DNA from: Bacteroidales bacterium | GTDB taxonomy: Bacteria; Bacteroidota; Bacteroidia; Bacteroidales; UBA932 | DNA: 64,000 bases | NCBI GenBank assembly: GCA_017439305.1 | Contig: JAFSJK010000043.1 | Coordinates: 1-64,000 of the forward strand | Reading direction: 5' to 3' | Part shown: piece by piece, positions 1-64,000 of the stretch | Layout: every line of letters begins with the position of its first letter | Position numbering within the stretch: the stretch's first letter is position 1 | Program-made: the position numbers and the translations under genes | The notes under the pieces: generated by a model | What the model was told of the DNA's origin: nothing | Database searches by the model: none | The model's input: only the letters and a program-made list of their open reading frames with translations

Positions 1-30
1 AAAGGCACCTGCATCGCTGCATGTGCCTTT
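1..30 (-). terminator. hairpin terminator after tRNA-Val
   Basis: An 8-bp perfect stem (AAAGGCAC paired with GTGCCTTT) is extended by a TGCA/TGCA inner pairing around a four-base loop. It lies 8 bases past the 3' end of the minus-strand tRNA. Its U-rich side is part of the stem, as is common for tRNA terminators. The window begins here, so a role for an upstream gene on the other strand cannot be excluded. Confidence 0.6.
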
Positions 31-38
31 CTTTCTGT

Positions 39-112
39 GAGGACTGGCAGATTTGAACTGCCGACCTCTTGCCTGTCAAGCAAGCGCTCTAAACCAACTG
101 AGCTAAGCCCTC
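39..112 (-). tRNA. tRNA-Val (anticodon GAC)
   Basis: The minus strand folds into a 74-nt cloverleaf. It has a 7-bp acceptor stem with one G-U pair, a D arm GCTC/GAGC with the GG loop, an anticodon stem CTTGC/GCAAG around loop TTGACAG (anticodon GAC, valine), and a T arm GGCAG/CTGCC with TTCAAAT in the loop. The discriminator base is A and no CCA is encoded. Read on the other strand the anticodon region would look like GTC, but the T-loop orientation fixes the strand. Confidence 0.93.
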
Positions 113-128
113 ATTCATTTGCGGAATG

Positions 129-160
129 CAAAGGTAGGAACTTTTTTTCATTCACGCAAG
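129..160 (-). promoter_or_regulatory. promoter of tRNA-Val
   Basis: On the minus strand TACCTTTG (136 to 129) matches the Bacteroidota -7 box TAnnTTTG. A CTTG -33-like box lies 20 bases upstream (160 to 157). Transcription would begin about 12 bases before the tRNA 5' end. Confidence 0.6.
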
Positions 161-169
161 AGTGAAACC

Positions 170-1393
170 CTATTTTTTCAACTTTTCCTCCGCATAGGCC
201 CGGGTCAGCCGGAAAGTCTTCTTGCGGGAGGACGGGGCCTCGAACATCGCATCGTTCATAACCTGTTCGCAGATGCTGCGGAGACCGCGCGCACCGAGCT
301 TCCGCTCGATGGAAGTATCTACGATGAGGTCCAGGACATCCGGCTCGATCTCCAGTTTCATCCCGTCCATTTCGAAAAGCTTCTCGTACTGGCGGACGAT
401 CGCATTCTTGGGCTCGGTCAGGATGCGGCGGAGGGAGGCGCGGTCCAGCTGGTCCAGATACGTGACGACCGGGAGACGACCCACGATCTCGGGGATGAGA
501 CCATAGGCGCGGAGATCCTGGGCATCGACATACTGGAGAAGGTTGTCCTTGTCAATCCGCTGTTTCTCCTCGGCCCCGAAACCGATGATCTGGGTGTTCT
601 TGCGCTGGGCGATATGCCGTTCGATGCCCTCGAAGGCACCGCCGCAGATGAACAGGATGTTCTGCGTATCCACATGGATGAACTCCTGTTCGGGATGCTT
701 GCGGCCGCCCTTCGGCGGGACGTTCACCACGTTGCCCTCCAGGAGCTTGAGCATCGCCTGCTGCACGCCCTCGCCCGAAACGTCCCGGGTGATGGACGGG
801 TTGTCGGACTTGCGGGCGATCTTGTCGATCTCGTCAATGAAGACAATCCCCCGTTCCGCTTTCTTCTGGTCGAAATCGGCCTCCTGCAGGAGCCGGGTGA
901 GGATACTCTCCACGTCTTCACCCACATAGCCAGCCTCCGTCAGAACAGTTGCATCCACGATGGTGAACGGGACGTCCAGTTGCTTGGCGATGGTCTTCGC
1001 CAGCAGGGTCTTGCCCGTACCGGTGGGACCTACCAGCAGGATGTTGGACTTCTCCAGCTCCACGCCGTCGTCCGTCTTGTCGATCAGATTGTGGCTGATG
1101 CGCTTGTAATGGTTGTATACCGCCACGGCCAGCACGACCTTGGCGCGGTCCTGGCCGATGACGTACTGGTCCAGATAAGCCTTGATATCCTTGGGCTTCG
1201 GAGCCTTGTCCACCGACCCGACCGTAGACGGGCCGCCTTTGGACGGGGTGTGTTCCAACTCCGCCACATACTGGGCGGCCATCTTCGCACAATCCGAGCA
1301 GATGTACCCGTCAATGCCTTGGAGCATGAACGGAACCTCCGCGTCGGACCGGCCGCAAAGGACGCAATGGTTGTGCGTGGACTTCCTGGCCAT
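170..1393 (-). CDS. clpX: ATP-dependent Clp protease ATP-binding subunit ClpX
   Basis: This is a 407-aa AAA+ unfoldase that recognises, unfolds and feeds tagged proteins into ClpP in the cytoplasm. The N-terminal zinc-binding domain shows the four cysteines C10, C13, C32 and C35. It is followed by Walker A (GPTGTGKT), Walker B (VFIDEIDK), the RKH pore motif (GGRKHP), the IGF loop that docks on ClpP (IIGFGAEE), and sensor 2 (GARGLRS). The length is normal for the family. Its ATG shares one base with the clpP stop codon (TGATG), so the two are translationally coupled in a tig-clpP-clpX operon. A tRNA-Val gene follows 57 bases downstream. Confidence 0.98.
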
Positions 1394-2061
1394 CAGCGGG
1401 ATTTCTTGTACAGGATTTCGTCGACCATGCCGTAGGCCTTCGCTTCCTCAGCCGTCATCCAGAAATCGCGGTCCCCGTCGGCGGCGACGCGCTCGAGCGG
1501 CTGTCCGCTGTGCTCGGAGATGATGCGGAAGAGCTCGGTACGGGTCTTCTCAATCTCGCGGGCGGCAATGAGGATGTCACTGGCCTGGCCCTGGGCACCG
1601 CCCAGCGGCTGATGGATCAGGACGCGGGAATGCGGCAGCGCCGTCCGCTTGCCCTTGGTTCCGGCACAAAGGAGAACGGAGCCCATCGAAGCGGCCATGC
1701 CGGTGCAGACGGTAGCCACATCCGGCTGGACAATCTGCATCGTGTCGTAGATGGCAAGGCCCGAAGAGACCTGCCCGCCCGGCGTATTCAGATACAGGGT
1801 GATATCCGCAGCGGAATCGGTGGAGGCCAGGAAAAGGAGCTGGGCCATCACGATGTTCGCCACATCGTCGTCGATGGGAACACCCAGGAAGATGATGCGG
1901 TCCATCATCAGGCGGCTGAACACATCCATCTGCGCGACGTTGAGCTTGCGCTCCTCGGTGATGGTCGGGTTGATGTACGCGTCAAGGGCCGACGCGTAGC
2001 GGGACAGGGTCATCGGGCTGATTCCCCGGCCTTTGGAAGCGTATTTCTCGAAATCAGACAT
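1393..2061 (-). CDS. clpP: ATP-dependent Clp protease proteolytic subunit ClpP
   Basis: This is the 222-aa serine peptidase that forms the double heptameric proteolytic chamber of ClpXP. The catalytic triad is visible as S125 (GMAASMGS), H150 (LIHQPLGG) and D199 (GDRDFWM). The 25- and 49-residue spacings equal those of the family. The N-terminus is some 15-20 residues longer than the mature E. coli enzyme and may contain a self-cleaved propeptide. It sits one base from the tig stop codon upstream and overlaps clpX by one base. The order tig-clpP-clpX is conserved widely in bacteria and links ribosome-associated folding with quality-control proteolysis. Confidence 0.98.
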
Positions 2062-2062
2062 A

Positions 2063-3379
2063 TTACTTCAGGGCACGGAACTTATCTTCCGAAATCTTCT
2101 TGGTCTGGACGGCGACCTTCTCCCGGATGGCGGCGATGGTCTTGTTGTCCTCCACCTGTTCCTCGAGCCGGCGGACCTGGTTTTCGTCCTCCAGGACGTT
2201 ACGGGCGGAACTCTTGACCAGTTCCTGCGGGACATTGCCCATGCCGTACATCGCATACTGGTAGGCGACGAAGTTTTCGGCGGCCTCCTCGAGGTCCTGC
2301 TTCTCGACCTTGAGGCCGAGTTTCTGCATCAGATACCCGCGGACGAGCTGCCACTTGAAGTCCGCGATGAAGCCCGGGAATTCCTTCTCGACATCCTCGG
2401 CGGAGTACTTGCCCTCATTGGCGTACACGAGCCAGCGCTTCAGGAAGGCTTCCGGAAGCTCCACGGCAGCCTTGTCCACGAAATACTTGCGGACATCGTT
2501 GCCGAAGCGGTAGTTGGATTCCTGGGTGTGGTTGGCACGGATCCGCTCCGCGACCTTTTCCATGAACTGCTCCTCGGAGGTGACGGTGCCTTCGCCGAAC
2601 ATCTTGTCCCAGGTCTCCTGGTTGGATTCGGCAGCGACGAAGGTCTTCACATTCACGACGGTGAAGGTGAACATCGGATCCATTTCGGCGAGCTTCGCCT
2701 TGTCCACCTTGAGCATCGACGCACGGTCGGTCTCGTTCTCGAAGGCTTCGTTCACGTTGATCGTGATCTTCTCGCCGGCCTTCTTGCCGACGAACATCGG
2801 ACGGGCCAGTTCGGAAACCTGGGCCAGGGAGACATACACGCCTTCGGCACTGTGGCTGTCGTTGGCGATGTCGGCGATGATGTAGTCGTTCTCACCGGCG
2901 GCCTCGCCTTCCTGCAGCGAGCCATACTGCTGGAGCATCTGGGCCCGCATGGCCTTCTTGGCGTCTTCGGTCACATTGATTTCGTAGTAAGGGATCTTGT
3001 CGCCCTCTCCCACCTCGAACGTCAGTTCCGGCGTCTGGGCGATGTCGAACTTGAAGGTGAAATCGTTGCCGGCCTTCCAATCGAGCTGCGGCTGGTCCTC
3101 CGCCGGAAGCGGTTCGCCTACCACGCGGATCTTCTCCTCGCGGATGAAGTTGTCGAGCTGCTCGGAGACCAGGGAGTTCACGCTCTCGTAAAGGGCCTGG
3201 TCGCCATAGAAGCGCTGGATGAGGGACATCGGGGCCATTCCCTTGCGGAATCCCTTGATGTCGGCGCGGCGGCGGTATTCGTTCAGTCTTTTCTTGAGTG
3301 CGTCGGCGTAGTCGGCGGCTGCGATTTCGATGCCCACCTGGTAATTCAGGGCATCGGGCTGGGTCTTGGTAATGTTCAT
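2063..3379 (-). CDS. tig: trigger factor
   Basis: This is a 438-aa ribosome-associated chaperone. The N-terminal ribosome-binding domain carries the signature region around GFRKGMAP (family GFRxGxxP). A degenerate FKBP-like middle region and a long acidic, helical C-terminal chaperone domain follow. As in other Bacteroidota members, the PPIase domain is poorly conserved by eye, so isomerase activity is uncertain. It is the first gene of the tig-clpP-clpX operon, with a promoter box about 40 bases upstream. The stop codon is one base from the clpP start. Confidence 0.95.
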   Translation of the reverse strand: MNITKTQPDALNYQVGIEIAAADYADALKKRLNEYRRRADIKGFRKGMAPMSLIQRFYGDQALYESVNSLVSEQLDNFIREEKIRVVGEPLPAEDQPQLDWKAGNDFTFKFDIAQTPELTFEVGEGDKIPYYEINVTEDAKKAMRAQMLQQYGSLQEGEAAGENDYIIADIANDSHSAEGVYVSLAQVSELARPMFVGKKAGEKITINVNEAFENETDRASMLKVDKAKLAEMDPMFTFTVVNVKTFVAAESNQETWDKMFGEGTVTSEEQFMEKVAERIRANHTQESNYRFGNDVRKYFVDKAAVELPEAFLKRWLVYANEGKYSAEDVEKEFPGFIADFKWQLVRGYLMQKLGLKVEKQDLEEAAENFVAYQYAMYGMGNVPQELVKSSARNVLEDENQVRRLEEQVEDNKTIAAIREKVAVQTKKISEDKFRALK

Positions 3380-3415
3380 TGTATCGTTTAGTTTATATTA
3401 TTCTGAAAAGGGGCG

Positions 3416-3446
3416 CAAAGTTAGTAAAAAAACAGCGAAGTAACAA
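3416..3446 (-). promoter_or_regulatory. promoter of tig-clpP-clpX operon
   Basis: On the minus strand TAACTTTG (3423 to 3416) matches TAnnTTTG. A TTG trinucleotide lies 20 bases upstream (3446 to 3444). This gives a 5' leader of roughly 33 bases before the tig ATG. Confidence 0.6.
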
Positions 3447-3451
3447 CCGGC

Positions 3452-7502
<4,051 letters not shown>

Positions 7503-7516
7503 TCAATATAAACGTA

Positions 7517-7524
7517 CAAATATA
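7517..7524 (-). promoter_or_regulatory. promoter -7 box of gyrB
   Basis: TATATTTG on the minus strand matches TAnnTTTG. It lies 26 bases before the chosen gyrB ATG, in an AT-rich gap of 45 bases after the barrel-protein stop codon. Confidence 0.6.
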
Positions 7525-7535
7525 GCAAAAATATA

Positions 7536-9227
7536 TCAGAAATTCAATAGGATTCCGGCCGTAAAATACATTCCCGCCTCAGCGTGGACGGGTATCCGCT
7601 GGATGGCCTGGCCAAGCAGGTTGCCGCCCTTGACCCAGAAGCCGAAATGGCGGGTGAAACGGTACTCGGCGTTCAGTCCGAGATCCACCCAGCCGGGGAC
7701 GGCAAGCGCCATATTCCCATAGCTGGAACGGCGGCGGGTGGACCAGGCGATGTCAAGTCCCGCCATAAAACGGTCGCCCCAATGCCAGGCCGGACGGATC
7801 CAACCTACGAAGGACGCAGGCGTGAATACGGACTCGGCGGAAAGGTCGGTCCAACGGTAGGCCATCTTGCCGTCCACCGTCACGTGGTCCGACTTCCAGC
7901 CATAATCGAGTTCGACGAACAGGAGGTTGTAGTCCGATTCATACAGGGCCGTCTGGTACTGGCTGCGGTTATCGAAGGCAAAACCTTCCACCGGGGCGAA
8001 CTTCCAGCGGGCATAGCCGCTCTGGAGGTCATACCGGAAACGGCTGGCGATGTTGCCGCGGGCGCCCAGCATCGCACGGATCCATTCACGGGAGTGGCCG
8101 AATTCGTTCACGCCGCTGAACGGGGATGAGAAGAAGCGGCCCGACAGCGTATTGAAGCGGTCTCCTCCGGTCGCGGAGGTCTGCAGGATCAGCCGGTCGT
8201 CCAGCAGGTGAAAGTCCACGTGGACATCCGGATAAAGGATCGCCGAGGAATGGCGGTACGGCTCCGGCCAGACGGTGAAATCATCGGAGTAGATGAAAGA
8301 GGCGACACGGGCGCCGAGGCTGAAGCCCCAGCGGTCCAGCGAAAACACATATTTCGGGGTTACGGAAAGCAGGCCGGTGTAGCCGGTCATATCTCCCCTG
8401 TAACGTGCCAGATCCAAATCCAGATCCGCCACGATCCGCCGTCCTTCCCCGAGGACGGAGCCGAAGGTCCCGTCCAGCGTAAACAGACTTTCCGTAAACT
8501 TAGATGAGGCGATACCAAAGGACTCATGCGAGAAGTCACTGCCGAAGAGATGGTAGTTCAGGGCAGCATCATACAGGAAATGGGGTTCATCCGTAGGAAA
8601 GGAACGGACCCTGCCCGCCGCTTCCAGACCGCCCATCTTCTGATAATGATACGCGTCATTGGCCATCCGGTTCCGGTAGCCCAGGTCCAGCGTCGCCACA
8701 CCGCCTTCCCAGGCATAGGTGCCGTCGACACCAGCCTTGGTATCGGCCAGGTAACCGTCCATCTTATTTCCGGAGGGGACCAGCAGATGGACATCGTTTT
8801 CCTGTTTGGTATCGAACTGATGATACTTGCCGAAATAGGATCGATGATTCGCATACACGTCCACCTGGAGATTCTCCTTGCGAAGCGGGGCCCAGACCAG
8901 TTCCAGTTCCGGATGCAGGGTGTACCCGGCCCCGAGACGGAGATAGAACTGCTCCTGGGTGGAAGGACGGGGCGTGGGTTTCAACTGCACGTAATAGGGC
9001 TTGAACTCATAGGCTCCCTGATACGGTTTCTCGAAGACGGAATAGTCGAAATCCAGGTTGAACTGCATCACCGAGTCCGGCACGGCCAGGATCTGGGCGG
9101 GCTTGACGATCGAGGACGCGCCGCCCTCATAGGCGTTCGTGACCTCCACGGTGGGATTGAGGTTCTGTCCGTAGGCCAGGGCGGACATCGCCGCCATCAG
9201 GGCCATCGTAAGGATATGCTGTCTCAT
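7536..9227 (-). CDS. outer-membrane beta-barrel protein without plug domain
   Basis: This 563-aa protein has a cleavable signal peptide (about 20 residues ending ALAYG). Beyond it there is no carboxypeptidase-like or TonB-plug domain. After about 80 residues it continues as alternating hydrophobic/aromatic strands typical of an outer-membrane barrel and ends in GILLNF, a C-terminal Phe typical of barrels. Such proteins are often named TonB-dependent receptor in Bacteroidota, but I see no TonB box or plug. Its start is 7 bases after the stop of the large TPR gene, so the two form an operon and probably act together in the periplasm and outer membrane. The function is unknown to me. Confidence 0.75.
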   Translation of the reverse strand: MRQHILTMALMAAMSALAYGQNLNPTVEVTNAYEGGASSIVKPAQILAVPDSVMQFNLDFDYSVFEKPYQGAYEFKPYYVQLKPTPRPSTQEQFYLRLGAGYTLHPELELVWAPLRKENLQVDVYANHRSYFGKYHQFDTKQENDVHLLVPSGNKMDGYLADTKAGVDGTYAWEGGVATLDLGYRNRMANDAYHYQKMGGLEAAGRVRSFPTDEPHFLYDAALNYHLFGSDFSHESFGIASSKFTESLFTLDGTFGSVLGEGRRIVADLDLDLARYRGDMTGYTGLLSVTPKYVFSLDRWGFSLGARVASFIYSDDFTVWPEPYRHSSAILYPDVHVDFHLLDDRLILQTSATGGDRFNTLSGRFFSSPFSGVNEFGHSREWIRAMLGARGNIASRFRYDLQSGYARWKFAPVEGFAFDNRSQYQTALYESDYNLLFVELDYGWKSDHVTVDGKMAYRWTDLSAESVFTPASFVGWIRPAWHWGDRFMAGLDIAWSTRRRSSYGNMALAVPGWVDLGLNAEYRFTRHFGFWVKGGNLLGQAIQRIPVHAEAGMYFTAGILLNF

Positions 9228-9234
9228 CTCGTTG

Positions 9235-12174
9235 CTAGTTAGGAAGTTTACGCAGACGCAGGGCTACCTGGTCCAGGACATCGTCGCCGGGACCGTAGGC
9301 CGTGTAACCGGACTTGATACTCTCGAAAGTAGCCTTCGCCTGGGCCATGTTCCCGTTCTCGGCGAAGGTGTCTCCGAGAACGATGAAGGCCTTGGCCAGC
9401 CAATAGTTCTGCCCGCCCGCCTTGCCGGCGAAATCATAGACCTTGTCCTGGATGCCGTTGAAGTCGGCCCGGTCGAACTGGTCCTGGATGATCAGATAAG
9501 CGGCTTCGGCCCCCTCATCGGTGGAAGGATCCTTGGCAAGCTGCGAGAACAGGCCGTAAGCCTCGGCACGGCGGCTCATTCCCAAGCAAGACTTGGCGCT
9601 CACATACAGGGCCTCCCGTTTCTCGGCCTCCGTAGCACGGCGGTCGGAACGGATGGGGGTTGCGGCTGACAGGGCATCTTCAAATTCGCGGGCCCGGAAG
9701 GCCGAACGCATCATGCCCAGCGAAGCGGCATACTTGTTCTCGTCCATCTGCGCATTATCCTGCAGTTTCTGGTAGGCCCCATAGGCCTTTCCATATCGCT
9801 CCAGGCCGAAAGACAGGTCGGCGAAATGCAGATAGGCGGTTTCCAGGAAGGGGGCTTCCAGACCGCGGTCCAGGGCGATGGCATAGTGGTCGCAGGCCTT
9901 TTCCTTGTCGCCCAGTCCCCGGTAACTCTCGGCGAGATAGAACTCGGCCTCCGTCACCTTGGAACCGGAAGGATACTTCTCGAGATAGCTCCGGAAAGTG
10001 GATTCCGCCTTGGCGTAGTTGCCAGAGAGGAAGATTTCCTCGGCGGTTCCGAAATACACGGCCTCCTTCTGGTCGTCCGTCCGGGCCACCTTGTTGCCCA
10101 GGCTGTTGACATAGGCCAGGTAGGCATCCGGTTCCTGGCGGGTCCGGTAGATGGATTCGATGGCGAGCAGGGCATCGTCGGCATAGTCGCCGCCCTGTTC
10201 CGCCACTTGCTTGTAATAGTCCAGCGCCTTCGTGTCGTCTCCCCCGTTCCGGGCGATCATTGCCAGTTCCAGGAGGGACTTGGCCGCAAAGGAAGGATCG
10301 TCAGTCGCGCTGCGGAGCGTACGGAAGGTACGGATGGCATCCTCCTCCTCCCCTACGGAAACATACGCGCGGCCCAACTCGTACATCGCCTCGGAATAGT
10401 AAGGCGAAGAGGGAGCCGCCTGCTTGACGCGCTCCAGGAACTGAACCTTGCGCGGGAAGTCACGGACCAGACCGCAGGCGACACCGGCCCGGAAATACGG
10501 ATAGATGTCGTCCGGATCCGGATAATCGGCCAACTTGCGCTCGAAAGCGGCGATGGCCGTCGTATAATCCTTCTGGAAGAAATAGCAGTCCCCGATCCGG
10601 GTTTCGGCATCCGAGCCGAACGCGTCGTGGCGGCCTTCCAGGTAATTGTTGAACCACTTCAGGGCAGCAGGATAGTCACCCTCCTTGAAATACGTGTAGG
10701 CGATGTTGTACGGGATCAGATCCCCCTCCCGCTTGCCGTCCAGGGCCGACAGGTTGTACAGGTCCATCAGGACACTCCGGGCATCGCCATATTTCTCGTC
10801 GCGGAAATAGGACTCCGCCACCCAGTATCGGGAAAGCTGGTTGAACGGATCGTGCCGGGGGCTGTAGTAAGCGGCGGCCTTCAGGTGCGGGACGGCATCC
10901 CGCCAGGAGCCGTTGCCGATCAGCTGGCCGGCCCGGAGGAAATAGGCCTTCATGTAGTTGGACTGCATCCGGGGATCCAGTTCGTCGATGTTGTCGTAGG
11001 CGGCGACAGCGGCCTCGTAGTCGTGGTTCGCCAGGGCGGCCATCGCCATGTAGCTGTAGATCTGGTCCCCTTTGGCCAGGGCGTCATAGCGCTTCATGTA
11101 GTCGTTGAAGGCCGACACATCGTTGTTCAGGTCAAAGGCGAGTTTGGCATAGTTGAAATAGGCGTCTTCCTGGATGTCCTTGTTGAAACCGAGGGCGGCC
11201 GCCTCTTTGAAAGCGTCCAGCGCGGCCACCTTGTTGCGCAGCTGGATGTAGCTGTAGCCCAGTTGGTAATTCGCGATCTGCCCCAGGGAATCAGTTCTTT
11301 CGGGCATCTGGCTGAAATTGTCCACGGCGCCCTGCCAATCCTTCACGCTGTACATCACGGAGCCGGCGTAGAAATAGTCCGAGCGGTTGCGGGCCGTCTT
11401 TCCCTCCAGGTTCTTCTGGTAATACGACCGGGCTTTCTCCGTGTCTCCGAGGACCAGATAGGACTCGGACATGATACGTGCCAGATGGGGCTGACGGTCC
11501 TCGGGAACCTTGTCGAACAAGTCCTCACCGAACTTCACCACATACGGGTAGTCCTTCTCCATGAAGCGGCACTCCAGGATATAGTAGTTCGCCAGCTGGG
11601 TGAAGCGGGGGTCGGAGGAAGACTCGGCGAACCAGTCCGCCGCTTCCCGGAAATCCCCCTGCGAATAGCAGACATAGCCGAGGGAATACTGGCCCGGGGC
11701 CGTATAGTCGGAATAAGGGAGCGTCTGCATCCGCTCGAACAGGGTCCGGGCGAGGGAAAGGTCACCGCTTCCGAACGCGCTGTAAGCCTTTTTATAGGCG
11801 AATTCAGGAATCTCCTCCTTCGAAATCTCGGACTGGGAGACGCAGTCGAACCGGTAGGAAGCACCCTCGTAGTCCTCCCTGTCGAACAGGTCCTGCGCCC
11901 ACCGGAAATTCACCCGGGGAACCAGGATGGATTCGGGCCAGCGGTCCAGGAAGGACTCCGCCAGCTTCTCATACCCGTCGGAGCGCATCTCGATGGCGCA
12001 GAGGGCGGCATAGCCTTCGGCCTCGCTGCCGGGAATCCGCTCGAAAAGGCGGGCGGCCTCCGCATACATCCCATGCCCGTAAAGCTCCAGGGCGCGGCTA
12101 TATTCCGGTGACTGTGCCGACGCGGCCGTCACGAGGAGGGCGGCCGTCACGGCCAGGAAGATTCTTTTTGTCAT
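9235..12174 (-). CDS. large secreted tetratricopeptide-repeat protein
   Basis: The predicted product is about 979 aa with a signal peptide (MTKRIFLAVTA... ending AASAQ). The rest is almost entirely TPR-like helical repeats, with recurrent A-x2-Y-x8-A patterns such as YPEAAxxF and alanine/tyrosine-rich helices. The open frame extends upstream to 12303 but would overlap the divergent ftsE gene, so I start at the tandem ATG pair 12172-12177 before the signal peptide. It probably forms a periplasmic solenoid scaffold. Its operon partner is the plugless barrel protein 7 bases downstream. No catalytic motif is visible, and a role in envelope assembly or export is only inferred from the pairing. Confidence 0.82.
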   Translation of the reverse strand: MTKRIFLAVTAALLVTAASAQSPEYSRALELYGHGMYAEAARLFERIPGSEAEGYAALCAIEMRSDGYEKLAESFLDRWPESILVPRVNFRWAQDLFDREDYEGASYRFDCVSQSEISKEEIPEFAYKKAYSAFGSGDLSLARTLFERMQTLPYSDYTAPGQYSLGYVCYSQGDFREAADWFAESSSDPRFTQLANYYILECRFMEKDYPYVVKFGEDLFDKVPEDRQPHLARIMSESYLVLGDTEKARSYYQKNLEGKTARNRSDYFYAGSVMYSVKDWQGAVDNFSQMPERTDSLGQIANYQLGYSYIQLRNKVAALDAFKEAAALGFNKDIQEDAYFNYAKLAFDLNNDVSAFNDYMKRYDALAKGDQIYSYMAMAALANHDYEAAVAAYDNIDELDPRMQSNYMKAYFLRAGQLIGNGSWRDAVPHLKAAAYYSPRHDPFNQLSRYWVAESYFRDEKYGDARSVLMDLYNLSALDGKREGDLIPYNIAYTYFKEGDYPAALKWFNNYLEGRHDAFGSDAETRIGDCYFFQKDYTTAIAAFERKLADYPDPDDIYPYFRAGVACGLVRDFPRKVQFLERVKQAAPSSPYYSEAMYELGRAYVSVGEEEDAIRTFRTLRSATDDPSFAAKSLLELAMIARNGGDDTKALDYYKQVAEQGGDYADDALLAIESIYRTRQEPDAYLAYVNSLGNKVARTDDQKEAVYFGTAEEIFLSGNYAKAESTFRSYLEKYPSGSKVTEAEFYLAESYRGLGDKEKACDHYAIALDRGLEAPFLETAYLHFADLSFGLERYGKAYGAYQKLQDNAQMDENKYAASLGMMRSAFRAREFEDALSAATPIRSDRRATEAEKREALYVSAKSCLGMSRRAEAYGLFSQLAKDPSTDEGAEAAYLIIQDQFDRADFNGIQDKVYDFAGKAGGQNYWLAKAFIVLGDTFAENGNMAQAKATFESIKSGYTAYGPGDDVLDQVALRLRKLPN

Positions 12175-12193
12175 CATCGTCTGTATTATTTTA

Positions 12194-12201
12194 CAAAAAT
12201 A
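12194..12201 (-). promoter_or_regulatory. promoter -7 box of TPR/barrel operon
   Basis: TATTTTTG on the minus strand matches TAnnTTTG, 19 bases before the TPR-protein ATG. It is back to back with the ftsE promoter. Confidence 0.6.
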
Positions 12202-12215
12202 CGAATTTTTCTGAT

Positions 12216-12223
12216 TATCTTTG
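12216..12223 (+). promoter_or_regulatory. promoter -7 box of ftsE-nth
   Basis: TATCTTTG matches TAnnTTTG, 21 bases before the ftsE ATG at 12245. It lies in the AT-rich divergent region of 70 bases. Confidence 0.6.
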
Positions 12224-12244
12224 TCTATCACAGTCCAAAAACGC

Positions 12245-12946
12245 ATGGAACCCTTGATCCAATTCAGCGGCGCGGACATCCTGGGCGGAGACAGCGTCGT
12301 CATCTACGGCCTCGATATGACCATCATGCCGGGAGATTTCGTGTACATCGTCGGCAAGGTGGGCAGCGGAAAGACCTCCATCATCCGGACCATCACGGCG
12401 GAAAACCGCCTCACAGCCGGAGAAGGCATGGTCTGCGGGTTCAACCTCCGGGGCATCCGTACAAAAGACATACCGATGCTGCGCCGGCGGCTGGGCGTCG
12501 TCTTCCAGGACTTCCAGCTGCTGATGGACCGGTCGGTGGAATCCAACCTGGAATTCGTCCTCCGGGCGACCGGCTGGAAGGACCGCGTCGCCATCGACAC
12601 CCGGATCTCCGAGGTGCTCGAGGACGTGGGAATGGCTACCAAGGCCCACAAGATGCCCCATCAGCTCTCCGGCGGCGAGCAGCAGCGCATCGCCATCGCC
12701 CGGGCCCTCCTGAACCGGCCGCAGGTAATCATCGCCGACGAGCCTACCGGCAACCTGGACGGAGAAACGGCCGACGGCATCCTCAAGCTCCTCCGCAAGC
12801 TCAACGAGGAAGGGACGGCCATCGTGATGGTCACACACAACCGTTCCATTTTCGAGCGCTATGCCGGGCGGGTTTTCTCCTGCGCTGACGAGCACTGCAC
12901 CGAACAGTTCGAGGACAACACATTCGACCTGGACCTCACGATATGA
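12245..12946 (+). CDS. ftsE: cell-division ABC transporter ATP-binding protein FtsE
   Basis: This is a 233-aa ABC ATPase. Walker A (GKVGSGKTS), the Q-loop (VVFQDFQLL), the signature LSGGEQQR, Walker B ([12 protein letters not shown]) and the H-loop (VMVTHNR) are all present. The LLxDRSVxxNLEFVL stretch is typical of Bacteroidota FtsE, which with FtsX regulates peptidoglycan hydrolysis at the septum. An upstream TTG at 12221 is in frame but would sit inside the promoter box, so the ATG at 12245 is preferred. No ftsX is adjacent. The 3' end overlaps nth by the four bases ATGA. A LolD-like role is the alternative. Confidence 0.85.
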
Positions 12947-13593
12947 CGCGCAAGGAACGCTTCGCTGGCATCGTGGGATGGTTCGAATCGAACGTCCCCG
13001 TCGCCGAGACCGAACTCCACTACGGGAACCCGTACCAACTGCTGGTGGCCGTCATCCTGTCGGCCCAGTGCACCGACCGCCGGGTGAACATGGTCACCCC
13101 TCCCCTGTACGAGCGCTTCCCCACCCCGCAAGACCTGGCTTCCGCCACCTTCGACGAGGTGTATCCCTATGTCAAAAGCGTTTCCTATCCGAATTCCAAG
13201 GCAACGCACCTCATCGCGATGGCGCAGAAACTCCTGGCCGATTTCGGCGGCGAAGTACCCTCCGACATCGATGCGCTGATGAGCCTTCCGGGCGTCGGCC
13301 GCAAGACAGCGAATGTCATCGCCTCCGTCGTCTATGACAAGCCTGTCATCGCCGTGGACACACACGTTTTCCGCGTCTCCCACCGGCTCGGGCTTTCCAA
13401 CGGCAAGACTCCCCTCGAAGTGGAACGGGACTTGGAACGGCATATTCCGGAGCACCTGCGGGCCCGCTCCCACCACTGGCTCATCCTCCACGGCCGCTAC
13501 ACCTGTACCGCCCGCAATCCCAAGTGTGAAAAATGCGGGCTCACCGACTGGTGTCAGCAGTACGCGACGGAGTATAGAAAAACAGGATTGTAA
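12943..13593 (+). CDS. nth: endonuclease III
   Basis: This 216-aa HhH-GPD DNA glycosylase/AP lyase removes oxidised pyrimidines in base-excision repair. The helix-hairpin-helix LPGVGRKTANV carries the catalytic lysine K121. The catalytic aspartate is D139 (VDTHVFR). The iron-sulfur cluster ligands C188, C195, C198 and C204 have the canonical C-x6-C-x2-C-x5-C spacing. It is translationally coupled to ftsE (ATGA overlap). Its last 53 bases overlap the 3' end of the convergent CPBP-protease gene, an unusually long convergent overlap. Confidence 0.97.
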   Translation: MTRKERFAGIVGWFESNVPVAETELHYGNPYQLLVAVILSAQCTDRRVNMVTPPLYERFPTPQDLASATFDEVYPYVKSVSYPNSKATHLIAMAQKLLADFGGEVPSDIDALMSLPGVGRKTANVIASVVYDKPVIAVDTHVFRVSHRLGLSNGKTPLEVERDLERHIPEHLRARSHHWLILHGRYTCTARNPKCEKCGLTDWCQQYATEYRKTGL

Positions 13594-14371
13594 CCGCCAG
13601 GCCCAGGATGACGGCCGGAACGGAGGCTTCGGCGCCGAAGTCGCCGCCTGTTATCCAGAGCGGTCCATCAATTACAGGGGAAATCAGCGAATAGGTCTCA
13701 TTCCCGGACACCGCAAAACCGAAGACCGGTCCCTGGAAGAAATTCCACGACCAATGGATCCCGATGGGAAGCCACAGGCTCCCGGACCATTTGTACGCCG
13801 CGCCCAGCAGCAGCCCGGCTTCGATAGTGATGGCGATGGACGACCATACCGTGGCGTTGTCATTGGTAATGTGGAGGAAACCGAACAACAGGGACGACAG
13901 GACCAGGGCAACCAGGGTTCCCCACCGCTCATCCAGCATCCGGAATACGATTCCCCGGAAAAGAACCTCCTCCCCGACCCCGACGATCAGGAACTGGAAC
14001 AGGCTCTTGACCAGCGAAACCGTATCCCACTGGAACGAACCGACGCGGTATCCGCCCAGCAGGGCGATACTGCCTGTCACCAAGGCAAAGAACACGGCCC
14101 CGATACCGAATCCGCCCCACAGGCCGGAATTCAGTTTCCGCATCGCCAGGTCCGGTGCCCTCCGGTATCCGTCAATCCGGCGCCATACGGTATATAGCCC
14201 CAGAATGGCACCCGAACTCAGCAAGGACAGGTTGATATAGATCCAGACAGGAATGGGATGCTCTTCATCCACCACGATCGGAAACTGGAAAAAACCCAGG
14301 ATGATGGTAAAGACGAGGAATCCGGCAATGAGGAGAAGCAGCCACTTCCACCAAGGCAGTCTGTTTCCCAT
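13541..14371 (-). CDS. CPBP-family intramembrane metalloprotease
   Basis: This 276-aa multi-pass membrane protein has about eight hydrophobic helices. The CPBP/CAAX-protease motifs are intact: E134-E135 with R139 (GEEVLFRG), H167 (FGFLHITND) and H206 (IGIHWSWNF), which form the glutamate/histidine active site in the family. The substrate is unknown; bacterial members can process prenylated or signal-type peptides or act in bacteriocin self-immunity. It is the last gene of a minus-strand operon after the methyltransferase and DUF4298 genes (3-base gap). It overlaps the end of nth by 53 bases tail to tail. Confidence 0.88.
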   Translation of the reverse strand: MGNRLPWWKWLLLLIAGFLVFTIILGFFQFPIVVDEEHPIPVWIYINLSLLSSGAILGLYTVWRRIDGYRRAPDLAMRKLNSGLWGGFGIGAVFFALVTGSIALLGGYRVGSFQWDTVSLVKSLFQFLIVGVGEEVLFRGIVFRMLDERWGTLVALVLSSLLFGFLHITNDNATVWSSIAITIEAGLLLGAAYKWSGSLWLPIGIHWSWNFFQGPVFGFAVSGNETYSLISPVIDGPLWITGGDFGAEASVPAVILGLAVTILFFYTPSRTADTSR

Positions 14372-14374
14372 GGC

Positions 14375-14680
14375 TTACCGGTTTTTCAAGATGGAGGAAA
14401 CTGTGTCAAGCAGACGGACAGTCAGGGCATAATGATCGCTGAGGACGTCATAGATTCCGTCCTCCGACAGGACACCCCGCTTCAAGCCGGCGGGCAGTTT
14501 CCCGGCCTCGTCGGCCTCGAAATCCTCCCGCCAGGATCCGCCTTCATAATAAGCGGCCAGTTCCTGCACATCCGTCTGGATACCGTCAAAGGCATCCAAC
14601 GCCTCGTCCAGGTTCGCCAGGACGGGAGTGACCCTGTCCAGCAATTCCTCGAAATGCTGAATCCTCTCAATCTGTTCCAT
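14375..14680 (-). CDS. DUF4298 domain protein
   Basis: This small acidic cytosolic protein of 101 aa begins MEQIERIQHFEELLD. The pattern of an N-terminal amphipathic helix, a YEGGSWREDFEADEAGKLP segment and the ending VLSEDxIYDVLSD...L matches the DUF4298 family. No signal peptide or membrane helix is present and no function is known. It overlaps the 3' end of the methyltransferase gene by 14 bases and lies 3 bases before the CPBP gene, so all three are probably one transcript. Confidence 0.85.
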   Translation of the reverse strand: MEQIERIQHFEELLDRVTPVLANLDEALDAFDGIQTDVQELAAYYEGGSWREDFEADEAGKLPAGLKRGVLSEDGIYDVLSDHYALTVRLLDTVSSILKNR

Positions 14681-15986
14681 ATCTTTTTCTTTTAGTGATT
14701 ATCAAATAATTACCAGCTTCTGAACCCGCCTCGGCCCGAACCCCGAAGACATGGATGTCCCCTCCGGAACCGCATCCGGTCTTGCGGCGCAGGAGTTCCG
14801 AAGTCATCGGAATGTTCCGGGCTGTCACCTCGGCCAGCGGCCAGCGCTTTCCGACCTCCTTCATCGTCCGGTTCCCGAGCGGCCATACTTCCAGGACCTC
14901 GAACGTCTTTCCAAAAGGCCGCAACTCTTCCGGGACGGACGCTCCCACATACAAATGCGTATGTATAGCCAGTTTCCTGAGCCCGAAACGCATGCAGGGC
15001 AGCATGAATGCTCCCGCCTTTGACAGGGCCTTTCCGGGTTCGAACAGCAATCCGCCGGCCACCGGGAAGCCGAAAACGTCATTCCCGGCGATTCCTGAGC
15101 CATCCGAAGGAAGACCGGAAACCTCCATCACGGCACCGCCTTCCACAACGAATTCTGAATGAAGACCTTCCCATTCCCTGTCCAGCAGGAAAAGCAGTTC
15201 CTTGCACTCCCCTCCCGATGCCACGACGTGCACCTCCCGGACATGTTCCAACCGCTTGCAAGCCATGGTGATATCCGCCATCGGCGACAGTTTCAAAAGC
15301 ACGAACCGGCTCGCCGCGAACAATTCCGGCAGCAAAGCCAGCACATCCGGCTGGCACTCTTCGATCAGGAACACCTTCTTTCCGTCCTCCGCCCTCCGGG
15401 CAGGGTCCAGATAGATGACCTCCGGCTCGAATCCGTCCAGCACTTCCGCCACTTTCCCCGGCTCCACCCGCTCATTCCGGAACTGCACGTTTCCTATCCC
15501 CAACTCCTTGAAATTCAACCGGGTCGCCTGCACCAGTACCCCATTCATCTCATTGTACAGCACCTCCTTGGCAACCTGCGCAAAAGCCCACGCATCCACC
15601 CCCATTCCCCCGGTCAGATCGGCAATCCTCATGTTTGCGGGAGCGGTGTAGTCCCAGAACCTGTGGCCACCCTCGGCCGCATAAGAGGGAGGGGCCCATT
15701 TATGGGAGGGGTCGCGTAGCGACGGTTCTGGGACCACACTGCTCCCGCAAACCATGGCCTTATATCTGGCGGTTTCCGAAGAACTGCATTGCTCGCCGGA
15801 GAGGCGGGAAGGATAGACCAGGGAAGGAACGGCGTACCATTCGGGGACCTTGGTCCGGAGTTTTTTCCGGACTTCCAGCGTCGTGACGGCAAGGTCCAGG
15901 TCGATGTCCGGGTATTTGTCCCTGGACAACAGGAGACGGACCGGGTCGTCCTGCGCATGCAGCGATATGAAGTCGGCCAAAGTCAT
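14667..15986 (-). CDS. THUMP-like class I SAM-dependent methyltransferase, with in-frame repeat insertion
   Basis: The predicted protein has 439 aa. An N-terminal region (1-75) precedes a Rossmann methyltransferase domain with motif I at 123-131 (DLTGGMGVD) and a catalytic-type DPARR motif near 195. A C-terminal THUMP-like region follows. It resembles the Bacteroidota family annotated as THUMP-like or RNA cap guanine-N2 methyltransferase-like; the substrate is probably RNA but unproven. The frame is open to 16049, but M22 (15986) starts 10 bases after a promoter box and gives the family-like N-terminus. Residues about 79-118, immediately before motif I, are encoded by the structured repeat at 15633-15752, and the reading frame stays open through it. 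The gene heads the operon with DUF4298 and CPBP genes. Confidence 0.82.
   Translation of the reverse strand: MTLADFISLHAQDDPVRLLLSRDKYPDIDLDLAVTTLEVRKKLRTKVPEWYAVPSLVYPSRLSGEQCSSSETARYKAMVCGSSVVPEPSLRDPSHKWAPPSYAAEGGHRFWDYTAPANMRIADLTGGMGVDAWAFAQVAKEVLYNEMNGVLVQATRLNFKELGIGNVQFRNERVEPGKVAEVLDGFEPEVIYLDPARRAEDGKKVFLIEECQPDVLALLPELFAASRFVLLKLSPMADITMACKRLEHVREVHVVASGGECKELLFLLDREWEGLHSEFVVEGGAVMEVSGLPSDGSGIAGNDVFGFPVAGGLLFEPGKALSKAGAFMLPCMRFGLRKLAIHTHLYVGASVPEELRPFGKTFEVLEVWPLGNRTMKEVGKRWPLAEVTARNIPMTSELLRRKTGCGSGGDIHVFGVRAEAGSEAGNYLIITKRKRYGTD
15633..15752. repeat. structured palindromic element, copy 1 (inside methyltransferase gene)
   Basis: Left arm 15633-15661 and right arm 15724-15752 are 29-base inverted repeats with two imperfect pairs. 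They enclose a 62-base core (15662-15723). The core contains three smaller inverted repeats: CCCTC/GAGGG, CCCAT/ATGGG and GTCGC/GCGAC. The whole could fold as a four-way junction. The core is nearly identical to 61164-61228, while the arms differ. It is translated in frame as about 40 residues of the methyltransferase. No open reading frame for a transposase is linked. Confidence 0.88.
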
Positions 15987-15996
15987 CTTTGCTTTG

Positions 15997-16004
15997 CAAA
16001 AATA
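15997..16004 (-). promoter_or_regulatory. promoter -7 box of methyltransferase operon
   Basis: TATTTTTG on the minus strand matches TAnnTTTG. It ends only 10 bases before the chosen ATG, so the mRNA would have almost no leader. Confidence 0.6.
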
Positions 16005-16016
16005 CATAATAATCGT

Positions 16017-16024
16017 TACATTTG
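16017..16024 (+). promoter_or_regulatory. promoter -7 box of phosphohexomutase gene
   Basis: TACATTTG matches TAnnTTTG, 29 bases before the ATG at 16054. It is back to back with the methyltransferase promoter. Confidence 0.6.
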
Positions 16025-16053
16025 TGTGATTCGGAATAACACTAAACACTGAT

Positions 16054-17724
16054 ATGCTTATGAAAGATTACAAGGAAGTGGTCAAGAACTGGCTCGAGGG
16101 AAACTTCGACGCCGAGACCAAGGCTGAAGTCAAGAAACTGCAGGATACCGACCCCGTCGGCCTGGAAGATGCCTTCTACCGGAACCTCGAATTCGGCACC
16201 GGCGGCCTTCGCGGCATCATGGGCGTGGGCACCAACCGGATGAACAAGTATACGGTGGGAATGGCTACCCAGGGCCTTGCAAACTATATCAAGGAGCATG
16301 TCGAAGGCTCCGCCAGCGTGTGCATCGCCCACGACAGCCGCAACAATTCCCGGCTTTTCGCCGAGATTTCCGCCGACGTCCTTTCCAACAACGGCATCCA
16401 CGTCTTCCTGTTCGAATCCCTCCGGCCCACCCCGGAACTGAGCTATTCCATCCGCCTCAAGGGAGCGACCGCCGGCATCATGGTCACGGCCAGCCATAAC
16501 CCGAAGGAATACAACGGCTACAAGGTTTTCTGGAGCGACGGCGGACAGATCACCGCTCCCGTGGACAAGGACATCGTCGCCGAAGTCGCGAAGATCGAGG
16601 ACCCCGCCGACGTCCGCTTCTCTCCGGTCGCGGGTACCGTTCCCGGCGGCATTGAGATGATGGGGGCCGAGGTGGACGAGTGCTACCTGAAGGACCAGCT
16701 CTCCCTCATGCTGTCACCCGAATCCGTCGCCCGCCACGCGGACCTCAAGATCGTCTACACCCCGCTGCACGGCTGCGGCGTCAAGCTCATGCCTGAAGCC
16801 CTCACCCGCATCGGATTCAAGAACATCATCCATGTTCCCGAACAGGACGTGAACGACGGTAACTTCCCTACCGTGGTCTCCCCCAACCCGGAAGAGCCGG
16901 CCGCCATGGCCATGGCCCTCGCGAAGGCCGATGAAACCGGTGCCGACCTCGTCCTCGCGACCGACCCGGACGCCGACCGCCTGGGCATCGCCGTCCGGAA
17001 CGACGAAGGCAAGATGGTCCAGCTCACCGGCAACCAAACCTGGAGCTTCCTCACCTACTACATCCTCACCCGCTGGCAGGAACTCGGCAAGCTGGACGGC
17101 AGGCAGTACTGCGTCAAGACCATCGTCACCTCCGAACTCCTCGCCGCAATCTGCGAGCATTTCGGCGTGAAGTGCTACAATGTCCTCACCGGCTTCAAAT
17201 ACATCGCCGAAATCCAGAAACAGCAGGAAGGCAAGGCCGAATTCATCTGCGGCGGCGAAGAGTCCTACGGCTTCAACCTCGGCTCCTTCGTGCGCGACAA
17301 GTGCGCCCAGGTCGCCGGTTGCGCCGTGGCCGAGTGCGCCGCCTGGGCCGCCGACCAGGGCCTCACCCTGTGGCAGCTCCTCCAGAAGGTGTACAAGGAA
17401 TACGGCCTGTACGTGGAAAAGATGGTCTACATCGTCCGCAAGGGAAAGAGCGGCGCCGAGGAAATCCAGAAGATCATGGCCGACTACCGTGCCTGCCCGC
17501 CGAAGGAAATCGCTGGCAGCCCGCTGGCCAAGGTCATCGACTACAACAAGCCGGAGGAGACCGGGCTTCCGAAGTCCAACGTCCTCCAGTTCTTCAACGA
17601 GGCCGGCGACGTCGTGTCCGTCCGTCCTTCCGGCACCGAGCCCAAGATCAAGTTCTACTTCGGCGCCCGCGGCGACGACGCACCCGCCAAGATCGAACTC
17701 CTCAAGGCGCAGTTCATCAGCTGA
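16054..17724 (+). CDS. alpha-D-phosphohexomutase (phosphoglucomutase/phosphomannomutase)
   Basis: This 556-aa cytosolic enzyme interconverts hexose 1- and 6-phosphates. All four domains are recognisable. The phosphoserine loop TASHNPKEYNG has S147. The metal loop is DPDADR near 307-312. The sugar-binding loop is GGEESYG. The phosphate-binding loop is RPSGTEPKIKFY. Length and motifs fit the PGM2-like bacterial phospho-sugar mutases common in Bacteroidota; glucose versus mannose preference cannot be read. A second ATG at codon 3 (16060) is possible. The gene stands alone with its own promoter, and its last 8 bases overlap the convergent phosphoesterase gene. Confidence 0.93.
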   Translation: MLMKDYKEVVKNWLEGNFDAETKAEVKKLQDTDPVGLEDAFYRNLEFGTGGLRGIMGVGTNRMNKYTVGMATQGLANYIKEHVEGSASVCIAHDSRNNSRLFAEISADVLSNNGIHVFLFESLRPTPELSYSIRLKGATAGIMVTASHNPKEYNGYKVFWSDGGQITAPVDKDIVAEVAKIEDPADVRFSPVAGTVPGGIEMMGAEVDECYLKDQLSLMLSPESVARHADLKIVYTPLHGCGVKLMPEALTRIGFKNIIHVPEQDVNDGNFPTVVSPNPEEPAAMAMALAKADETGADLVLATDPDADRLGIAVRNDEGKMVQLTGNQTWSFLTYYILTRWQELGKLDGRQYCVKTIVTSELLAAICEHFGVKCYNVLTGFKYIAEIQKQQEGKAEFICGGEESYGFNLGSFVRDKCAQVAGCAVAECAAWAADQGLTLWQLLQKVYKEYGLYVEKMVYIVRKGKSGAEEIQKIMADYRACPPKEIAGSPLAKVIDYNKPEETGLPKSNVLQFFNEAGDVVSVRPSGTEPKIKFYFGARGDDAPAKIELLKAQFIS

Positions 17725-18769
17725 TGCCCGTCATCTTGCCGTCCTGGATGGACAGGCGTTGACACACCTCACCCCCCACAAGGCGGACCCAGGTACGGAA
17801 CCCGGGTTCGCCTTTTCGGAATTCGAACACGCGTCCGCCGCTGGGACCCAGATGGTTATAGACCGTATCGCATCCGCTGAACCGGCCGTAAACATAGAAC
17901 ATCGGGCCGTAGCGAAGGACGTAATCGCAGTCGTGGTCATGCCCGTTCACGATCGCTTCGACATCCCCCATCTCCCGCATCTGCGCCAGAAGCCCGGAGT
18001 TCAGGCGGGAAGGACAGGGAGGTTCCTCATTATTCCCCACCAGTTCCCGGTCGGGAGAAACCAAGCCTTCCTCGATCTCCCGCAACGGGATATGGAAAAA
18101 GGCAAGGGCGGGCAGCGGTTTGCCCCCATTCTCCTCCCGCAGCCGCTCGCTTTCCTGCCGGTACCAGCCGATCTGGTCGTAACGGATATAATCATAGCAA
18201 TGGATTTCTTCCTCGCCCCGCAGGACGACGGCATCGCCCGAATCGAAGAGGAAGAAAGCCCGTTCCAACCGGTCGGAAGAAAGCGTGAACAAGTCGTTGG
18301 AATGCCCGTAGATGCCTTTATCCGGAGGCGTGTTCAGGCAACCCGGCACGGAGCGGATTACGTCGTATAGCGCCGCCCTGTCCAGGTCGAACTGCCCGTC
18401 GTGGTTACCCATCGCCACGGCGAACGGGATGCCGCGCTCCGCCATCGGCGCCAGGATGATCCGCGCCGATTCTCCGGACGGCGACCCGAAGATGACGTCG
18501 CCTGTATGGATCACGAAATCAGGACGTTCGGTGTCCAGCAACTCCTCCACGCACCGGAGCGCCCGGTCTGACCGGGGATCGCCGGCGATATAGTGGGTGT
18601 CCGTAAGCTGGAGTATCTTGAACGTTCCGTCCGGGCGGAAATGGAAATCCCGCGCGGACCCGAACGGTCCTTTCCGCTCCCGGGAGCAGGAAGGAAAGAC
18701 CAGGGAAGGAGCGACCGCTGCCGCGGCGGCAGCCAGGGCCGACCCCTTCAGAAATGACCTGCGTTTCAT
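17717..18769 (-). CDS. Tat-exported calcineurin-like metallophosphoesterase
   Basis: The predicted protein has 350 aa. The chosen start (18769) gives a twin-arginine signal (MKRRSFLKG) followed by an alanine-rich core and a possible lipobox ending FPSC. The two-metal active site is complete: QLTDTHYI (DxH), IHTGDVIF (GD), GNHDGQF and the distal GHDHDC. This is the purple-acid/3',5'-cyclic phosphodiesterase-type fold, and its substrate is not readable. Export as a folded metalloenzyme suits Tat. It is divergent from the DUF5009 gene and close to a locus encoding a phosphodiester glycosidase, so a linked role in phosphate release is possible but unproven. Confidence 0.87.
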   Translation of the reverse strand: MKRRSFLKGSALAAAAAAVAPSLVFPSCSRERKGPFGSARDFHFRPDGTFKILQLTDTHYIAGDPRSDRALRCVEELLDTERPDFVIHTGDVIFGSPSGESARIILAPMAERGIPFAVAMGNHDGQFDLDRAALYDVIRSVPGCLNTPPDKGIYGHSNDLFTLSSDRLERAFFLFDSGDAVVLRGEEEIHCYDYIRYDQIGWYRQESERLREENGGKPLPALAFFHIPLREIEEGLVSPDRELVGNNEEPPCPSRLNSGLLAQMREMGDVEAIVNGHDHDCDYVLRYGPMFYVYGRFSGCDTVYNHLGPSGGRVFEFRKGEPGFRTWVRLVGGEVCQRLSIQDGKMTGIS

Positions 18770-18796
18770 AGCAAAAGGAAGGGTTTTGTTCCCATA

Positions 18797-18804
18797 CAAA
18801 CTTA
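18797..18804 (-). promoter_or_regulatory. promoter -7 box of metallophosphoesterase
   Basis: TAAGTTTG on the minus strand matches TAnnTTTG, 27 bases before the ATG. Confidence 0.55.
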
Positions 18805-18827
18805 CTCAATTTCTCCCGGTTTTTTCG

Positions 18828-18835
18828 TATTTTTG
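18828..18835 (+). promoter_or_regulatory. promoter -7 box of DUF5009/FAD oxidoreductase operon
   Basis: TATTTTTG matches TAnnTTTG, 18 bases before the ATG at 18854. It shares an 84-base divergent region with the phosphoesterase promoter. Confidence 0.55.
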
Positions 18836-18853
18836 TGAAAAAAGAAAGGGGTT

Positions 18854-20041
18854 ATGAAAGAGCAAGGCCGGAATGGTGCCATCGACATGTTCCGGGGACT
18901 CGTGATGTTCCTGATGGTCACCGTCAACGACTTCTGGAAGGTCCATGACGTACCGCATTTTCTCGAGCATTATGCCACGTTCGAGGACGGCATGGGCGTC
19001 TCGGACATCGTCTATCCGATGTTCCTGTTCGCGATGGGGATGTCCGTTCCCTATGCCATCGACCGGCGCTTCGACAAAGGCTTTTCCGGAGAATCCACCC
19101 TGGGACATATCCTTTCCCGTACGCTGGCCCTCCTGCTGATGGGAGTGTTCATCGTCAATGGGGAAAGCGGAGACATCGCGCCCCTGCCCGGCTATGGAGA
19201 AGGACTTTACTGGATGCTGACGGTCCTCGGCTTCTTCCTGGTCTGGAACGCCTATCCGAAAGACTGGCGTCCGGCCCGGTGGCTGCGGGGGGCAGGCCTT
19301 GGAATCCTTCTTTTCCTGGCCCTTACTTTCCGGTCGGCGGACGGCAGTCTGTTCCGCGCCCATTGGTGGGGAATCCTGGGACAGATCGGATGGATGTATC
19401 TTTTCACGGCTACCGCTTATCTGCTCACCCGCAAGAAGCCCGGCATCATGGCCGTCCTCTGGGGCGCAGCCCTGCTGCTCAACCTCTTTACGGCGCCTAC
19501 CCGTGGCGGTGCCCCCCTCCTTCCCAAAGGAAATTTCATCACTGATTTCGCTGATGCCCTCCACATCGGCAACGGGCACGCTGTGCTGATGGCGCTCGGC
19601 GGAACGGTCCTGACACTTACCTGCCGCCGGCTCGCGTCCAGCAGGAAACCGGTCCAAGTCGCTACTGGCATCGGTGCCATCGCACTGCTGACGGCAGGCG
19701 GCATCCTGGCCCATCAGCTGCAGATTACTTCCAAGAATCTCGGGACTCTCCCCTGGTGCCTCTATGTTTCAGCCATTTCCGTGGCCGCCTACCTGCTTCT
19801 CCGGATCCTGGAGAAAAAAGGCTGGACCCGCTGGTTCGCTCCTTTCCGTCCAGCCGGTACTGCGACGCTCACGGTGTACATGATCCCCTACCTGCTGATC
19901 AGCCTGTGGATTTTTGTCGATCCGCCCATCCCGGCCTGGCTATGCGGCTGGGTCGGCGTCCTGAAATGCGTGGTGGTCGCCTTCCTGTGCATCGGCATCA
20001 CCGCCCTCCTGGGCAAGGCCGGTATCAAATTGAAAATCTGA
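18854..20041 (+). CDS. DUF5009 / heparan-alpha-glucosaminide acetyltransferase-like membrane protein
   Basis: This 395-aa polytopic inner-membrane protein has about ten to eleven helices. It opens with the AIDMFRGLVMFLMV segment shared by the HGSNAT/NagX/DUF1624 group, and conserved polar residues follow early (VNDFW, H near residue 36). By family these proteins may move acetyl groups across the membrane onto amino sugars; NagX relatives sit in GlcNAc-utilisation clusters of other bacteria. The start is supported by the promoter 18 bases upstream. The stop codon TGA shares a base with the ATG of the following lipoprotein flavoenzyme, so the two are coupled. Confidence 0.82.
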   Translation: MKEQGRNGAIDMFRGLVMFLMVTVNDFWKVHDVPHFLEHYATFEDGMGVSDIVYPMFLFAMGMSVPYAIDRRFDKGFSGESTLGHILSRTLALLLMGVFIVNGESGDIAPLPGYGEGLYWMLTVLGFFLVWNAYPKDWRPARWLRGAGLGILLFLALTFRSADGSLFRAHWWGILGQIGWMYLFTATAYLLTRKKPGIMAVLWGAALLLNLFTAPTRGGAPLLPKGNFITDFADALHIGNGHAVLMALGGTVLTLTCRRLASSRKPVQVATGIGAIALLTAGGILAHQLQITSKNLGTLPWCLYVSAISVAAYLLLRILEKKGWTRWFAPFRPAGTATLTVYMIPYLLISLWIFVDPPIPAWLCGWVGVLKCVVVAFLCIGITALLGKAGIKLKI

Positions 20042-21537
20042 TGAAACGCGTCCTGCTTCCCCTCCTGTTCCTGACGGTTTCCTGCGCCCATCCGTATGAC
20101 GTCATCGTCATCGGCGGAGGCACCGGCGGAACCGCCGCGGCCGTCGAAGCGGCCCGGAACGGGGCAAGCACGCTGATCCTGGAAGAGACCCCCTGGCTGG
20201 GTGGAATGCTCACCAGCGCCGGTGTAAGCGCCATCGATGGGAACTACCGTCTCCGGGGAGGTATATTCGGGGAATTCTGCGATTCCCTCGCAGCCAGATA
20301 TGGAGGCTATGAGGCCCTCAAGTCGGGCTGGGTGAGCAATATCCTGTTTAATCCGGCCGTCGGGGCGGAGGTATGCGCAAACATCTCCCGGGAAGCGGGG
20401 GTCGAGGTCCGGCACGGAACCACTTTTATGGGAGCTCGTAAAACGCGCCGGGGATGGAAAGTCCACACTGAAGACGGCCTGCGGTTCCGGTGCCGGATTC
20501 TCATCGACGGAACCGAACTGGGCGACGTTGCCAGGGCGGTCGGAGCGGAAGCCCTTCAGGACGGAATATCGGTCCAGGACATGACCTACGTGGCCATCGT
20601 CAAGGAATATGACCACGATGTCAGCATCCCGGAGCCGGAAGGCTATGACATCGACCTGTACCGCAACTGCTGCGACAATCCGCTGGCGGACAATGAAGGG
20701 GGCGTCAACCCGCTGGGGCAACAGCTTTGGAGCCCGGAAATGATGCTTTCCTACGGCCGGCTGCCGGACGGGCATATCATGCTCAACTGGCCCGTTTGTG
20801 CGAACGACAGCTATTTCGAGTATCTGGATTATACCCCGGAGGAGCGGGCCGGGATGTTCCGCAAGGCCAAGAACCGCACGCTCGGTTATCTCTATTTCCT
20901 TCAGCACGAACTGGGTTATACGCACCTGGGCATTGCCGACGACGTCTATCCCACGGAAGACGGACTGCCATTCTTCCCCTACTACCGGGAAGCCCGCCGC
21001 ATCGCTGGAAAAGACACCATGACCGTGGACGCCGCCAAACGTCCCTATGACTTTGACCTGTACACCCGGGCGGTGGCCGTGGGCGATTATCCCGTGGACC
21101 ACCATCACGTCCAGAATCCCCGCCGGGAAGAGCTCGGCCATCTATGGTTCGGCAAGATACCCTCCTTCAGCATTCCCCTGGGCGTTGTCATTCCCATCCG
21201 GACGGAAGACTTGCTGATTGCCGACAAAGCCATTTCCGTCAGCTGGGAAATGAACGGAGCCACCCGGCTTCAGCCGGTGGTGATGGAGTTGGGCCAGGCG
21301 GCCGGTGCGCTGGCGGCCTTGGCCGTGAAGATACGGGTCCATCCGTCCGAAGTGCCGGTCCGGGAGGTCCAGGAAGTGCTTTTGGACCACGGCTGCTATC
21401 TGCTTCCTTTCCTGGACCTGAAGCCCGGAGACGAAGGCTTCCGGAAACTGCAGGAAGACGGAATAAGCGGCCTCGTCCGGGGACAAGGCCGCTCCGTAGG
21501 ATGGGCGAACGAGACCTGGGTCAATCTGCCGGATTAG
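20041..21537 (+). CDS. lipoprotein FAD-dependent oxidoreductase
   Basis: This 498-aa protein has a 14-residue lipoprotein signal (lipobox LTVSC, Cys15). It continues directly into the dinucleotide-binding strand DVIVIGGGTGGTAAAVEAARNG, read here as the GxGxxG region, followed by an acidic end of beta-2 (LILEE). The fold fits the PF12831-type FAD-dependent oxidoreductases of Bacteroidota, which are often mislabelled xanthan lyase. The longer open frame to 19756 overlaps the upstream gene, so the coupled ATG at 20041 is chosen. A flavoprotein on the outer face of a membrane is unusual and suggests oxidation of a glycan or glycoside. It converges with the GHL10 gene, overlapping it by 17 bases. 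Confidence 0.85.
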   Translation: MKRVLLPLLFLTVSCAHPYDVIVIGGGTGGTAAAVEAARNGASTLILEETPWLGGMLTSAGVSAIDGNYRLRGGIFGEFCDSLAARYGGYEALKSGWVSNILFNPAVGAEVCANISREAGVEVRHGTTFMGARKTRRGWKVHTEDGLRFRCRILIDGTELGDVARAVGAEALQDGISVQDMTYVAIVKEYDHDVSIPEPEGYDIDLYRNCCDNPLADNEGGVNPLGQQLWSPEMMLSYGRLPDGHIMLNWPVCANDSYFEYLDYTPEERAGMFRKAKNRTLGYLYFLQHELGYTHLGIADDVYPTEDGLPFFPYYREARRIAGKDTMTVDAAKRPYDFDLYTRAVAVGDYPVDHHHVQNPRREELGHLWFGKIPSFSIPLGVVIPIRTEDLLIADKAISVSWEMNGATRLQPVVMELGQAAGALAALAVKIRVHPSEVPVREVQEVLLDHGCYLLPFLDLKPGDEGFRKLQEDGISGLVRGQGRSVGWANETWVNLPD

Positions 21538-22834
21538 ACCCGGTCCCGAACGCGTCCCAATAGTCGAACATCCGGATGTGGCACAGGTCGAAAAGGAAGA
21601 ATCCGTCGGCCTCCTGCAGGATGGTCTCCCGGATCTCCGGAAGCAGGTCTCCCCTGCCGCCTCTTTCAAACCCCTTCTCGTTGCCGATGTCAGGGCCGGC
21701 AAAGAACGGGACATCGCCCGCAAGGCGCTTCCGTCCCAGTTTCGCATATCCTTCCATCGTCTTTTCCGTTCCGCCGTGGACGTTGGCGGCCGGGCAATAG
21801 GTGCCCAACAACATGAAATCCACCAGATCCGCCAATCCCGTCGCCTGATATTCCGGCGTTGCCCAGGCATAGGTCGGTTCCTCCTTCGCCAGGTCATACG
21901 AAGGACTGGTCCAGTTGACTCCACTGCGGTAATACTCCGAGAACCAAGCACCCACATAAATACCAAAGCGAAGGTCCGGATTCACCGCATGGACCTTGTC
22001 CGCAGCCTTGGCCACGAAATCGTGGATCACCCGGCAGCGGAACGTCAGCCACTGGGTTTCCAGCGCATCCGGCGTCTTGTCCAGGAAGATGTGTCCCGGC
22101 TCCGCAAAGACCGGCCAGCGTTCCGGTTCCCGGCCCAGGAAGTCTGCAAACGCTTTCCGTCCGGCCTCCGTATACCCTGCATCCAGCGCGTAATCGTCGT
22201 ACCGGCAGCGGTCCATCACAATTCCGTCCAGACCCTCATACGAGGCCAGGCCGGTCAGCAAATCAAAGGCAAAGGCCTGCACCTCGGGATTCGCCGGATC
22301 CAGGAAGCGGCCGCCCACGGTGGCCGTGTCCAGGGCTTGGCTGACCAACTCGCCGTCCTTCCGGTAATCCACCGAACACCAGGTTTGCCGCTCCGGACGG
22401 TCATAGACCATCCCGTGCTCAATCCCCGGCGCCTTCCAGCCGCCGACCATCACATTGATGCCGGCATGGACCCGCAGTCCCGCCGCATGGCCCGCATCGA
22501 TGAAGGCGCGCAGGTAATCGAAATCCGCTGTCCTTTCCCGGAACCCCCAGCCTCCGTCAACCCACCCGGGCACTTTCTTCAGGGCCGGGGCGACGGTGGA
22601 CGCGAACAGAACGTCCCCACTGGTGGGCCGGACATCCACGACGATGTCCGTAAAGCCCATCCGGGCAATCCGACGGCAGTCCCGGGCGATGGAATCGGCA
22701 TCGTTCCCGTAACTCGGGAAACTCGCCGCGGCGTCGATCCAGAGGAAGCGGGGCTTCTCTCCGGAAGGAGAGGGAGCGCACGCGCCCAGAAGGACGACGA
22801 GCGCTCCCAGCAAAAAACACTTACCGACAGACAT
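21521..22834 (-). CDS. GHL10-type putative glycoside hydrolase lipoprotein, paralogue A
   Basis: This 437-aa lipoprotein has a signal ending LLGAC (Cys19). The rest is a TIM-barrel protein of the glycosyl hydrolase-like 10 / alpha-amylase-like group. The conserved stretches are DIVVDVRPTSGDVLF, GLRVHAGIN, DGIVMDRCRYDDY with candidate catalytic aspartates, and FGIYVGAWF. It is clearly paralogous to the gene at 24823-26223, matching it nearly residue for residue in these blocks. It is the last gene of the SusCD operon, 2 bases after the BACON gene. The substrate is unknown. By family it would cleave a glycan at the cell surface or in the periplasm. Confidence 0.83.
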   Translation of the reverse strand: MSVGKCFLLGALVVLLGACAPSPSGEKPRFLWIDAAASFPSYGNDADSIARDCRRIARMGFTDIVVDVRPTSGDVLFASTVAPALKKVPGWVDGGWGFRERTADFDYLRAFIDAGHAAGLRVHAGINVMVGGWKAPGIEHGMVYDRPERQTWCSVDYRKDGELVSQALDTATVGGRFLDPANPEVQAFAFDLLTGLASYEGLDGIVMDRCRYDDYALDAGYTEAGRKAFADFLGREPERWPVFAEPGHIFLDKTPDALETQWLTFRCRVIHDFVAKAADKVHAVNPDLRFGIYVGAWFSEYYRSGVNWTSPSYDLAKEEPTYAWATPEYQATGLADLVDFMLLGTYCPAANVHGGTEKTMEGYAKLGRKRLAGDVPFFAGPDIGNEKGFERGGRGDLLPEIRETILQEADGFFLFDLCHIRMFDYWDAFGTGSNPAD

Positions 22835-22836
22835 CC

Positions 22837-24804
22837 TTACGGCCGGAAGATAAACTTGGCCAGGGTGCCCAGACCGGAGTGGATCGCGTACAGTTCCACG
22901 ACACCGTCACCTTCTCGGAGCAGGACATCGGCGCTGTTCTGACCGTTCGGCCACTCACTCAGGATCCAATCCGCCGTCTTGACGGTTGCCAGGACCTGCG
23001 GCTGCTTCGGATCCGTCACGTCCACCACATAGATGTCGGCATTGAAACCGGCCCAGGTGAAGTGATAGCCCTGCGTGAAGGCGATGATCTTCTTGCCGTT
23101 GAAGTCGATGATGTCCATATTGTTCTGGTTCTCGTTGCCGCCGGCGCCGGCATTGGTCACCAGCGTCCACGGCTCGTATTCGATACCTGCCATATCCGCC
23201 GCCCATTTGGGGGTATAGGCATCCTTCCGGTAATAGACGCACTCTGTACCGTCATAAGCACGGAAGAGGAGGCCGTCATGCAGGTCAGCGCCATAGGAAA
23301 CAGCAGCGCCATACTCCGGGACCCACATCATGTCTCCAGGTGCCGGACCGCTGTTTTGCGTGCCATAGTAATTCGCCACGGCCTCGAAATTGGCGATGTC
23401 ATAGCCGAACCAATACATTGCACCCGCCGCCACACCGGTAATGGCGCCCTTCGTGGCCAGGTCACCCCGGGCACGGAAGCCGCCGAGGGTCCCGTAAACC
23501 TCATTGGGGAGCGTAATCTCCTTCGGTGTCTCGTTCACATCCGTTGCATAGTAGACCTTCAGTTCCGTGCCGCTGATCAGCGTACCGGCATCCCAGTCCA
23601 TATCCGCTGTGACATTGTCAGCGATAATGACATGGCCAGCGTCATCTACATCGATGGAAGTCGGGGTTATTCCAGGCCAGGTGATGGCCTTCCAATAACC
23701 ACCGTCCGCCGGGTTGATGGCATGAACCTTCTCGCCGTCGGAAATCAGCAGAGCGCCGCTCTGGGAATAAGCCAGCCGGTTGTACCCCAGCGCAACAGCT
23801 TCAGGAACACTGACATTCCACACAAGCTGCGGAGTAACGGGAGCGGGAACCGGCTCCTGATAGACCTGGAAGTAACCGCCGAACACATCGCCGTACCAAT
23901 CTTCCGCAGCATTGACATAAATCCAGTTGTCACGCGCGATGAAACCTTCGTTGGGCTTGACCGTGATGACGATTGCATTCTCTTGCTGCTGGAATTCCAG
24001 CCAGCTGGTGTCCTCCGGCGGCCACTCTTCGTCATAGTGTGCGCGCCATGAGAGATTGGATGCAACATTGATAGTGAATGTACCGCCCTCCTGCGGGACG
24101 GTCAGACGTCCGCCGTACTGGATGGAACTGTAATCACCCTCGAAGTCACAATAAGGGACGAAAGCTTTCTGCCCGACCGTAACGATCTTCTCCAGCCCGC
24201 CAGCGGCAATCTTTATATTCGCAGTACGGGCAATGGCATCCGCCAGGATTTCCCCGGTACTTTCGTCCTGGACATACTCATGCGTACCGTCCACGGTCAG
24301 GGTGATCTTGGTGTCCACCATCCCGCGGGTCGAGGTCACATGGATCCAGTCGACGGCATCGGGAACGATGACGGAATACTCCACATTGGCGGAGACGGGA
24401 ATCTCCACGGTGCCGCCTGCGGCCTCGACGGTGAAATCGGTCGTGGCGATGTTCATCGCATCGAGCTGCGCCTGGACAATCTTGTACGTAGCCGTCTTGG
24501 TACCGGCTGTGAAGGTCACGGTAGCCGTACGGCTGTCATTGGCGTCGTTCTTAAGGACGGAGGCCTTGACAGTCGCGTCCCCCGCCTCACCGCTGGTAGG
24601 AGAAAGGGTCACCCAGGATTCGGAAGCCTTGGCGGTCCAGGCCACCGTGGAATTGATCGCGATGGAAAGCACGCCACCTTCCACGGGGACGACTTGCTCG
24701 TCGCTCTTGACGGTCACGGAATCCGCCACCGTCTCTTTCTTCTGGCAGGAAACCATCAGGAACGCCGCCAGGACGGGAAGTACATAAAGAAGAATTCTTT
24801 TCAT
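22837..24804 (-). CDS. BACON-domain lipoprotein
   Basis: This 655-aa lipoprotein (lipobox LMVSC, Cys20) has the lysine- and acid-rich CQKKE after the cysteine, resembling a Bacteroidota surface-export signal. Three BACON-like immunoglobulin domains can be read at about 32-112, 118-215 and 235-300, each with the VPxxGGxxxIxV strand and a late aromatic turn (ESWVTLSP, VDWIHVTS, TSWLEFQQ). The C-terminal half (~330-655) looks like repeated beta-propeller or WD-like blades, with VHAINPADGG and IYVVDVTDPKQP. BACON domains hold surface glycan enzymes or binding proteins in place. It lies between the two GHL10 paralogues in the SusCD operon and is probably a glycan-binding accessory protein. Confidence 0.82.
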   Translation of the reverse strand: MKRILLYVLPVLAAFLMVSCQKKETVADSVTVKSDEQVVPVEGGVLSIAINSTVAWTAKASESWVTLSPTSGEAGDATVKASVLKNDANDSRTATVTFTAGTKTATYKIVQAQLDAMNIATTDFTVEAAGGTVEIPVSANVEYSVIVPDAVDWIHVTSTRGMVDTKITLTVDGTHEYVQDESTGEILADAIARTANIKIAAGGLEKIVTVGQKAFVPYCDFEGDYSSIQYGGRLTVPQEGGTFTINVASNLSWRAHYDEEWPPEDTSWLEFQQQENAIVITVKPNEGFIARDNWIYVNAAEDWYGDVFGGYFQVYQEPVPAPVTPQLVWNVSVPEAVALGYNRLAYSQSGALLISDGEKVHAINPADGGYWKAITWPGITPTSIDVDDAGHVIIADNVTADMDWDAGTLISGTELKVYYATDVNETPKEITLPNEVYGTLGGFRARGDLATKGAITGVAAGAMYWFGYDIANFEAVANYYGTQNSGPAPGDMMWVPEYGAAVSYGADLHDGLLFRAYDGTECVYYRKDAYTPKWAADMAGIEYEPWTLVTNAGAGGNENQNNMDIIDFNGKKIIAFTQGYHFTWAGFNADIYVVDVTDPKQPQVLATVKTADWILSEWPNGQNSADVLLREGDGVVELYAIHSGLGTLAKFIFRP

Positions 24805-24822
24805 AACGTATTAGATTAAAAG

Positions 24823-26223
24823 TTAAAGTGTTTCCAGGTATTCGCCGATGCCCTTCTCGAAGGCATCCCAATAATCAAACATGCGGATATGGCACAGGTC
24901 GAAGATGAACAGGCCGTCGGAAGATGCAAGCATGGTCTTCACGATATCCGGGAGCAGGGCATCCTGATGGCCGCCCTCAAACCCGGTGGCATTGCCGATG
25001 TCAGGGCCGGCTGCGAAAGGCACGGCACCGCACAGGCGCTTGGCCCCCAGCTTGGCGAAGCCTTCCATCGTCCATTCCGTATTGCCATGGATGCTGCCGG
25101 TACCTGCATAGGCACCGAGGAAAATGAAATCCAGCAGGTCCGCAAAGCCCGTCTTCTGGTAGTTCGGCGAGACCCACTTGTAGGAAGATTCATTGGCCTT
25201 GAGGTCATACTGGGAACTGGTCCAGTTGACCCCGCTCGTATAATAGGTCGAGAACCAGGCGCCCACATAGACGCCGAACCGGACATCCGGATTCACCCCG
25301 TGCACCTTTTCGGCCGCCTGGGCGATGAAATCGTGGATGACCTTGCACCGGAACGTAAGCCAGTTGCGCTGGAGGGTCGACGGGGAGCCGACGGTCGACT
25401 GCCCGCGGGGCATCACCGGCCAGGCGGACGGAGCGTCGCCCAGATAGGTCGTGAAGGCCTCCCTGGCAGCATCGGTATAACCGGCATCCATTCCGTAATC
25501 GTCATAGCGGCAGCGGTCCAGGACGATACCGTCAAGACCCTCATAGGCAGCCAGTTCTTCCAACAAGGTGAACAGGAATCCCTGCACTTCGGCATTCGCC
25601 GGATCCAGGAAACGGGGACCCGTTTCAGGATCGTCCATGGAGTTGGTCAAACCGCCGGAAAGGTTGTCCACGGCGCACCAGTCCTTCAGTTGCGGTTGGT
25701 CATAAACCATCCCCACATCCCCGATGGAGGAGTGGTAGCCACCCACCATCGTATTGATGGCGGCATTGACCCGGAGGCCCGCTTGATGGCCTTTCTCGAT
25801 GAATGTGGCCAAGTAATCGAATGCAGCGGTCCTCTCCACCCAGCGGTAGCGCCCGTTCACCCAGGCGGCAACCTTCTGGCACGGAGGGGCCACGCTGGAA
25901 GCGAACAGCACGTCTCCGCTAGTCGGCCGCACGTCCAGGACAATGTCCGTGAAGCCCATCTCCGCAATGCGCTTGCAGTCTTCGGCGATGCAGGCGGCGT
26001 CGTTGGCGTAATAAGGGAAATTCGCAGCGGCGTCCACCCAGACATAACGGGGCTTCCCCTTGATTTCCGGTGTATCCGGTCCGTCGGGACCATCGGGGCC
26101 ATCCGGGCCGACATCGGGGTTTCCGGAGTCCCATTCCTCCCGCCATTTGTAACCGGTTTCCTCCGGCTGGCAAGCCATGGCAAGCAGCAGCAAGGCACCC
26201 AATATGATAGTTATCTTTCTCAT
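24823..26223 (-). CDS. GHL10-type putative glycoside hydrolase lipoprotein, paralogue B
   Basis: This 466-aa lipoprotein (lipobox LAMAC, Cys18) has an acidic CQPEE start that fits surface export. A linker of four Gly-Pro-Asp triplets (about residues 38-49) joins it to a GHL10-type barrel sharing DIVLDVRPTSGDVLF, DGIVLDRCRYDDY and FGVYVGAWF with the paralogue at 21521-22834. The pair are therefore tandem duplicates separated by the BACON gene. The last four bases of the upstream NAGPA gene and this start overlap (ATGA). The role is probably surface cleavage of the locus substrate; no activity is established from the sequence. Confidence 0.83.
   Translation of the reverse strand: MRKITIILGALLLLAMACQPEETGYKWREEWDSGNPDVGPDGPDGPDGPDTPEIKGKPRYVWVDAAANFPYYANDAACIAEDCKRIAEMGFTDIVLDVRPTSGDVLFASSVAPPCQKVAAWVNGRYRWVERTAAFDYLATFIEKGHQAGLRVNAAINTMVGGYHSSIGDVGMVYDQPQLKDWCAVDNLSGGLTNSMDDPETGPRFLDPANAEVQGFLFTLLEELAAYEGLDGIVLDRCRYDDYGMDAGYTDAAREAFTTYLGDAPSAWPVMPRGQSTVGSPSTLQRNWLTFRCKVIHDFIAQAAEKVHGVNPDVRFGVYVGAWFSTYYTSGVNWTSSQYDLKANESSYKWVSPNYQKTGFADLLDFIFLGAYAGTGSIHGNTEWTMEGFAKLGAKRLCGAVPFAAGPDIGNATGFEGGHQDALLPDIVKTMLASSDGLFIFDLCHIRMFDYWDAFEKGIGEYLETL
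26074..26109. repeat. 9-bp tandem repeat encoding (Gly-Pro-Asp)4
   Basis: Four consecutive 9-base units with third-position variation encode the GPD linker of the GHL10-type paralogue B. In-frame gain or loss of units would change only linker length. Confidence 0.75.
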
Positions 26224-27263
26224 TTCTTTTTCAACACGACGACGGAAGCGACAGCACGCTGGGACCCGTCGGACACCTTGATGGTTTCCTTCCCTTCAAC
26301 CAGGAGGCAACTGGAGCCGCCGCCGTCCAGGTTCAGGGCTTCCGTGCATCCCAGGGATTTCAGGACCGCCGCTTCTTCGGCAAAAGTCATACCGGCCACG
26401 CCCTCTGTCATACCCCGTCCTTCACAGACGAAAAGGATCATGAGACCATCGGACGTAACGCCGATGGCAGTCCTGGGATGACGCGCCTCGGGCATCTTGT
26501 CGTCGGCACCGTCTCCATAGAGCATTTCGGCCTCCCAGGTGTTTACCACCTTACCGCCCTTCAGCAGCACGGGGCCGCCGCCGATGGCCGTTTCCGGAGC
26601 GAAATCCACGGCTTGGGCAGGGAAAGTGGCATCCGGAACCTGAAGGGGATCCTTGGACCAGGAATTGGGCGCTGGGACGTCATACAGATAGTGCTTGGCT
26701 CCCCCGCTCCAGAAGGTCCAGCCCGTCAGGCATGTGCCGTCTTTTTCATAGAAGACCCCCCTTGTGGGATAGTACATCGTCACCCAGTCCACCGATGCGT
26801 AATTGATATTGACGCCGTAGGTACGCCCGCCGCTCACGGCAACGCTGGCGTTATAGCGCTTTCCGCCTTCGGCGAAGAAATAACCGCCGTTCACGATAAC
26901 CGGAGCCGCCGTCTCCGTGTAAAACCCGGAGGGCGTTTTCAACGGATCCTCCGTTCCCTGGATGGTGGGATCGTCAATGCTCCGCACGTCCCAGCCGATC
27001 CTGGACAAATCGGCCACAGCGATGTACGCGATGGCTTTGTTCCCGTCCAGCATATCCGGGGAACGGTAGATGTCGATCCCTTCCGGCAGGGTGGAATAGG
27101 TGGCGGTCACGTTGGTCCATCCCAGTTTCGTGATGGCCGGATGCGGTTCCACGAACTCCGGCTGTTCCTTGTCGGGCCAGCGCCACTCGGGCATGTCCGT
27201 CCCGGCGGTTCCGCTGCAGGAAACCGCCAGGCACAGCCACACTATGATGCTGAAATTCTTCAT
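26220..27263 (-). CDS. NAGPA-type (DUF2233) phosphodiester glycosidase lipoprotein
   Basis: This 347-aa lipoprotein (lipobox LAVSC, Cys16) belongs to the family of the human mannose-6-phosphate uncovering enzyme, which removes GlcNAc from a GlcNAc-1-phospho-6-mannose diester. The family core is clear: VIVNGGYFF, a GGGPVLLKGG segment, HPRTAIGVTSDG and the late NLDGGGSSCLLV. The ATG at 27263 overlaps the preceding stop (ATGA). The first methionine at 27275 would overlap further. In the operon it follows SusCD and the DUF5018 lipoprotein and precedes a GHL10 gene. It predicts a phosphodiester-linked sugar in the substrate. Specificity for GlcNAc over other hexosamines cannot be read. Confidence 0.88.
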   Translation of the reverse strand: MKNFSIIVWLCLAVSCSGTAGTDMPEWRWPDKEQPEFVEPHPAITKLGWTNVTATYSTLPEGIDIYRSPDMLDGNKAIAYIAVADLSRIGWDVRSIDDPTIQGTEDPLKTPSGFYTETAAPVIVNGGYFFAEGGKRYNASVAVSGGRTYGVNINYASVDWVTMYYPTRGVFYEKDGTCLTGWTFWSGGAKHYLYDVPAPNSWSKDPLQVPDATFPAQAVDFAPETAIGGGPVLLKGGKVVNTWEAEMLYGDGADDKMPEARHPRTAIGVTSDGLMILFVCEGRGMTEGVAGMTFAEEAAVLKSLGCTEALNLDGGGSSCLLVEGKETIKVSDGSQRAVASVVVLKKK

Positions 27264-28996
27264 CGCTTGATGCAATCCAGACTGTATCCGCCCAGCATCT
27301 GGGCATAATGGTCATAATAGTAGATATAGAGCATGTAACCGTCGGCCGAAGGGGCCAGGATCACGTCGCCGCAGGCACCGTTGCCGTCGTGGCCACCGGT
27401 ATTGAACTGCAGATTGTACATGAAAGGCATGGAGAACACGAGGCTGGGGCTGTTCCAGATATTCTCGCCCTGGAGGGAGCCGCCGGTAATGTCATAGACA
27501 TACAGCTGCGGACCGGGCCACCACTTCGGGAAGTGGTTGGAAACGAACAGCGCCAGGTAGCGCGCGTTGTTGAAGCCCTTGGTATCCAGGTTGTTCGGAG
27601 AGGTATTGCTGTCTACATAGGTACCGCCGCCCTGTACGTCGTCCGTACCGTCGCCATAACCGTTCAGCTGCTTGCCGATGGTCAGGTCCGGCTTGAACCA
27701 GGTCAGGAGGTTGTCGGAATACGCGCAACTGTACCATCCGCCGTCATTCTGGGCCGAGGCAGCCGGCACGCAGGTACTGCCGGACGAAGCGGCGCCCCAC
27801 AGGAAGCCGGTTCCGGAAACGTCCTTGAGTTCGTTGGACACCACTTCCCCGCCCACGATGTGGATGGAACGGAAGCGGCCGCTCTGGGTAACTCCGGCAA
27901 GTCCCGGATAAGTGACCGAAATGGAGGCTTCATCCTCGATGTTGCCGATGACTTTCATCTCCAGACCCAACTGGATGTCTTCCTCGTTCTTGAAGGAAAG
28001 CAGCACGGTCGGCGCCTCCTTCACGGAAGAAGTCTTCCAGATCGTGAAGGTCTCACCCGTTTCGGCCAGGTTGCAGATCAGCAGATGGTCCATTTCGTCG
28101 GAGGCGATGGCACCGGTAGGCACCGCATCGCCGATCTTGATCTGACCGCCATAAGTACCCACGATCTTGTTGTAATAGCGTGGCGTGGAACCGTCACCCA
28201 CATTCACGATGAGGTCGGAGTCGATCACGCCCATGGACACGTTCGCCACCGCCTGGTAGCCCGGGAGTCCCATTCCGGAGGACGGGTCCAGGTTGAACAG
28301 CTTTTCGGCGCTGGTGGCGTTCACGCCATAGTCGATCTTCTCGGGGATATCCTTGACTACCAGGTATTCCGCCTTGGTCACGCCGTCATCGGCCGTTACG
28401 GTGAACTTGAAACCCTCGTTGTAGTTGTGCGGCTCGCCCGGGTCCGGGGAGATGGTCGCATGAGCCGAAAGGGTAACGGTCGCCTCGGCCACGGACAGGT
28501 CCTTCGCCGTGATCAGCGATACCTTGCGGGCGGTCTTGTCCACCATGCCGTTGAGTTGCGGCTGCTTGAGGGAGAAGGTGACGATTTCACATTTGTCGGA
28601 TTTCACGCGCTTGCCCGTGATGATGATGCCGTGGCTCTCGCCGGTGGCATCCGTATAGGTGAAATGGTTCTCTTCCGTCAGGTCCAGGACCGTCAGGGCC
28701 GGCTCGATCTTGCAGTTGGGCTGCAGGGAGGCACGTACGCGGACCTTCATCAGATAGGGCGTGGTAACGTCGTCCGAGGATTCCGGAAAATACCACGGAA
28801 TGGGAATCTCATACCGTTCCACGTTCGGGTCGGAAATCTCCAGCCGTCCCATTTCCTGGCCCTCGTAGGGGCCGAAGGCGAAATATGCCGCAAGGGACGT
28901 GATTCCCTGCCGGTCGGCCGTGGGTTCCACGAATTCCGGCTGGTGGCAGGCCGACACAAGGACGGCGGCAATCAATAGGAATACGGTCTTTTTCAT
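27260..28996 (-). CDS. DUF5018-type surface lipoprotein after SusD
   Basis: This 578-aa lipoprotein (lipobox LVSAC, Cys17) has an N-terminal Ig-like part (about 20-215) that fits DUF5018, with phrases such as VTADDGVTKAEYLVV. A C-terminal beta-propeller-like half rich in aromatic and glycine residues ends in YDHYAQMLGGYSLDC. The position directly after SusD (2 bases past its stop if M5 at 28996 is used) is where surface glycan-binding proteins of PULs normally lie, as with SusE/SusF-type proteins. The start at 29008 would overlap susD, so it is not preferred. No catalytic motif is seen. Confidence 0.75.
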   Translation of the reverse strand: MKKTVFLLIAAVLVSACHQPEFVEPTADRQGITSLAAYFAFGPYEGQEMGRLEISDPNVERYEIPIPWYFPESSDDVTTPYLMKVRVRASLQPNCKIEPALTVLDLTEENHFTYTDATGESHGIIITGKRVKSDKCEIVTFSLKQPQLNGMVDKTARKVSLITAKDLSVAEATVTLSAHATISPDPGEPHNYNEGFKFTVTADDGVTKAEYLVVKDIPEKIDYGVNATSAEKLFNLDPSSGMGLPGYQAVANVSMGVIDSDLIVNVGDGSTPRYYNKIVGTYGGQIKIGDAVPTGAIASDEMDHLLICNLAETGETFTIWKTSSVKEAPTVLLSFKNEEDIQLGLEMKVIGNIEDEASISVTYPGLAGVTQSGRFRSIHIVGGEVVSNELKDVSGTGFLWGAASSGSTCVPAASAQNDGGWYSCAYSDNLLTWFKPDLTIGKQLNGYGDGTDDVQGGGTYVDSNTSPNNLDTKGFNNARYLALFVSNHFPKWWPGPQLYVYDITGGSLQGENIWNSPSLVFSMPFMYNLQFNTGGHDGNGACGDVILAPSADGYMLYIYYYDHYAQMLGGYSLDCIKR

Positions 28997-28998
28997 GG

Positions 28999-30654
28999 CT
29001 AGTTCCATTCAGGGTATTGATTGACAAGCGGATTGGAATTCAGTTCTCCGTCAGGGACGGGGAACCGGTACATCTTGGCCGGGAAGTTGCGGTCCCGGTC
29101 GTCGACGGAGACATAGGTATACTTGAACTGCCCGGCAACAGCCGTGGATTCGATCTTGAGGCCGTGGACCTGATAGTTGTTCAGACCGACAGGCCAGTCC
29201 TCCGCAGCCTCCTTCCAGCGACGGAGATCCCAATACCAGTGGTCCTCGAAGGCGAGCTCCACGCGGCGTTCCTGGCGGATCGCCTTCCACAGGGCGTCGC
29301 CGCTCTTGGAGGTATAAGGCAGGCCCACGCGGCCGCGGATAGCCTTGACAGCAGCATTGGCTCCTTCCGTATCGCCCTTCCGGTAGCAGGCCTCGGCCTT
29401 GTTCAGAAGGACTTCCGCATAGCGGATCAGCACGAAATGCTGGACACTCTGGCTGCGCTCGGCCAGGTTATGGGTCTCATCGACAAATTTTCTCAGGTAA
29501 TAACCGGTCGTGGTACGTCCCTCGGGTTTAGGCTCCTTGTTCCACTGGCACCAGCCGTCGGTTCCGCCGATGAAAGGCTCGATGGTACGGCCTTTCCAGG
29601 GGGCACCGTTATACAGGATGGTTGCCTTGAACCGCGGCTCCAGTTGCTCGTAAGGCGGCTGGGCCAGGGTCTCGCCATGCCAGGGAGACCAGTCAGGGAA
29701 TCCGCCCGTAGCCAGTTCATAGCTCTCGACCATCTCCTGGGTAGGCGTGCCGTAGCCGCCGCCCTGCTGGCCGACAAGCTTGTAGTCGCCGCCGGGAGAA
29801 TAGTAGAAATCGAAGTCGTGCGTAACGCCGTCGGCATAGGAGAAGCTGTACTGGAGGATGGTCTCCGTATTGCCGCCCGTTACCGGAACGGTGAAGGCAT
29901 CGCCGTAATCGGGCATCAGCGCATAGCCGAGACCGGCCAGTTCGTCGGCAGCCGCAATCACCTTGTCGTTTTCACCGGCATATAGCATGGCGCGGGTAAT
30001 CAGGGCCAGGGCGACGCCTTTGTCCAGCCGGCCTTTCGCCGCAGCCTGCTCCGGCAGATTCTGAGCCGCAAAATCCAGGTCGTTCCAGATGAACTGCCAG
30101 CCTTCCGCTTCGGATGAAAGGGCTTTCTCAATAGCAATCTGAGTCAAGTCCTCGTCATAGAGAATCACTTCCTTATAGCGTTTCACCAGCTCGAAATACA
30201 GCCAGCCGCGCATCAGGCGGAGTTCGCCCAGCAGGCGGGTCTGATCCGCCTCGGGAAGGTTGGTTCCCAGGGACTTGAGGTTCGAAATGGCCTCGTTCGT
30301 CCGGCGGACCGCATCGTACAGGGAACTCCAGCAACCCAGGTACACGCTCACGAAACTGTTCGTCAGGTTCGTTCCGCCATAGGCCACCTGGCTGGGAATC
30401 AAGCACATCGCGAAATTGACATAGGACCCGTACTTGAACTGGTCCGTGAAGGCCTCGGTCATGCCCACGCTGGAGGGCCAGGCCGCGAAGATGTCATACG
30501 CGTAGGAGTAGATGGAATTGACGGCATACTCGGCGCTTTGCACGTCGGCCCACATCACCTTGTCGGAGATGCTGTCGGTCGGCGTCATGTCCAGGAAACC
30601 GTTGCAGGCGGTCAGGACACCCGCGAGAGAAAGGGCAATGAGAATCTTTTTCAT
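28999..30654 (-). CDS. SusD/RagB-family nutrient-binding lipoprotein
   Basis: This 551-aa lipoprotein (lipobox LTAC, Cys17) continues CNGFLDMTPTD, the usual SusD start. The TPR-like N-terminal region contains the family-typical DVQSAEYAVNSIYSYAYD segment. The middle block RGWLYFELVKRYKEVILYDED and the C-terminal RQERRVELAFEDHWYWDLRRWK are diagnostic. It forms the extracellular lid of the SusC pore and captures oligosaccharides. It follows the SusC gene by 13 bases. Ligand specificity cannot be predicted from sequence. Confidence 0.95.
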   Translation of the reverse strand: MKKILIALSLAGVLTACNGFLDMTPTDSISDKVMWADVQSAEYAVNSIYSYAYDIFAAWPSSVGMTEAFTDQFKYGSYVNFAMCLIPSQVAYGGTNLTNSFVSVYLGCWSSLYDAVRRTNEAISNLKSLGTNLPEADQTRLLGELRLMRGWLYFELVKRYKEVILYDEDLTQIAIEKALSSEAEGWQFIWNDLDFAAQNLPEQAAAKGRLDKGVALALITRAMLYAGENDKVIAAADELAGLGYALMPDYGDAFTVPVTGGNTETILQYSFSYADGVTHDFDFYYSPGGDYKLVGQQGGGYGTPTQEMVESYELATGGFPDWSPWHGETLAQPPYEQLEPRFKATILYNGAPWKGRTIEPFIGGTDGWCQWNKEPKPEGRTTTGYYLRKFVDETHNLAERSQSVQHFVLIRYAEVLLNKAEACYRKGDTEGANAAVKAIRGRVGLPYTSKSGDALWKAIRQERRVELAFEDHWYWDLRRWKEAAEDWPVGLNNYQVHGLKIESTAVAGQFKYTYVSVDDRDRNFPAKMYRFPVPDGELNSNPLVNQYPEWN

Positions 30655-30667
30655 AAGGCTTCCTGGT

Positions 30668-33600
30668 TTAAAGGGTGAGGGTGATGCCGCCCATGATGTT
30701 CCGCTGCTGCGGATAGTAGCCGTTGTTCACACCCGGAGATTCCGGGTCGATGCCTTCCGGCAGGCCGTCCAGGGTGAACAGGTTGTTGCCTTCCACGAAG
30801 ATGCGGAGGCTCTCCACGCCGAACCGGCGGGTAAAGGTCTGCGGGAGCGTGTAGCCCAGCTGGGCTGTCTTGAGACGGACATATTTGCCGTCCCGCCACC
30901 AGAAACTGGAACTCAGGCCGTTATCGCCGCCGTGACCGGTCGTGCCGAGGGTCAGGCGCGGGAAGGTGCCGTCCGGGTTGTCCAGGCTGTAGGCATTCTC
31001 GATGAGGAAGAGAGGAGAGTTCTCGCCCTCCTTGAAAGTCTTGGTCCAGATGGTATCGTCGTCGTTCTCGTTGAAATAGGTACCGGTCATGGACACCTGG
31101 AAAAGCGCGCCGCCGGTGAACTGGAGGTTCATGTCGAAGCCGTTCCAGCCCATGTTCACGTTCAGGCCGAAGGTCAGTTCCGGCCGGTTGCTCTTGCCGA
31201 AGATGCCGCGGTCCTGCCAGCTGATCTCACCGTCGCCGTTCAGGTCCTTGTACTTGATGTCGCCCACATTCGGACGGGTGCCGTACCAGGCGGAATTGTC
31301 AATCTCTTCCTCGCTCCGGTACAGGCCTTCCGCCAGCCAGCCCCAATGGGAGCCGTAGGTGGTGCCGGTGACCTTCTGCCAGCTAGGGATGTTGGGTTCA
31401 TCGTTGTACCGCAGCCAGCGGGTCTTGGAATACGTCACGGTACCGCCCAGTTCATAGAAGAAAGGCTTTCCGCCCAGGTTGAAGCGGTTGCGGTGCGTCA
31501 GGAGGACATCGATACCCTTGGCGTCGATGGCGTTCTTGTTCACGTAGGTCGGGAAATACCCGCCCATCGAATCGGGATGGCCGCCACCGTTCCAGGAAAG
31601 GATGTCATAGGTGTAATTGTAGAATCCGTCGATTTCTCCACCCAAGAGACCGTCCCAGAGGGAGAAGTCCATACCGGCATTGTAGGAAAGGGTTTTTTCC
31701 CAGGTCAGATCCTTGTTGGGAACCCCGGACGTATAGTAGGCAGGAACTGCAGCACTTCCGGAATAGACCACTTTATCCCACTGCCCATAATTCCTGTTTC
31801 CTTGAGCGTACTTGCTCAAGAACATGTATGGATCCACACTGTCGTTGCCCAGCAGGCCGATGCTGGCGCGGAGCTTCAGGTTGTCCAGGGCGGCAGCGTC
31901 CTGCATGAAGGATTCCTTGGAGACGACCCAGCCCAGGGAGGCCGACGGGAAGAAGCCCCAGCGGGTCTTCGTCATGCCGGCGAACTTGTAGGAGCCGTCG
32001 TAGCGGCCGGTGAACTCGGCCAGATACTTTTCGTCATAGTTGTACCGGATACGGCCCACGTAACCCGCGCTGCGCGAGGCGTTGCTGGAGCCGGCCACCG
32101 GGCTCGCCGTAGGCGTTCCGTTCCCCAGTTCAGGAAGCAGGGCGAAAGGTACGTTCTTCACATAGGCCGACAGGTTATTAGTCTGGAAATCACGGATTTC
32201 CAAAAGGGCAAGGAGATCCAGCGAATGCTTTCCGAAGGTGTTTGCGTACTGAAGGCTCACCTGCCCGGTCATCGTCTGCTGATAGTAGGAACCTTCTCCT
32301 ACTTTGTTGCCGTCGGAGGCGCCGTTCACGTCCACCATCGGATCCGTCCAGCCCCAGGAGCCGTCTTCGTTCCGGCGGCGGACCACCACGTAATAGGGCG
32401 TGTCCAGATTCTTGTTGTAGGAATCCAGATAGTCATAGGAACCGCTCGCCTTGGCGGACAGGCCCTTCACCCAGGGAATCTCCCAGGTCAGGGAGCCGGT
32501 GAGGGTTCCGTTGAAACTGCGGGTCTGCTTGTTGCCGGACTGGTACAGGGCGGCCAGCGGACTGTTCGGGAACACTTGGTTGTTGGCGATGGCACCGGTG
32601 TAATACCCGTCATGCATCTCCGGCAGGAAAGGATACATGCCGATGACCTGGTGTGCGATGGAGAACCAGCCCACTTCGTATCCGGCGTCACTGTCAGAGC
32701 CGCCGGAAAGGAATCGCGGCGTCTGCCGGCGGCCCACTACGCCGCTCAGACCGGCGTTGAAGACCAGGTGCGTAGCAATCCGGGATTCGATGTTCGCGCG
32801 CACATTGTAACGGTTGTAATTGTAACCGTCGATATTACCTTTCTGTCCGAGGAAACCGCCGGAAACGAAGTACCGGGACTTGTCGTTGCCGCCCTGGACG
32901 GTGATATTGTGCTTGTTCGTGATGCCCGTGCCAAAGACCTTCTTGATATAGTCCACGTTGTCCCAGCCGTCGGTGGGGTCGCCGTTGAGCATGGCCTCGA
33001 CATTCGCCTTGGAGAAATACGGTTCGTATTCCTCCTCGGAAGCGATGGCGCCGCTCGCGAGCTGGTCCATCTCCTGCGCCAGATTGTAGTAGTAGGCGAA
33101 CTGGGGACCGTTCATGAAACGCGGGAAATTCGCGTTCATCGACACGCCCACGGATCCATTGTAGGTGATGTGGGCGTCGCCCTTGTCACCCTTGCGGGTG
33201 GTGATGATGATGACGCCACCGGCCGCCTTGAGGCCGTACACCGCCGCGGAAGCACCATCCTTCAGGACCGAAACGCTTTCAATATCAGCCGGGTCAATGT
33301 CGTTGATGTTGTCCACGGGGAATCCGTCCACCACATACGCGACGCCGTACACGGAACCGCGGATGCGGAGCGAGGCCTGGTCCAGGCCCGGTTCGCCGGA
33401 CTCCTGGACGGAGGAAACGCCGGACAGCTTACCGGCAAGCACCTGTGAAACGTTGGTAGACGGCGCTTTCAGAAGTTCGTCACCCTTGATCGCAGACACG
33501 GCCGCCGTCAAGGTCTCCTTCTTCGCCGTACCGTATCCCACGACGACCACGTCTTCCAGGTAAAGGGCATCCTCCGTCAGGGTGACGCTGATGGCCGAGC

Positions 33601-33865
33601 GGCCGTCAAAGGTACGCTCCACCGTGGACAGGCCCAGACAGGAGAATTCGATGACATCGCCCTCGGCGGCACGCAAGGAATAGCTTCCGTCCGCCGCCGT
33701 CATGGTGCCGTTCGTGGTGCCTTTCACCAGCACCGTGACACCCGCCAGGGGTTTGCCATCCGCATCGGTCACTTTGCCGCGGACCTGGGCCTGGGCAAAG
33801 GCTGCCGCCTGGACCAGGAACAATCCGGCCAGCACGGCAACGATGAGACGGGTAAATGATTTCAT
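30668..33865 (-). CDS. SusC/RagA-family TonB-linked outer-membrane transporter
   Basis: The predicted protein is 1065 aa with a signal peptide (MKSFTRLIVAVL... ending AAAFAQ). The carboxypeptidase-like regulatory domain (about 30-105, VRGKVTDADGKPLAGVTV) follows, then the TonB-box-like DVVVVGYGT. The plug contains VSQVLAGKLSGV and the SusC-typical SLRIRGS, and a 22-strand barrel ends in GGITLTL. The long frame begins at 33877, but M5 (33865) starts the signal peptide. It imports glycan fragments captured by the adjacent SusD. It lies 15 bases after the epimerase gene in the same operon, which is unusual because most PULs start with SusC. Confidence 0.96.
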   Translation of the reverse strand: MKSFTRLIVAVLAGLFLVQAAAFAQAQVRGKVTDADGKPLAGVTVLVKGTTNGTMTAADGSYSLRAAEGDVIEFSCLGLSTVERTFDGRSAISVTLTEDALYLEDVVVVGYGTAKKETLTAAVSAIKGDELLKAPSTNVSQVLAGKLSGVSSVQESGEPGLDQASLRIRGSVYGVAYVVDGFPVDNINDIDPADIESVSVLKDGASAAVYGLKAAGGVIIITTRKGDKGDAHITYNGSVGVSMNANFPRFMNGPQFAYYYNLAQEMDQLASGAIASEEEYEPYFSKANVEAMLNGDPTDGWDNVDYIKKVFGTGITNKHNITVQGGNDKSRYFVSGGFLGQKGNIDGYNYNRYNVRANIESRIATHLVFNAGLSGVVGRRQTPRFLSGGSDSDAGYEVGWFSIAHQVIGMYPFLPEMHDGYYTGAIANNQVFPNSPLAALYQSGNKQTRSFNGTLTGSLTWEIPWVKGLSAKASGSYDYLDSYNKNLDTPYYVVVRRRNEDGSWGWTDPMVDVNGASDGNKVGEGSYYQQTMTGQVSLQYANTFGKHSLDLLALLEIRDFQTNNLSAYVKNVPFALLPELGNGTPTASPVAGSSNASRSAGYVGRIRYNYDEKYLAEFTGRYDGSYKFAGMTKTRWGFFPSASLGWVVSKESFMQDAAALDNLKLRASIGLLGNDSVDPYMFLSKYAQGNRNYGQWDKVVYSGSAAVPAYYTSGVPNKDLTWEKTLSYNAGMDFSLWDGLLGGEIDGFYNYTYDILSWNGGGHPDSMGGYFPTYVNKNAIDAKGIDVLLTHRNRFNLGGKPFFYELGGTVTYSKTRWLRYNDEPNIPSWQKVTGTTYGSHWGWLAEGLYRSEEEIDNSAWYGTRPNVGDIKYKDLNGDGEISWQDRGIFGKSNRPELTFGLNVNMGWNGFDMNLQFTGGALFQVSMTGTYFNENDDDTIWTKTFKEGENSPLFLIENAYSLDNPDGTFPRLTLGTTGHGGDNGLSSSFWWRDGKYVRLKTAQLGYTLPQTFTRRFGVESLRIFVEGNNLFTLDGLPEGIDPESPGVNNGYYPQQRNIMGGITLTL

Positions 33866-33880
33866 ATAGTGATTCATTGT

Positions 33881-35065
33881 TTACTTTTTGTCTGCGATTT
33901 CCTGCAGGATGGTTCCGATCTGGTAGAGGCCGCGGGGAACGTGGAAGCAGCCTTTCCATTTGCCGCCCTTGAGCGGCAAAAGCACCTCTCCCCTGCGGTT
34001 CAGGTATCCATACCACTCCGGATACTCCGGGTCCTTGAAATGCGTCCAGAGGTAATCATCCAGCTTCAGGAACCATTCGAGGGCCTTTTCATTGCCGGTG
34101 AGCTGATAGCCCTTGATCATGGCGATAGCGCTCTCGAGGTGTACCCACCAGAGCTTCTGGTCCCACTCCAGTTCCTGGGTGGGATATCCCTTGCGGTCCA
34201 TGAAGTAGAAGATGCCGCCGTATTCCTTGTCCCAGCCGTAGTCGATGACGCGGAGAGCGATTTCCATGCTCTTGTCGATGATGTCCTGCCGGTGCAGGCG
34301 GATGCCCAGGTTCATCATGAACCACAAGGCTTCCAGGTCGTGGCCGGGGTTGATGCGCCGGCCTTCGAAGCAGTCGATGAGGCTGCCGTCCGGGGCCAGG
34401 TTCTCCACCATCACGCCCAGGTCCGGCTGGTAGAACACGTCGAAGACCTCGTGCAAGGCCTCGTCGATGGTCTTGTCCAGCAGGGACTTGTCCTCGATGA
34501 TGGGCTCGATCTCCAGCGCCATGTTGCAGATGATCATGGGCAGGGCGAAATCCTTCATGGGACGGGTGCCGGGGACGGCCTTCAGCCACTTGCCCTTCGG
34601 GTTCGAGCGGCGGTCCAGGATGCGCTGGAAGGTCTTCCGGGCGATGTCGGCATAATGCGCATTCCCCGTCGCAACGGCCAGCTGGGCGAAAGCCATGCAG
34701 GCAAAGGTATTGGAGAAGATGTTGTAGGGGGCGATGATGGGCTTTCCTTCGCGCGTGAGCGAAAAATAGAAGTCGAAGTTCCCGTCATGGCCGTACTGTT
34801 CCAGGAAGCGGGCACCCTGCTCCGCGCAGGCGAGCCAGGCCGGATTCTTCTCCACTTTGTTGTACAGCATGGCGAACAACCAGACCTCCCGGCCCTGCAG
34901 CCAGACGAACTTATCGGTATCGAAAACGCTTCCGTCCCGGTTCAGGCAGGTGAAGTAACCACCGTACTCCTTGTCCTGGGACTTTTCCAGCCAAAAAGGC
35001 AAAACGTTGTCGTACAATTCTTTACGATAACGGGTTGCCATGGCGCCAAAGTCAGTAGCATTCAT
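33881..35065 (-). CDS. RnBP-type N-acylglucosamine 2-epimerase (AGE family)
   Basis: This 394-aa cytosolic (alpha/alpha)6-barrel enzyme resembles mammalian renin-binding protein more than cellobiose epimerases. Shared phrases include EYGGYFTCLNRDG, KFVWLQGREVW, QNPGH-like INPGHDLEA, KLWWVHLESA and KGCFHVPRG. The two catalytic histidines are H242 and H375. By family it interconverts ManNAc and GlcNAc. It is the first gene of the SusCD operon, with an excellent promoter upstream, and is divergent from a ROK regulator. The combination implies that the imported substrate yields an N-acetylhexosamine. No sialic-acid lyase or sialidase is present in the window. Confidence 0.88.
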   Translation of the reverse strand: MNATDFGAMATRYRKELYDNVLPFWLEKSQDKEYGGYFTCLNRDGSVFDTDKFVWLQGREVWLFAMLYNKVEKNPAWLACAEQGARFLEQYGHDGNFDFYFSLTREGKPIIAPYNIFSNTFACMAFAQLAVATGNAHYADIARKTFQRILDRRSNPKGKWLKAVPGTRPMKDFALPMIICNMALEIEPIIEDKSLLDKTIDEALHEVFDVFYQPDLGVMVENLAPDGSLIDCFEGRRINPGHDLEALWFMMNLGIRLHRQDIIDKSMEIALRVIDYGWDKEYGGIFYFMDRKGYPTQELEWDQKLWWVHLESAIAMIKGYQLTGNEKALEWFLKLDDYLWTHFKDPEYPEWYGYLNRRGEVLLPLKGGKWKGCFHVPRGLYQIGTILQEIADKK

Positions 35066-35094
35066 ATGCGGTTAATTTTATAGGCAGGTTGCCA

Positions 35095-35125
35095 CAAATT
35101 TAATAAAGGCCCGGAAAAAATCAAA
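35095..35125 (-). promoter_or_regulatory. promoter of the SusCD operon
   Basis: On the minus strand TTTG (35125 to 35122), 19 bases, then TAAATTTG (35102 to 35095) is an exact match to the Bacteroidota consensus TTTG-N19-TAnnTTTG. The leader before the epimerase ATG is about 25 bases. The surrounding A/T-rich divergent region of 169 bases presumably also holds the ROK operator, which I could not delimit. Confidence 0.8.
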
Positions 35126-35185
35126 GGTTTTTAACGGTTTATTAAAAACAAAAAATCATTTTTAACAGGACAGAGAGAATGATGC

Positions 35186-35216
35186 TTGGATAATTGACGG
35201 AATAATCCTATCTTTG
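35186..35216 (+). promoter_or_regulatory. promoter of the ROK-DUF4434-MFS operon
   Basis: TTG (35186-35188), 20 bases, then TATCTTTG (35209-35216) fits the -33/-7 consensus. It is 18 bases upstream of the ROK ATG. Confidence 0.7.
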
Positions 35217-35234
35217 CGTTGATTCGATACGACC

Positions 35235-36434
35235 ATGGAACCTTTTCTGGACAGCCTGCTGAAAAACCGCTATGCCGCGGAGAAGAAAAGCATTCTCGCC
35301 CTCTGCGAGAATGGGGATACCTACTCCCTCTCGGACCTGGCCCATGAACTGGGCACCAGCATCCCCAAGATCACACGCATCGTCAGCGAGATGGAACAGG
35401 CCGGCATCCTGTCCGACTGGGGCAAGCAGGAATCGGCCACCGGACGACGGCCCAGCCTGTACGGACTCAATCCCGACGCCGGCTTTTTCGTGGGCGTGGA
35501 AGTAGGACAGGACGCGCTTACGCTGGCCGTCACGGATTTCACCGGCCGCCTGATCCAGTTCCAGGACGGAATCGCCTTCACCCTGACCGGAACGGAAGAA
35601 TCGGTCCTCGGTCTGTGCGCCTGCGTGAAGAAGCAATTGCGGAAGTATCACCTGGACCCGGCACAGGTCCGCGCCGTTGGCGTGAACCTCACCGGCCGTG
35701 TCAATCACCAGACCGGCTACAGCTACAGCTATTACATCAGCGAGGAAAAGCCCATCCGGGATATTCTGGAGGCCGGTTTCGGCTGGCCGGTCTTCATCGA
35801 GAACGACTCCAGGGGCATGGCGTTCGGCGAGTATATGAGCGGCATCGCCGGCGACGCCCGGACCGTCCTTTTCCTGAACGTAGGCTGGGGACTGGGCATG
35901 GGCATGGTCCTGGACGGGAAACTGTTCAACGGCAAGTCAGGATTCTCCGGCGAAATCGGCCACTTCCCCCTGCTGGACAACCACCAGATCTGCCGTTGCG
36001 GCAAGGTGGGCTGCCTGGAGACCGGGGCCTCCGGCCTGGCCCTGCACCGCCTCATCGGGGAACAGCTTGCCAAAGGGCAACCCTCCATCCTCTCGGCCGC
36101 TTATGCCTCTGGCCGGGAAATCACCCTGAACGACATCCTGGACGCCGTGGCCAAGGAAGATGTGACGGCCATCGAATGCGTGGAGCAGGTGGGAAGCACC
36201 CTGGGACGCGCCGTCGCCGGCCTCATCAACCTGTTCAATCCGGATGTGGTGGTCATCGGCGGGCGCCTTTGCGTGACGGAACAGTACCTGATGCCGCCCC
36301 TTCGGAGCGCCGTGAGCCGCCTGTCCCTCAACCTGGTGAACAACGACACCGTCATCAAGGTGTCCCGCCTCGGGAACAAAGCCGGTGCGGTGGGCGCCAG
36401 CCTCCTCGCAAAACACAGACTCTTAAATCGATAG
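35235..36434 (+). CDS. ROK-family transcriptional regulator
   Basis: This 399-aa protein has an N-terminal winged helix-turn-helix (about 15-75, SLSDLAHELGTSIPKITRIV) and a C-terminal ROK sugar-kinase-like domain. The ROK zinc signature is intact: EIGHFPLL...CRCGKVGCLETGASG. ROK repressors respond to sugars such as GlcNAc, xylose or GlcNAc-6-phosphate. Being divergent from the epimerase-SusCD operon, it is the obvious candidate regulator of the locus, in place of the HTCS or sigma/anti-sigma systems used by many PULs. Its stop is 2 bases before the DUF4434 gene. Confidence 0.92.
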   Translation: MEPFLDSLLKNRYAAEKKSILALCENGDTYSLSDLAHELGTSIPKITRIVSEMEQAGILSDWGKQESATGRRPSLYGLNPDAGFFVGVEVGQDALTLAVTDFTGRLIQFQDGIAFTLTGTEESVLGLCACVKKQLRKYHLDPAQVRAVGVNLTGRVNHQTGYSYSYYISEEKPIRDILEAGFGWPVFIENDSRGMAFGEYMSGIAGDARTVLFLNVGWGLGMGMVLDGKLFNGKSGFSGEIGHFPLLDNHQICRCGKVGCLETGASGLALHRLIGEQLAKGQPSILSAAYASGREITLNDILDAVAKEDVTAIECVEQVGSTLGRAVAGLINLFNPDVVVIGGRLCVTEQYLMPPLRSAVSRLSLNLVNNDTVIKVSRLGNKAGAVGASLLAKHRLLNR

Positions 36435-36436
36435 AT

Positions 36437-37522
36437 ATGGAAAACCGACGAGAATTCATCAAGAAAGGGGCGCTGGCGGCCGCTGCGGCACCGCTGCTGG
36501 CTTCGGCCTGCAAGAACGGTACCCAGGGTGACAGATACGGCATCGACCCGGACCCGTCCGTCGAAAGCCGGCTCATTGTTCCCAAGGGAAACGCGTTGCC
36601 CATCACCGGCTCGTTCCTGGACGAGATCTCCCACGACATTCCGCACCAGAACTGGGGCGAGCGGGAGTGGGACCGGGATTTCCGGTACATGAAGGCCATC
36701 GGCATCGATACGGTCATCGACATCCGCTGCGGCTACCGGAAGTTCATCACCTACCCTTCCCCCTATCTGCTCAAGAAAGGTTGCTACATGCCCTCGGTGG
36801 ACCTCATCGACATGTTCTGCCGGCTGGCGGAAAAATATGGGATGAAGTTCATGCTGGGGTTGTACGACTCCGGAAAGTACTGGGACACAGGCGACATGTC
36901 GTACGAGGTGGAGTCCAACAAGTTCGTCATCGACGAAGTCTGGGAGCGGTACGGATCCAAGTACAAGAGTTTCGGCGGTTGGTACATTTCCGGCGAGATT
37001 TCCCGCGCGACCAAGGGCGCCATCGAGTCCTTCCGGACGATGGGACGCCAATGCAAGGAAGTCTCCGGCGGCCTGCCCACCTTCATCTCCCCCTGGATCG
37101 ATGGCAAGAAAGCCGTCATGGGAACGGGGAAGATGACCAATGATGAAGCCGTATCCGTCGCCCAACACGAGAAGGAATGGAACGAGATCTTCGACGGTAT
37201 CCACGAGTTCGTCGATGCCTGCGCGTTCCAGGACGGCCATATCGATTACGATGAACTGGATGCCTTCTTTAGCGTGAACAAGAAACTCGCGGACCGCTAC
37301 GGGATGCAGTGCTGGACCAATGCCGAAACCTTCGACCGGGACATGCCCATCCACTTCTTCCCGCTGAAGTTTGACAAGCTCCGCCTCAAGCTGGAAGCGG
37401 CGAAGCGCTGCGGCTATGACAAGGCCATTACCTTTGAATTCTCTCACTTCATGAGCCCGCAGTCGGCCTACCTTCAGGCCGGACACCTGTATGACAGATA
37501 TAAAGAGTACTTCGGACTATGA
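36437..37522 (+). CDS. DUF4434 Tat lipoprotein, putative glycoside hydrolase-like barrel
   Basis: This 361-aa protein has a twin-arginine signal (MENRREFIKKG) and a lipobox ending LASAC (Cys25). The mature part resembles DUF4434, a TIM-barrel family related to clan-A glycosidases. Two glutamates sit at the ends of predicted strands: E187 in GWYISGEIS and E297 in CWTNAETFD. They are about 110 residues apart, as expected for acid/base and nucleophile; that reading is inference. The long open frame starting at 35615 is a shadow over the ROK gene, and the true start follows the ROK stop by 2 bases. The 3' end overlaps the MFS gene (ATGA). Confidence 0.8.
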   Translation: MENRREFIKKGALAAAAAPLLASACKNGTQGDRYGIDPDPSVESRLIVPKGNALPITGSFLDEISHDIPHQNWGEREWDRDFRYMKAIGIDTVIDIRCGYRKFITYPSPYLLKKGCYMPSVDLIDMFCRLAEKYGMKFMLGLYDSGKYWDTGDMSYEVESNKFVIDEVWERYGSKYKSFGGWYISGEISRATKGAIESFRTMGRQCKEVSGGLPTFISPWIDGKKAVMGTGKMTNDEAVSVAQHEKEWNEIFDGIHEFVDACAFQDGHIDYDELDAFFSVNKKLADRYGMQCWTNAETFDRDMPIHFFPLKFDKLRLKLEAAKRCGYDKAITFEFSHFMSPQSAYLQAGHLYDRYKEYFGL

Positions 37523-38820
37523 GCAACAAGGAAAGAAGCATGGGATACATCGTCTTCCTGTCCATCGTGGCAGCCATCGGCGGTATCCTGTTCGGCTATG
37601 ACACGGCCGTGATTTCCGGTACGACGGAGATCGTGAAGGCCCAGTTCGGCCTGTCTACGGGCCTGGAAGGCTGGTTCGTGGGCTGCGCCCTCATCGGTTC
37701 CATCATCGGCGTACTGGTCGCCGGCATGCTCAGCGACTTCCTCGGACGCAAGAAGACGATGCTCATCTCGGCCCTGATGTTCTCCGTATCGGCCATCGGC
37801 TGTGCCGTGTGCGGGAATTTCGGCCAACTGGTCGTCTACCGCATGATCGGCGGCTTCGGCATCGGCGTCGTATCCATCGTCTCTCCCATCTACATCTCCG
37901 AGGTAGCCCCTGCCGAAAAGCGGGGGACGCTCGTGTCCCTGTACCAGCTCTTCATTACGATCGGCTTCCTGCTGGCCTACCTGATGAACTACCTCATCCT
38001 GCGCGGGGCAGCACTGGATGCCACCGGGGCGGAACTGGGCACCCGCATGTTCAACCAGGAATACTGGCGGGGGATGTTCGGCTGTGAAGCCATTCCGGAC
38101 CTCCTGTTCCTGGTGCTCATCTTCTTCATCCCGGAGAGTCCGCGCTGGCTCGCCATCCGCGGCCAGCGGCAGGACAAGAGCGAAGAATGGAAGGCCCTGC
38201 GCGAACCCGGCATCCTGAAAGCCGTGCTCATCGGCAGCGCCATCGCCATCCTGGGCCAGTTCATGGGCGTCAATGCCGTGCTGTATTACGGTCCCAAGAT
38301 TTTCCAGGATGCCGGTCTGAGCGGCGAAGGTTCCATGTTCTCCACCGTCCTCGTGGGCGTGGTGAACATGCTGACGACGGTCATCGCCCTCCTCATCATC
38401 GACAAGGTGGGCCGAAAACAGCTGGTCTGGTGGGGCGTAGGCGGCATGATTGTCTGCCTGCTCTGCATCGGCACCTGGTTTGCCGTGGGCACGATGCCCA
38501 CCTGGTTCCTCCTGACCTTCTTCCTCCTGTACGTCTTCTGCACGGCCATCTCCATCAGTGCCGTAGTCTTCGTCCTCCTGTCCGAGATGTATCCGAACAG
38601 AGTGCGAGGCCTGGCGATGTCCATCGCCGGCCTCGCACTGTGGGTGGGCACGTACCTGATCGGGCAGTTGACGCCCTGGATGCTGGAGAATCTTACTCCG
38701 GCAGGCACCTTCTTCCTCTTCGCCTTCTGCTGTCTCCCCTACCTCTTCATCATGTGGAAGTATGTTCCGGAGACTACCGGCAAGACGCTCGAGGAAATCG
38801 AGAACTACTGGAAGCAGTAA
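37519..38820 (+). CDS. MFS sugar porter
   Basis: This 433-aa, 12-helix inner-membrane transporter belongs to the sugar-porter family. The diagnostic motifs are present: GGILFGYDTAVISG, GRKK after helix 2, FGIGVVSIVSPIYISEVAP, PESPRW before the central loop, and the late PETTGKTLEEIE. It would import the monosaccharide released in the periplasm, probably by proton symport. Together with the N-acylglucosamine epimerase, an N-acetylhexosamine is the likely cargo, but sugar specificity is not readable. It is the last gene of the ROK operon. Its stop codon directly abuts the convergent argS stop with no spacer. Confidence 0.93.
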   Translation: MSNKERSMGYIVFLSIVAAIGGILFGYDTAVISGTTEIVKAQFGLSTGLEGWFVGCALIGSIIGVLVAGMLSDFLGRKKTMLISALMFSVSAIGCAVCGNFGQLVVYRMIGGFGIGVVSIVSPIYISEVAPAEKRGTLVSLYQLFITIGFLLAYLMNYLILRGAALDATGAELGTRMFNQEYWRGMFGCEAIPDLLFLVLIFFIPESPRWLAIRGQRQDKSEEWKALREPGILKAVLIGSAIAILGQFMGVNAVLYYGPKIFQDAGLSGEGSMFSTVLVGVVNMLTTVIALLIIDKVGRKQLVWWGVGGMIVCLLCIGTWFAVGTMPTWFLLTFFLLYVFCTAISISAVVFVLLSEMYPNRVRGLAMSIAGLALWVGTYLIGQLTPWMLENLTPAGTFFLFAFCCLPYLFIMWKYVPETTGKTLEEIENYWKQ

Positions 38821-40602
38821 CTACATCCGGTCCGGAAGCTCGATTCCGAGGATGCCCATCGCGCTGCGGAGCGTGCGGGCCATCACGGAGATCAGTTCCA
38901 GACGGAACTTCAGCAGACCCTGGTTCTCCTCGCGGAGGATCGGGGTTTCGTGATAGTACTGGTTGAATTCCTTCGCCAGGTCATACGCGTAATTCGCCAG
39001 CACGGCAGGGCTCAGAGCCGCCCCGGCCTCGGCGACCTTGGCCGGGAAGGTACCCAGGAGCTTGATGAGGCGGATCTCCTTCGGCGAAGGGACGAGGGCG
39101 GTCGTAACGTCGGCAGGGCCGAACGCCACCGTCGCCTTCCGCAGGATCGAGCAGATGCGGGCGTGCGTGTACTGGATGAAGGGACCGGTATTGCCGTTGA
39201 AGTCGATGGATTCCTTCGGGTTGAAGAGCATCGTCTTCTTGGGGTCGACCTTGATGATGAAGTACTTGAGGGCACCGAGACCGATGATGTGGTACAGGCG
39301 CTCCTTCTCCTCTTCGGTGAGGTCGGCGAGCTTGCCGCTTTCCTCGGAGGTCTTCTTCGCCTCCTCGTACATGCTCTGGATAAGGTCGTCGGCATCGACG
39401 ACGGTTCCTTCGCGGGACTTCATCTTGCCTTCCGGAAGCTCCACCATGCCGTAGGACAGGTGGTAGATCTGGTCCGCCCAGTCAAAGCCGAGCTTCTTCA
39501 GGATGAGCTTCAGGACCTGGAAATGGTAGTCCTGCTCGTTGCCCACGACATAAACGTGAGAGTCGAGGTTGTAGCGGGCGAAACGGCGCTCGGCGGTGCC
39601 GAGGTCCTGGGTGATGTACACCGAGGTGCCGTCGCCACGGAGGACGAGCTTGCGGTCCAGGCCGTCGGCCGTGAGGTCGCACCACACGGAGCCATCGGCT
39701 TCCTTCACGAAAACGCCTTCATCCAACCCTTTCTGCACCAGTTCCTTACCGAGCAGATAGGTCTCCGACTCGTGGTCCACCTGGTCGAAGGTGATGCCCA
39801 GGGCGGCGTAGGTCTCGTCGAAACCGGCATAGACCCAGCCGTTCATCATGGACCACAGGGCGCGGACTTCCGGATCCTCCTTTTCCCACTTGACAAGCAT
39901 CTCGTGCGCTTCTTTCAGGGAAGGAGCGGCCTTCTTGGCCTCGTCCTCGGACATACCCTGCTCCATCAGCTGCCTGACCTCGGCCTTGTACATCTTGTCG
40001 AAAGCCACGTAGCAGTCGCCCACAAGATGGTCGCCCTTGATGCCGGTGGATTCCGGGGTCTTGCCCTGGAACTCCTTCTGCCAGGCCAGCATGGACTTGC
40101 AGATATGGACGCCGCGGTCGTTGACGATCGTGGATTTGATAACCTCGTTGCCGCAAGCCTTCAGCAGACGGGAAACGCTGTCTCCGAGGAGGTTGTTGCG
40201 GATATGGCCCAGATGGAGGGGCTTGTTGGTGTTCGGGGAGGAGAACTCCACCATGATCCGTTTGCCGGTCGGGGCAAGTTGGCCGAACGAATCGTCAGAG
40301 GCGATCTCGGCGAAAGTCTCGTCCCAATAGACGGAGGAGAAGGAAAGGTTCAGAAAACCTTTCACGGAGTTGAACGCCGCAATCTCGGGGACATTGTCCA
40401 CCAGCCACTGGCCGATGGCGTTTCCTGTCGCATCGGGGGCGCTGTGGGTGATCTTCAGCAGGGGGAAGGTGACGAGGGTATAGTCGCCCTCAAATTCCTT
40501 CCGGGTCACGGCGACCTGGAGGCTGTCAGCCTGGACATCCGCCCCGTACAGGGCCCGGATGGCTTCGGCGGCCTTTTTCTGGATGAATGTTTCCGGTGCC
40601 AT
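38821..40602 (-). CDS. argS: arginyl-tRNA synthetase
   Basis: This 593-aa class I synthetase charges tRNA-Arg. The N-terminal Arg-tRNA-synthetase domain precedes the HIGH motif (PLHLGHIRN), the conserved VNDRGVHI block, and the KMSKS variant GKMKSREGTVVD. The C-terminal DALR anticodon-binding domain includes NPKESIDFNGNTGPFIQYTHAR. Its ATG shares bases with the rpoD stop codon (TAATG), so it is translationally coupled to the sigma-factor gene. Length and motifs are standard. Confidence 0.97.
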   Translation of the reverse strand: MAPETFIQKKAAEAIRALYGADVQADSLQVAVTRKEFEGDYTLVTFPLLKITHSAPDATGNAIGQWLVDNVPEIAAFNSVKGFLNLSFSSVYWDETFAEIASDDSFGQLAPTGKRIMVEFSSPNTNKPLHLGHIRNNLLGDSVSRLLKACGNEVIKSTIVNDRGVHICKSMLAWQKEFQGKTPESTGIKGDHLVGDCYVAFDKMYKAEVRQLMEQGMSEDEAKKAAPSLKEAHEMLVKWEKEDPEVRALWSMMNGWVYAGFDETYAALGITFDQVDHESETYLLGKELVQKGLDEGVFVKEADGSVWCDLTADGLDRKLVLRGDGTSVYITQDLGTAERRFARYNLDSHVYVVGNEQDYHFQVLKLILKKLGFDWADQIYHLSYGMVELPEGKMKSREGTVVDADDLIQSMYEEAKKTSEESGKLADLTEEEKERLYHIIGLGALKYFIIKVDPKKTMLFNPKESIDFNGNTGPFIQYTHARICSILRKATVAFGPADVTTALVPSPKEIRLIKLLGTFPAKVAEAGAALSPAVLANYAYDLAKEFNQYYHETPILREENQGLLKFRLELISVMARTLRSAMGILGIELPDRM

Positions 40603-41462
40603 TATCCGAGGTATCCTTTGAGAAGTTTGCTGCGGGAAGGGCTCTTGAGACGGCGGATCGCCTTCTCCTTGATCTGGCGCACACGCTCACGGGTGAGGCC
40701 GAAGCGCTCGCCGATCTCCTCCAGCGTCATTTCCTGGCAGCCGATGCCGAAGAAAGACTTGACAATCTCGCGCTCCCGGTCCGTCAGGGTGGATAGGGCA
40801 CGCTCGATCTCGGTGTTCAGGGACTCGTTCACGAGGCCTTTGTCCGCCATCGGGGAATCATCGTTGGGCAGCACGTCCAGCAGGGAGTTGTCCTCCCCTT
40901 CCACGAACGGGGCGTCCACGGAAACGTGGCGGCCGCTAACGCGGAGGGTATCGGAGATCTTGTCCTTCGGAACGTCGATCATTTCGGAGAGTTCCTCATT
41001 GGAAGGCTGGCGCTCGTACTCCTGTTCGAACTTGGAGAGGGCCTTGTTGATCTTGTTCAGGGAACCCACCTGGTTGAGCGGGAGACGCACGATGCGGCTC
41101 TGCTCGGCGAGGGCCTGGAGGATGCTCTGGCGGATCCACCACACGGCATAGGAGATGAACTTGAAGCCACGGGTCTCGTCGAACTTTTCGGCGGCCTTGA
41201 TCAGGCCCAGGTTACCCTCGTTGATCAGGTCCGGAAGACTCAGTCCCTGGTTCTGGTACTGCTTGGCGACGGAAACGACGAAACGGAGGTTCGCGCGGGT
41301 AAGTTTTTCCAGGGCCACGGGGTCGCCCTTGCGGATGCGCTGGGCGAGTTCCACTTCCTCTTCCGGGGTCACCAACTCTTCCCTGCCGATCTCCTGGAGG
41401 TATTTGTCCAGGGACGCGCTTTCGCGGTTGGTGATGGATTTTGTAATCTTAAGTTGTCTCAT
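40602..41462 (-). CDS. rpoD: primary RNA polymerase sigma factor (RpoD/SigA type)
   Basis: This 286-aa protein has the compact form seen in Bacteroidota primary sigma factors, lacking the long region 1.1. Region 1.2/2.1 begins [10 protein letters not shown]. Region 2 shows [33 protein letters not shown] and the DNA-melting [13 protein letters not shown]. Region 4 ends in the helix-turn-helix [19 protein letters not shown]. It would recognise the TAnnTTTG promoters found throughout the window. It couples to argS (TAATG). A strong hairpin followed by a T-run ends only 8 bases before its ATG. Confidence 0.96.
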
Positions 41463-41470
41463 GTATCAAT

Positions 41471-41511
41471 AAAAAAGTTACGGTCAGTCCATCGAGAGAA
41501 CTGACCGTAAC
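41471..41511 (-). terminator. intrinsic terminator between degP and rpoD
   Basis: The 12-bp perfect stem GTTACGGTCAGT/ACTGACCGTAAC (41477-41511) has an 11-base loop and is followed on the minus strand by six T residues (41476 to 41471). It lies 31 bases after the degP stop and 8 bases before the rpoD ATG. It could therefore be a terminator of degP or a regulatory leader of rpoD. Confidence 0.8.
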
Positions 41512-41542
41512 GCTGGGTCATCCGAACCTTTCCGGCAGTTCC

Positions 41543-42994
41543 CTACTTGCCGAAGCCGAAATAGAAGGATTTGCCGTTCGCGTCCACACCTTCGATGTAA
41601 ACGCCGCGCTGGGCCTTCTTCGCCTTCTCGACAACGTCTGCGGGTTTCGATACAGGTTCGTCGTTCACATACAGGATGACGGATCCGCTGGTAGCACCGG
41701 CATCTGCCATCTTTCCCTGGCCCACGGAGACGATCTTCACGCCCGTGCGGAGGCGCATCGCCTTCAGTTCATCGGGCTCCATCGCCTTCAGTTTGGCACC
41801 GTAGAATGTCACCGTACCGTCCACATCCGTCTCTCCGTTCTGGGTGGCAGCGGCGTGGAAGGTTACCTTCGTGGTATACTCCTTCCCGTCCCGGATATAG
41901 GTTACATCGGCCGTTTCGCCAGGATGATAGTTGTTTACTTTTTCCTGCACGGAAGCTGCATCCGTAATCTTCTGGCCGTCAATGGCTATGATGACATCGC
42001 CCTTGCGCAGGCCCGCCTCCTCGGCAGCGCTTCCATTCAAAACCTCGTAAATATATACGCCGTTCATTGAATTAAGTTTCAATTCTTCTTGAATATTTTT
42101 ATCAATGGACTGCATCGTGATTCCGAGGAGGGCGCGCTTGACGGAACCGAAGTCAATCAGGTCGCCTGCAACGCGCTTGACGATGTTCACGGGAACGGCG
42201 AAGGAGTAGCCGGTATAGGAACCGGTCTGGGAGACGATGGCGGTGTTGATGCCCACCAGTTCGCCCTTCTTGTTGACGAGGGCGCCGCCGGAGTTGCCGG
42301 GGTTCACGGCCGCGTCGGTCTGGATGAAGGATTCAATCTTGAATTCACCGCTGCCGTCGGGCATGGAACGGCCCTTGGCGCTGACGATACCGGCCGTGAT
42401 GGTGCTTCGGAGCTGGGCGCCGAGCGGGGATCCGATGGCGAGGACCCACTCGCCCAGACGGAGCTGGTCGCTGTCACCCATCGGAATCGAAGGAAGGTTG
42501 TCCGCATCGATCTTGATGATGGCGACGTCCGTGGCCGGGTCGGTACCGACGACGGTAGCGTCATACTGCTGGTTGTCATTGAGGGTGACGGAAATCTTGG
42601 TCGCACCGGAGACGACGTGGTTGTTGGTGACGATATAGCCGTCCGGGCGGATGATCACGCCGCTGCCGCTTCCCTTCTGTTCCCGGGACTGGGGCTGACC
42701 GAAGCCGTACTCGTCTCCGAAGAAATACCGGAAGAACGGGTCGATGTTCATCGACTGGGCACGGGATTGGACGGTCACTTCCACGTAGACGACGGCCTCC
42801 ACCGCGGATTCAGCCGCAAACGTAAAATCGGGGTAGTCGGATTCTGCCAGATTGACAGTCCGGTATTCCACAGTCCCGTTCTCGCCCACCAGGCGGGCGG
42901 GGTCTTGGTTCTTTTCATTGGCCTTTACGACTCCATAGGCCGTCAATCCCCCCGCGAGGATTGAGAGCAACACTGTTAAAATGCCTCTTTTCAT
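41543..42994 (-). CDS. degP: HtrA/DegP-family periplasmic serine protease
   Basis: This 483-aa trypsin-fold protease has an N-terminal signal or anchor helix (MKRGILTVLLSILAGGL) and the catalytic triad H126 (NNHVVSG), D156 (PATDVAIIK) and S235 (GNSGGALV). Two C-terminal PDZ domains (about 285-375 and 390-483) follow. It degrades and chaperones misfolded envelope proteins. The open frame begins three codons earlier at 43003. It is divergent from dnaN and separated from rpoD by a terminator. DegQ or DegS are alternative names, but the two PDZ domains argue against DegS. Confidence 0.94.
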   Translation of the reverse strand: MKRGILTVLLSILAGGLTAYGVVKANEKNQDPARLVGENGTVEYRTVNLAESDYPDFTFAAESAVEAVVYVEVTVQSRAQSMNIDPFFRYFFGDEYGFGQPQSREQKGSGSGVIIRPDGYIVTNNHVVSGATKISVTLNDNQQYDATVVGTDPATDVAIIKIDADNLPSIPMGDSDQLRLGEWVLAIGSPLGAQLRSTITAGIVSAKGRSMPDGSGEFKIESFIQTDAAVNPGNSGGALVNKKGELVGINTAIVSQTGSYTGYSFAVPVNIVKRVAGDLIDFGSVKRALLGITMQSIDKNIQEELKLNSMNGVYIYEVLNGSAAEEAGLRKGDVIIAIDGQKITDAASVQEKVNNYHPGETADVTYIRDGKEYTTKVTFHAAATQNGETDVDGTVTFYGAKLKAMEPDELKAMRLRTGVKIVSVGQGKMADAGATSGSVILYVNDEPVSKPADVVEKAKKAQRGVYIEGVDANGKSFYFGFGK

Positions 42995-43055
42995 AGTACA
43001 CATATTTTATCACCGGGAAAAAAATCAAGTTTTATGCCATTTGCGAGATTTTTCT

Positions 43056-43063
43056 TATATTTG
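43056..43063 (+). promoter_or_regulatory. promoter -7 box of dnaN operon
   Basis: TATATTTG matches TAnnTTTG. It lies 58 bases before the dnaN ATG, leaving a leader of about 55 bases. A TTTG lies upstream at 43040-43043 but at a spacing too short for the consensus. Confidence 0.5.
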
Positions 43064-43121
43064 TCAGTTGAGCGGTCCAAAGAAGCCGTTCCCTTCCGCG
43101 AATCATAAAAAAGCGCACGAT

Positions 43122-44243
43122 ATGAAACTCAACATTTCCAGCACCGACCTCCTGAAGGCACTCCTGGATGTCTCCAAGGCCATTCCGTCCAAGTCCGCCC
43201 TTCCGATCCTCGAAAACTTCCTCTTCGTCCTGAAAGGCGGAAAGCTCGAGGTGACCGCTTCGGATTCCGAACTCACGCTGCGGACTTCCATCGAGGTGGA
43301 AGGAGCCGAAGAGAACGGCAGCATCGCCGTCCCCGCCCGCCATATGATCGACCTCCTGAAGGAGCTCCCGGACCAGCCGCTCCGCATCCGGACGCTCAAC
43401 GACAGCTCCTTCGAATGCAGCTGGGCCAGCGGTAATTCCGTCCTCCCCTATTTCCCGGCCGACGACTATCCCGAAATCAAGGGAACCGGTGAGGATGCGC
43501 AGAAAGTGGAATTCCCGGCCGCCAGCCTGGTCGAGGGCATCCAGGGCACCGTCTACGCCACCGCCGACGACGAAATCCGTCCCGCGATGAACGGTATCTT
43601 CTTCGATATCGACAAGGATTCCACGACCCTCGTCGCGTCCGACTCCCACAAGCTCATCTGCTACACCACCACGGATGTGAAGGCCTCCGAGAAGGCTTCC
43701 TTCATCCTCCACAAGAAACCCGCCGGCGTGCTCCGCAGCATCATCGGCAAGGACGTGGAGAAAGTGGACGTGGCGTTCGACGGCAGCACCGCCCAGTTCA
43801 CCTTCGGCGGGACGGTGATGATCTGCCGCCTGGTCGTGGGCAAGTACCCGAAATACCGGGACGTCATCCCGCAGAACAACGCCAACGTCCTGAAAATCGA
43901 CCGGACCCTCCTCCTGAACACGGTACGCCGCGTGGCCGTCTGCTCCAACAAGGCGTCGAACCATATCAAGTTCACCCTCAAGGAAGGCCAGCTGGAAGTC
44001 TCCGCGCAGGACCTGGGCTTCGCCCTGGCCGCCTATGAGAAGATCAACTGCGACTACTCCGGCGACGAACTCACCATCGGCTTCAAGTCCACCTTCCTGA
44101 CGGAGATCCTCTCCAACATGGGTTGCAACGGGATCGTCATCAAGTTCGCCGACGCCCGCCGCGCCGCCCTCATCCTCCCCGCCGAGGAAGAGGCCGAGAC
44201 CGAAAAGATCTGCGGCATCCTGATGCCGATCATGATTTCATAA
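43122..44243 (+). CDS. dnaN: DNA polymerase III beta sliding clamp
   Basis: This 373-aa protein forms the dimeric ring that tethers DNA polymerase III to DNA. The start MKLNISSTDLLKALLDVSKAIPSKS and the repeated three-domain clamp layout are typical. Other conserved parts are TGEDA-like loops, the GIFFDID and KLICYTTTD strands of domain 2, and the C-terminal ILMPIMIS (family MPMRL-like). The open frame extends to 42981, but the 47 extra residues do not belong to the family, so the ATG at 43122 is used. It is followed after 6 bases by an exonuclease gene, giving a replication/repair operon rather than the usual dnaA-dnaN order. Confidence 0.96.
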   Translation: MKLNISSTDLLKALLDVSKAIPSKSALPILENFLFVLKGGKLEVTASDSELTLRTSIEVEGAEENGSIAVPARHMIDLLKELPDQPLRIRTLNDSSFECSWASGNSVLPYFPADDYPEIKGTGEDAQKVEFPAASLVEGIQGTVYATADDEIRPAMNGIFFDIDKDSTTLVASDSHKLICYTTTDVKASEKASFILHKKPAGVLRSIIGKDVEKVDVAFDGSTAQFTFGGTVMICRLVVGKYPKYRDVIPQNNANVLKIDRTLLLNTVRRVAVCSNKASNHIKFTLKEGQLEVSAQDLGFALAAYEKINCDYSGDELTIGFKSTFLTEILSNMGCNGIVIKFADARRAALILPAEEEAETEKICGILMPIMIS

Positions 44244-44249
44244 AAGATT

Positions 44250-45218
44250 ATGGAACTGAATCTTACGAGGCCGTTGCTCTTCTTTGACATCGAGAGCACC
44301 GGCCTTAATATTGCCACGGACGGCATTATCGAACTGAGTTTTGTCAAGGTAATCCCCGGACAGGAGAAGCCCGAAGTCAAGACTTGGAAGATCAAGCCCT
44401 GGGACTACCGGAACCATCGCGTCATCCCCATCAATCCCAGTGCTTCGGAAGTGAACGGCGTGAAGGACGAGGACCTTGTGGACTGCCCGAAATTCATCGA
44501 GGTGCTCCCCGAGGTGGCCCAGTGGCTCAGCGGCAGCGACCTGGCCGGCTTCAACTCCACGAAATTCGACCTGCCCCTGCTGGCCGAGGAAATCGAACGG
44601 GTCCGTGATTACTGCCTGACCCGCATTTCCGATCCCAAGGCCCACGACAAGGCGGCCGCGATGCTCCAGTGCATCGAAGGGATCAACCTGCACGACTGCA
44701 AGATGGTGGATGTCCAGAACATCTATCACCATATGGAACCGCGGAACCTCCGGGCCGCCTACCGCTTCTACTGCGGCGGAAAAGACTTCGAGAACGCCCA
44801 TACGGCCGAGGCCGACACCATGGCCACCTACGAAGTCCTGAAAGCGCAGCTGGACCGCTACCAGGAGCCCTCCGACTGGCAGCAGGAAGTCCTGAAGAAC
44901 GACGTGGACGCCCTGTCCCGGATCGGCGGACGGGCCCGGAACGTGGATTTCGCCGGGCGCCTGTACCTGAACGACGACGGGGAACCCACCATCAGCTTCG
45001 GCAAGCACAAGGGCCGTACCGCCCGGGACATCTGGGAAAACGAACCTTCCTATTTCTCCTGGATCGAGAACGGAGACTTCACCCTGGATACCAAGCAGCA
45101 GTTCGCCCGGCTCAAGAAGCAGTTCCAGCAGGAGCGCAAAGAGGCCCTTAACCGGCCCGCAACGGCCGATGAACTTGCTGGACTGGCCAGCAAGTTCAAT
45201 AAAGGCAAATTATTCTGA
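44250..45218 (+). CDS. DnaQ-type 3'-5' exonuclease with ExoX-like C-terminal domain
   Basis: This 322-aa protein has an N-terminal DEDDh exonuclease (about 8-190): Exo I FDIESTGL, Exo II in the LAGFNSTKFDLPLL region, and Exo III AHTAEADT with the histidine. A linker and a C-terminal module near 245-300 follow, with FGKHKGRTARDIWENEPSYFSWI. That module resembles the ExoX-like C-terminal/DUF3820 domain often added to such nucleases. It may be the proofreading epsilon-like subunit or a repair exonuclease. Pairing with dnaN supports a replisome role. It starts 6 bases after dnaN and ends 9 bases from the convergent alpha-galactosidase. Confidence 0.88.
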   Translation: MELNLTRPLLFFDIESTGLNIATDGIIELSFVKVIPGQEKPEVKTWKIKPWDYRNHRVIPINPSASEVNGVKDEDLVDCPKFIEVLPEVAQWLSGSDLAGFNSTKFDLPLLAEEIERVRDYCLTRISDPKAHDKAAAMLQCIEGINLHDCKMVDVQNIYHHMEPRNLRAAYRFYCGGKDFENAHTAEADTMATYEVLKAQLDRYQEPSDWQQEVLKNDVDALSRIGGRARNVDFAGRLYLNDDGEPTISFGKHKGRTARDIWENEPSYFSWIENGDFTLDTKQQFARLKKQFQQERKEALNRPATADELAGLASKFNKGKLF

Positions 45219-45227
45219 ATCAGGGTT

Positions 45228-46598
45228 TTACTTAATCCGATACAGGACACTGGCATGCGGCTGCAGGACGGCGGAGACGCGATCCTTCCCGCTGCGGGAA
45301 TGCTCACCGGTCCAAAGGTCGGTGAGTTTCTTTCTGCCCTTCAGGCCCAGGTCGGAGAGGGATACCTCCACCAGTTGTTCTTCCTCAGCCATATTGAATA
45401 AGGCCAGGTAGGTTTCGCCAGTAACCGAATCCACCGAGGTCACGGCCAGGCGGTCCTCCGTCCTGAATACCTGCCGGACATCACGGCTCTGCGAATGCAT
45501 CCGAAGCACGTCCCGGTTGGTCAGGAGGGCGGTCGTGAACGCGTCCAGCGAAGGCATGTCACCGCCGAACATCAGCGGAGAGCGAAGGATGCAGAAGAAA
45601 GTCATCAGCGAACGCTGTTCGTCCTTCGTGAGCCGGGACGGACGGTCTTCCCCGCGTTCTCCGCGGATGGACAGACGGCCGAGCGGAATCATGTCGCAAT
45701 CCGGCCATGTACCGCTCTGGATGTACGGATACCAGTCCTCCGCGACCTTCATCAGGTTGGTCACATCTCTCCAGAGATCCCACACATCGTTGACCATCCG
45801 CCACATATTGGCGTGCGTACTGATATGGGCAGCTTCCGAGGGCGGCGTGGCACCGGGAGAGGTGCTGAGGACGATCGGTCTTCCACAACCGTCGATGGCC
45901 TTGCGGATCATCTCGATTTCCTCCTTGTGATACGGAGAGGAAAGGTCGTCGATCTTGATGAAATCCACTCCCCAGGAAGCATACAGTTCGAAAATGGAGT
46001 TGTAATACTCCTGGGCACCCGGCTTCGTGGCATCGACGGAATAGTTGTCGTGGAGCCAGCGGCAGAGGCGGTCCTCATTGTAGACCTGGTCGGCCGTGAT
46101 GCCGTCGGTCCCCTTGACGGGAGTCTTTTGGTTGACGGCGATCTTCGGGATGCCGCGCATGATATGGATGCCGAATTTCAAGCCTTTCCCGTGGACATAG
46201 TCGGCCAGCGGCTTGAAGCCGGCCCCGTCCGCCGCGGACGGGAAACGGTTGACGGCGGGCTGATACCGTCCCCACTCGTCCATCACGTAGCGGGGATCGG
46301 TCTCGTTATAACCGCCCGCCTTGTCATTCTCGACGAACCAGCGGATGTCCACGACGATGTATTCCCAGCCATAGGCGGCCAGATGCTCCGCCATGTAGTC
46401 AGCATTGGCTTTCACTTCCGATTCGACGACGGTCGGTCCGTAGCAGTCCCAACTGTTCCACCCCATAGGCGGAGTCAGGGCCCAGTCACGGAAATCGCCG
46501 AAACCGGCCGGCTGTCCGTCGTTTTGCTGCTGAGGGCCGCCGCAGGCGCAGAGAAGTCCTGCCGCGAGAAGGATACTGGTTATCTTCTTCATGTTCAA
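45228..46598 (-). CDS. GH27-type alpha-galactosidase lipoprotein
   Basis: This 456-aa lipoprotein (lipobox LLCAC, Cys19) begins its barrel with LTPPMGWNSWDCYG, the hallmark of GH27. The nucleophile by alignment with human alpha-galactosidase A is D217 (FIKIDDLS), and the acid/base is D271 (WRMVNDVWDLW). The WPDCDMIPLG segment corresponds to the WNDPDM loop. A C-terminal beta-sandwich (about 370-456) follows. By family it releases terminal alpha-galactose or alpha-GalNAc from oligosaccharides. It lies 13 bases after a substrate-binding lipoprotein gene and has no promoter box of its own that I can see. No SusCD pair is linked to it. Confidence 0.9.
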   Translation of the reverse strand: MNMKKITSILLAAGLLCACGGPQQQNDGQPAGFGDFRDWALTPPMGWNSWDCYGPTVVESEVKANADYMAEHLAAYGWEYIVVDIRWFVENDKAGGYNETDPRYVMDEWGRYQPAVNRFPSAADGAGFKPLADYVHGKGLKFGIHIMRGIPKIAVNQKTPVKGTDGITADQVYNEDRLCRWLHDNYSVDATKPGAQEYYNSIFELYASWGVDFIKIDDLSSPYHKEEIEMIRKAIDGCGRPIVLSTSPGATPPSEAAHISTHANMWRMVNDVWDLWRDVTNLMKVAEDWYPYIQSGTWPDCDMIPLGRLSIRGERGEDRPSRLTKDEQRSLMTFFCILRSPLMFGGDMPSLDAFTTALLTNRDVLRMHSQSRDVRQVFRTEDRLAVTSVDSVTGETYLALFNMAEEEQLVEVSLSDLGLKGRKKLTDLWTGEHSRSGKDRVSAVLQPHASVLYRIK

Positions 46599-46611
46599 GT
46601 GTGATTAGTGA

Positions 46612-47619
46612 TTATTCTACCCGTAAATAATAAGTCGTTTCTGAATCACCGCCTTCCAGGGCGGTGCGGAGGTCCTGCAGGATCACATCGGGACGGACGG
46701 GGCCCGTTTCCCAGAACGCATTGCCGCCGTCCCCGGCCGACAGTTTCGTATTGTTCCAGACCTGTTTCTGCAGGACCGGGAAGTCGGCGAACAACGGATG
46801 GACGCTCCGGAGCTGGGACTTGGTGGAGCACCAACCGGGATTGAGCCAGCAATCAGCCTCCCGGGCAAATTCATAGGCCTTTTCGACAGAGATGACCGAG
46901 GACTGGACCTGTCCGGGGACGGCCCCGAGGACTTCCCCGCCCGCATCGTGGATGAGCCGGGTCATATAATTGTCGCCACCCGGGATGTACCACTGGTCGG
47001 CATAAGGGATGTTCACGAGGACTTTCTTGGGCGTGTCCGTTTCCCGGACCAGGTCCAGGTACCGGTCCCGGATGCCGGCGAAAAGGGAATCGGCCGCCGG
47101 ACTGCGTCCCGTCAGCAGCCCGAACAGCTTGAGATATTCCGCCCGGGCCAGCGGGTGGCTTTCCAGGTGTTCGTGGATGACAACGGTACGGATGCCCAAA
47201 TCTCTCAGTTTCAAGATATAGGGAGGTTCGGCAGCGGAAACGGAATAGGTCAGCACCAAATCCGGCCGTACTTTCAGAATGGTTTCGTAATCCAAGGCGG
47301 CGTCATAGCCCACATCCACGGCGTGCGCCCGGACATCCGGGTCCGCGACATAGGAAAGGCCCGAAACGGCCGTTGCTACGGAATCGCAGCCAAGTGCATC
47401 CAGGAAGCCGATATAGGAAGACGACATACAGACCAGGCTGCGCACGGGCCGGGACACTTCCACCGTATCCGGAGGAGCCCCGTAAGGGGAACGGATGACG
47501 GCCTTGTTCCCCTGGATATCCAGCCACCTCGCATACTCCATCCCGCTCGGCGTCGCAGGACGGACATGCGATGTGCAGGAGACCAGAAGGGCAAGCAGTG
47601 GAAACAGGAGGCGTTTCAT
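46612..47619 (-). CDS. ABC-type cobalamin/iron-siderophore substrate-binding lipoprotein
   Basis: This 335-aa lipoprotein (lipobox LLVSC, Cys15) has the BtuF/FhuD-like PeriBP fold. Two lobes are linked by a long helix (residues near 180-200), with signatures VSRPVRSLVCMSSSYIGFLDALG, VDVGYDAALDYETILKVRPDLVLTYS and VVIHEHLESHPLARAEYLKLFG. The long frame to 47712 lacks a signal, so M32 (47619) is used. It is only 8 bases from a promoter box. No permease or ATPase gene is adjacent, so it must work with transporter parts encoded elsewhere. The ligand could be vitamin B12, haem or a siderophore. Confidence 0.82.
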   Translation of the reverse strand: MKRLLFPLLALLVSCTSHVRPATPSGMEYARWLDIQGNKAVIRSPYGAPPDTVEVSRPVRSLVCMSSSYIGFLDALGCDSVATAVSGLSYVADPDVRAHAVDVGYDAALDYETILKVRPDLVLTYSVSAAEPPYILKLRDLGIRTVVIHEHLESHPLARAEYLKLFGLLTGRSPAADSLFAGIRDRYLDLVRETDTPKKVLVNIPYADQWYIPGGDNYMTRLIHDAGGEVLGAVPGQVQSSVISVEKAYEFAREADCWLNPGWCSTKSQLRSVHPLFADFPVLQKQVWNNTKLSAGDGGNAFWETGPVRPDVILQDLRTALEGGDSETTYYLRVE

Positions 47620-47627
47620 AGTGATTT

Positions 47628-47635
47628 CAAAAATA
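47628..47635 (-). promoter_or_regulatory. promoter -7 box of substrate-binding lipoprotein
   Basis: TATTTTTG on the minus strand matches TAnnTTTG and ends 8 bases before the ATG, so the transcript is nearly leaderless. Confidence 0.55.
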
Positions 47636-47647
47636 CGGAAAAGTATG

Positions 47648-47655
47648 TATTTTTG
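47648..47655 (+). promoter_or_regulatory. promoter -7 box of the 108-aa gene
   Basis: TATTTTTG matches TAnnTTTG, 16 bases before the ATG at 47672. It is back to back with the substrate-binding protein promoter. Confidence 0.55.
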
Positions 47656-47671
47656 CAAAAACAAAAACGGA

Positions 47672-47998
47672 ATGATCCACACGGACAAAGTCAAGCTGAT
47701 GGACAGCGGCACGGTCCTCTTCCGGGCAGACAGCCAGGAAGATGCAGTCGCGAGCGTTCTCCGGGCACTGAAAGGCGCAGAAGTGGAAGAATACGCCCCG
47801 GGTGCATTCCTGGCCGATTTTTCCGATGTATTCTTCTACAGCGTCGTCCGCGCCGTCGTGGAGCCGATGTCGGAAAAGGGCCGCTATGCAGCCAGTTTCC
47901 AGGAAGCCAACCGCTGCCGATGCATCCTCTGGCCCTTCCCCTCCCGGAAGGCCTGGCGCCGGATGGACCGCATCAAGCGGAAGCTTGCGGGTGAATAG
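47672..47998 (+). CDS. hypothetical 108-aa protein
   Basis: I do not recognise this protein. The ATG at 47672 follows a promoter box by 16 bases. The frame remains open upstream to 47495, but that part is antisense to the lipoprotein gene. The product is a small soluble protein without a signal peptide. Its middle is hydrophobic/acidic (GAFLADFSDVFFYSVVRAVVEP), and its C-terminus is strongly basic (FPSRKAWRRMDRIKRKLAGE), with two cysteines at RCRCILWPF. The basic tail could bind nucleic acid, which is a guess. It is followed by tRNA-Thr, 69 bases downstream. Confidence 0.65.
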   Translation: MIHTDKVKLMDSGTVLFRADSQEDAVASVLRALKGAEVEEYAPGAFLADFSDVFFYSVVRAVVEPMSEKGRYAASFQEANRCRCILWPFPSRKAWRRMDRIKRKLAGE

Positions 47999-48009
47999 CG
48001 GAAAAATTG

Positions 48010-48039
48010 TTTGGATTCCAAATATTTTTCCTATATTTG
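48010..48039 (+). promoter_or_regulatory. promoter of tRNA-Thr
   Basis: TTTG (48010-48013), 18 bases, then TATATTTG (48032-48039) is close to the Bacteroidota consensus. It lies 28 bases before the tRNA. Confidence 0.7.
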
Positions 48040-48067
48040 CAGTCCCGATTCAACGAAATCGGTTCAA

Positions 48068-48140
48068 GCCACTTTAGCTCAGTCGGTAGAGCAGCGCATT
48101 CGTAACGCGCAGGTCGGGAGTTCGAGCCTCCTGAGTGGCT
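48068..48140 (+). tRNA. tRNA-Thr (anticodon CGT)
   Basis: This 73-nt cloverleaf has a 7-bp acceptor stem (GCCACTT with GAGTGGC, one T-G pair), the D arm GCTC/GAGC, and anticodon loop TTCGTAA giving CGT, which reads ACG. The T arm is GGGAG/CTCCT-type with TTCGAGC. The anticodon stem GCGCA/CGCGC has an A31-C39 mismatch next to the loop. The discriminator is T and CCA is not encoded. Confidence 0.92.
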
Positions 48141-48141
48141 C

Positions 48142-48174
48142 GGAAAAAGCAGGTCTGAAAGGCCTGCTTTTTCC
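48142..48174 (+). terminator. terminator of tRNA-Thr
   Basis: The 12-bp perfect stem GGAAAAAGCAGG/CCTGCTTTTTCC has a nine-base loop. It begins two bases after the tRNA, and the T-run forms the 3' side of the stem. Confidence 0.85.
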
Positions 48175-48185
48175 GTTATTATCGC

Positions 48186-48193
48186 TATCTTTG
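48186..48193 (+). promoter_or_regulatory. promoter -7 box of HI0933 flavoprotein operon
   Basis: TATCTTTG matches TAnnTTTG, 19 bases before the ATG at 48213 and just after the tRNA-Thr terminator. Confidence 0.6.
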
Positions 48194-48212
48194 CAGTATA
48201 ATTGAGAATTCT

Positions 48213-49709
48213 ATGAAATCGGATATCATTGTGATCGGAGGAGGAGCCTCCGGCCTGGTGGCGGCCATCGGGGCTGCCGAAGTACTGGCCCAGACGGAAA
48301 ACGGAGGAACGGTGACCGTGCTGGAGAAAATGCCCAAGGCCGGCCGGAAGGTGATGATCACCGGCAAGGGCCGCTGCAATTTCACCAATGTCAAGGAGTG
48401 GGGCGACTTCTCGGACCATGTCCGAACCGATACCAATTTCGTGAGCCCGTCGTGGCACAACCTCACCCCTGAAAAACTCATCGAATTCTTGAAAGCCAAT
48501 GGCTTACGGAGCGTCGTGGAGCGCGGTGACCGTGCATTCCCGGAATCTCACATGGCGGGTGACGTAGTTGACACCTTGCTTAGGGCGTGCACGCTTGCGG
48601 GCGTGAAAGTCGTTACCGGCTGCGAAGTAAAGACCGTGGACAAGACGCCCAAGGGATACAGCCTCGACACGGTGAAAACCATCGTCAAGGAACGCCGCAT
48701 CCCGAGTGACGACCCGCGCAAGAAACCCCAGTTCAAGACCGAGACCAAGATCGAAACGGAGGAATACACCTGTTCTAAACTCATCATCGCCACCGGCGGC
48801 CTGTCTTACCCGGGCACCGGTTCCACCGGTGACGGCTATATGTGGGCCGAGGAACTTGGACATACCGTGGAGCCGTGCTATCCTTCCCTGACCGCCCTCG
48901 TTCCCGAAGGCTACAAGACAGAGCAGAACGCCCTCGTGGGCGAAATCAAGCAGGCTTTCCGCGGACGGACCGTTTACGGGAAAGTGAAGGAACGCAAGAT
49001 CGCTCCCCTGCCGGACTGGTATCCCAAGTTCGAGAAACATATCGAGCGCATCAAACCGCTGTCCGAAATCGGCGAACTATTCAACGGAAACAACCTGGAG
49101 AACGTACAGCTTACCCTGTTCATCAACGGAGAAGAAGCCCAGAGCGAGTTCGGGGACATCGAATTCACCGACGGCGGCCTGGAAGGCCCGCTCGGCTTCC
49201 TGGTAAGCCGCAAGGCCGTGAATGCTCTCAACAACGGACAGAAAGTAAGTGTCTCCATCGACCTGAAACCCGCTGTCGAACTGGAGAAGCTGAATGAGGA
49301 CATCCATCAGAAATGGGAGGAAGTCATCCACGACGACCGCTCCAAGGGCCAGTCTTTCCAGCGCGTTTTCCGCATCATGCTGGGCAAGCTGATGCCTTGG
49401 GAACTGACCCTCGCCTTCCTGAAGACCAACCCGAAAGTCAGTGTGGACACCCTCGCCGCCGCGATGAAGGACTGGAAGATGGATATCGCCGGTTTCGTCG
49501 GTTTCGAGCGCAGCGTCATCACCGCGGGCGGTGTTTCCACGGGCGAAGTCGTTGCAAAAACCCTGGAATCCAAGAAACAGCCCGGCCTGTATTTCTGCGG
49601 CGAGGTGCTGGACATGGATGCCGACACCGGCGGCTACAACCTCCAGCTCGCTTTCTCAACCGGCTACCTGGCCGGTCAATCCGCTGCCAAGGCACTCTCT
49701 GACAAATGA
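48213..49709 (+). CDS. HI0933/BaiN-family NAD(P)/FAD-dependent oxidoreductase
   Basis: This 498-aa flavoprotein has an N-terminal Rossmann motif IIVIGGGASGLVAA and the family motif AGRKVMITGKGRCNFTN. A late FAD-binding signature ends the domain: TAGGVSTGEV, then GLYFCGEVLDMDADTGGYNLQLAFSTGYLAG. It is longer than the usual 390-420 aa. Extra sequence around residues 150-190 is rich in Lys and Glu (KERRIPSDDPRKKPQFKTETK). No signal peptide is present. The exact reaction is unknown; relatives include a bile-acid reductase and uncharacterised enzymes. The last four bases overlap the TonB-dependent receptor gene (ATGA). Confidence 0.9.
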   Translation: MKSDIIVIGGGASGLVAAIGAAEVLAQTENGGTVTVLEKMPKAGRKVMITGKGRCNFTNVKEWGDFSDHVRTDTNFVSPSWHNLTPEKLIEFLKANGLRSVVERGDRAFPESHMAGDVVDTLLRACTLAGVKVVTGCEVKTVDKTPKGYSLDTVKTIVKERRIPSDDPRKKPQFKTETKIETEEYTCSKLIIATGGLSYPGTGSTGDGYMWAEELGHTVEPCYPSLTALVPEGYKTEQNALVGEIKQAFRGRTVYGKVKERKIAPLPDWYPKFEKHIERIKPLSEIGELFNGNNLENVQLTLFINGEEAQSEFGDIEFTDGGLEGPLGFLVSRKAVNALNNGQKVSVSIDLKPAVELEKLNEDIHQKWEEVIHDDRSKGQSFQRVFRIMLGKLMPWELTLAFLKTNPKVSVDTLAAAMKDWKMDIAGFVGFERSVITAGGVSTGEVVAKTLESKKQPGLYFCGEVLDMDADTGGYNLQLAFSTGYLAGQSAAKALSDK

Positions 49710-52066
49710 TTCCGCTGCGACGCATCCTGGGATCGGTCGTCCTTGTCCTCCTGTCCGTCACGGCGCAGGCGCAGGGCAAACGGATCGTCGTATCCGGTTA
49801 TGTCCGCGATGCGGAAAGCGGAGAGCCGCTTCCCCAGGCCGTCGTGTATCTGGAAGACCGGAAGACAGGCGTAGCCGCCGACCTGAACGGCTTCTATTCC
49901 CTGAATGCCCCGGCCGGGGAACACACCGTCTTCTGTTCCTATGCCGGTTACGAAACCCAATCGTCCGACGTGCATCTCTCCCAGTCCCTCAAGCTGGATT
50001 TCCACATGAAGACGGACCAGAGCGAACTGGATGCCGCCACCATCTTTTCGCGGTCCAAACGGGAGGTGATCAAACTGCCGCAGATGGGTCTGGAGCGGGT
50101 GGACGCAGCCCTGGTCAAGAAGATGCCCACCCTCATGGGCGAGAATGACATCATCCGCGTCATCCAGATGATGCCGGGCGTCCAGACCCCCAGCGAAGGC
50201 TCCACCGGCTTCAGCGTCCGGGGCGGCGGCATCGACCAGAACCTGATCCTCGTCGACGGGGCTCCTGTGTATAACTGCGGCCATTTCCTGGGATTCCTCT
50301 CGATGTTCAACGGCGATGCCATCCGCGGCGCGGACCTCTATAAAGGCGATTTTCCCGCATCCTACGGCGGACGTCTCTCCTCGGTCCTGGACATTTCCAC
50401 CAAGGACGGGAACAACCGGTCTTTCGGAGGAAACGCCTCCTTCGGACTGATAACCTCCAAACTGTTCCTGGAAGGCCCAATCGTTCCCGGCAAACTCTCC
50501 TTCATGCTGGCGGGACGGCGTACCTATATGGACCTGATCCTTCCGGTCATCGGGGCCAAGCTTCCGGACAAGACGCAGATGTACTTCTACGACCTCAACG
50601 GAAAGCTCAGCTGGGTGGCGGGCGAAAAGGACCGGCTGTACCTGAGCGCCTTCAGCGGCAAGGACGTATTCGGCTTCAGCATGCAGGAGTTCAACCTCGC
50701 GGAGATGGTCTTCGGCTTCGCCAACCACACGCAGTCATTGCGCTGGAACCACGTCTACTCCCCGCAGGTCACCTCCGATGTCACCCTCTATAACTCCCTG
50801 TACCGCAATGATATCGGCACGGAGATGGACAATGCCGACTTCGACACCCGGCAGGAAATCCGCGAGACGGGCATCAAGGCCGGATGGACCTGGTACATCA
50901 ATGGGAACAATACGCTCAAGGCCGGCTTGCAGGCGGCTTATTTCGGCGTAGTACCGGGCAATACGAGTCCCCGCAACGACGAATCGATGGTCAAGGAGGT
51001 CAAGATCCCCGAGAACTATGCCTTCCAGCCCTCCGCCTATCTGCAGAACGAGCAGAAGATCGGCCGCCTGACCCTCCGGTACGGACTCCGCTTCTCCACT
51101 TTCACCGCCCTCGGTCCCACCGAACAGAAGTATTTCGACCCGAAGACCCATGAACTGACGGAAACGGTCGATGTGGAAAAAGGCAAGGCCATCCAGACAT
51201 ACTCCGGACTGGAACCCCGGATCTCCGCTTCCCTCCCCGTTACGGAGGATTTTTCCATCAAGGGTGCGTGGGTACGGTCGTTCCAATACCTCCAGCAGTC
51301 CCGGATCAGCATCACCGGCAGTCCGGTGGATGCCTGGTTCACGGCCTCGCCCAACGTGAAACCGCAGCGCTCCGATCAGTATTCGCTGGGAATCAACGCC
51401 CTCCTGTCCGACCAAGCCCTGCAGCTCTCCCTCGAAGGGTTCTACAAGGATAACCGGAACACGATGGACTTCGTGGACAATCCCGGCCTCGTCCTCGCCG
51501 ATCCCGACCGGGAAGGCCTGCTCCGTTTCGGGAAATCCTGGTCCTATGGTGCGGAACTGATGCTCAGGTACGATTTCGCCCGCTGGAACGGCTGGCTCGC
51601 CTACACCTGGTCCCGGGCGTGGTACGATATTCCGGAGCTGAACGGCGGCAAGCCCTATCCGTCCCCGCTGAACCATGAGCATGCCGTGAATTTCGTCCTT
51701 TCCTACGACTTTACCAAGCAGTGGTCCGCCTCCACCGAATGGGTATTCTACAGCGGATCGCCCACGACCTATCCCGTGGGGCGTTTCGACTATATGGGCC
51801 GATGGGTGCCCGTCTATTCCAGCCGCAACGAAGACCGGCTGCCGGACTACCACCGGATGGACCTTTCGCTCACGTACCGTACCAAGCGCCGCGTGGCCGA
51901 AAAGCGCTGGTCCACCGAATGGAACCTGTCCCTCTACAACGCTTATTCCCGGCATAACGCCTGGTCCATCGCCTTCACCTACAGCAAGAAAGACGAGGAA
52001 CCCCAGTCGGCGAAGATCTATCTCTTCACCATCATTCCTTCCCTTTCCTGCAATATCAAGTTCTGA
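49706..52066 (+). CDS. TonB-dependent receptor with carboxypeptidase-like N-terminal domain
   Basis: This 786-aa outer-membrane protein has a signal peptide (ending SVTAQA). A carboxypeptidase-D regulatory-like domain (about 28-110, VSGYVRDAESGEPLPQAVVYL) leads to a plug with MPTLMGENDIIRVIQMMPGV and STGFSVRGGGIDQNLILVDGAPVYN. The barrel ends SCNIKF. This subtype is regularly paired with a DUF4249 lipoprotein, as here 3 bases downstream. It is distinct from SusC. The cargo is unknown; the paired group is often thought to serve peptides, metals or small ligands. It is coupled to the HI0933 gene by an ATGA overlap. Confidence 0.93.
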   Translation: MIPLRRILGSVVLVLLSVTAQAQGKRIVVSGYVRDAESGEPLPQAVVYLEDRKTGVAADLNGFYSLNAPAGEHTVFCSYAGYETQSSDVHLSQSLKLDFHMKTDQSELDAATIFSRSKREVIKLPQMGLERVDAALVKKMPTLMGENDIIRVIQMMPGVQTPSEGSTGFSVRGGGIDQNLILVDGAPVYNCGHFLGFLSMFNGDAIRGADLYKGDFPASYGGRLSSVLDISTKDGNNRSFGGNASFGLITSKLFLEGPIVPGKLSFMLAGRRTYMDLILPVIGAKLPDKTQMYFYDLNGKLSWVAGEKDRLYLSAFSGKDVFGFSMQEFNLAEMVFGFANHTQSLRWNHVYSPQVTSDVTLYNSLYRNDIGTEMDNADFDTRQEIRETGIKAGWTWYINGNNTLKAGLQAAYFGVVPGNTSPRNDESMVKEVKIPENYAFQPSAYLQNEQKIGRLTLRYGLRFSTFTALGPTEQKYFDPKTHELTETVDVEKGKAIQTYSGLEPRISASLPVTEDFSIKGAWVRSFQYLQQSRISITGSPVDAWFTASPNVKPQRSDQYSLGINALLSDQALQLSLEGFYKDNRNTMDFVDNPGLVLADPDREGLLRFGKSWSYGAELMLRYDFARWNGWLAYTWSRAWYDIPELNGGKPYPSPLNHEHAVNFVLSYDFTKQWSASTEWVFYSGSPTTYPVGRFDYMGRWVPVYSSRNEDRLPDYHRMDLSLTYRTKRRVAEKRWSTEWNLSLYNAYSRHNAWSIAFTYSKKDEEPQSAKIYLFTIIPSLSCNIKF

Positions 52067-52069
52067 CCC

Positions 52070-52948
52070 ATGAGAAAGTACCTGCTCCCCCTCCTTGCGA
52101 TTCTGTGCGCCTGCACGGAGAAGGTCGACCTCCAATCCCGGTCGGACTATCACGACTACCTGGCGGTCGAGGCTACCCTTACCGACCGGCCGGAGGATGC
52201 ACAGCGGATCGTCCTGTCGCGCTCCATCTCCTATTTCCACAACGAACCCCAGCCGATGGTCCAGGGAGCGACCGTGAAGGTCAATGACGTGGTCTTCACG
52301 GAGAAGGAAGCCGGCATCTATGAAGCGCCCGAAGGCTATGCCTGCGAAACCGATGTCGAATACAGGCTGCGGATCCAACTGCCGGATGGCGGAAACTACG
52401 AGGCCGAAGCGACCATGCCCGAATCCGGATTCCGGATGGACGCCATCGACTATGCCTTCGCCGGCGGAAAGACGATGGATTCCGACAGCCTCTGGACCGT
52501 GGCCGTGTGGGGATACGAGAAGGATATCGACAGCAACTATCTGCTCACTCACGCTGTGAATGGCCTGTACCAGCCCTTCCAGTTGGCCCTGGTCTCCGAT
52601 GACAAGTTCTTCAACCACAACGACGTGAAAGGATTTCCGATCACGGCCCTCATGCAGTCCGAAGTGCTACGGAAGCAATATGGCGACTGCTACAAGTACC
52701 TGGAAAGCGGTGACGAGATTACCTTGGAAATCTGGACATTGGAGAAAGGCTATTACGACTTCCTGCTGTCCCTGACGATGAACAGCGTCTCCATCCCGCT
52801 CTTCACGCCCCAACCGGCGAACGTCCCCACCAACATCCGGGGTGAACACGTCCTTGGCTATTTCGCCGTCTGCCCGGTCGCACGAGCCAGTGTTACCATC
52901 GAAGACCCCTTCCGGCCGTATTTCAAGCGGATGTTCCCGTTCCCGTGA
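52070..52948 (+). CDS. DUF4249 lipoprotein, partner of TonB-dependent receptor
   Basis: This 292-aa lipoprotein (lipobox ILCAC, Cys15) has the N-terminal DYLAVEATLTDRPEDAQRIVLSRS-type opening and beta-sandwich pattern of DUF4249, which Bacteroidota encode next to CarboxypepD-type TonB receptors. It presumably forms an extracellular lid or binding partner of the receptor 3 bases upstream. No enzyme motif is seen. Its final 26 bases overlap the convergent mnmA gene. Confidence 0.88.
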   Translation: MRKYLLPLLAILCACTEKVDLQSRSDYHDYLAVEATLTDRPEDAQRIVLSRSISYFHNEPQPMVQGATVKVNDVVFTEKEAGIYEAPEGYACETDVEYRLRIQLPDGGNYEAEATMPESGFRMDAIDYAFAGGKTMDSDSLWTVAVWGYEKDIDSNYLLTHAVNGLYQPFQLALVSDDKFFNHNDVKGFPITALMQSEVLRKQYGDCYKYLESGDEITLEIWTLEKGYYDFLLSLTMNSVSIPLFTPQPANVPTNIRGEHVLGYFAVCPVARASVTIEDPFRPYFKRMFPFP

Positions 52949-54347
52949 TCACACCGCTGCCCAGCATTTCTTCCCCGTCGTACCAGACGGCAAACTGGCC
53001 CGGAGAGATCCCGCGCTGAGGGGCGTCGAAAAGGATGAAAAGACCGTTCTCACGCCGGAGGAGCGTGGCGCTCTGAAGAGGCTGGCGATAGCGGATCCGG
53101 ACGCGGTAGCGTCGGATTTCGCCCGCCTTCATGGCAAGGTCCTCGCGGATCCAATGGATTTCAGAAGGGTCGATGCGCAGGCAGAAACGGCTGAGGCCCT
53201 TATGGTTATGGCCTTCACCCACATAGACGGTATTGGTCCCGGTATCCGTGTCGATGACGAAGACGGGATCCGCGTGACCGCCCACACCAAGTCCCTTGCG
53301 CTGGCCGATGGTATAGAACTGCGCCCCTTCGTGCGCGCCGACGATGGCGCCGTAGGGATTCGGCTTCAGCCGGGTTTTCCTGATGTGTTTCCTGCCACTG
53401 CGGTAGGTTTCCATCTCGAAACGGATGTCATAGTGCAGCGGAGTGGCCAGACGCGCCAGGTCCTGATCGGACAGCGCCAAGACCTTTTCCGTATCAAACG
53501 GACTGTCTCCCAATGGTTTGCCATCAGTTGTCAGCACCTTCTCCTCCGGTGCGTACCGGACGGTGCGCTCCAGCGGGACACCGGGCTTGAGCAAGCCGTC
53601 CAAGATGGCCTGCTGCCACTGATACAGCGCGTCATCGGCATACCAGGCGTCATAAACCTCGATGATGTCGCCTTCCACGGAGGCGAGTTTCTGCTTCAGG
53701 AAAGTCGGGAGGTCCACCTTGCCCACGAAGCAGATGCCCTGGGAGTCTTTCTTTTCGGCCGAGGGCAGGTCGGCTTCCTTCGCCAGCCGGCGGACTTCCG
53801 GCTTGACGATGTCTCCAATGGGGAAAAGGGCCTTGCGGAGCTGTTCCTGGGTCAATTGGCAGAGGAAGTAGGTCTGGTCCTTGTTGGGGTCGGTCCCTTC
53901 CAGGATGCGGCATGTACCGTCAGGAAGGACTTCCTTCCGGCAATAGTGACCGGTGGCGACGAAGTCGGCTCCGTATTTTTCCGCGATGCGCAGGAAGGCA
54001 TCGAACTTGATCTCGCGGTTGCAGAGGACATCGGGATTGGGGGTCCGGCCCTTCGCATATTCGTCGAACATGTAGTCCACGACCCGCTGGCGGTATTCTT
54101 TCGAAAGGTCCACGAAGTAAAAAGGAATACCGATTTTCCGGGCGACAAGCTCGGCGACAAAACGGTCTTCCTCCCACTCGCAGTCCCCGTGGAGGGTGGC
54201 ATCGGCCTCGTGCCAGTTTTGCATGAACATCGCGAAGACATCGTAGCCCTGCTCCTTCAGCAGGAGGGCCGCGACGGAGGAATCCACGCCGCCGGAAAGG
54301 CCGACGCAGACTTTGATCTTGCCGTTCTGAGGGTCAAAGGATGCCAT
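52923..54347 (-). CDS. mnmA: tRNA 2-thiouridine(34) synthase MnmA, with long insertion
   Basis: This 474-aa enzyme adds sulfur to U34 of Glu, Gln and Lys tRNAs. The PP-loop ATPase motif is SGGVDSS (18-24). The two catalytic cysteines are C109 (PNPDVLCNREIKF) and C206 (SQGICFVG), and the late YTIGQRKGLGVGG is intact. Between GDI at 226-228 and the HxG/YTIGQRKG block at 339-350 there are about 110 residues, where ordinary MnmA has roughly 15-20. This explains the length of 474 against about 360-380. The insertion is in frame and rich in charged residues. The gene has its own promoter and overlaps the convergent DUF4249 gene by 26 bases. Confidence 0.92.
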   Translation of the reverse strand: MASFDPQNGKIKVCVGLSGGVDSSVAALLLKEQGYDVFAMFMQNWHEADATLHGDCEWEEDRFVAELVARKIGIPFYFVDLSKEYRQRVVDYMFDEYAKGRTPNPDVLCNREIKFDAFLRIAEKYGADFVATGHYCRKEVLPDGTCRILEGTDPNKDQTYFLCQLTQEQLRKALFPIGDIVKPEVRRLAKEADLPSAEKKDSQGICFVGKVDLPTFLKQKLASVEGDIIEVYDAWYADDALYQWQQAILDGLLKPGVPLERTVRYAPEEKVLTTDGKPLGDSPFDTEKVLALSDQDLARLATPLHYDIRFEMETYRSGRKHIRKTRLKPNPYGAIVGAHEGAQFYTIGQRKGLGVGGHADPVFVIDTDTGTNTVYVGEGHNHKGLSRFCLRIDPSEIHWIREDLAMKAGEIRRYRVRIRYRQPLQSATLLRRENGLFILFDAPQRGISPGQFAVWYDGEEMLGSGVITGTGTSA

Positions 54348-54366
54348 TACGTCCGATTTTCAACTG

Positions 54367-54374
54367 CAAAAGTA
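54367..54374 (-). promoter_or_regulatory. promoter -7 box of mnmA
   Basis: TACTTTTG on the minus strand matches TAnnTTTG, 19 bases before the mnmA ATG. Confidence 0.5.
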
Positions 54375-54452
54375 ATGATTTTGGAAAATAATTCCTATCT
54401 TGCTGAACCCCTTTGAAAAAAAGGGATTGTGAACCACACGAATGCAAGCACT

Positions 54453-54935
54453 ATGACCGAAAAAAGGCTGACCATCGATTATATCGAATACTCCTCCTTC
54501 GAGGAAATGGAGCCGCAGGACCAGGAACTGGTCGCCGCCGCCCTAGATGCCCGGAAAGGGTCGTATTCCCCCTATTCGAAGTTCCGCGTCGGCGCCGCCC
54601 TCCGTCTGGTGGACGGGACGATCATCCAGGGCGCCAACCAGGAGAACATCGCCTATCCTTCCGGCCTTTGCGCCGAACGCACGGCCATGTTCGCCGCCGG
54701 GGCGAACCATCCCGGCGTCGCCTTCGACACCATTGCCGTCGTGGGTGGAAACGGGGAAGAAGTCTGCGAAATGCCGGCCGCTCCCTGCGGCGCCTGCCGC
54801 CAGGTGATGGCGGAGTACCAGCGGCTCTACCAGCGCCCCCTGAAAATCATCCTCATCGGCACGCATTCCACCTACAAGTTCTCCAAGGTGGAAGACATCC
54901 TGCCCCTGATCTTCGACAGTTTGAAAGTGGAATAA
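54453..54935 (+). CDS. cdd: cytidine deaminase
   Basis: This 160-aa zinc-dependent deaminase of pyrimidine salvage converts cytidine and deoxycytidine to uridine forms. The tetrameric, Cys-type active site is visible: C73-A-E75 (GLCAERTA), where C73 ligates zinc and E75 is the catalytic glutamate, and C112-x2-C115 (PCGACRQV). The substrate-binding stretch SPYSKFRVGAAL and GANQENIAYPS are conserved. A GTG at 54429 opens the frame earlier, but the ATG at 54453 gives the family length. The upstream gap carries only an imperfect promoter box (TATCTTGC). The SRP RNA promoter begins immediately after its stop codon. Confidence 0.95.
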   Translation: MTEKRLTIDYIEYSSFEEMEPQDQELVAAALDARKGSYSPYSKFRVGAALRLVDGTIIQGANQENIAYPSGLCAERTAMFAAGANHPGVAFDTIAVVGGNGEEVCEMPAAPCGACRQVMAEYQRLYQRPLKIILIGTHSTYKFSKVEDILPLIFDSLKVE

Positions 54936-54966
54936 TTTGGTAGTCGCGGAAAAATGACTACCTTTG
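54936..54966 (+). promoter_or_regulatory. promoter of small SRP RNA
   Basis: TTTG (54936-54939), 19 bases, then TACCTTTG (54959-54966) is an exact TTTG-N19-TAnnTTTG. The RNA start at 54971 fits the expected initiation distance. The -33 box begins at the base following the cdd stop codon. Confidence 0.85.
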
Positions 54967-54970
54967 CAAT

Positions 54971-55067
54971 GGGAAAGTCTTACACGACCAGCTCCCTCTG
55001 AACTCCCCCAGGGCAGGAATGCAGCAAGGGTAGGAGGTCGTAGCGGTGCGATGTAATCAGCTTTCCC
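54971..55067 (+). ncRNA. ffs: small signal recognition particle RNA (4.5S type)
   Basis: This RNA of about 97 nt is closed by terminal pairing GGGAAAG/CTTTCCC (54971-54977 with 55061-55067) and continues as a long imperfect hairpin. The apex has the conserved SRP domain IV: CAGGGCAGGAATGCAGCAAGGG, read here in parts as CAGGGC, the GGAA tetraloop and GCAGCAAGGG, which binds Ffh. The Alu domain is absent. Six T residues (55068-55073) follow as terminator. The promoter upstream is a perfect consensus. The next ATG is only 10 bases after the RNA end. Confidence 0.93.
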
Positions 55068-55077
55068 TTTTTTCGTT

Positions 55078-56268
55078 ATGACAGCTATCTATACCATCAC
55101 ATCCAGCCTGCACGACGAGGCGGCCGTTTCCCAATTGTCAGACGCTTTCCTGAAGGGCGTGTTCCCGGAAGGCGGTTTCGAATTCAAAGGCTCCGATTTC
55201 TCGGACTTCGGAACCCATACGCTGGACCTCATCTATGTCCGCACGGGCGGCGCGGAGGGAATCTTCAAGGCCCTGCTGCCGGAAATGCTCGCCCGCGGCA
55301 TCGAGCGGTATTACCTGCTTACTTCCGGAAAGAGCAACTCGCTGGCGGCCAGCCTGGAAATCCTCTCCTATCTCCGCCAGCAGGGACTCAAGGGCGAAGT
55401 CCTGCACGGCAGCGACGCCTATGTGGCCGACCGGATCCACACGCTGGAAAAGGTCCAGGATGCCCGCGCCCGGCTCAAGGAGACGCGCATCGGCGTTATC
55501 GGCCAGCCTTCCGACTGGCTGATTGCCAGCCATGCGGACCCCATTGCCCTCCTGGACAAGCTGGGCATCAGGATGGTGGAAGTGCCGATGGAAGAACTCC
55601 TGGTGGAAATCGGAAAGGCCAAGGGTGAACCGGCTCCTGCCGAGCAGGAAATGGCTCCCCAGGTCCGGGCCGCTTATCCCGGAGCGGTGCAGATATACAA
55701 CGCACTGAAAGTGCTGGTGGAGAAGTATCGGCTGAACGCATTCACGCTCAGGTGCTTCGATCTTCTTACAACGGTCGGGAACACTGGCTGCCTGGCCCTT
55801 TCCTGCTTCAATTCAGAGGGCGTTCCCGCCAGTTGCGAAGGCGATGTCCCGGCGCTCCTCTCCATGATGATTTCCAATGCCCTGACCGGCGTGAGCGGCT
55901 TCCAGGCCAATCCGGCCCAGATCGACGTGGAAAGCGGCAGGATCCTCTTCGCCCACTGCACCATCCCGTTCAACATGGTGGAGAACTGGCAGTTCGACAC
56001 CCATTTCGAATCCGGTATCGGCGTGGGCATCCACGGCATCTTCCCGGCGGGTCCCATCACCGTCTTCAAGGTCTCCGGCGACTTCAAGCGCCACTTTGCT
56101 GCAGAGGGAGAACTTCTTGACAACCAGTACGAACCGAATCTCTGCCGCACCCAGGTCATCCTGCAATTGAAACCGGAGGACGCCCGCTATTTCCTCACCG
56201 ATCCCATCGGCAACCATCACATCATTGTCCCGGGTCACTGCAAAGCCCTGCTGGAAGAGCTGCTTTAG
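55078..56268 (+). CDS. L-fucose/L-arabinose isomerase-family protein (FucI-like)
   Basis: This 396-aa cytosolic protein of the short FucI-like group has an N-terminal half with alternating Rossmann-like strands (RTGGAEGIFKALLPEM, RIGVIGQPSDWL). The C-terminal half has the isomerase-type FDLLTTVGNTGCLALSCFNSEGVPASCEGDVPALLSMM block and the late GIHGIFPAGPITVFKVSGDF. Family members use Mn2+ and catalyse aldose/ketose isomerisation, but short members are poorly characterised and the sugar is unknown. The gene begins 10 bases after the SRP RNA with no room for a separate promoter, so expression may depend on read-through or a promoter inside ffs. Confidence 0.78.
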   Translation: MTAIYTITSSLHDEAAVSQLSDAFLKGVFPEGGFEFKGSDFSDFGTHTLDLIYVRTGGAEGIFKALLPEMLARGIERYYLLTSGKSNSLAASLEILSYLRQQGLKGEVLHGSDAYVADRIHTLEKVQDARARLKETRIGVIGQPSDWLIASHADPIALLDKLGIRMVEVPMEELLVEIGKAKGEPAPAEQEMAPQVRAAYPGAVQIYNALKVLVEKYRLNAFTLRCFDLLTTVGNTGCLALSCFNSEGVPASCEGDVPALLSMMISNALTGVSGFQANPAQIDVESGRILFAHCTIPFNMVENWQFDTHFESGIGVGIHGIFPAGPITVFKVSGDFKRHFAAEGELLDNQYEPNLCRTQVILQLKPEDARYFLTDPIGNHHIIVPGHCKALLEELL

Positions 56269-56284
56269 TTGCGTAGACAGGCCC

Positions 56285-56342
56285 GTGGAAGACAGAGGGT
56301 TCGGACTCCGAAAAAAAGTCGTCCGAACCCTCTGTCTTCCAC
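56285..56342. repeat. 22-bp perfect inverted repeat (hairpin) in intergenic gap
   Basis: Arms 56285-56306 and 56321-56342 are perfectly complementary over 22 bases, with a 14-base A-rich loop. No T-run follows on either strand, so it is not a standard intrinsic terminator. It lies 16 bases after the FucI-like stop and runs directly into a heptamer tandem array. Confidence 0.85.
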
Positions 56343-56384
56343 TATCCACTATCCACTATCCACGATTCACTATCCACCATCCAT
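56340..56384. repeat. CACTATC heptamer tandem array
   Basis: Three exact CACTATC units (56340-56360) are followed by a diverged unit, another exact unit (56368-56374) and a decayed end. The first unit overlaps the last bases of the preceding inverted repeat. The units are too short and lack spacers, so this is not a CRISPR. Confidence 0.8.
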
Positions 56385-56390
56385 AAAGCC

Positions 56391-56426
56391 AAAGAAGGCA
56401 GCCGCGGGAGTTCCGGGGCTGCCTTC
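56391..56426 (-). terminator. terminator of cysteine hydrolase gene
   Basis: The 10-bp stem GAAGGCAGCC/GGCTGCCTTC (56394-56426) has a GC-rich loop and is followed on the minus strand by TTT. It starts 25 bases after the stop codon of the minus-strand gene. Confidence 0.7.
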
Positions 56427-56451
56427 AACGCTTATTGAAAAGGATTGTCGC

Positions 56452-57003
56452 CTAGAAAGCGGCAATGAGTTCTTCGTTCGTATAGGCGTCGGCGCCGTAG
56501 CAGGTCTTCAGGTAGGCCAGGCCACTGAGATAGTCCTCTTCCGTGAAGGAGTTGGTCGCTTCCTTGGCGACGACCACGTCGTAACCGAGGCAGTAGGCGT
56601 CGGCGGAGGTGTGGCGGCAGCACATATGGGTGTGGAGACCGGTGATAATCACCGTCTTGACGCCCAGTTCCTTCAGGAGGATGTCCAGGTCCGTCTGGAA
56701 GAAGCCGCTGTAGCGGCGCTTCGGGACCACGTAGTCGCAGGCTTCCGGCGTAAGTTCGGGAACGACCTCGGCACCCTTTGTGCCCTTGATGGCATGGTCG
56801 CCCCAGATCTGGAGTTCACGGTCGATGCCGGGAAGGTGGCAGTCATTGCAGTAGATGACGGGAACACCCTTTTCACGGGCCGCGGCGAGCAGACGGGCAG
56901 TGGCGGGGAGGATTTCAACGGCGCGGGGGCAGCCGATGGAGCCGGTCACAAAGTCGTTGAGCATGTCGACGACCAGGATGGCGGGTTTGTTGAGTTTTTC
57001 CAT
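56452..57003 (-). CDS. isochorismatase-like cysteine hydrolase (nicotinamidase-related)
   Basis: This 183-aa cytosolic hydrolase shows the catalytic triad: D13 (LVVDMLNDF), K95 (VVPKRRYSGF) and C128 (TGLHTHMCCRHT). A zinc-binding set would be D54/H56-like residues in CNDCHLPG. This fits the nicotinamidase/isochorismatase superfamily, and a nicotinamidase reading is plausible but unproven. The frame is open to 57081, but M27 (57003) gives the canonical start. I saw no TAnnTTTG box in its upstream gap. A hairpin terminator follows. Confidence 0.85.
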   Translation of the reverse strand: MEKLNKPAILVVDMLNDFVTGSIGCPRAVEILPATARLLAAAREKGVPVIYCNDCHLPGIDRELQIWGDHAIKGTKGAEVVPELTPEACDYVVPKRRYSGFFQTDLDILLKELGVKTVIITGLHTHMCCRHTSADAYCLGYDVVVAKEATNSFTEEDYLSGLAYLKTCYGADAYTNEELIAAF

Positions 57004-57103
57004 TTCCTTGGATAAAGTATTAAGTAACCATTTCCCGATGCCGGGAGCATTGTACGTTATCCAATATCCGTGCCATCCCATAACAATTTGAAAGAATTAT
57101 TCG

Positions 57104-57111
57104 TACCTTTG
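57104..57111 (+). promoter_or_regulatory. promoter -7 box of esterase/ATP-grasp operon
   Basis: TACCTTTG matches TAnnTTTG, 8 bases before the ATG at 57120. This predicts a nearly leaderless mRNA. Confidence 0.55.
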
Positions 57112-57119
57112 CATCCAGG

Positions 57120-57866
57120 ATGGAACGGTGCTTTTACTTGGACAGTCCCCTTCTGGGGAAACGGATGGAAGTACGGGCCTACGGGACCGCCGGGCTGCCC
57201 GTCCTCGCCTTCCCCACCCAGGACGGGATGGCGGATCAGTGGAAAGGGTTCGGGATGGTCGACACCCTCCGGGACTGGATCGGATCGCAGCAGATCCAAC
57301 TCTTCACCGTCGACACCGTGGACATCCAGTCCTGGTCCAACAAGCATGCCCGCAAGGATTTCCGGATCCGGAAGCAGGAGGCGTATTTCCAATGGATTGT
57401 GAGCCAAGTCGTTCCCCTCGTCCATGAGGTCAATCCCCACCCGCGTCTTCCCCTCCTGACCGGCTGCAGCATGGGCGGTGCCCACGCCGCCGTCTGCCTG
57501 CTCCGCCGGCCGGACCTTTTCTCCGGGATGGTCGCCCTGTCCGGATCCTATGACTGCCGCTATTTCACCGGCGGTTACACCGATTCCCTGTGGCTGCGGA
57601 ACTCCGGGGCCGACATCCTGAAACAGGCGGACAGCACCACGATCGGCCTGCTCCGCCGCAAGTCCATCGTCCTCTGCTGCGGACAAGGCGAAGGCGAAGA
57701 CATCGAGCTCGACGCCACCCGGATCCTGGAGAAAGACCTGAAAGACCACGCCATCCCCGCCTGGGTGGATTACTGGGGTACCGACGTAAACCACGATTGG
57801 ACATGGTGGCGCCCCCAGATCCGTTACTTCCTCCCCTATGTTTTAGATGAAATCAATTCCAGATAG
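57120..57866 (+). CDS. alpha/beta-hydrolase of the putative esterase family (PF00756-type)
   Basis: This 248-aa cytosolic hydrolase has no signal peptide. The nucleophile elbow is GCSMGGAHA, and the catalytic His is probably in the C-terminal DVNHDWTWW. The layout LFTVDTVDIQSWSN...VNPHPRLPLLTGCSMGG fits the esterase-D/antigen 85 type family. The start lies 8 bases after a promoter box. The gene ends one base before the ATP-grasp ligase gene, so the two act in one pathway, possibly hydrolysing or transferring an acyl or peptidyl product of the ligase. The substrate is unknown. Confidence 0.83.
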   Translation: MERCFYLDSPLLGKRMEVRAYGTAGLPVLAFPTQDGMADQWKGFGMVDTLRDWIGSQQIQLFTVDTVDIQSWSNKHARKDFRIRKQEAYFQWIVSQVVPLVHEVNPHPRLPLLTGCSMGGAHAAVCLLRRPDLFSGMVALSGSYDCRYFTGGYTDSLWLRNSGADILKQADSTTIGLLRRKSIVLCCGQGEGEDIELDATRILEKDLKDHAIPAWVDYWGTDVNHDWTWWRPQIRYFLPYVLDEINSR

Positions 57867-57867
57867 C

Positions 57868-59052
57868 ATGAACTTCGTATTTATCTCCCCCAACTTCCCG
57901 CAGACTTACTGGAATTTCTGCGAACGGCTCCGCCGCCGCGGCGTCAACGTGCTCGGCATCGGCGACGCACCCTACGAGAGCCTCTCCCCCGAACTGAAGG
58001 CCAACCTTACCGAATACTATCACGTCCAGTCCCTGGAAGACTACGGCCAGCCTTACCGCGCGGTCGCCTGGTTCTGCCACAAATACGGAAAAATCGACTG
58101 GCTGGAATCCAATAACGAATACTGGCTGGAACTGGACGCCCACCTTCGGACGGACTTCAATATCACGACCGGTGTCCAGCTCAAGGACATCGCCAGATTC
58201 AAGAGCAAGGCCGCCCAGAAGATCTACTACGCCAAAGGCAAGGTCCCTACAGCCCGGCAGCATAAGGTGACCACCCAGGAAAAAGCGAAGGTTTTCCTCG
58301 AGGAAGTCGGCTATCCCGTCATCGTGAAACCGGAAATCGGTGTCGGCGCCGAGGCTACCTACAAGGTTTCCAACGATGCGGAACTCAACGCCTTCTTCGC
58401 CGTCAAACCGGCCGTTCCCTACGTGATGGAAGAGTTCGTCACCGGAGACATCTATTCCTATGACGCCATCGTCGACAGCCATGGGAAGCCCCTGTTCGAA
58501 TCCAGCGCCCTATTCCCGCCGTCCGTGATGGACATTGTCATCGGCAACCTGGACATGCCCTATTATGTACTTCCGGAAGTGCCTGGACAGCTGCGTGAAA
58601 GGGGCCGTGCCACCGTCAAGGCGTTCGGCGTGAAAAGCCGCTTTGTGCACTTCGAGTTCTTCCGTCTTACCAAGGCCCGCAAGGGACTCGGCGAGGTAGG
58701 AGACTTCGTAGGTCTGGAGACGAATATGCGTCCTGCCGGAGGCTATACGCCGGACATGATGAACTTCGCCCATTCCACGGACGTGTATACGATCTGGGCC
58801 GACATGGTCGTATCGGACAAACGCCTCCTCCCCGAAAGCGGCGACGACCACTGGTGCGTCTATTACGGCCGCCGTGACGCGCACACCTATGCGCATAACG
58901 ACAACGACGTCCTGTACCGCTACGGCGGGCAGATGGCCATGACGGGCCGCATCCCCGCCGCCCTGGCCCCGGACCTCGGCGAGCGCATGTTCATGGCCCA
59001 CATCCGATCGGAGAAGGAGCTGCAGGAATACTTGAAGTATCTGTCGGAATAA
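57868..59052 (+). CDS. ATP-grasp ligase of unknown substrate
   Basis: This cytosolic protein of about 394 aa has an N-terminal Rossmann-like preATP-grasp domain (FISPNFPQTYWNFCERLRRRG). The ATP-grasp fold (about 110-320) follows with VGYPVIVKPEIGVGAEATYKV as the small-lobe/P-loop, YVMEEFVTGDIYSYDAIV as the hinge, and FFRLTKARKGLGEVGDFVGLETNMRPAGG, where the E and N probably bind Mg2+. The family joins a carboxylate to an amine or thiol. An in-frame ATG at 57847 overlaps the esterase gene, so 57868 is preferred. The substrate cannot be read. Confidence 0.82.
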   Translation: MNFVFISPNFPQTYWNFCERLRRRGVNVLGIGDAPYESLSPELKANLTEYYHVQSLEDYGQPYRAVAWFCHKYGKIDWLESNNEYWLELDAHLRTDFNITTGVQLKDIARFKSKAAQKIYYAKGKVPTARQHKVTTQEKAKVFLEEVGYPVIVKPEIGVGAEATYKVSNDAELNAFFAVKPAVPYVMEEFVTGDIYSYDAIVDSHGKPLFESSALFPPSVMDIVIGNLDMPYYVLPEVPGQLRERGRATVKAFGVKSRFVHFEFFRLTKARKGLGEVGDFVGLETNMRPAGGYTPDMMNFAHSTDVYTIWADMVVSDKRLLPESGDDHWCVYYGRRDAHTYAHNDNDVLYRYGGQMAMTGRIPAALAPDLGERMFMAHIRSEKELQEYLKYLSE

Positions 59053-59055
59053 TCT

Positions 59056-59589
59056 CTAAATGAACGTCGGTTCGTGCCCTGCCGCAGGAAGGAACTTCTG
59101 CAGCAGGTCGGCCGTCGCAATCCGCATGTAGCAGGTGGTCGTGCCATCCGGACAACCGATGGATTCCGGCTGGACGGCCGCCTTGTCGATAATGAGACGC
59201 ACGCGTCTTTCCGGGTCAGCCACCAGGCTGAGCGGCGTCGTAGCGCCCACTTCCGTTCCCAGGAAGGCGTGCAGCATTTCTGCCGGAGCGAACGAGACCC
59301 GGGAAATCTGCAGTGCAGCGCCGAAATCCTTGGTACTGAACGGCTTGTTCCCCGGCATCACATACAAATAGAACATCGTCCGCTGCCGGTTGCAAAGGAG
59401 CAGCGTCTTCACGGTGGGAACCCCGAGGGCCGCATCCACAGCCGCGCAGTCCTCCATTGTCACCGCCGGATCGTTGTCAATGCGTGCGAACGGAATCTCC
59501 AGCCGTGCCAAGGCGCCATAGACCAGCCGCTGGGTTTCGTTGACAAACACTTCCGGAGCGGAAGTCTTGATTTCACTGGTCCGAATCAT
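59056..59589 (-). CDS. YbaK/ProX-type aminoacyl-tRNA deacylase
   Basis: This 177-aa protein of the INS/YbaK editing family hydrolyses mischarged tRNAs such as Ala- or Cys-tRNA-Pro. The family-typical K near residue 60 (PTVKTLLLCN), GNKPFSTKDFGAAL, the EVGATTPLSLVAD loop and the late GCPDGTTTCYMRI are present. The frame is open to 59664, but M26 (59589) overlaps the upstream flavoprotein stop as ATGA and is preferred. It is the last gene of the flavoprotein operon and converges with the ATP-grasp gene, 3 bases apart. Confidence 0.87.
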   Translation of the reverse strand: MIRTSEIKTSAPEVFVNETQRLVYGALARLEIPFARIDNDPAVTMEDCAAVDAALGVPTVKTLLLCNRQRTMFYLYVMPGNKPFSTKDFGAALQISRVSFAPAEMLHAFLGTEVGATTPLSLVADPERRVRLIIDKAAVQPESIGCPDGTTTCYMRIATADLLQKFLPAAGHEPTFI

Positions 59590-61121
59590 ATCTTTTCCGC
59601 GCAATTGATGCCGTCGAGGGCGGAGGAGACGATGCCGCCGGCATAACCGGCACCTTCCCCGCAAGGATACAGACCGGGGACATCCACATGTTCAAGCGTT
59701 TCCGGATTACGCGGCAGACGGACCGGCGAAGACGTGCGGGATTCGACACCCAAAAGCAGGGCGTCATTTGTATAGTAGCCGTGCATCTGGCGGTCCACCT
59801 GCGGGAACGCACGCCGCAGACGCAGTGACACGTGTTCCGGCAGGAGCTCGTGCAAAGGCGAGGACCAGGCACCGGGATGGTAAGACGTCTTGGGAAGGTC
59901 CTTGGACACGATGCCACGGCAGAAATCCTTCATCCGCTGCGCCGGCGCGGCCAGCGGATGCTTTCCGCCGTGCGTGGACACATACTCGAACATCCTCTTC
60001 TCAATGTCGTGCTGATAATCCATCAGGGCGAAAGGACCCTGATACACAGCCGGCTGGTCGCCCGGCTCGATCTGCACGACCACGCCCGCATTGGCCCACT
60101 TGGAATTGCGGGCCGAATTGGACATCCCGTTCAGGACCACGGTACCGTCCTCCGTGGAGGAAGGGACCAGGATACCACCGGGGCACATACAGAACGAGAA
60201 AACACCACGGCCTTCCACCTGCTGGACGAAGGAATACTCGGCAGTGGGCATAAACGGCTGATACTTACCGTGATAACGGATCTGATTAATGAGCCACTGC
60301 GGATGCTCCACCCGGACGCCCAAGGCAAATCCCTTGGCCTCCAGGGCCCAGCCCCGCCGCTCGAAGATCTCGTAGATATCCCGGGCGGAATGCCCCGATG
60401 CCAGAATCACTTTCGCAGCCTTGTACACAGTCTCGCCGACATGGACCTCGAATCCGCCGGCCACCGGCACGATGTCCGTCACCCGGCTGTCGAAATGATA
60501 CGCTCCCCCGTGCTCTTCGATGCACAGGCGCATATTCTCCACGATCTGCGGAAGCTTGTCCGTTCCCAGATGCGGATGGGCATCGATGAGGATGGAAGGA
60601 TCGGCCCCGAACCGGACGAACTGGTGCAGCACTTCCCGGATGTCACCCCGTTTGGACGAACGGGTGAACAGCTTCCCGTCAGAGAAAGCGCCCGCTCCCC
60701 CTTCGCCGTAGCAATAGTTGGAATCCGGGTCGATCACTCCCTCCACGGACAATTTGGCCATGTCCACCTTCCGGCGGTGCACGTCTTTGCCACGCTCCAG
60801 GATAATGGGTTTCAAGCCCCTGGTGAGCAGTTTCAATGCCGCGAAGAGCCCTGCAGGGCCCGCACCGACGACAATCACCGGCTCTGCCTCATGGACATCC
60901 TGGTACTCCGGGAGCCGGTACGGTTCATAGACTTCCCCCTCGCGGTAAGCCTGCACCCGGTAGCGATACAGTATCTCCTGGCGCGCATCCACGGAACGCC
61001 TGGTCACGACGACATCCCCGACCTTCTCGGGCCTGACACCCAATGCCTTGGCCGCCGCCTCCTTCAGCTCCGCTTCAGTCAGCTCCTTCCCGATTTTTTT
61101 AGCTATCTCGAACTCTTTCAT
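59586..61121 (-). CDS. COG2509-type FAD-dependent dehydrogenase
   Basis: This 511-aa flavoprotein has an N-terminal RNA-binding-like or THUMP-like helical region (1-85) that is typical of the COG2509 group. The dinucleotide fold follows (VIVVGAGPAGLFAALKLLTRG, then ERGKDVHRRK), with NYCYGEGGAGAFSDGKL, GHSARDIYEI and the C-terminal GLYPCGEGAGYAGGIVSSALDG. The function of the family is not established. M22 (61121) is used because upstream codons come from the structured repeat. It lies downstream of tsaD on the same strand, with the 121-base palindromic element between them. Confidence 0.88.
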   Translation of the reverse strand: MKEFEIAKKIGKELTEAELKEAAAKALGVRPEKVGDVVVTRRSVDARQEILYRYRVQAYREGEVYEPYRLPEYQDVHEAEPVIVVGAGPAGLFAALKLLTRGLKPIILERGKDVHRRKVDMAKLSVEGVIDPDSNYCYGEGGAGAFSDGKLFTRSSKRGDIREVLHQFVRFGADPSILIDAHPHLGTDKLPQIVENMRLCIEEHGGAYHFDSRVTDIVPVAGGFEVHVGETVYKAAKVILASGHSARDIYEIFERRGWALEAKGFALGVRVEHPQWLINQIRYHGKYQPFMPTAEYSFVQQVEGRGVFSFCMCPGGILVPSSTEDGTVVLNGMSNSARNSKWANAGVVVQIEPGDQPAVYQGPFALMDYQHDIEKRMFEYVSTHGGKHPLAAPAQRMKDFCRGIVSKDLPKTSYHPGAWSSPLHELLPEHVSLRLRRAFPQVDRQMHGYYTNDALLLGVESRTSSPVRLPRNPETLEHVDVPGLYPCGEGAGYAGGIVSSALDGINCAEKI

Positions 61122-61135
61122 TTTACATTGTCTCT

Positions 61136-61256
61136 TTTGGGAGAGGGTGGACATTCGGAAACCTGTGGCCACCCTCGGCCGCATAAGAGGGAGGGGCCCA
61201 TCTCTGATGGGAGGGGTCGCGGAGCGACGGTTTCCGAATGTCTGCCCTCTCCCAAA
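61136..61256. repeat. structured palindromic element, copy 2 (intergenic)
   Basis: Arms 61136-61163 and 61229-61256 are 28-base inverted repeats with 26 Watson-Crick and two G-T pairs. They enclose a 65-base core (61164-61228). The core matches copy 1 except for two loops: the CCCAT/ATGGG loop is 5 instead of 2 bases, and the GTCGC/GCGAC loop is GGA instead of GTA. The arms differ from copy 1 at 12 of 28 positions. It fills the gap between the tsaD stop and the downstream flavoprotein start. Confidence 0.9.
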
Positions 61257-61259
61257 CCA

Positions 61260-62282
61260 TCAATAATCGGCCATGCGTGAGACGGGGGCGACGTCCAGGG
61301 GGGTGCGCTCGCCCGCCTTGTAGCGGAACCAGCCGGCAACGGCGATCATCGCCGCGTTGTCGGTCGTGAACTTGAACTCCGGCAGATAGGTCTTACAGCC
61401 GCGTTTCTTTCCTTCGGCGACGATCCGATCGCGGAGCCCGCTGTTGGCGGAGACACCGCCGCCGATGGTGACCTGCTTGATCTTCGTTTCCTTCGCCGCC
61501 CGGATGAGCTTCTGCATCAGGATATCAATGAGGGTCTTCTGGAAACTGGCACAAAGGTCCTCCTTGTTCTTTTCCAGGAAGTCCGGATCCTTCGCCATCT
61601 CATCCCGGACGAAATACAGGAGCGAAGTCTTGATGCCGCTGAAGCTGTAGTCGAGGCCCGGAATGTTGGGCTTCGCAAAATGGAACCGCTCCGGATCACC
61701 CAGCTTCGCAAGACGGTCGATGACCGGACCGCCGGGGTAGCCGAGTCCCAGCATTTTCGAACATTTGTCGAAAGCCTCCCCCACCGCATCGTCGATGGTC
61801 TGGCCCAGGATCTCGTATTCCAAGGGGCTCACCACCTTGACAATCTGCGAGTTGCCGCCGGAAACCAGGAGACAGAGATACGGGAAGGACGGCTCGTCCA
61901 CCGGCTTGTCCGGCTGCCGGACGAAGTTCGCCAGGATATGCCCCTGCAGGTGATTGACCATGATCATCGGAATATCCAGCGAGAGGGAAAGGGCCTTCGC
62001 GAAGGAAGTGCCTACCAGCAGGGAACCCAACAGGCCCGGCCCCCGGGTGAACGCGACGGCCGTAAGGTCCCCGGGGGCGACCCCGGCCTTCCGGAGCGCC
62101 TCGGATACCACCGGAACGATGTTCTGCTCGTGGGCGCGGGAGGCCAGCTCCGGCACTACCCCGCCGAAGTCCTTGTGGACCTGCTGCGAGGCGATGACGT
62201 TGGACAGCAGGACCCCGTCGCGGAGGACGGCGGCCGAGGTGTCGTCGCAGGATGATTCGATGCCGAGAATGATGTCTGCCAT
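61260..62282 (-). CDS. tsaD: tRNA N6-adenosine threonylcarbamoyltransferase TsaD
   Basis: This 340-aa ASKHA-fold enzyme transfers the threonylcarbamoyl group to A37 of ANN-reading tRNAs. Conserved blocks are ILGIESSCDDTSAAV, VVPELASRAHEQN (metal histidine), FTRGPGLLGSLLVG, MVNHLQGHI (second histidine), GGNSQIV, GLDYSFSGIKTSLL, IGGGVSANSGLR and FTTDNAAMIA. Length and motifs are normal. Its promoter is divergent with that of the TamB-like gene. The palindromic element begins 3 bases after the stop codon and may influence its 3' end. Confidence 0.98.
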   Translation of the reverse strand: MADIILGIESSCDDTSAAVLRDGVLLSNVIASQQVHKDFGGVVPELASRAHEQNIVPVVSEALRKAGVAPGDLTAVAFTRGPGLLGSLLVGTSFAKALSLSLDIPMIMVNHLQGHILANFVRQPDKPVDEPSFPYLCLLVSGGNSQIVKVVSPLEYEILGQTIDDAVGEAFDKCSKMLGLGYPGGPVIDRLAKLGDPERFHFAKPNIPGLDYSFSGIKTSLLYFVRDEMAKDPDFLEKNKEDLCASFQKTLIDILMQKLIRAAKETKIKQVTIGGGVSANSGLRDRIVAEGKKRGCKTYLPEFKFTTDNAAMIAVAGWFRYKAGERTPLDVAPVSRMADY

Positions 62283-62301
62283 ATCGTTCTATTCAACCGT
62301 G

Positions 62302-62309
62302 CAAAGATA
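62302..62309 (-). promoter_or_regulatory. promoter -7 box of tsaD
   Basis: TATCTTTG on the minus strand matches TAnnTTTG, 19 bases before the tsaD ATG. Confidence 0.6.
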
Positions 62310-62322
62310 AGGAATATTTTCC

Positions 62323-62330
62323 TATCTTTG
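62323..62330 (+). promoter_or_regulatory. promoter -7 box of TamB-like gene
   Basis: TATCTTTG matches TAnnTTTG and ends 7 bases before the GTG start, so the transcript is expected to be essentially leaderless. Confidence 0.6.
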
Positions 62331-62337
62331 TAGATTA

Positions 62338-64000
62338 GTGAAAAAGGGGCTTCGCATAACGGCATGGATCCTTGCGGCAATCTTGCTATTGCTGCTGCTC
62401 CTGCTCGTTGTCATCCAGTCTCCCGCCGTACAGACCGCCCTGGCCCGCAAGGCCGTCGAGAAGTTCGGGGACCGGATTGACGGAGACGTGCAGATCGGAC
62501 GGATCGCCGTCAAGCCGTTTGACGCCCTCGTCCTCGAAGACGTCGTCATCACGGACCGGAATCCCTATTCCGACGGTTCCTCCGACAAGGTGGACACGCT
62601 GCTGGACATCGGCAATCTTTCCGCCCGGTTCTCCCTCAAAGGACTCCTGCACAAGGAACGCATTTCCGTCAGCCGCCTCCGCCTGGAAAACGGAACCTTC
62701 AACCTGGTCATGGAGCCGGGTGAAAACGGAAAGCCCACGACCAATCTCCAACGGATCCTGCACTTGAAAGAATCAGACCCGAACAAGCCCAAGGAAGACT
62801 TCGGCGACCTGCTGGAAGCCAACCGCGTGGAGGTGAAAGGAATGACTTTCAGGATGGTCAACCACCCCGGAAGGGAACGCCGGGAAGCCGAAGGCAACCC
62901 TCCGCTGCCGAACACGGTCATCGACTGGAACGACTTGGAAATCAAGGCTGACATCCTGGCCACGAACCTGCTGGTCAAGGACGGGGTCATCAGCGGCGAC
63001 GCTGAACGGATCACCCTCGCCGACAAGACCGGATTCCAGGTCCAGGACCTTTCCGGCAAGGTGAAAGTCGGCCACGGGCAGGTCCTGCTGGACAAACTCC
63101 ATCTCAGTGACGGGGACTCCGACCTGCACTTCCGCTACTTCCGCATGCTGGGCACCTTGGATGAAGATTACTCCGACTTCCTGGACCGCGTCCGGCTGGA
63201 GGCCGATATCCTCTCCCCCAGCGTCCTGTCGATGCGGACCGTCAGCCATTTCGCCCCGAATCTCGACCGCTTCACTTTCAAATCCGACCTTACCGGCAAG
63301 GTCGAGGGGACCGTCAGCGATTTCAAGGTCAAAGGACTCTCCTTCCGGGAACACGGCAGCGGAGTCAGCGCACGGGTCGACGGCGGGATGGCCGGCCTGC
63401 CTGACATCAACACCGCCATCCTGGACTATCAGGTCAAGGATTTCCGCTTCGGGCTGGACGGCCTCGGAACCTTTATCCAGGAATGGGCGCCTGATACGAA
63501 GCTGGATCTCGGAAAACTGGGCCGGGGAACGGATTTCAAGTTGGATGCGACGGCCAAGGGCCCGCTGGACCGGCTTGCCGTCAAGGGGGCGCTCCTTTCC
63601 AATAACGGGAATGCCGACGTGGACATCGTCCTCCGGAACGTCATCGACAAGAAAAAGGACATCTCCATTGACGGAACCGTCAAGACCCGGGACCTGAATG
63701 TCGGGAAGATCGCCGGTATCGACGCCATCGGACCGGTATCCCTGCATACAGTCATCGACGCAAAGCTCGCCCCCGGCGACCTCCAGGTCCGGATCGATTC
63801 CCTTTCCGTGAACCGCCTGCAGGCGCTCGGATACGACTATACCGGCATCGCGGCCGTCGGCACCTACTCGGACCAGGCCTTCGATGGCCGCATCGTCTGT
63901 GACGACCCGAACCTGAACTTCCTGCTGCAGGGCCGCTTCGACCTGACCCCGAATACCCGGAATGCCGCCTACCAGTTCTACGCGAACGTGGGCTACGCCG
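62338..64000 (+). CDS. TamB/AsmA-family translocation and assembly module protein (5' part, runs off window)
   Basis: The frame starting with GTG at 62338 is open to the window end (554 codons, no stop), so the gene is truncated by the window, not broken. The product starts KKGLRITAWILAAI followed by a long run of leucines, a signal-anchor helix. The AsmA-like N-terminal pattern is QSPAVQTALARKAVEKFGDRIDG with repeated beta segments such as VKVGHGQVLLDKLHLSDGDSD. This fits TamB-type proteins that span the periplasm and work with an Omp85 protein or move lipids; full-length homologues are well over 1000 aa. No ATG fits the frame upstream of the anchor, so a GTG start is inferred from the promoter distance. 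Confidence 0.85.
   Translation, partial: MKKGLRITAWILAAILLLLLLLLVVIQSPAVQTALARKAVEKFGDRIDGDVQIGRIAVKPFDALVLEDVVITDRNPYSDGSSDKVDTLLDIGNLSARFSLKGLLHKERISVSRLRLENGTFNLVMEPGENGKPTTNLQRILHLKESDPNKPKEDFGDLLEANRVEVKGMTFRMVNHPGRERREAEGNPPLPNTVIDWNDLEIKADILATNLLVKDGVISGDAERITLADKTGFQVQDLSGKVKVGHGQVLLDKLHLSDGDSDLHFRYFRMLGTLDEDYSDFLDRVRLEADILSPSVLSMRTVSHFAPNLDRFTFKSDLTGKVEGTVSDFKVKGLSFREHGSGVSARVDGGMAGLPDINTAILDYQVKDFRFGLDGLGTFIQEWAPDTKLDLGKLGRGTDFKLDATAKGPLDRLAVKGALLSNNGNADVDIVLRNVIDKKKDISIDGTVKTRDLNVGKIAGIDAIGPVSLHTVIDAKLAPGDLQVRIDSLSVNRLQALGYDYTGIAAVGTYSDQAFDGRIVCDDPNLNFLLQGRFDLTPNTRNAAYQFYANVGYA

Follow-up and report, generated by a model that had tools for sequence, protein, structure and literature searches.

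The window, a stretch of 64,000 nucleotides from contig JAFSJK010000043.1 of a Bacteroidales bacterium (assembly GCA_017439305.1), holds two copies of a palindromic element, which are listed in Table 1 together with their parts and the genes around them. The first copy lies inside a protein gene and in frame with it, a position that had been missed by the initial annotation, and the second lies between two genes. The frame of the oxidoreductase-like gene next to the second copy is open into the element, so that its start codon is uncertain. The window also encodes, at 54964-55071, the Bacteroidales small SRP RNA (Rfam RF04183, 110 bits).

Table 1. Coordinates in the window of the two element copies, their parts and the adjacent genes.
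Feature	Position	Strand	Remarks
Copy 1 of the element	15633..15752	+ (as defined by CTGTGGCCACCCTCGG)	antisense to host gene
Copy 1, left arm	15633..15661	+	29 nt
Copy 1, core	15662-15723	+	62 nt
Copy 1, hairpin 1	15662..15681	+	TGTGGCC (15662-15668), loop ACCCTC (15669-15674), GGCCGCA (15675-15681)
Copy 1, pseudoknot 5' strand	15670..15674	+	CCCTC
Copy 1, pseudoknot 3' strand	15685..15689	+	GAGGG
Copy 1, hairpin 2	15695..15706	+	CCCAT-TT-ATGGG
Copy 1, hairpin 3	15711..15723	+	GTCGC-GTA-GCGAC
Copy 1, right arm	15724..15752	+	29 nt
Host gene of copy 1	14667..16049	-	460-aa protein with THUMP-like domain and methyltransferase-like motif region; element read through without stop
FAD-dependent oxidoreductase-like gene	59586..61121	-	downstream of copy 2
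Copy 2 of the element	61136..61256	+	
Copy 2, left arm	61136..61163	+	28 nt
Copy 2, core	61164..61228	+	65 nt
Copy 2, right arm	61229..61256	+	28 nt
tsaD	61260..62282	-	upstream neighbour of copy 2; stop codon 3 nt from element

Both copies had been proposed by the initial annotation, and they are present at these coordinates. Its comparison of the two also agrees with ours: their cores differ in loops only, the loop of CCCAT/ATGGG being TT in one and CTCTG in the other, and that of GTCGC/GCGAC being GTA and GGA, respectively. A hand count on the sequence gives 12 differences between the left arms over 28 bases. Nine of these positions form Watson-Crick pairs in both copies, and the other three comprise two that are wobbles in copy 2 and an A·C mismatch in copy 1. 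When the + strands are folded, copy 1 has a z-score of -8.8 and copy 2 one of -9.0, with no equally stable sequence among 200 shuffles, and the core pattern matches twice in the window against 0.03 matches expected.

On the + strand, the two arms form an outer helix, typically of 25-30 bp, around a core with three hairpins. These three inner hairpins had been recognized previously, although hairpin 1 is in fact TGTGGCC/GGCCGCA, and the CCCTC of its loop pairs with a downstream GAGGG, a pseudoknot that had gone unnoticed. In other copies, the three outer pairs of hairpin 1 vary on both sides and the three inner ones are invariant, and hairpin 2 (CCCAT/ATGGG) is the part that varies most in length. 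Covariation was tested by shuffles and slides in an alignment (A2) of 41 of the 136 non-redundant copies, selected for a short hairpin 2. Both partners have changed in 31 of the 46 pairs, and covariation scores 0.564, compared with 0.150 for shuffled alignments and 0.10-0.13 for slid structures. No variation at all is seen in A2 for ten of the 46 pairs, including all five pairs of the pseudoknot, which was assessed in a larger set of 191 distinct model matches, 190 of them with a six-base loop. The pseudoknot is fully paired in 182 of these 190 rows, whereas shuffling gave a mean of 163 and a maximum of 169 in 1000 runs. Its support comes from 20 loops that depart from CCCTC, a number of which belong to a single genome (G238). 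Of these 20, 15 pair completely, whereas random partners would give 2.4 on average and gave at most 8 in 1000 runs; the compensatory types include CCCGT/ACGGG (11), CCCAC/GTGGG (2), CCCGC/GCGGG (1), and TCCTC/GAGGA (1). According to these data, covariation supports the predicted arms, parts of all three hairpins, and the pseudoknot, with the caution that copies entered the set by their core sequence and arm score. The covarying arms and the junction with three inner hairpins, as originally described from two copies, hold on 41 aligned and 162 scored copies.

The genome to which the window belongs (G000; 2.99 Mb, 92.6% complete) contains 18 covariance-model matches at E <= 0.01, most of which were also recovered by blastn with copy 1. 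In the genus, 35 of the 61 genomes, this one included, have a core match (E <= 0.001) and 26 have none. A pattern scan returned at least 119 stretches in named GTDB MAGs, and the titles among those listed all name Bacteroidales or Bacteroidia, or in one case Candidatus Coprenecus. Outside the genus, the covariance model identified few carrier genomes. These include G238, from another family, with 18 matches at E <= 1 (16 at E <= 0.001); G186, from another genus of the family, with five; and G088, with one, each of the three genomes being 99% complete. Model searches at E <= 1e-4 gave matches in at least five of 198 genomes at the order level and in at least one of 395 at the phylum level, the latter being the own genome; both counts are lower bounds because the filters were strict and few candidates were scored per genome. 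Phage and plasmid collections searched with the element yielded no match, and an exact-pattern search of IMG/VR found none. The initial annotation had recognized no described family, and no Rfam 15 family was matched at gathering score; the sub-threshold matches at E <= 10 were for the most part to miRNA hairpin models and fell far short of the respective gathering scores. In the literature searched (open-licence PMC papers), the family is not described. There are more than two copies with complementary arms, and the test that the initial annotation had set for itself has favoured its finding. Judged from sequence, the element, which measures 100-195 bp in the copies measured, is a dispersed repeat family of short, non-coding, apparently mobile palindromes in certain Bacteroidales.

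Regarding their genetic context, 65 of the 149 copies away from contig edges are located inside an ORF (35 antisense and 30 sense), as determined by a simple ORF caller that chose ORFs by length. The other 84 are intergenic, often at 20 nt or less from a neighbour, and occur in all four neighbour arrangements. In 66 copies, selected for this property, a frame runs open through the entire element and for 60 codons or more to either side. The host protein of copy 1 carries it between the segments EQCSSxxTARYKA and RIADLTGG, which are joined by a short linker in element-free relatives. Among 30 loci of this methyltransferase gene, six hold an element, five at the same linker and one elsewhere, and all six frames were open in a protein search that reads through stops. 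Not all of these copies are antisense, since the one in G019 is sense. Self-splicing or bypass had been considered for intragenic copies, and is unneeded because the six methyltransferase genes stay open through the element.

Other host proteins also keep their identity despite the insert. In an equivalog scan of ten proteins, RNase R (692 bits, split at the insert), YgiQ (754), MurB (340), and TruA (161) scored above their cut-offs, and an RlmI-like (L117) and an aldehyde dehydrogenase-like protein (L212) fell below theirs. In TruA, both orientations are open in frame (antisense in L010, sense in L162). A Pfam scan of 20 host ORFs, hand-picked from the 66 open-frame cases, matched 16 and left four without a match; ten ORFs of the own genome were added to this host-gene scan. 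The inserts that could be placed are either inside RNB, Radical_SAM_N, PseudoU_synth_1, Aldedh, and HI0933-like regions or in linkers, and no common function is visible among the scanned genes. Two short palindromes were seen near copies: what we take to be a parS-like 16-bp palindrome, a few bases beyond the right arm of the element at L161 (3319-3431), and another that presumably resembles CGTC-type REPs, at L198:2771-2798, ~700 nt from the nearest copy.

The arms were analysed in a larger set, in which 176 candidate places were selected by core sequence and put to an arm test. Of these, 162 copies were kept and 14 failed the arm test; by eye, ~6 of the latter are weaker elements and eight are non-elements. 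The 162 copies comprise 4620 aligned arm positions, with 76 small indels and 257 non-Watson-Crick positions: 88 G·T against 33 A·C (binomial p = 6e-7), 83 A·G/G·A, and 53 others. The A·G/G·A mismatches peak 9-10 nt from the GCC of the core. The excess of G·T over A·C was further examined by host direction in 157 of the 162 copies, after removing repeats of the same arm, and amounts to 22 vs 7 in copies antisense to the host ORF (p = 0.008), 14 vs 5 in sense copies (p = 0.06), and 49 vs 18 in the others (p = 0.0002). As the excess also appears in antisense copies, the preference goes with the strand of the element rather than with that of the host mRNA. It could, instead of selection, reflect a strand-specific C-to-T mutation bias.

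Several copies within G238, and several within G186, have arms in common, which indicates that arms are inherited on copying and diverge later. Filled and empty sites have been observed between species, and the empty sites that were aligned show no arm sequence; together with the shared arms of G186 and G238, this rules out that arms are built from target DNA. The existence of filled and empty sites, the dispersed copies, and the arms shared in two genomes argue that the element has been copied to new places. The target-site duplication signal is at most weak and none is clear: adjacent 5-mers number 15 vs 7.2 and adjacent 6-mers 7 vs 2.0, each count only one above the maximum of 200 shuffles.

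The copies of these two genomes exhibit some additional features. In G238 (L249-L274), there are two sub-families with shared arms, as well as tandem half-copies at 78 bp spacing (L259) and chimeras of both sub-families (L276, L291). In L257 and L265, the second sub-family seems to be interrupted by what we assume to be IS3-like ends. The arm pattern occurs at 42 places in this genome, and those that were read are elements, tandem pieces, or chimeras; no larger autonomous version was found among the loci read. In G186, the copies of L250, L253, and L258 are located directly beyond terminator-like hairpins with T runs, and L250, L255, and L258 have ~30 nt in common outside the left arm, so that on this side the mobile unit may reach further than the arm. 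A half copy on contig C6 has an arm identical to that of the copy ending contig C71 (L017:715-743 and L002:1501-1572) and is joined to an unrelated gene, as would result from a deletion within an element or from a mixture of strains in the MAG.

The enzyme most readily suspected of moving such a palindrome is a RAYT. In this explanation, the element would be REP/REPIN-like and moved by a Y1 HUH transposase acting on the folded + strand as single-stranded DNA, which would account for the strand-specific G·T preference. A link to RAYT-like or HUH transposases had been raised by the initial annotation, and it stands within the genus, where carriers and Y1_Tnp co-occur: the element is present in 33 of the 46 genomes with a PF01797 match and in two of the 15 without (a correlation uncorrected for relatedness), and in these two exceptions (G014, G022) Y1 was found by a better profile (Bacteroidales Y1). 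G000 has 16 matches to this RAYT-like profile (L092-L096, L305, L308-L314). The link fails in three other carrier genomes, as G238, G186, and G088 contain no PF01797 match and none with the Bacteroidales Y1 profile (A5), on which ground a RAYT was rejected as the required mover. Nor did the model detect an element in the 35 Y1 loci (~30 different genes), each searched together with 1.5-2 kb to either side as far as the contig extends. Among the Y1 genes of G000 that were read, several have their own short flanking hairpins, which are unrelated to the element. According to the available text of PMC3733652, REP elements are short palindromes found inside genes too in some species. The alignments do not show the 20-40 bp hairpin with an unpaired GTAG or CGTC tag by which a REP is recognized, the GTC of hairpin 3 being within the stem, and the two marks of a REP/RAYT system, Y1 in every carrier and a transposase flanked by the repeat, are lacking in those three genomes and at the 35 loci. 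The element is like REPs, BIMEs, and REPINs in being a short palindrome possibly copied via a folded single strand, and unlike them in being much longer, in its non-constant arms, and in having carriers where no Y1 was found. Movement by a RAYT is consequently regarded as unlikely.

A reverse transcriptase with an RVT_1 domain has also been considered. It is present in the carriers G003, G019, G042, and G058, and likewise in genomes without a core match (G013, G029, G030, and G050), and was not found in the four carriers G000, G238, G186, and G088, for which reason it was rejected as the required mover. The gene of the mover may be of another kind, or it may have been lost or missed in these genomes.

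A different question is how the arms remain paired while their sequence changes. A search by flanks identified 36 same-site pairs, 22 in the same and 14 in opposite orientation, and 18 pairs were chosen by hand for closer comparison. The 14 of them with the same orientation show 268 unchanged arm pairs, 81 double paired changes, eight one-sided changes, and 18 pairs unpaired in one copy; when the four opposite-orientation pairs (L010/L162, L008/L224, L055/L152, and L045/L052) are added, the counts are 339 unchanged, 107 double, 12 one-sided, and 28 unpaired. L010/L162, whose arms are alike at 23 of 25 positions with flanks of 89-92%, and L038/L135, also in opposite orientation with arms alike at 25 of 29, each seem to be the same insertion flipped in place. 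Some of the same-site pairs may, on the other hand, have arisen by independent insertion, in particular those in opposite orientation whose arms are unlike. That intermediates are scarce and cores are flipped suggests a transfer of sequence from one arm to the other, through template switching or recombination. According to the portions available of PMC8794818 and PMC8604942, template switching is a source of paired changes, creates and maintains hairpins, homogenises their arms, and inverts the spacer. The initial annotation had interpreted the arm differences as compensatory change; the pairing is indeed kept, as covariation shows, but selection is not proven by covariation alone, given that double changes outnumber intermediates in same-site pairs and that copies are flipped.

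This process could even be the only one at work. The element would then be a neutral palindrome whose pairing is due to template-switch homogenisation or recombination, whose core is conserved as its copies are young, and whose fold plays no role. Templated correction predicts what is observed in a subset of 14 pairs (one flipped, 13 in the same orientation) drawn from the 18, namely that double changes with transversions (37) are about as frequent as transition pairs (36), and that both exceed single-sided states (8 wobble, 13 mismatch); flipped copies are in turn known to arise as a side effect when the template is switched between inverted repeats, as stated in the accessible part of PMC8604942. 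Nevertheless, hairpin and pseudoknot positions also covary, the G·T excess is strand-specific, and the A·G/G·A mismatches cluster at one distance from the core. Moreover, cores can be alike despite diverged flanks (59/62 in L001/L030, with flanks of 79-81%), although this does not apply to every pair (47/65 in L010/L216). For these reasons, a palindrome without any role for its fold is considered improbable.

It is no more probable that the element is a cis-acting RNA useful to the host in mRNA processing, stability, or termination and multiplied through usefulness in place: the core is strongly conserved, same-site copies are retained between species at a flank identity of ~70-90%, the element of L006/L198 is more conserved than its flanks, and many copies lie between stop and start codons, whereas the orientation to genes is mixed, more than a third of the same-site pairs are oppositely oriented, the G·U preference persists in antisense copies, whose mRNA carries the other strand, and the scanned host genes do not share a function.

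The explanation that we favour, and which we consider moderately likely as a whole, is that of a mobile palindrome with a folded + strand, arm templating, a selected fold, and tolerated in-frame inserts. The + strand would work as a folded single strand (RNA or single-stranded DNA) while it is copied, with the long arm helix ending in a junction of three hairpins and the pseudoknot. As copies age, their arms would diverge and still stay paired because template switching or recombination copies one arm onto the other, a process that would at times also flip the core, and selection on the fold would contribute to keeping the arms paired. Insertions into genes would last only where the frame stays open, the element then being translated as a tolerated loop. 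A bolder version, to which little probability is assigned, depicts a minimal mobile RNA in which a pseudoknotted core of ~65 nt spreads via its folded + strand RNA by means of host machinery or an as yet unknown enzyme that is neither RAYT nor RVT_1, with template switching renewing the arm pairing and flipping the core; the element would be a regular source of in-frame peptides in working, probably essential, Bacteroidales proteins.

Among known systems, the mobile palindrome proposed here most resembles the Rickettsia palindromic elements (RPEs), as a likeness of description: both would be short spreading palindromes tolerated in frame. RPEs are described in the available text of PMC10969869 as palindromes of ~150 bp, dispersed and often in frame within unrelated protein genes, and PMC3733652, as far as its text is available, knows no dedicated transposase for the CGTC-tagged RPEs. 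The element is likewise a palindromic repeat of ~100-150 bp with a strong hairpin and inserts in frame into unrelated protein genes. In contrast, its host belongs to the Bacteroidales, its constant pseudoknotted core lies between copy-specific covarying arms, and many of its copies are intergenic. It has not been filed as an RPE because the likeness rests on description and because a pseudoknotted core and copy-specific arms are absent from the accounts of RPEs in the available text of PMC10969869 and PMC3733652. Long inverted repeats inside coding genes are also reported for the mitochondria of Nematomorpha, a likeness limited by the different organism and by the lack of any common core in what is available of that description (PMC6649704). 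With MITEs such as Correia, RUP, and BrickBuilt, the element shares its size range, terminal inverted repeats, and the lack of an ORF of its own; it differs from them in inverted repeats that vary from copy to copy, in its many intragenic copies (BrickBuilt being strictly intergenic as reported in the available part of PMC10969869), and in showing no clear target duplication. No parent transposon was found for the element, including at those of the 42 arm-pattern places of G238 that were read.

In-frame palindromic insertions are best known from Rickettsia. The family described here would represent a structurally richer one doing likewise in Bacteroidales, of which many are MAGs from the rumen; numerous genomes hold its copies, which are of several ages, and it makes three questions testable. 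One is which molecule is copied, a single strand being indicated by the strand-specific wobble signal. Another is whether long arms stay perfect while their sequence changes by template switching or by selection, and a third is how often inserts become accepted parts of proteins. Finally, the element may account for odd inserted peptides in annotated Bacteroidales proteins.
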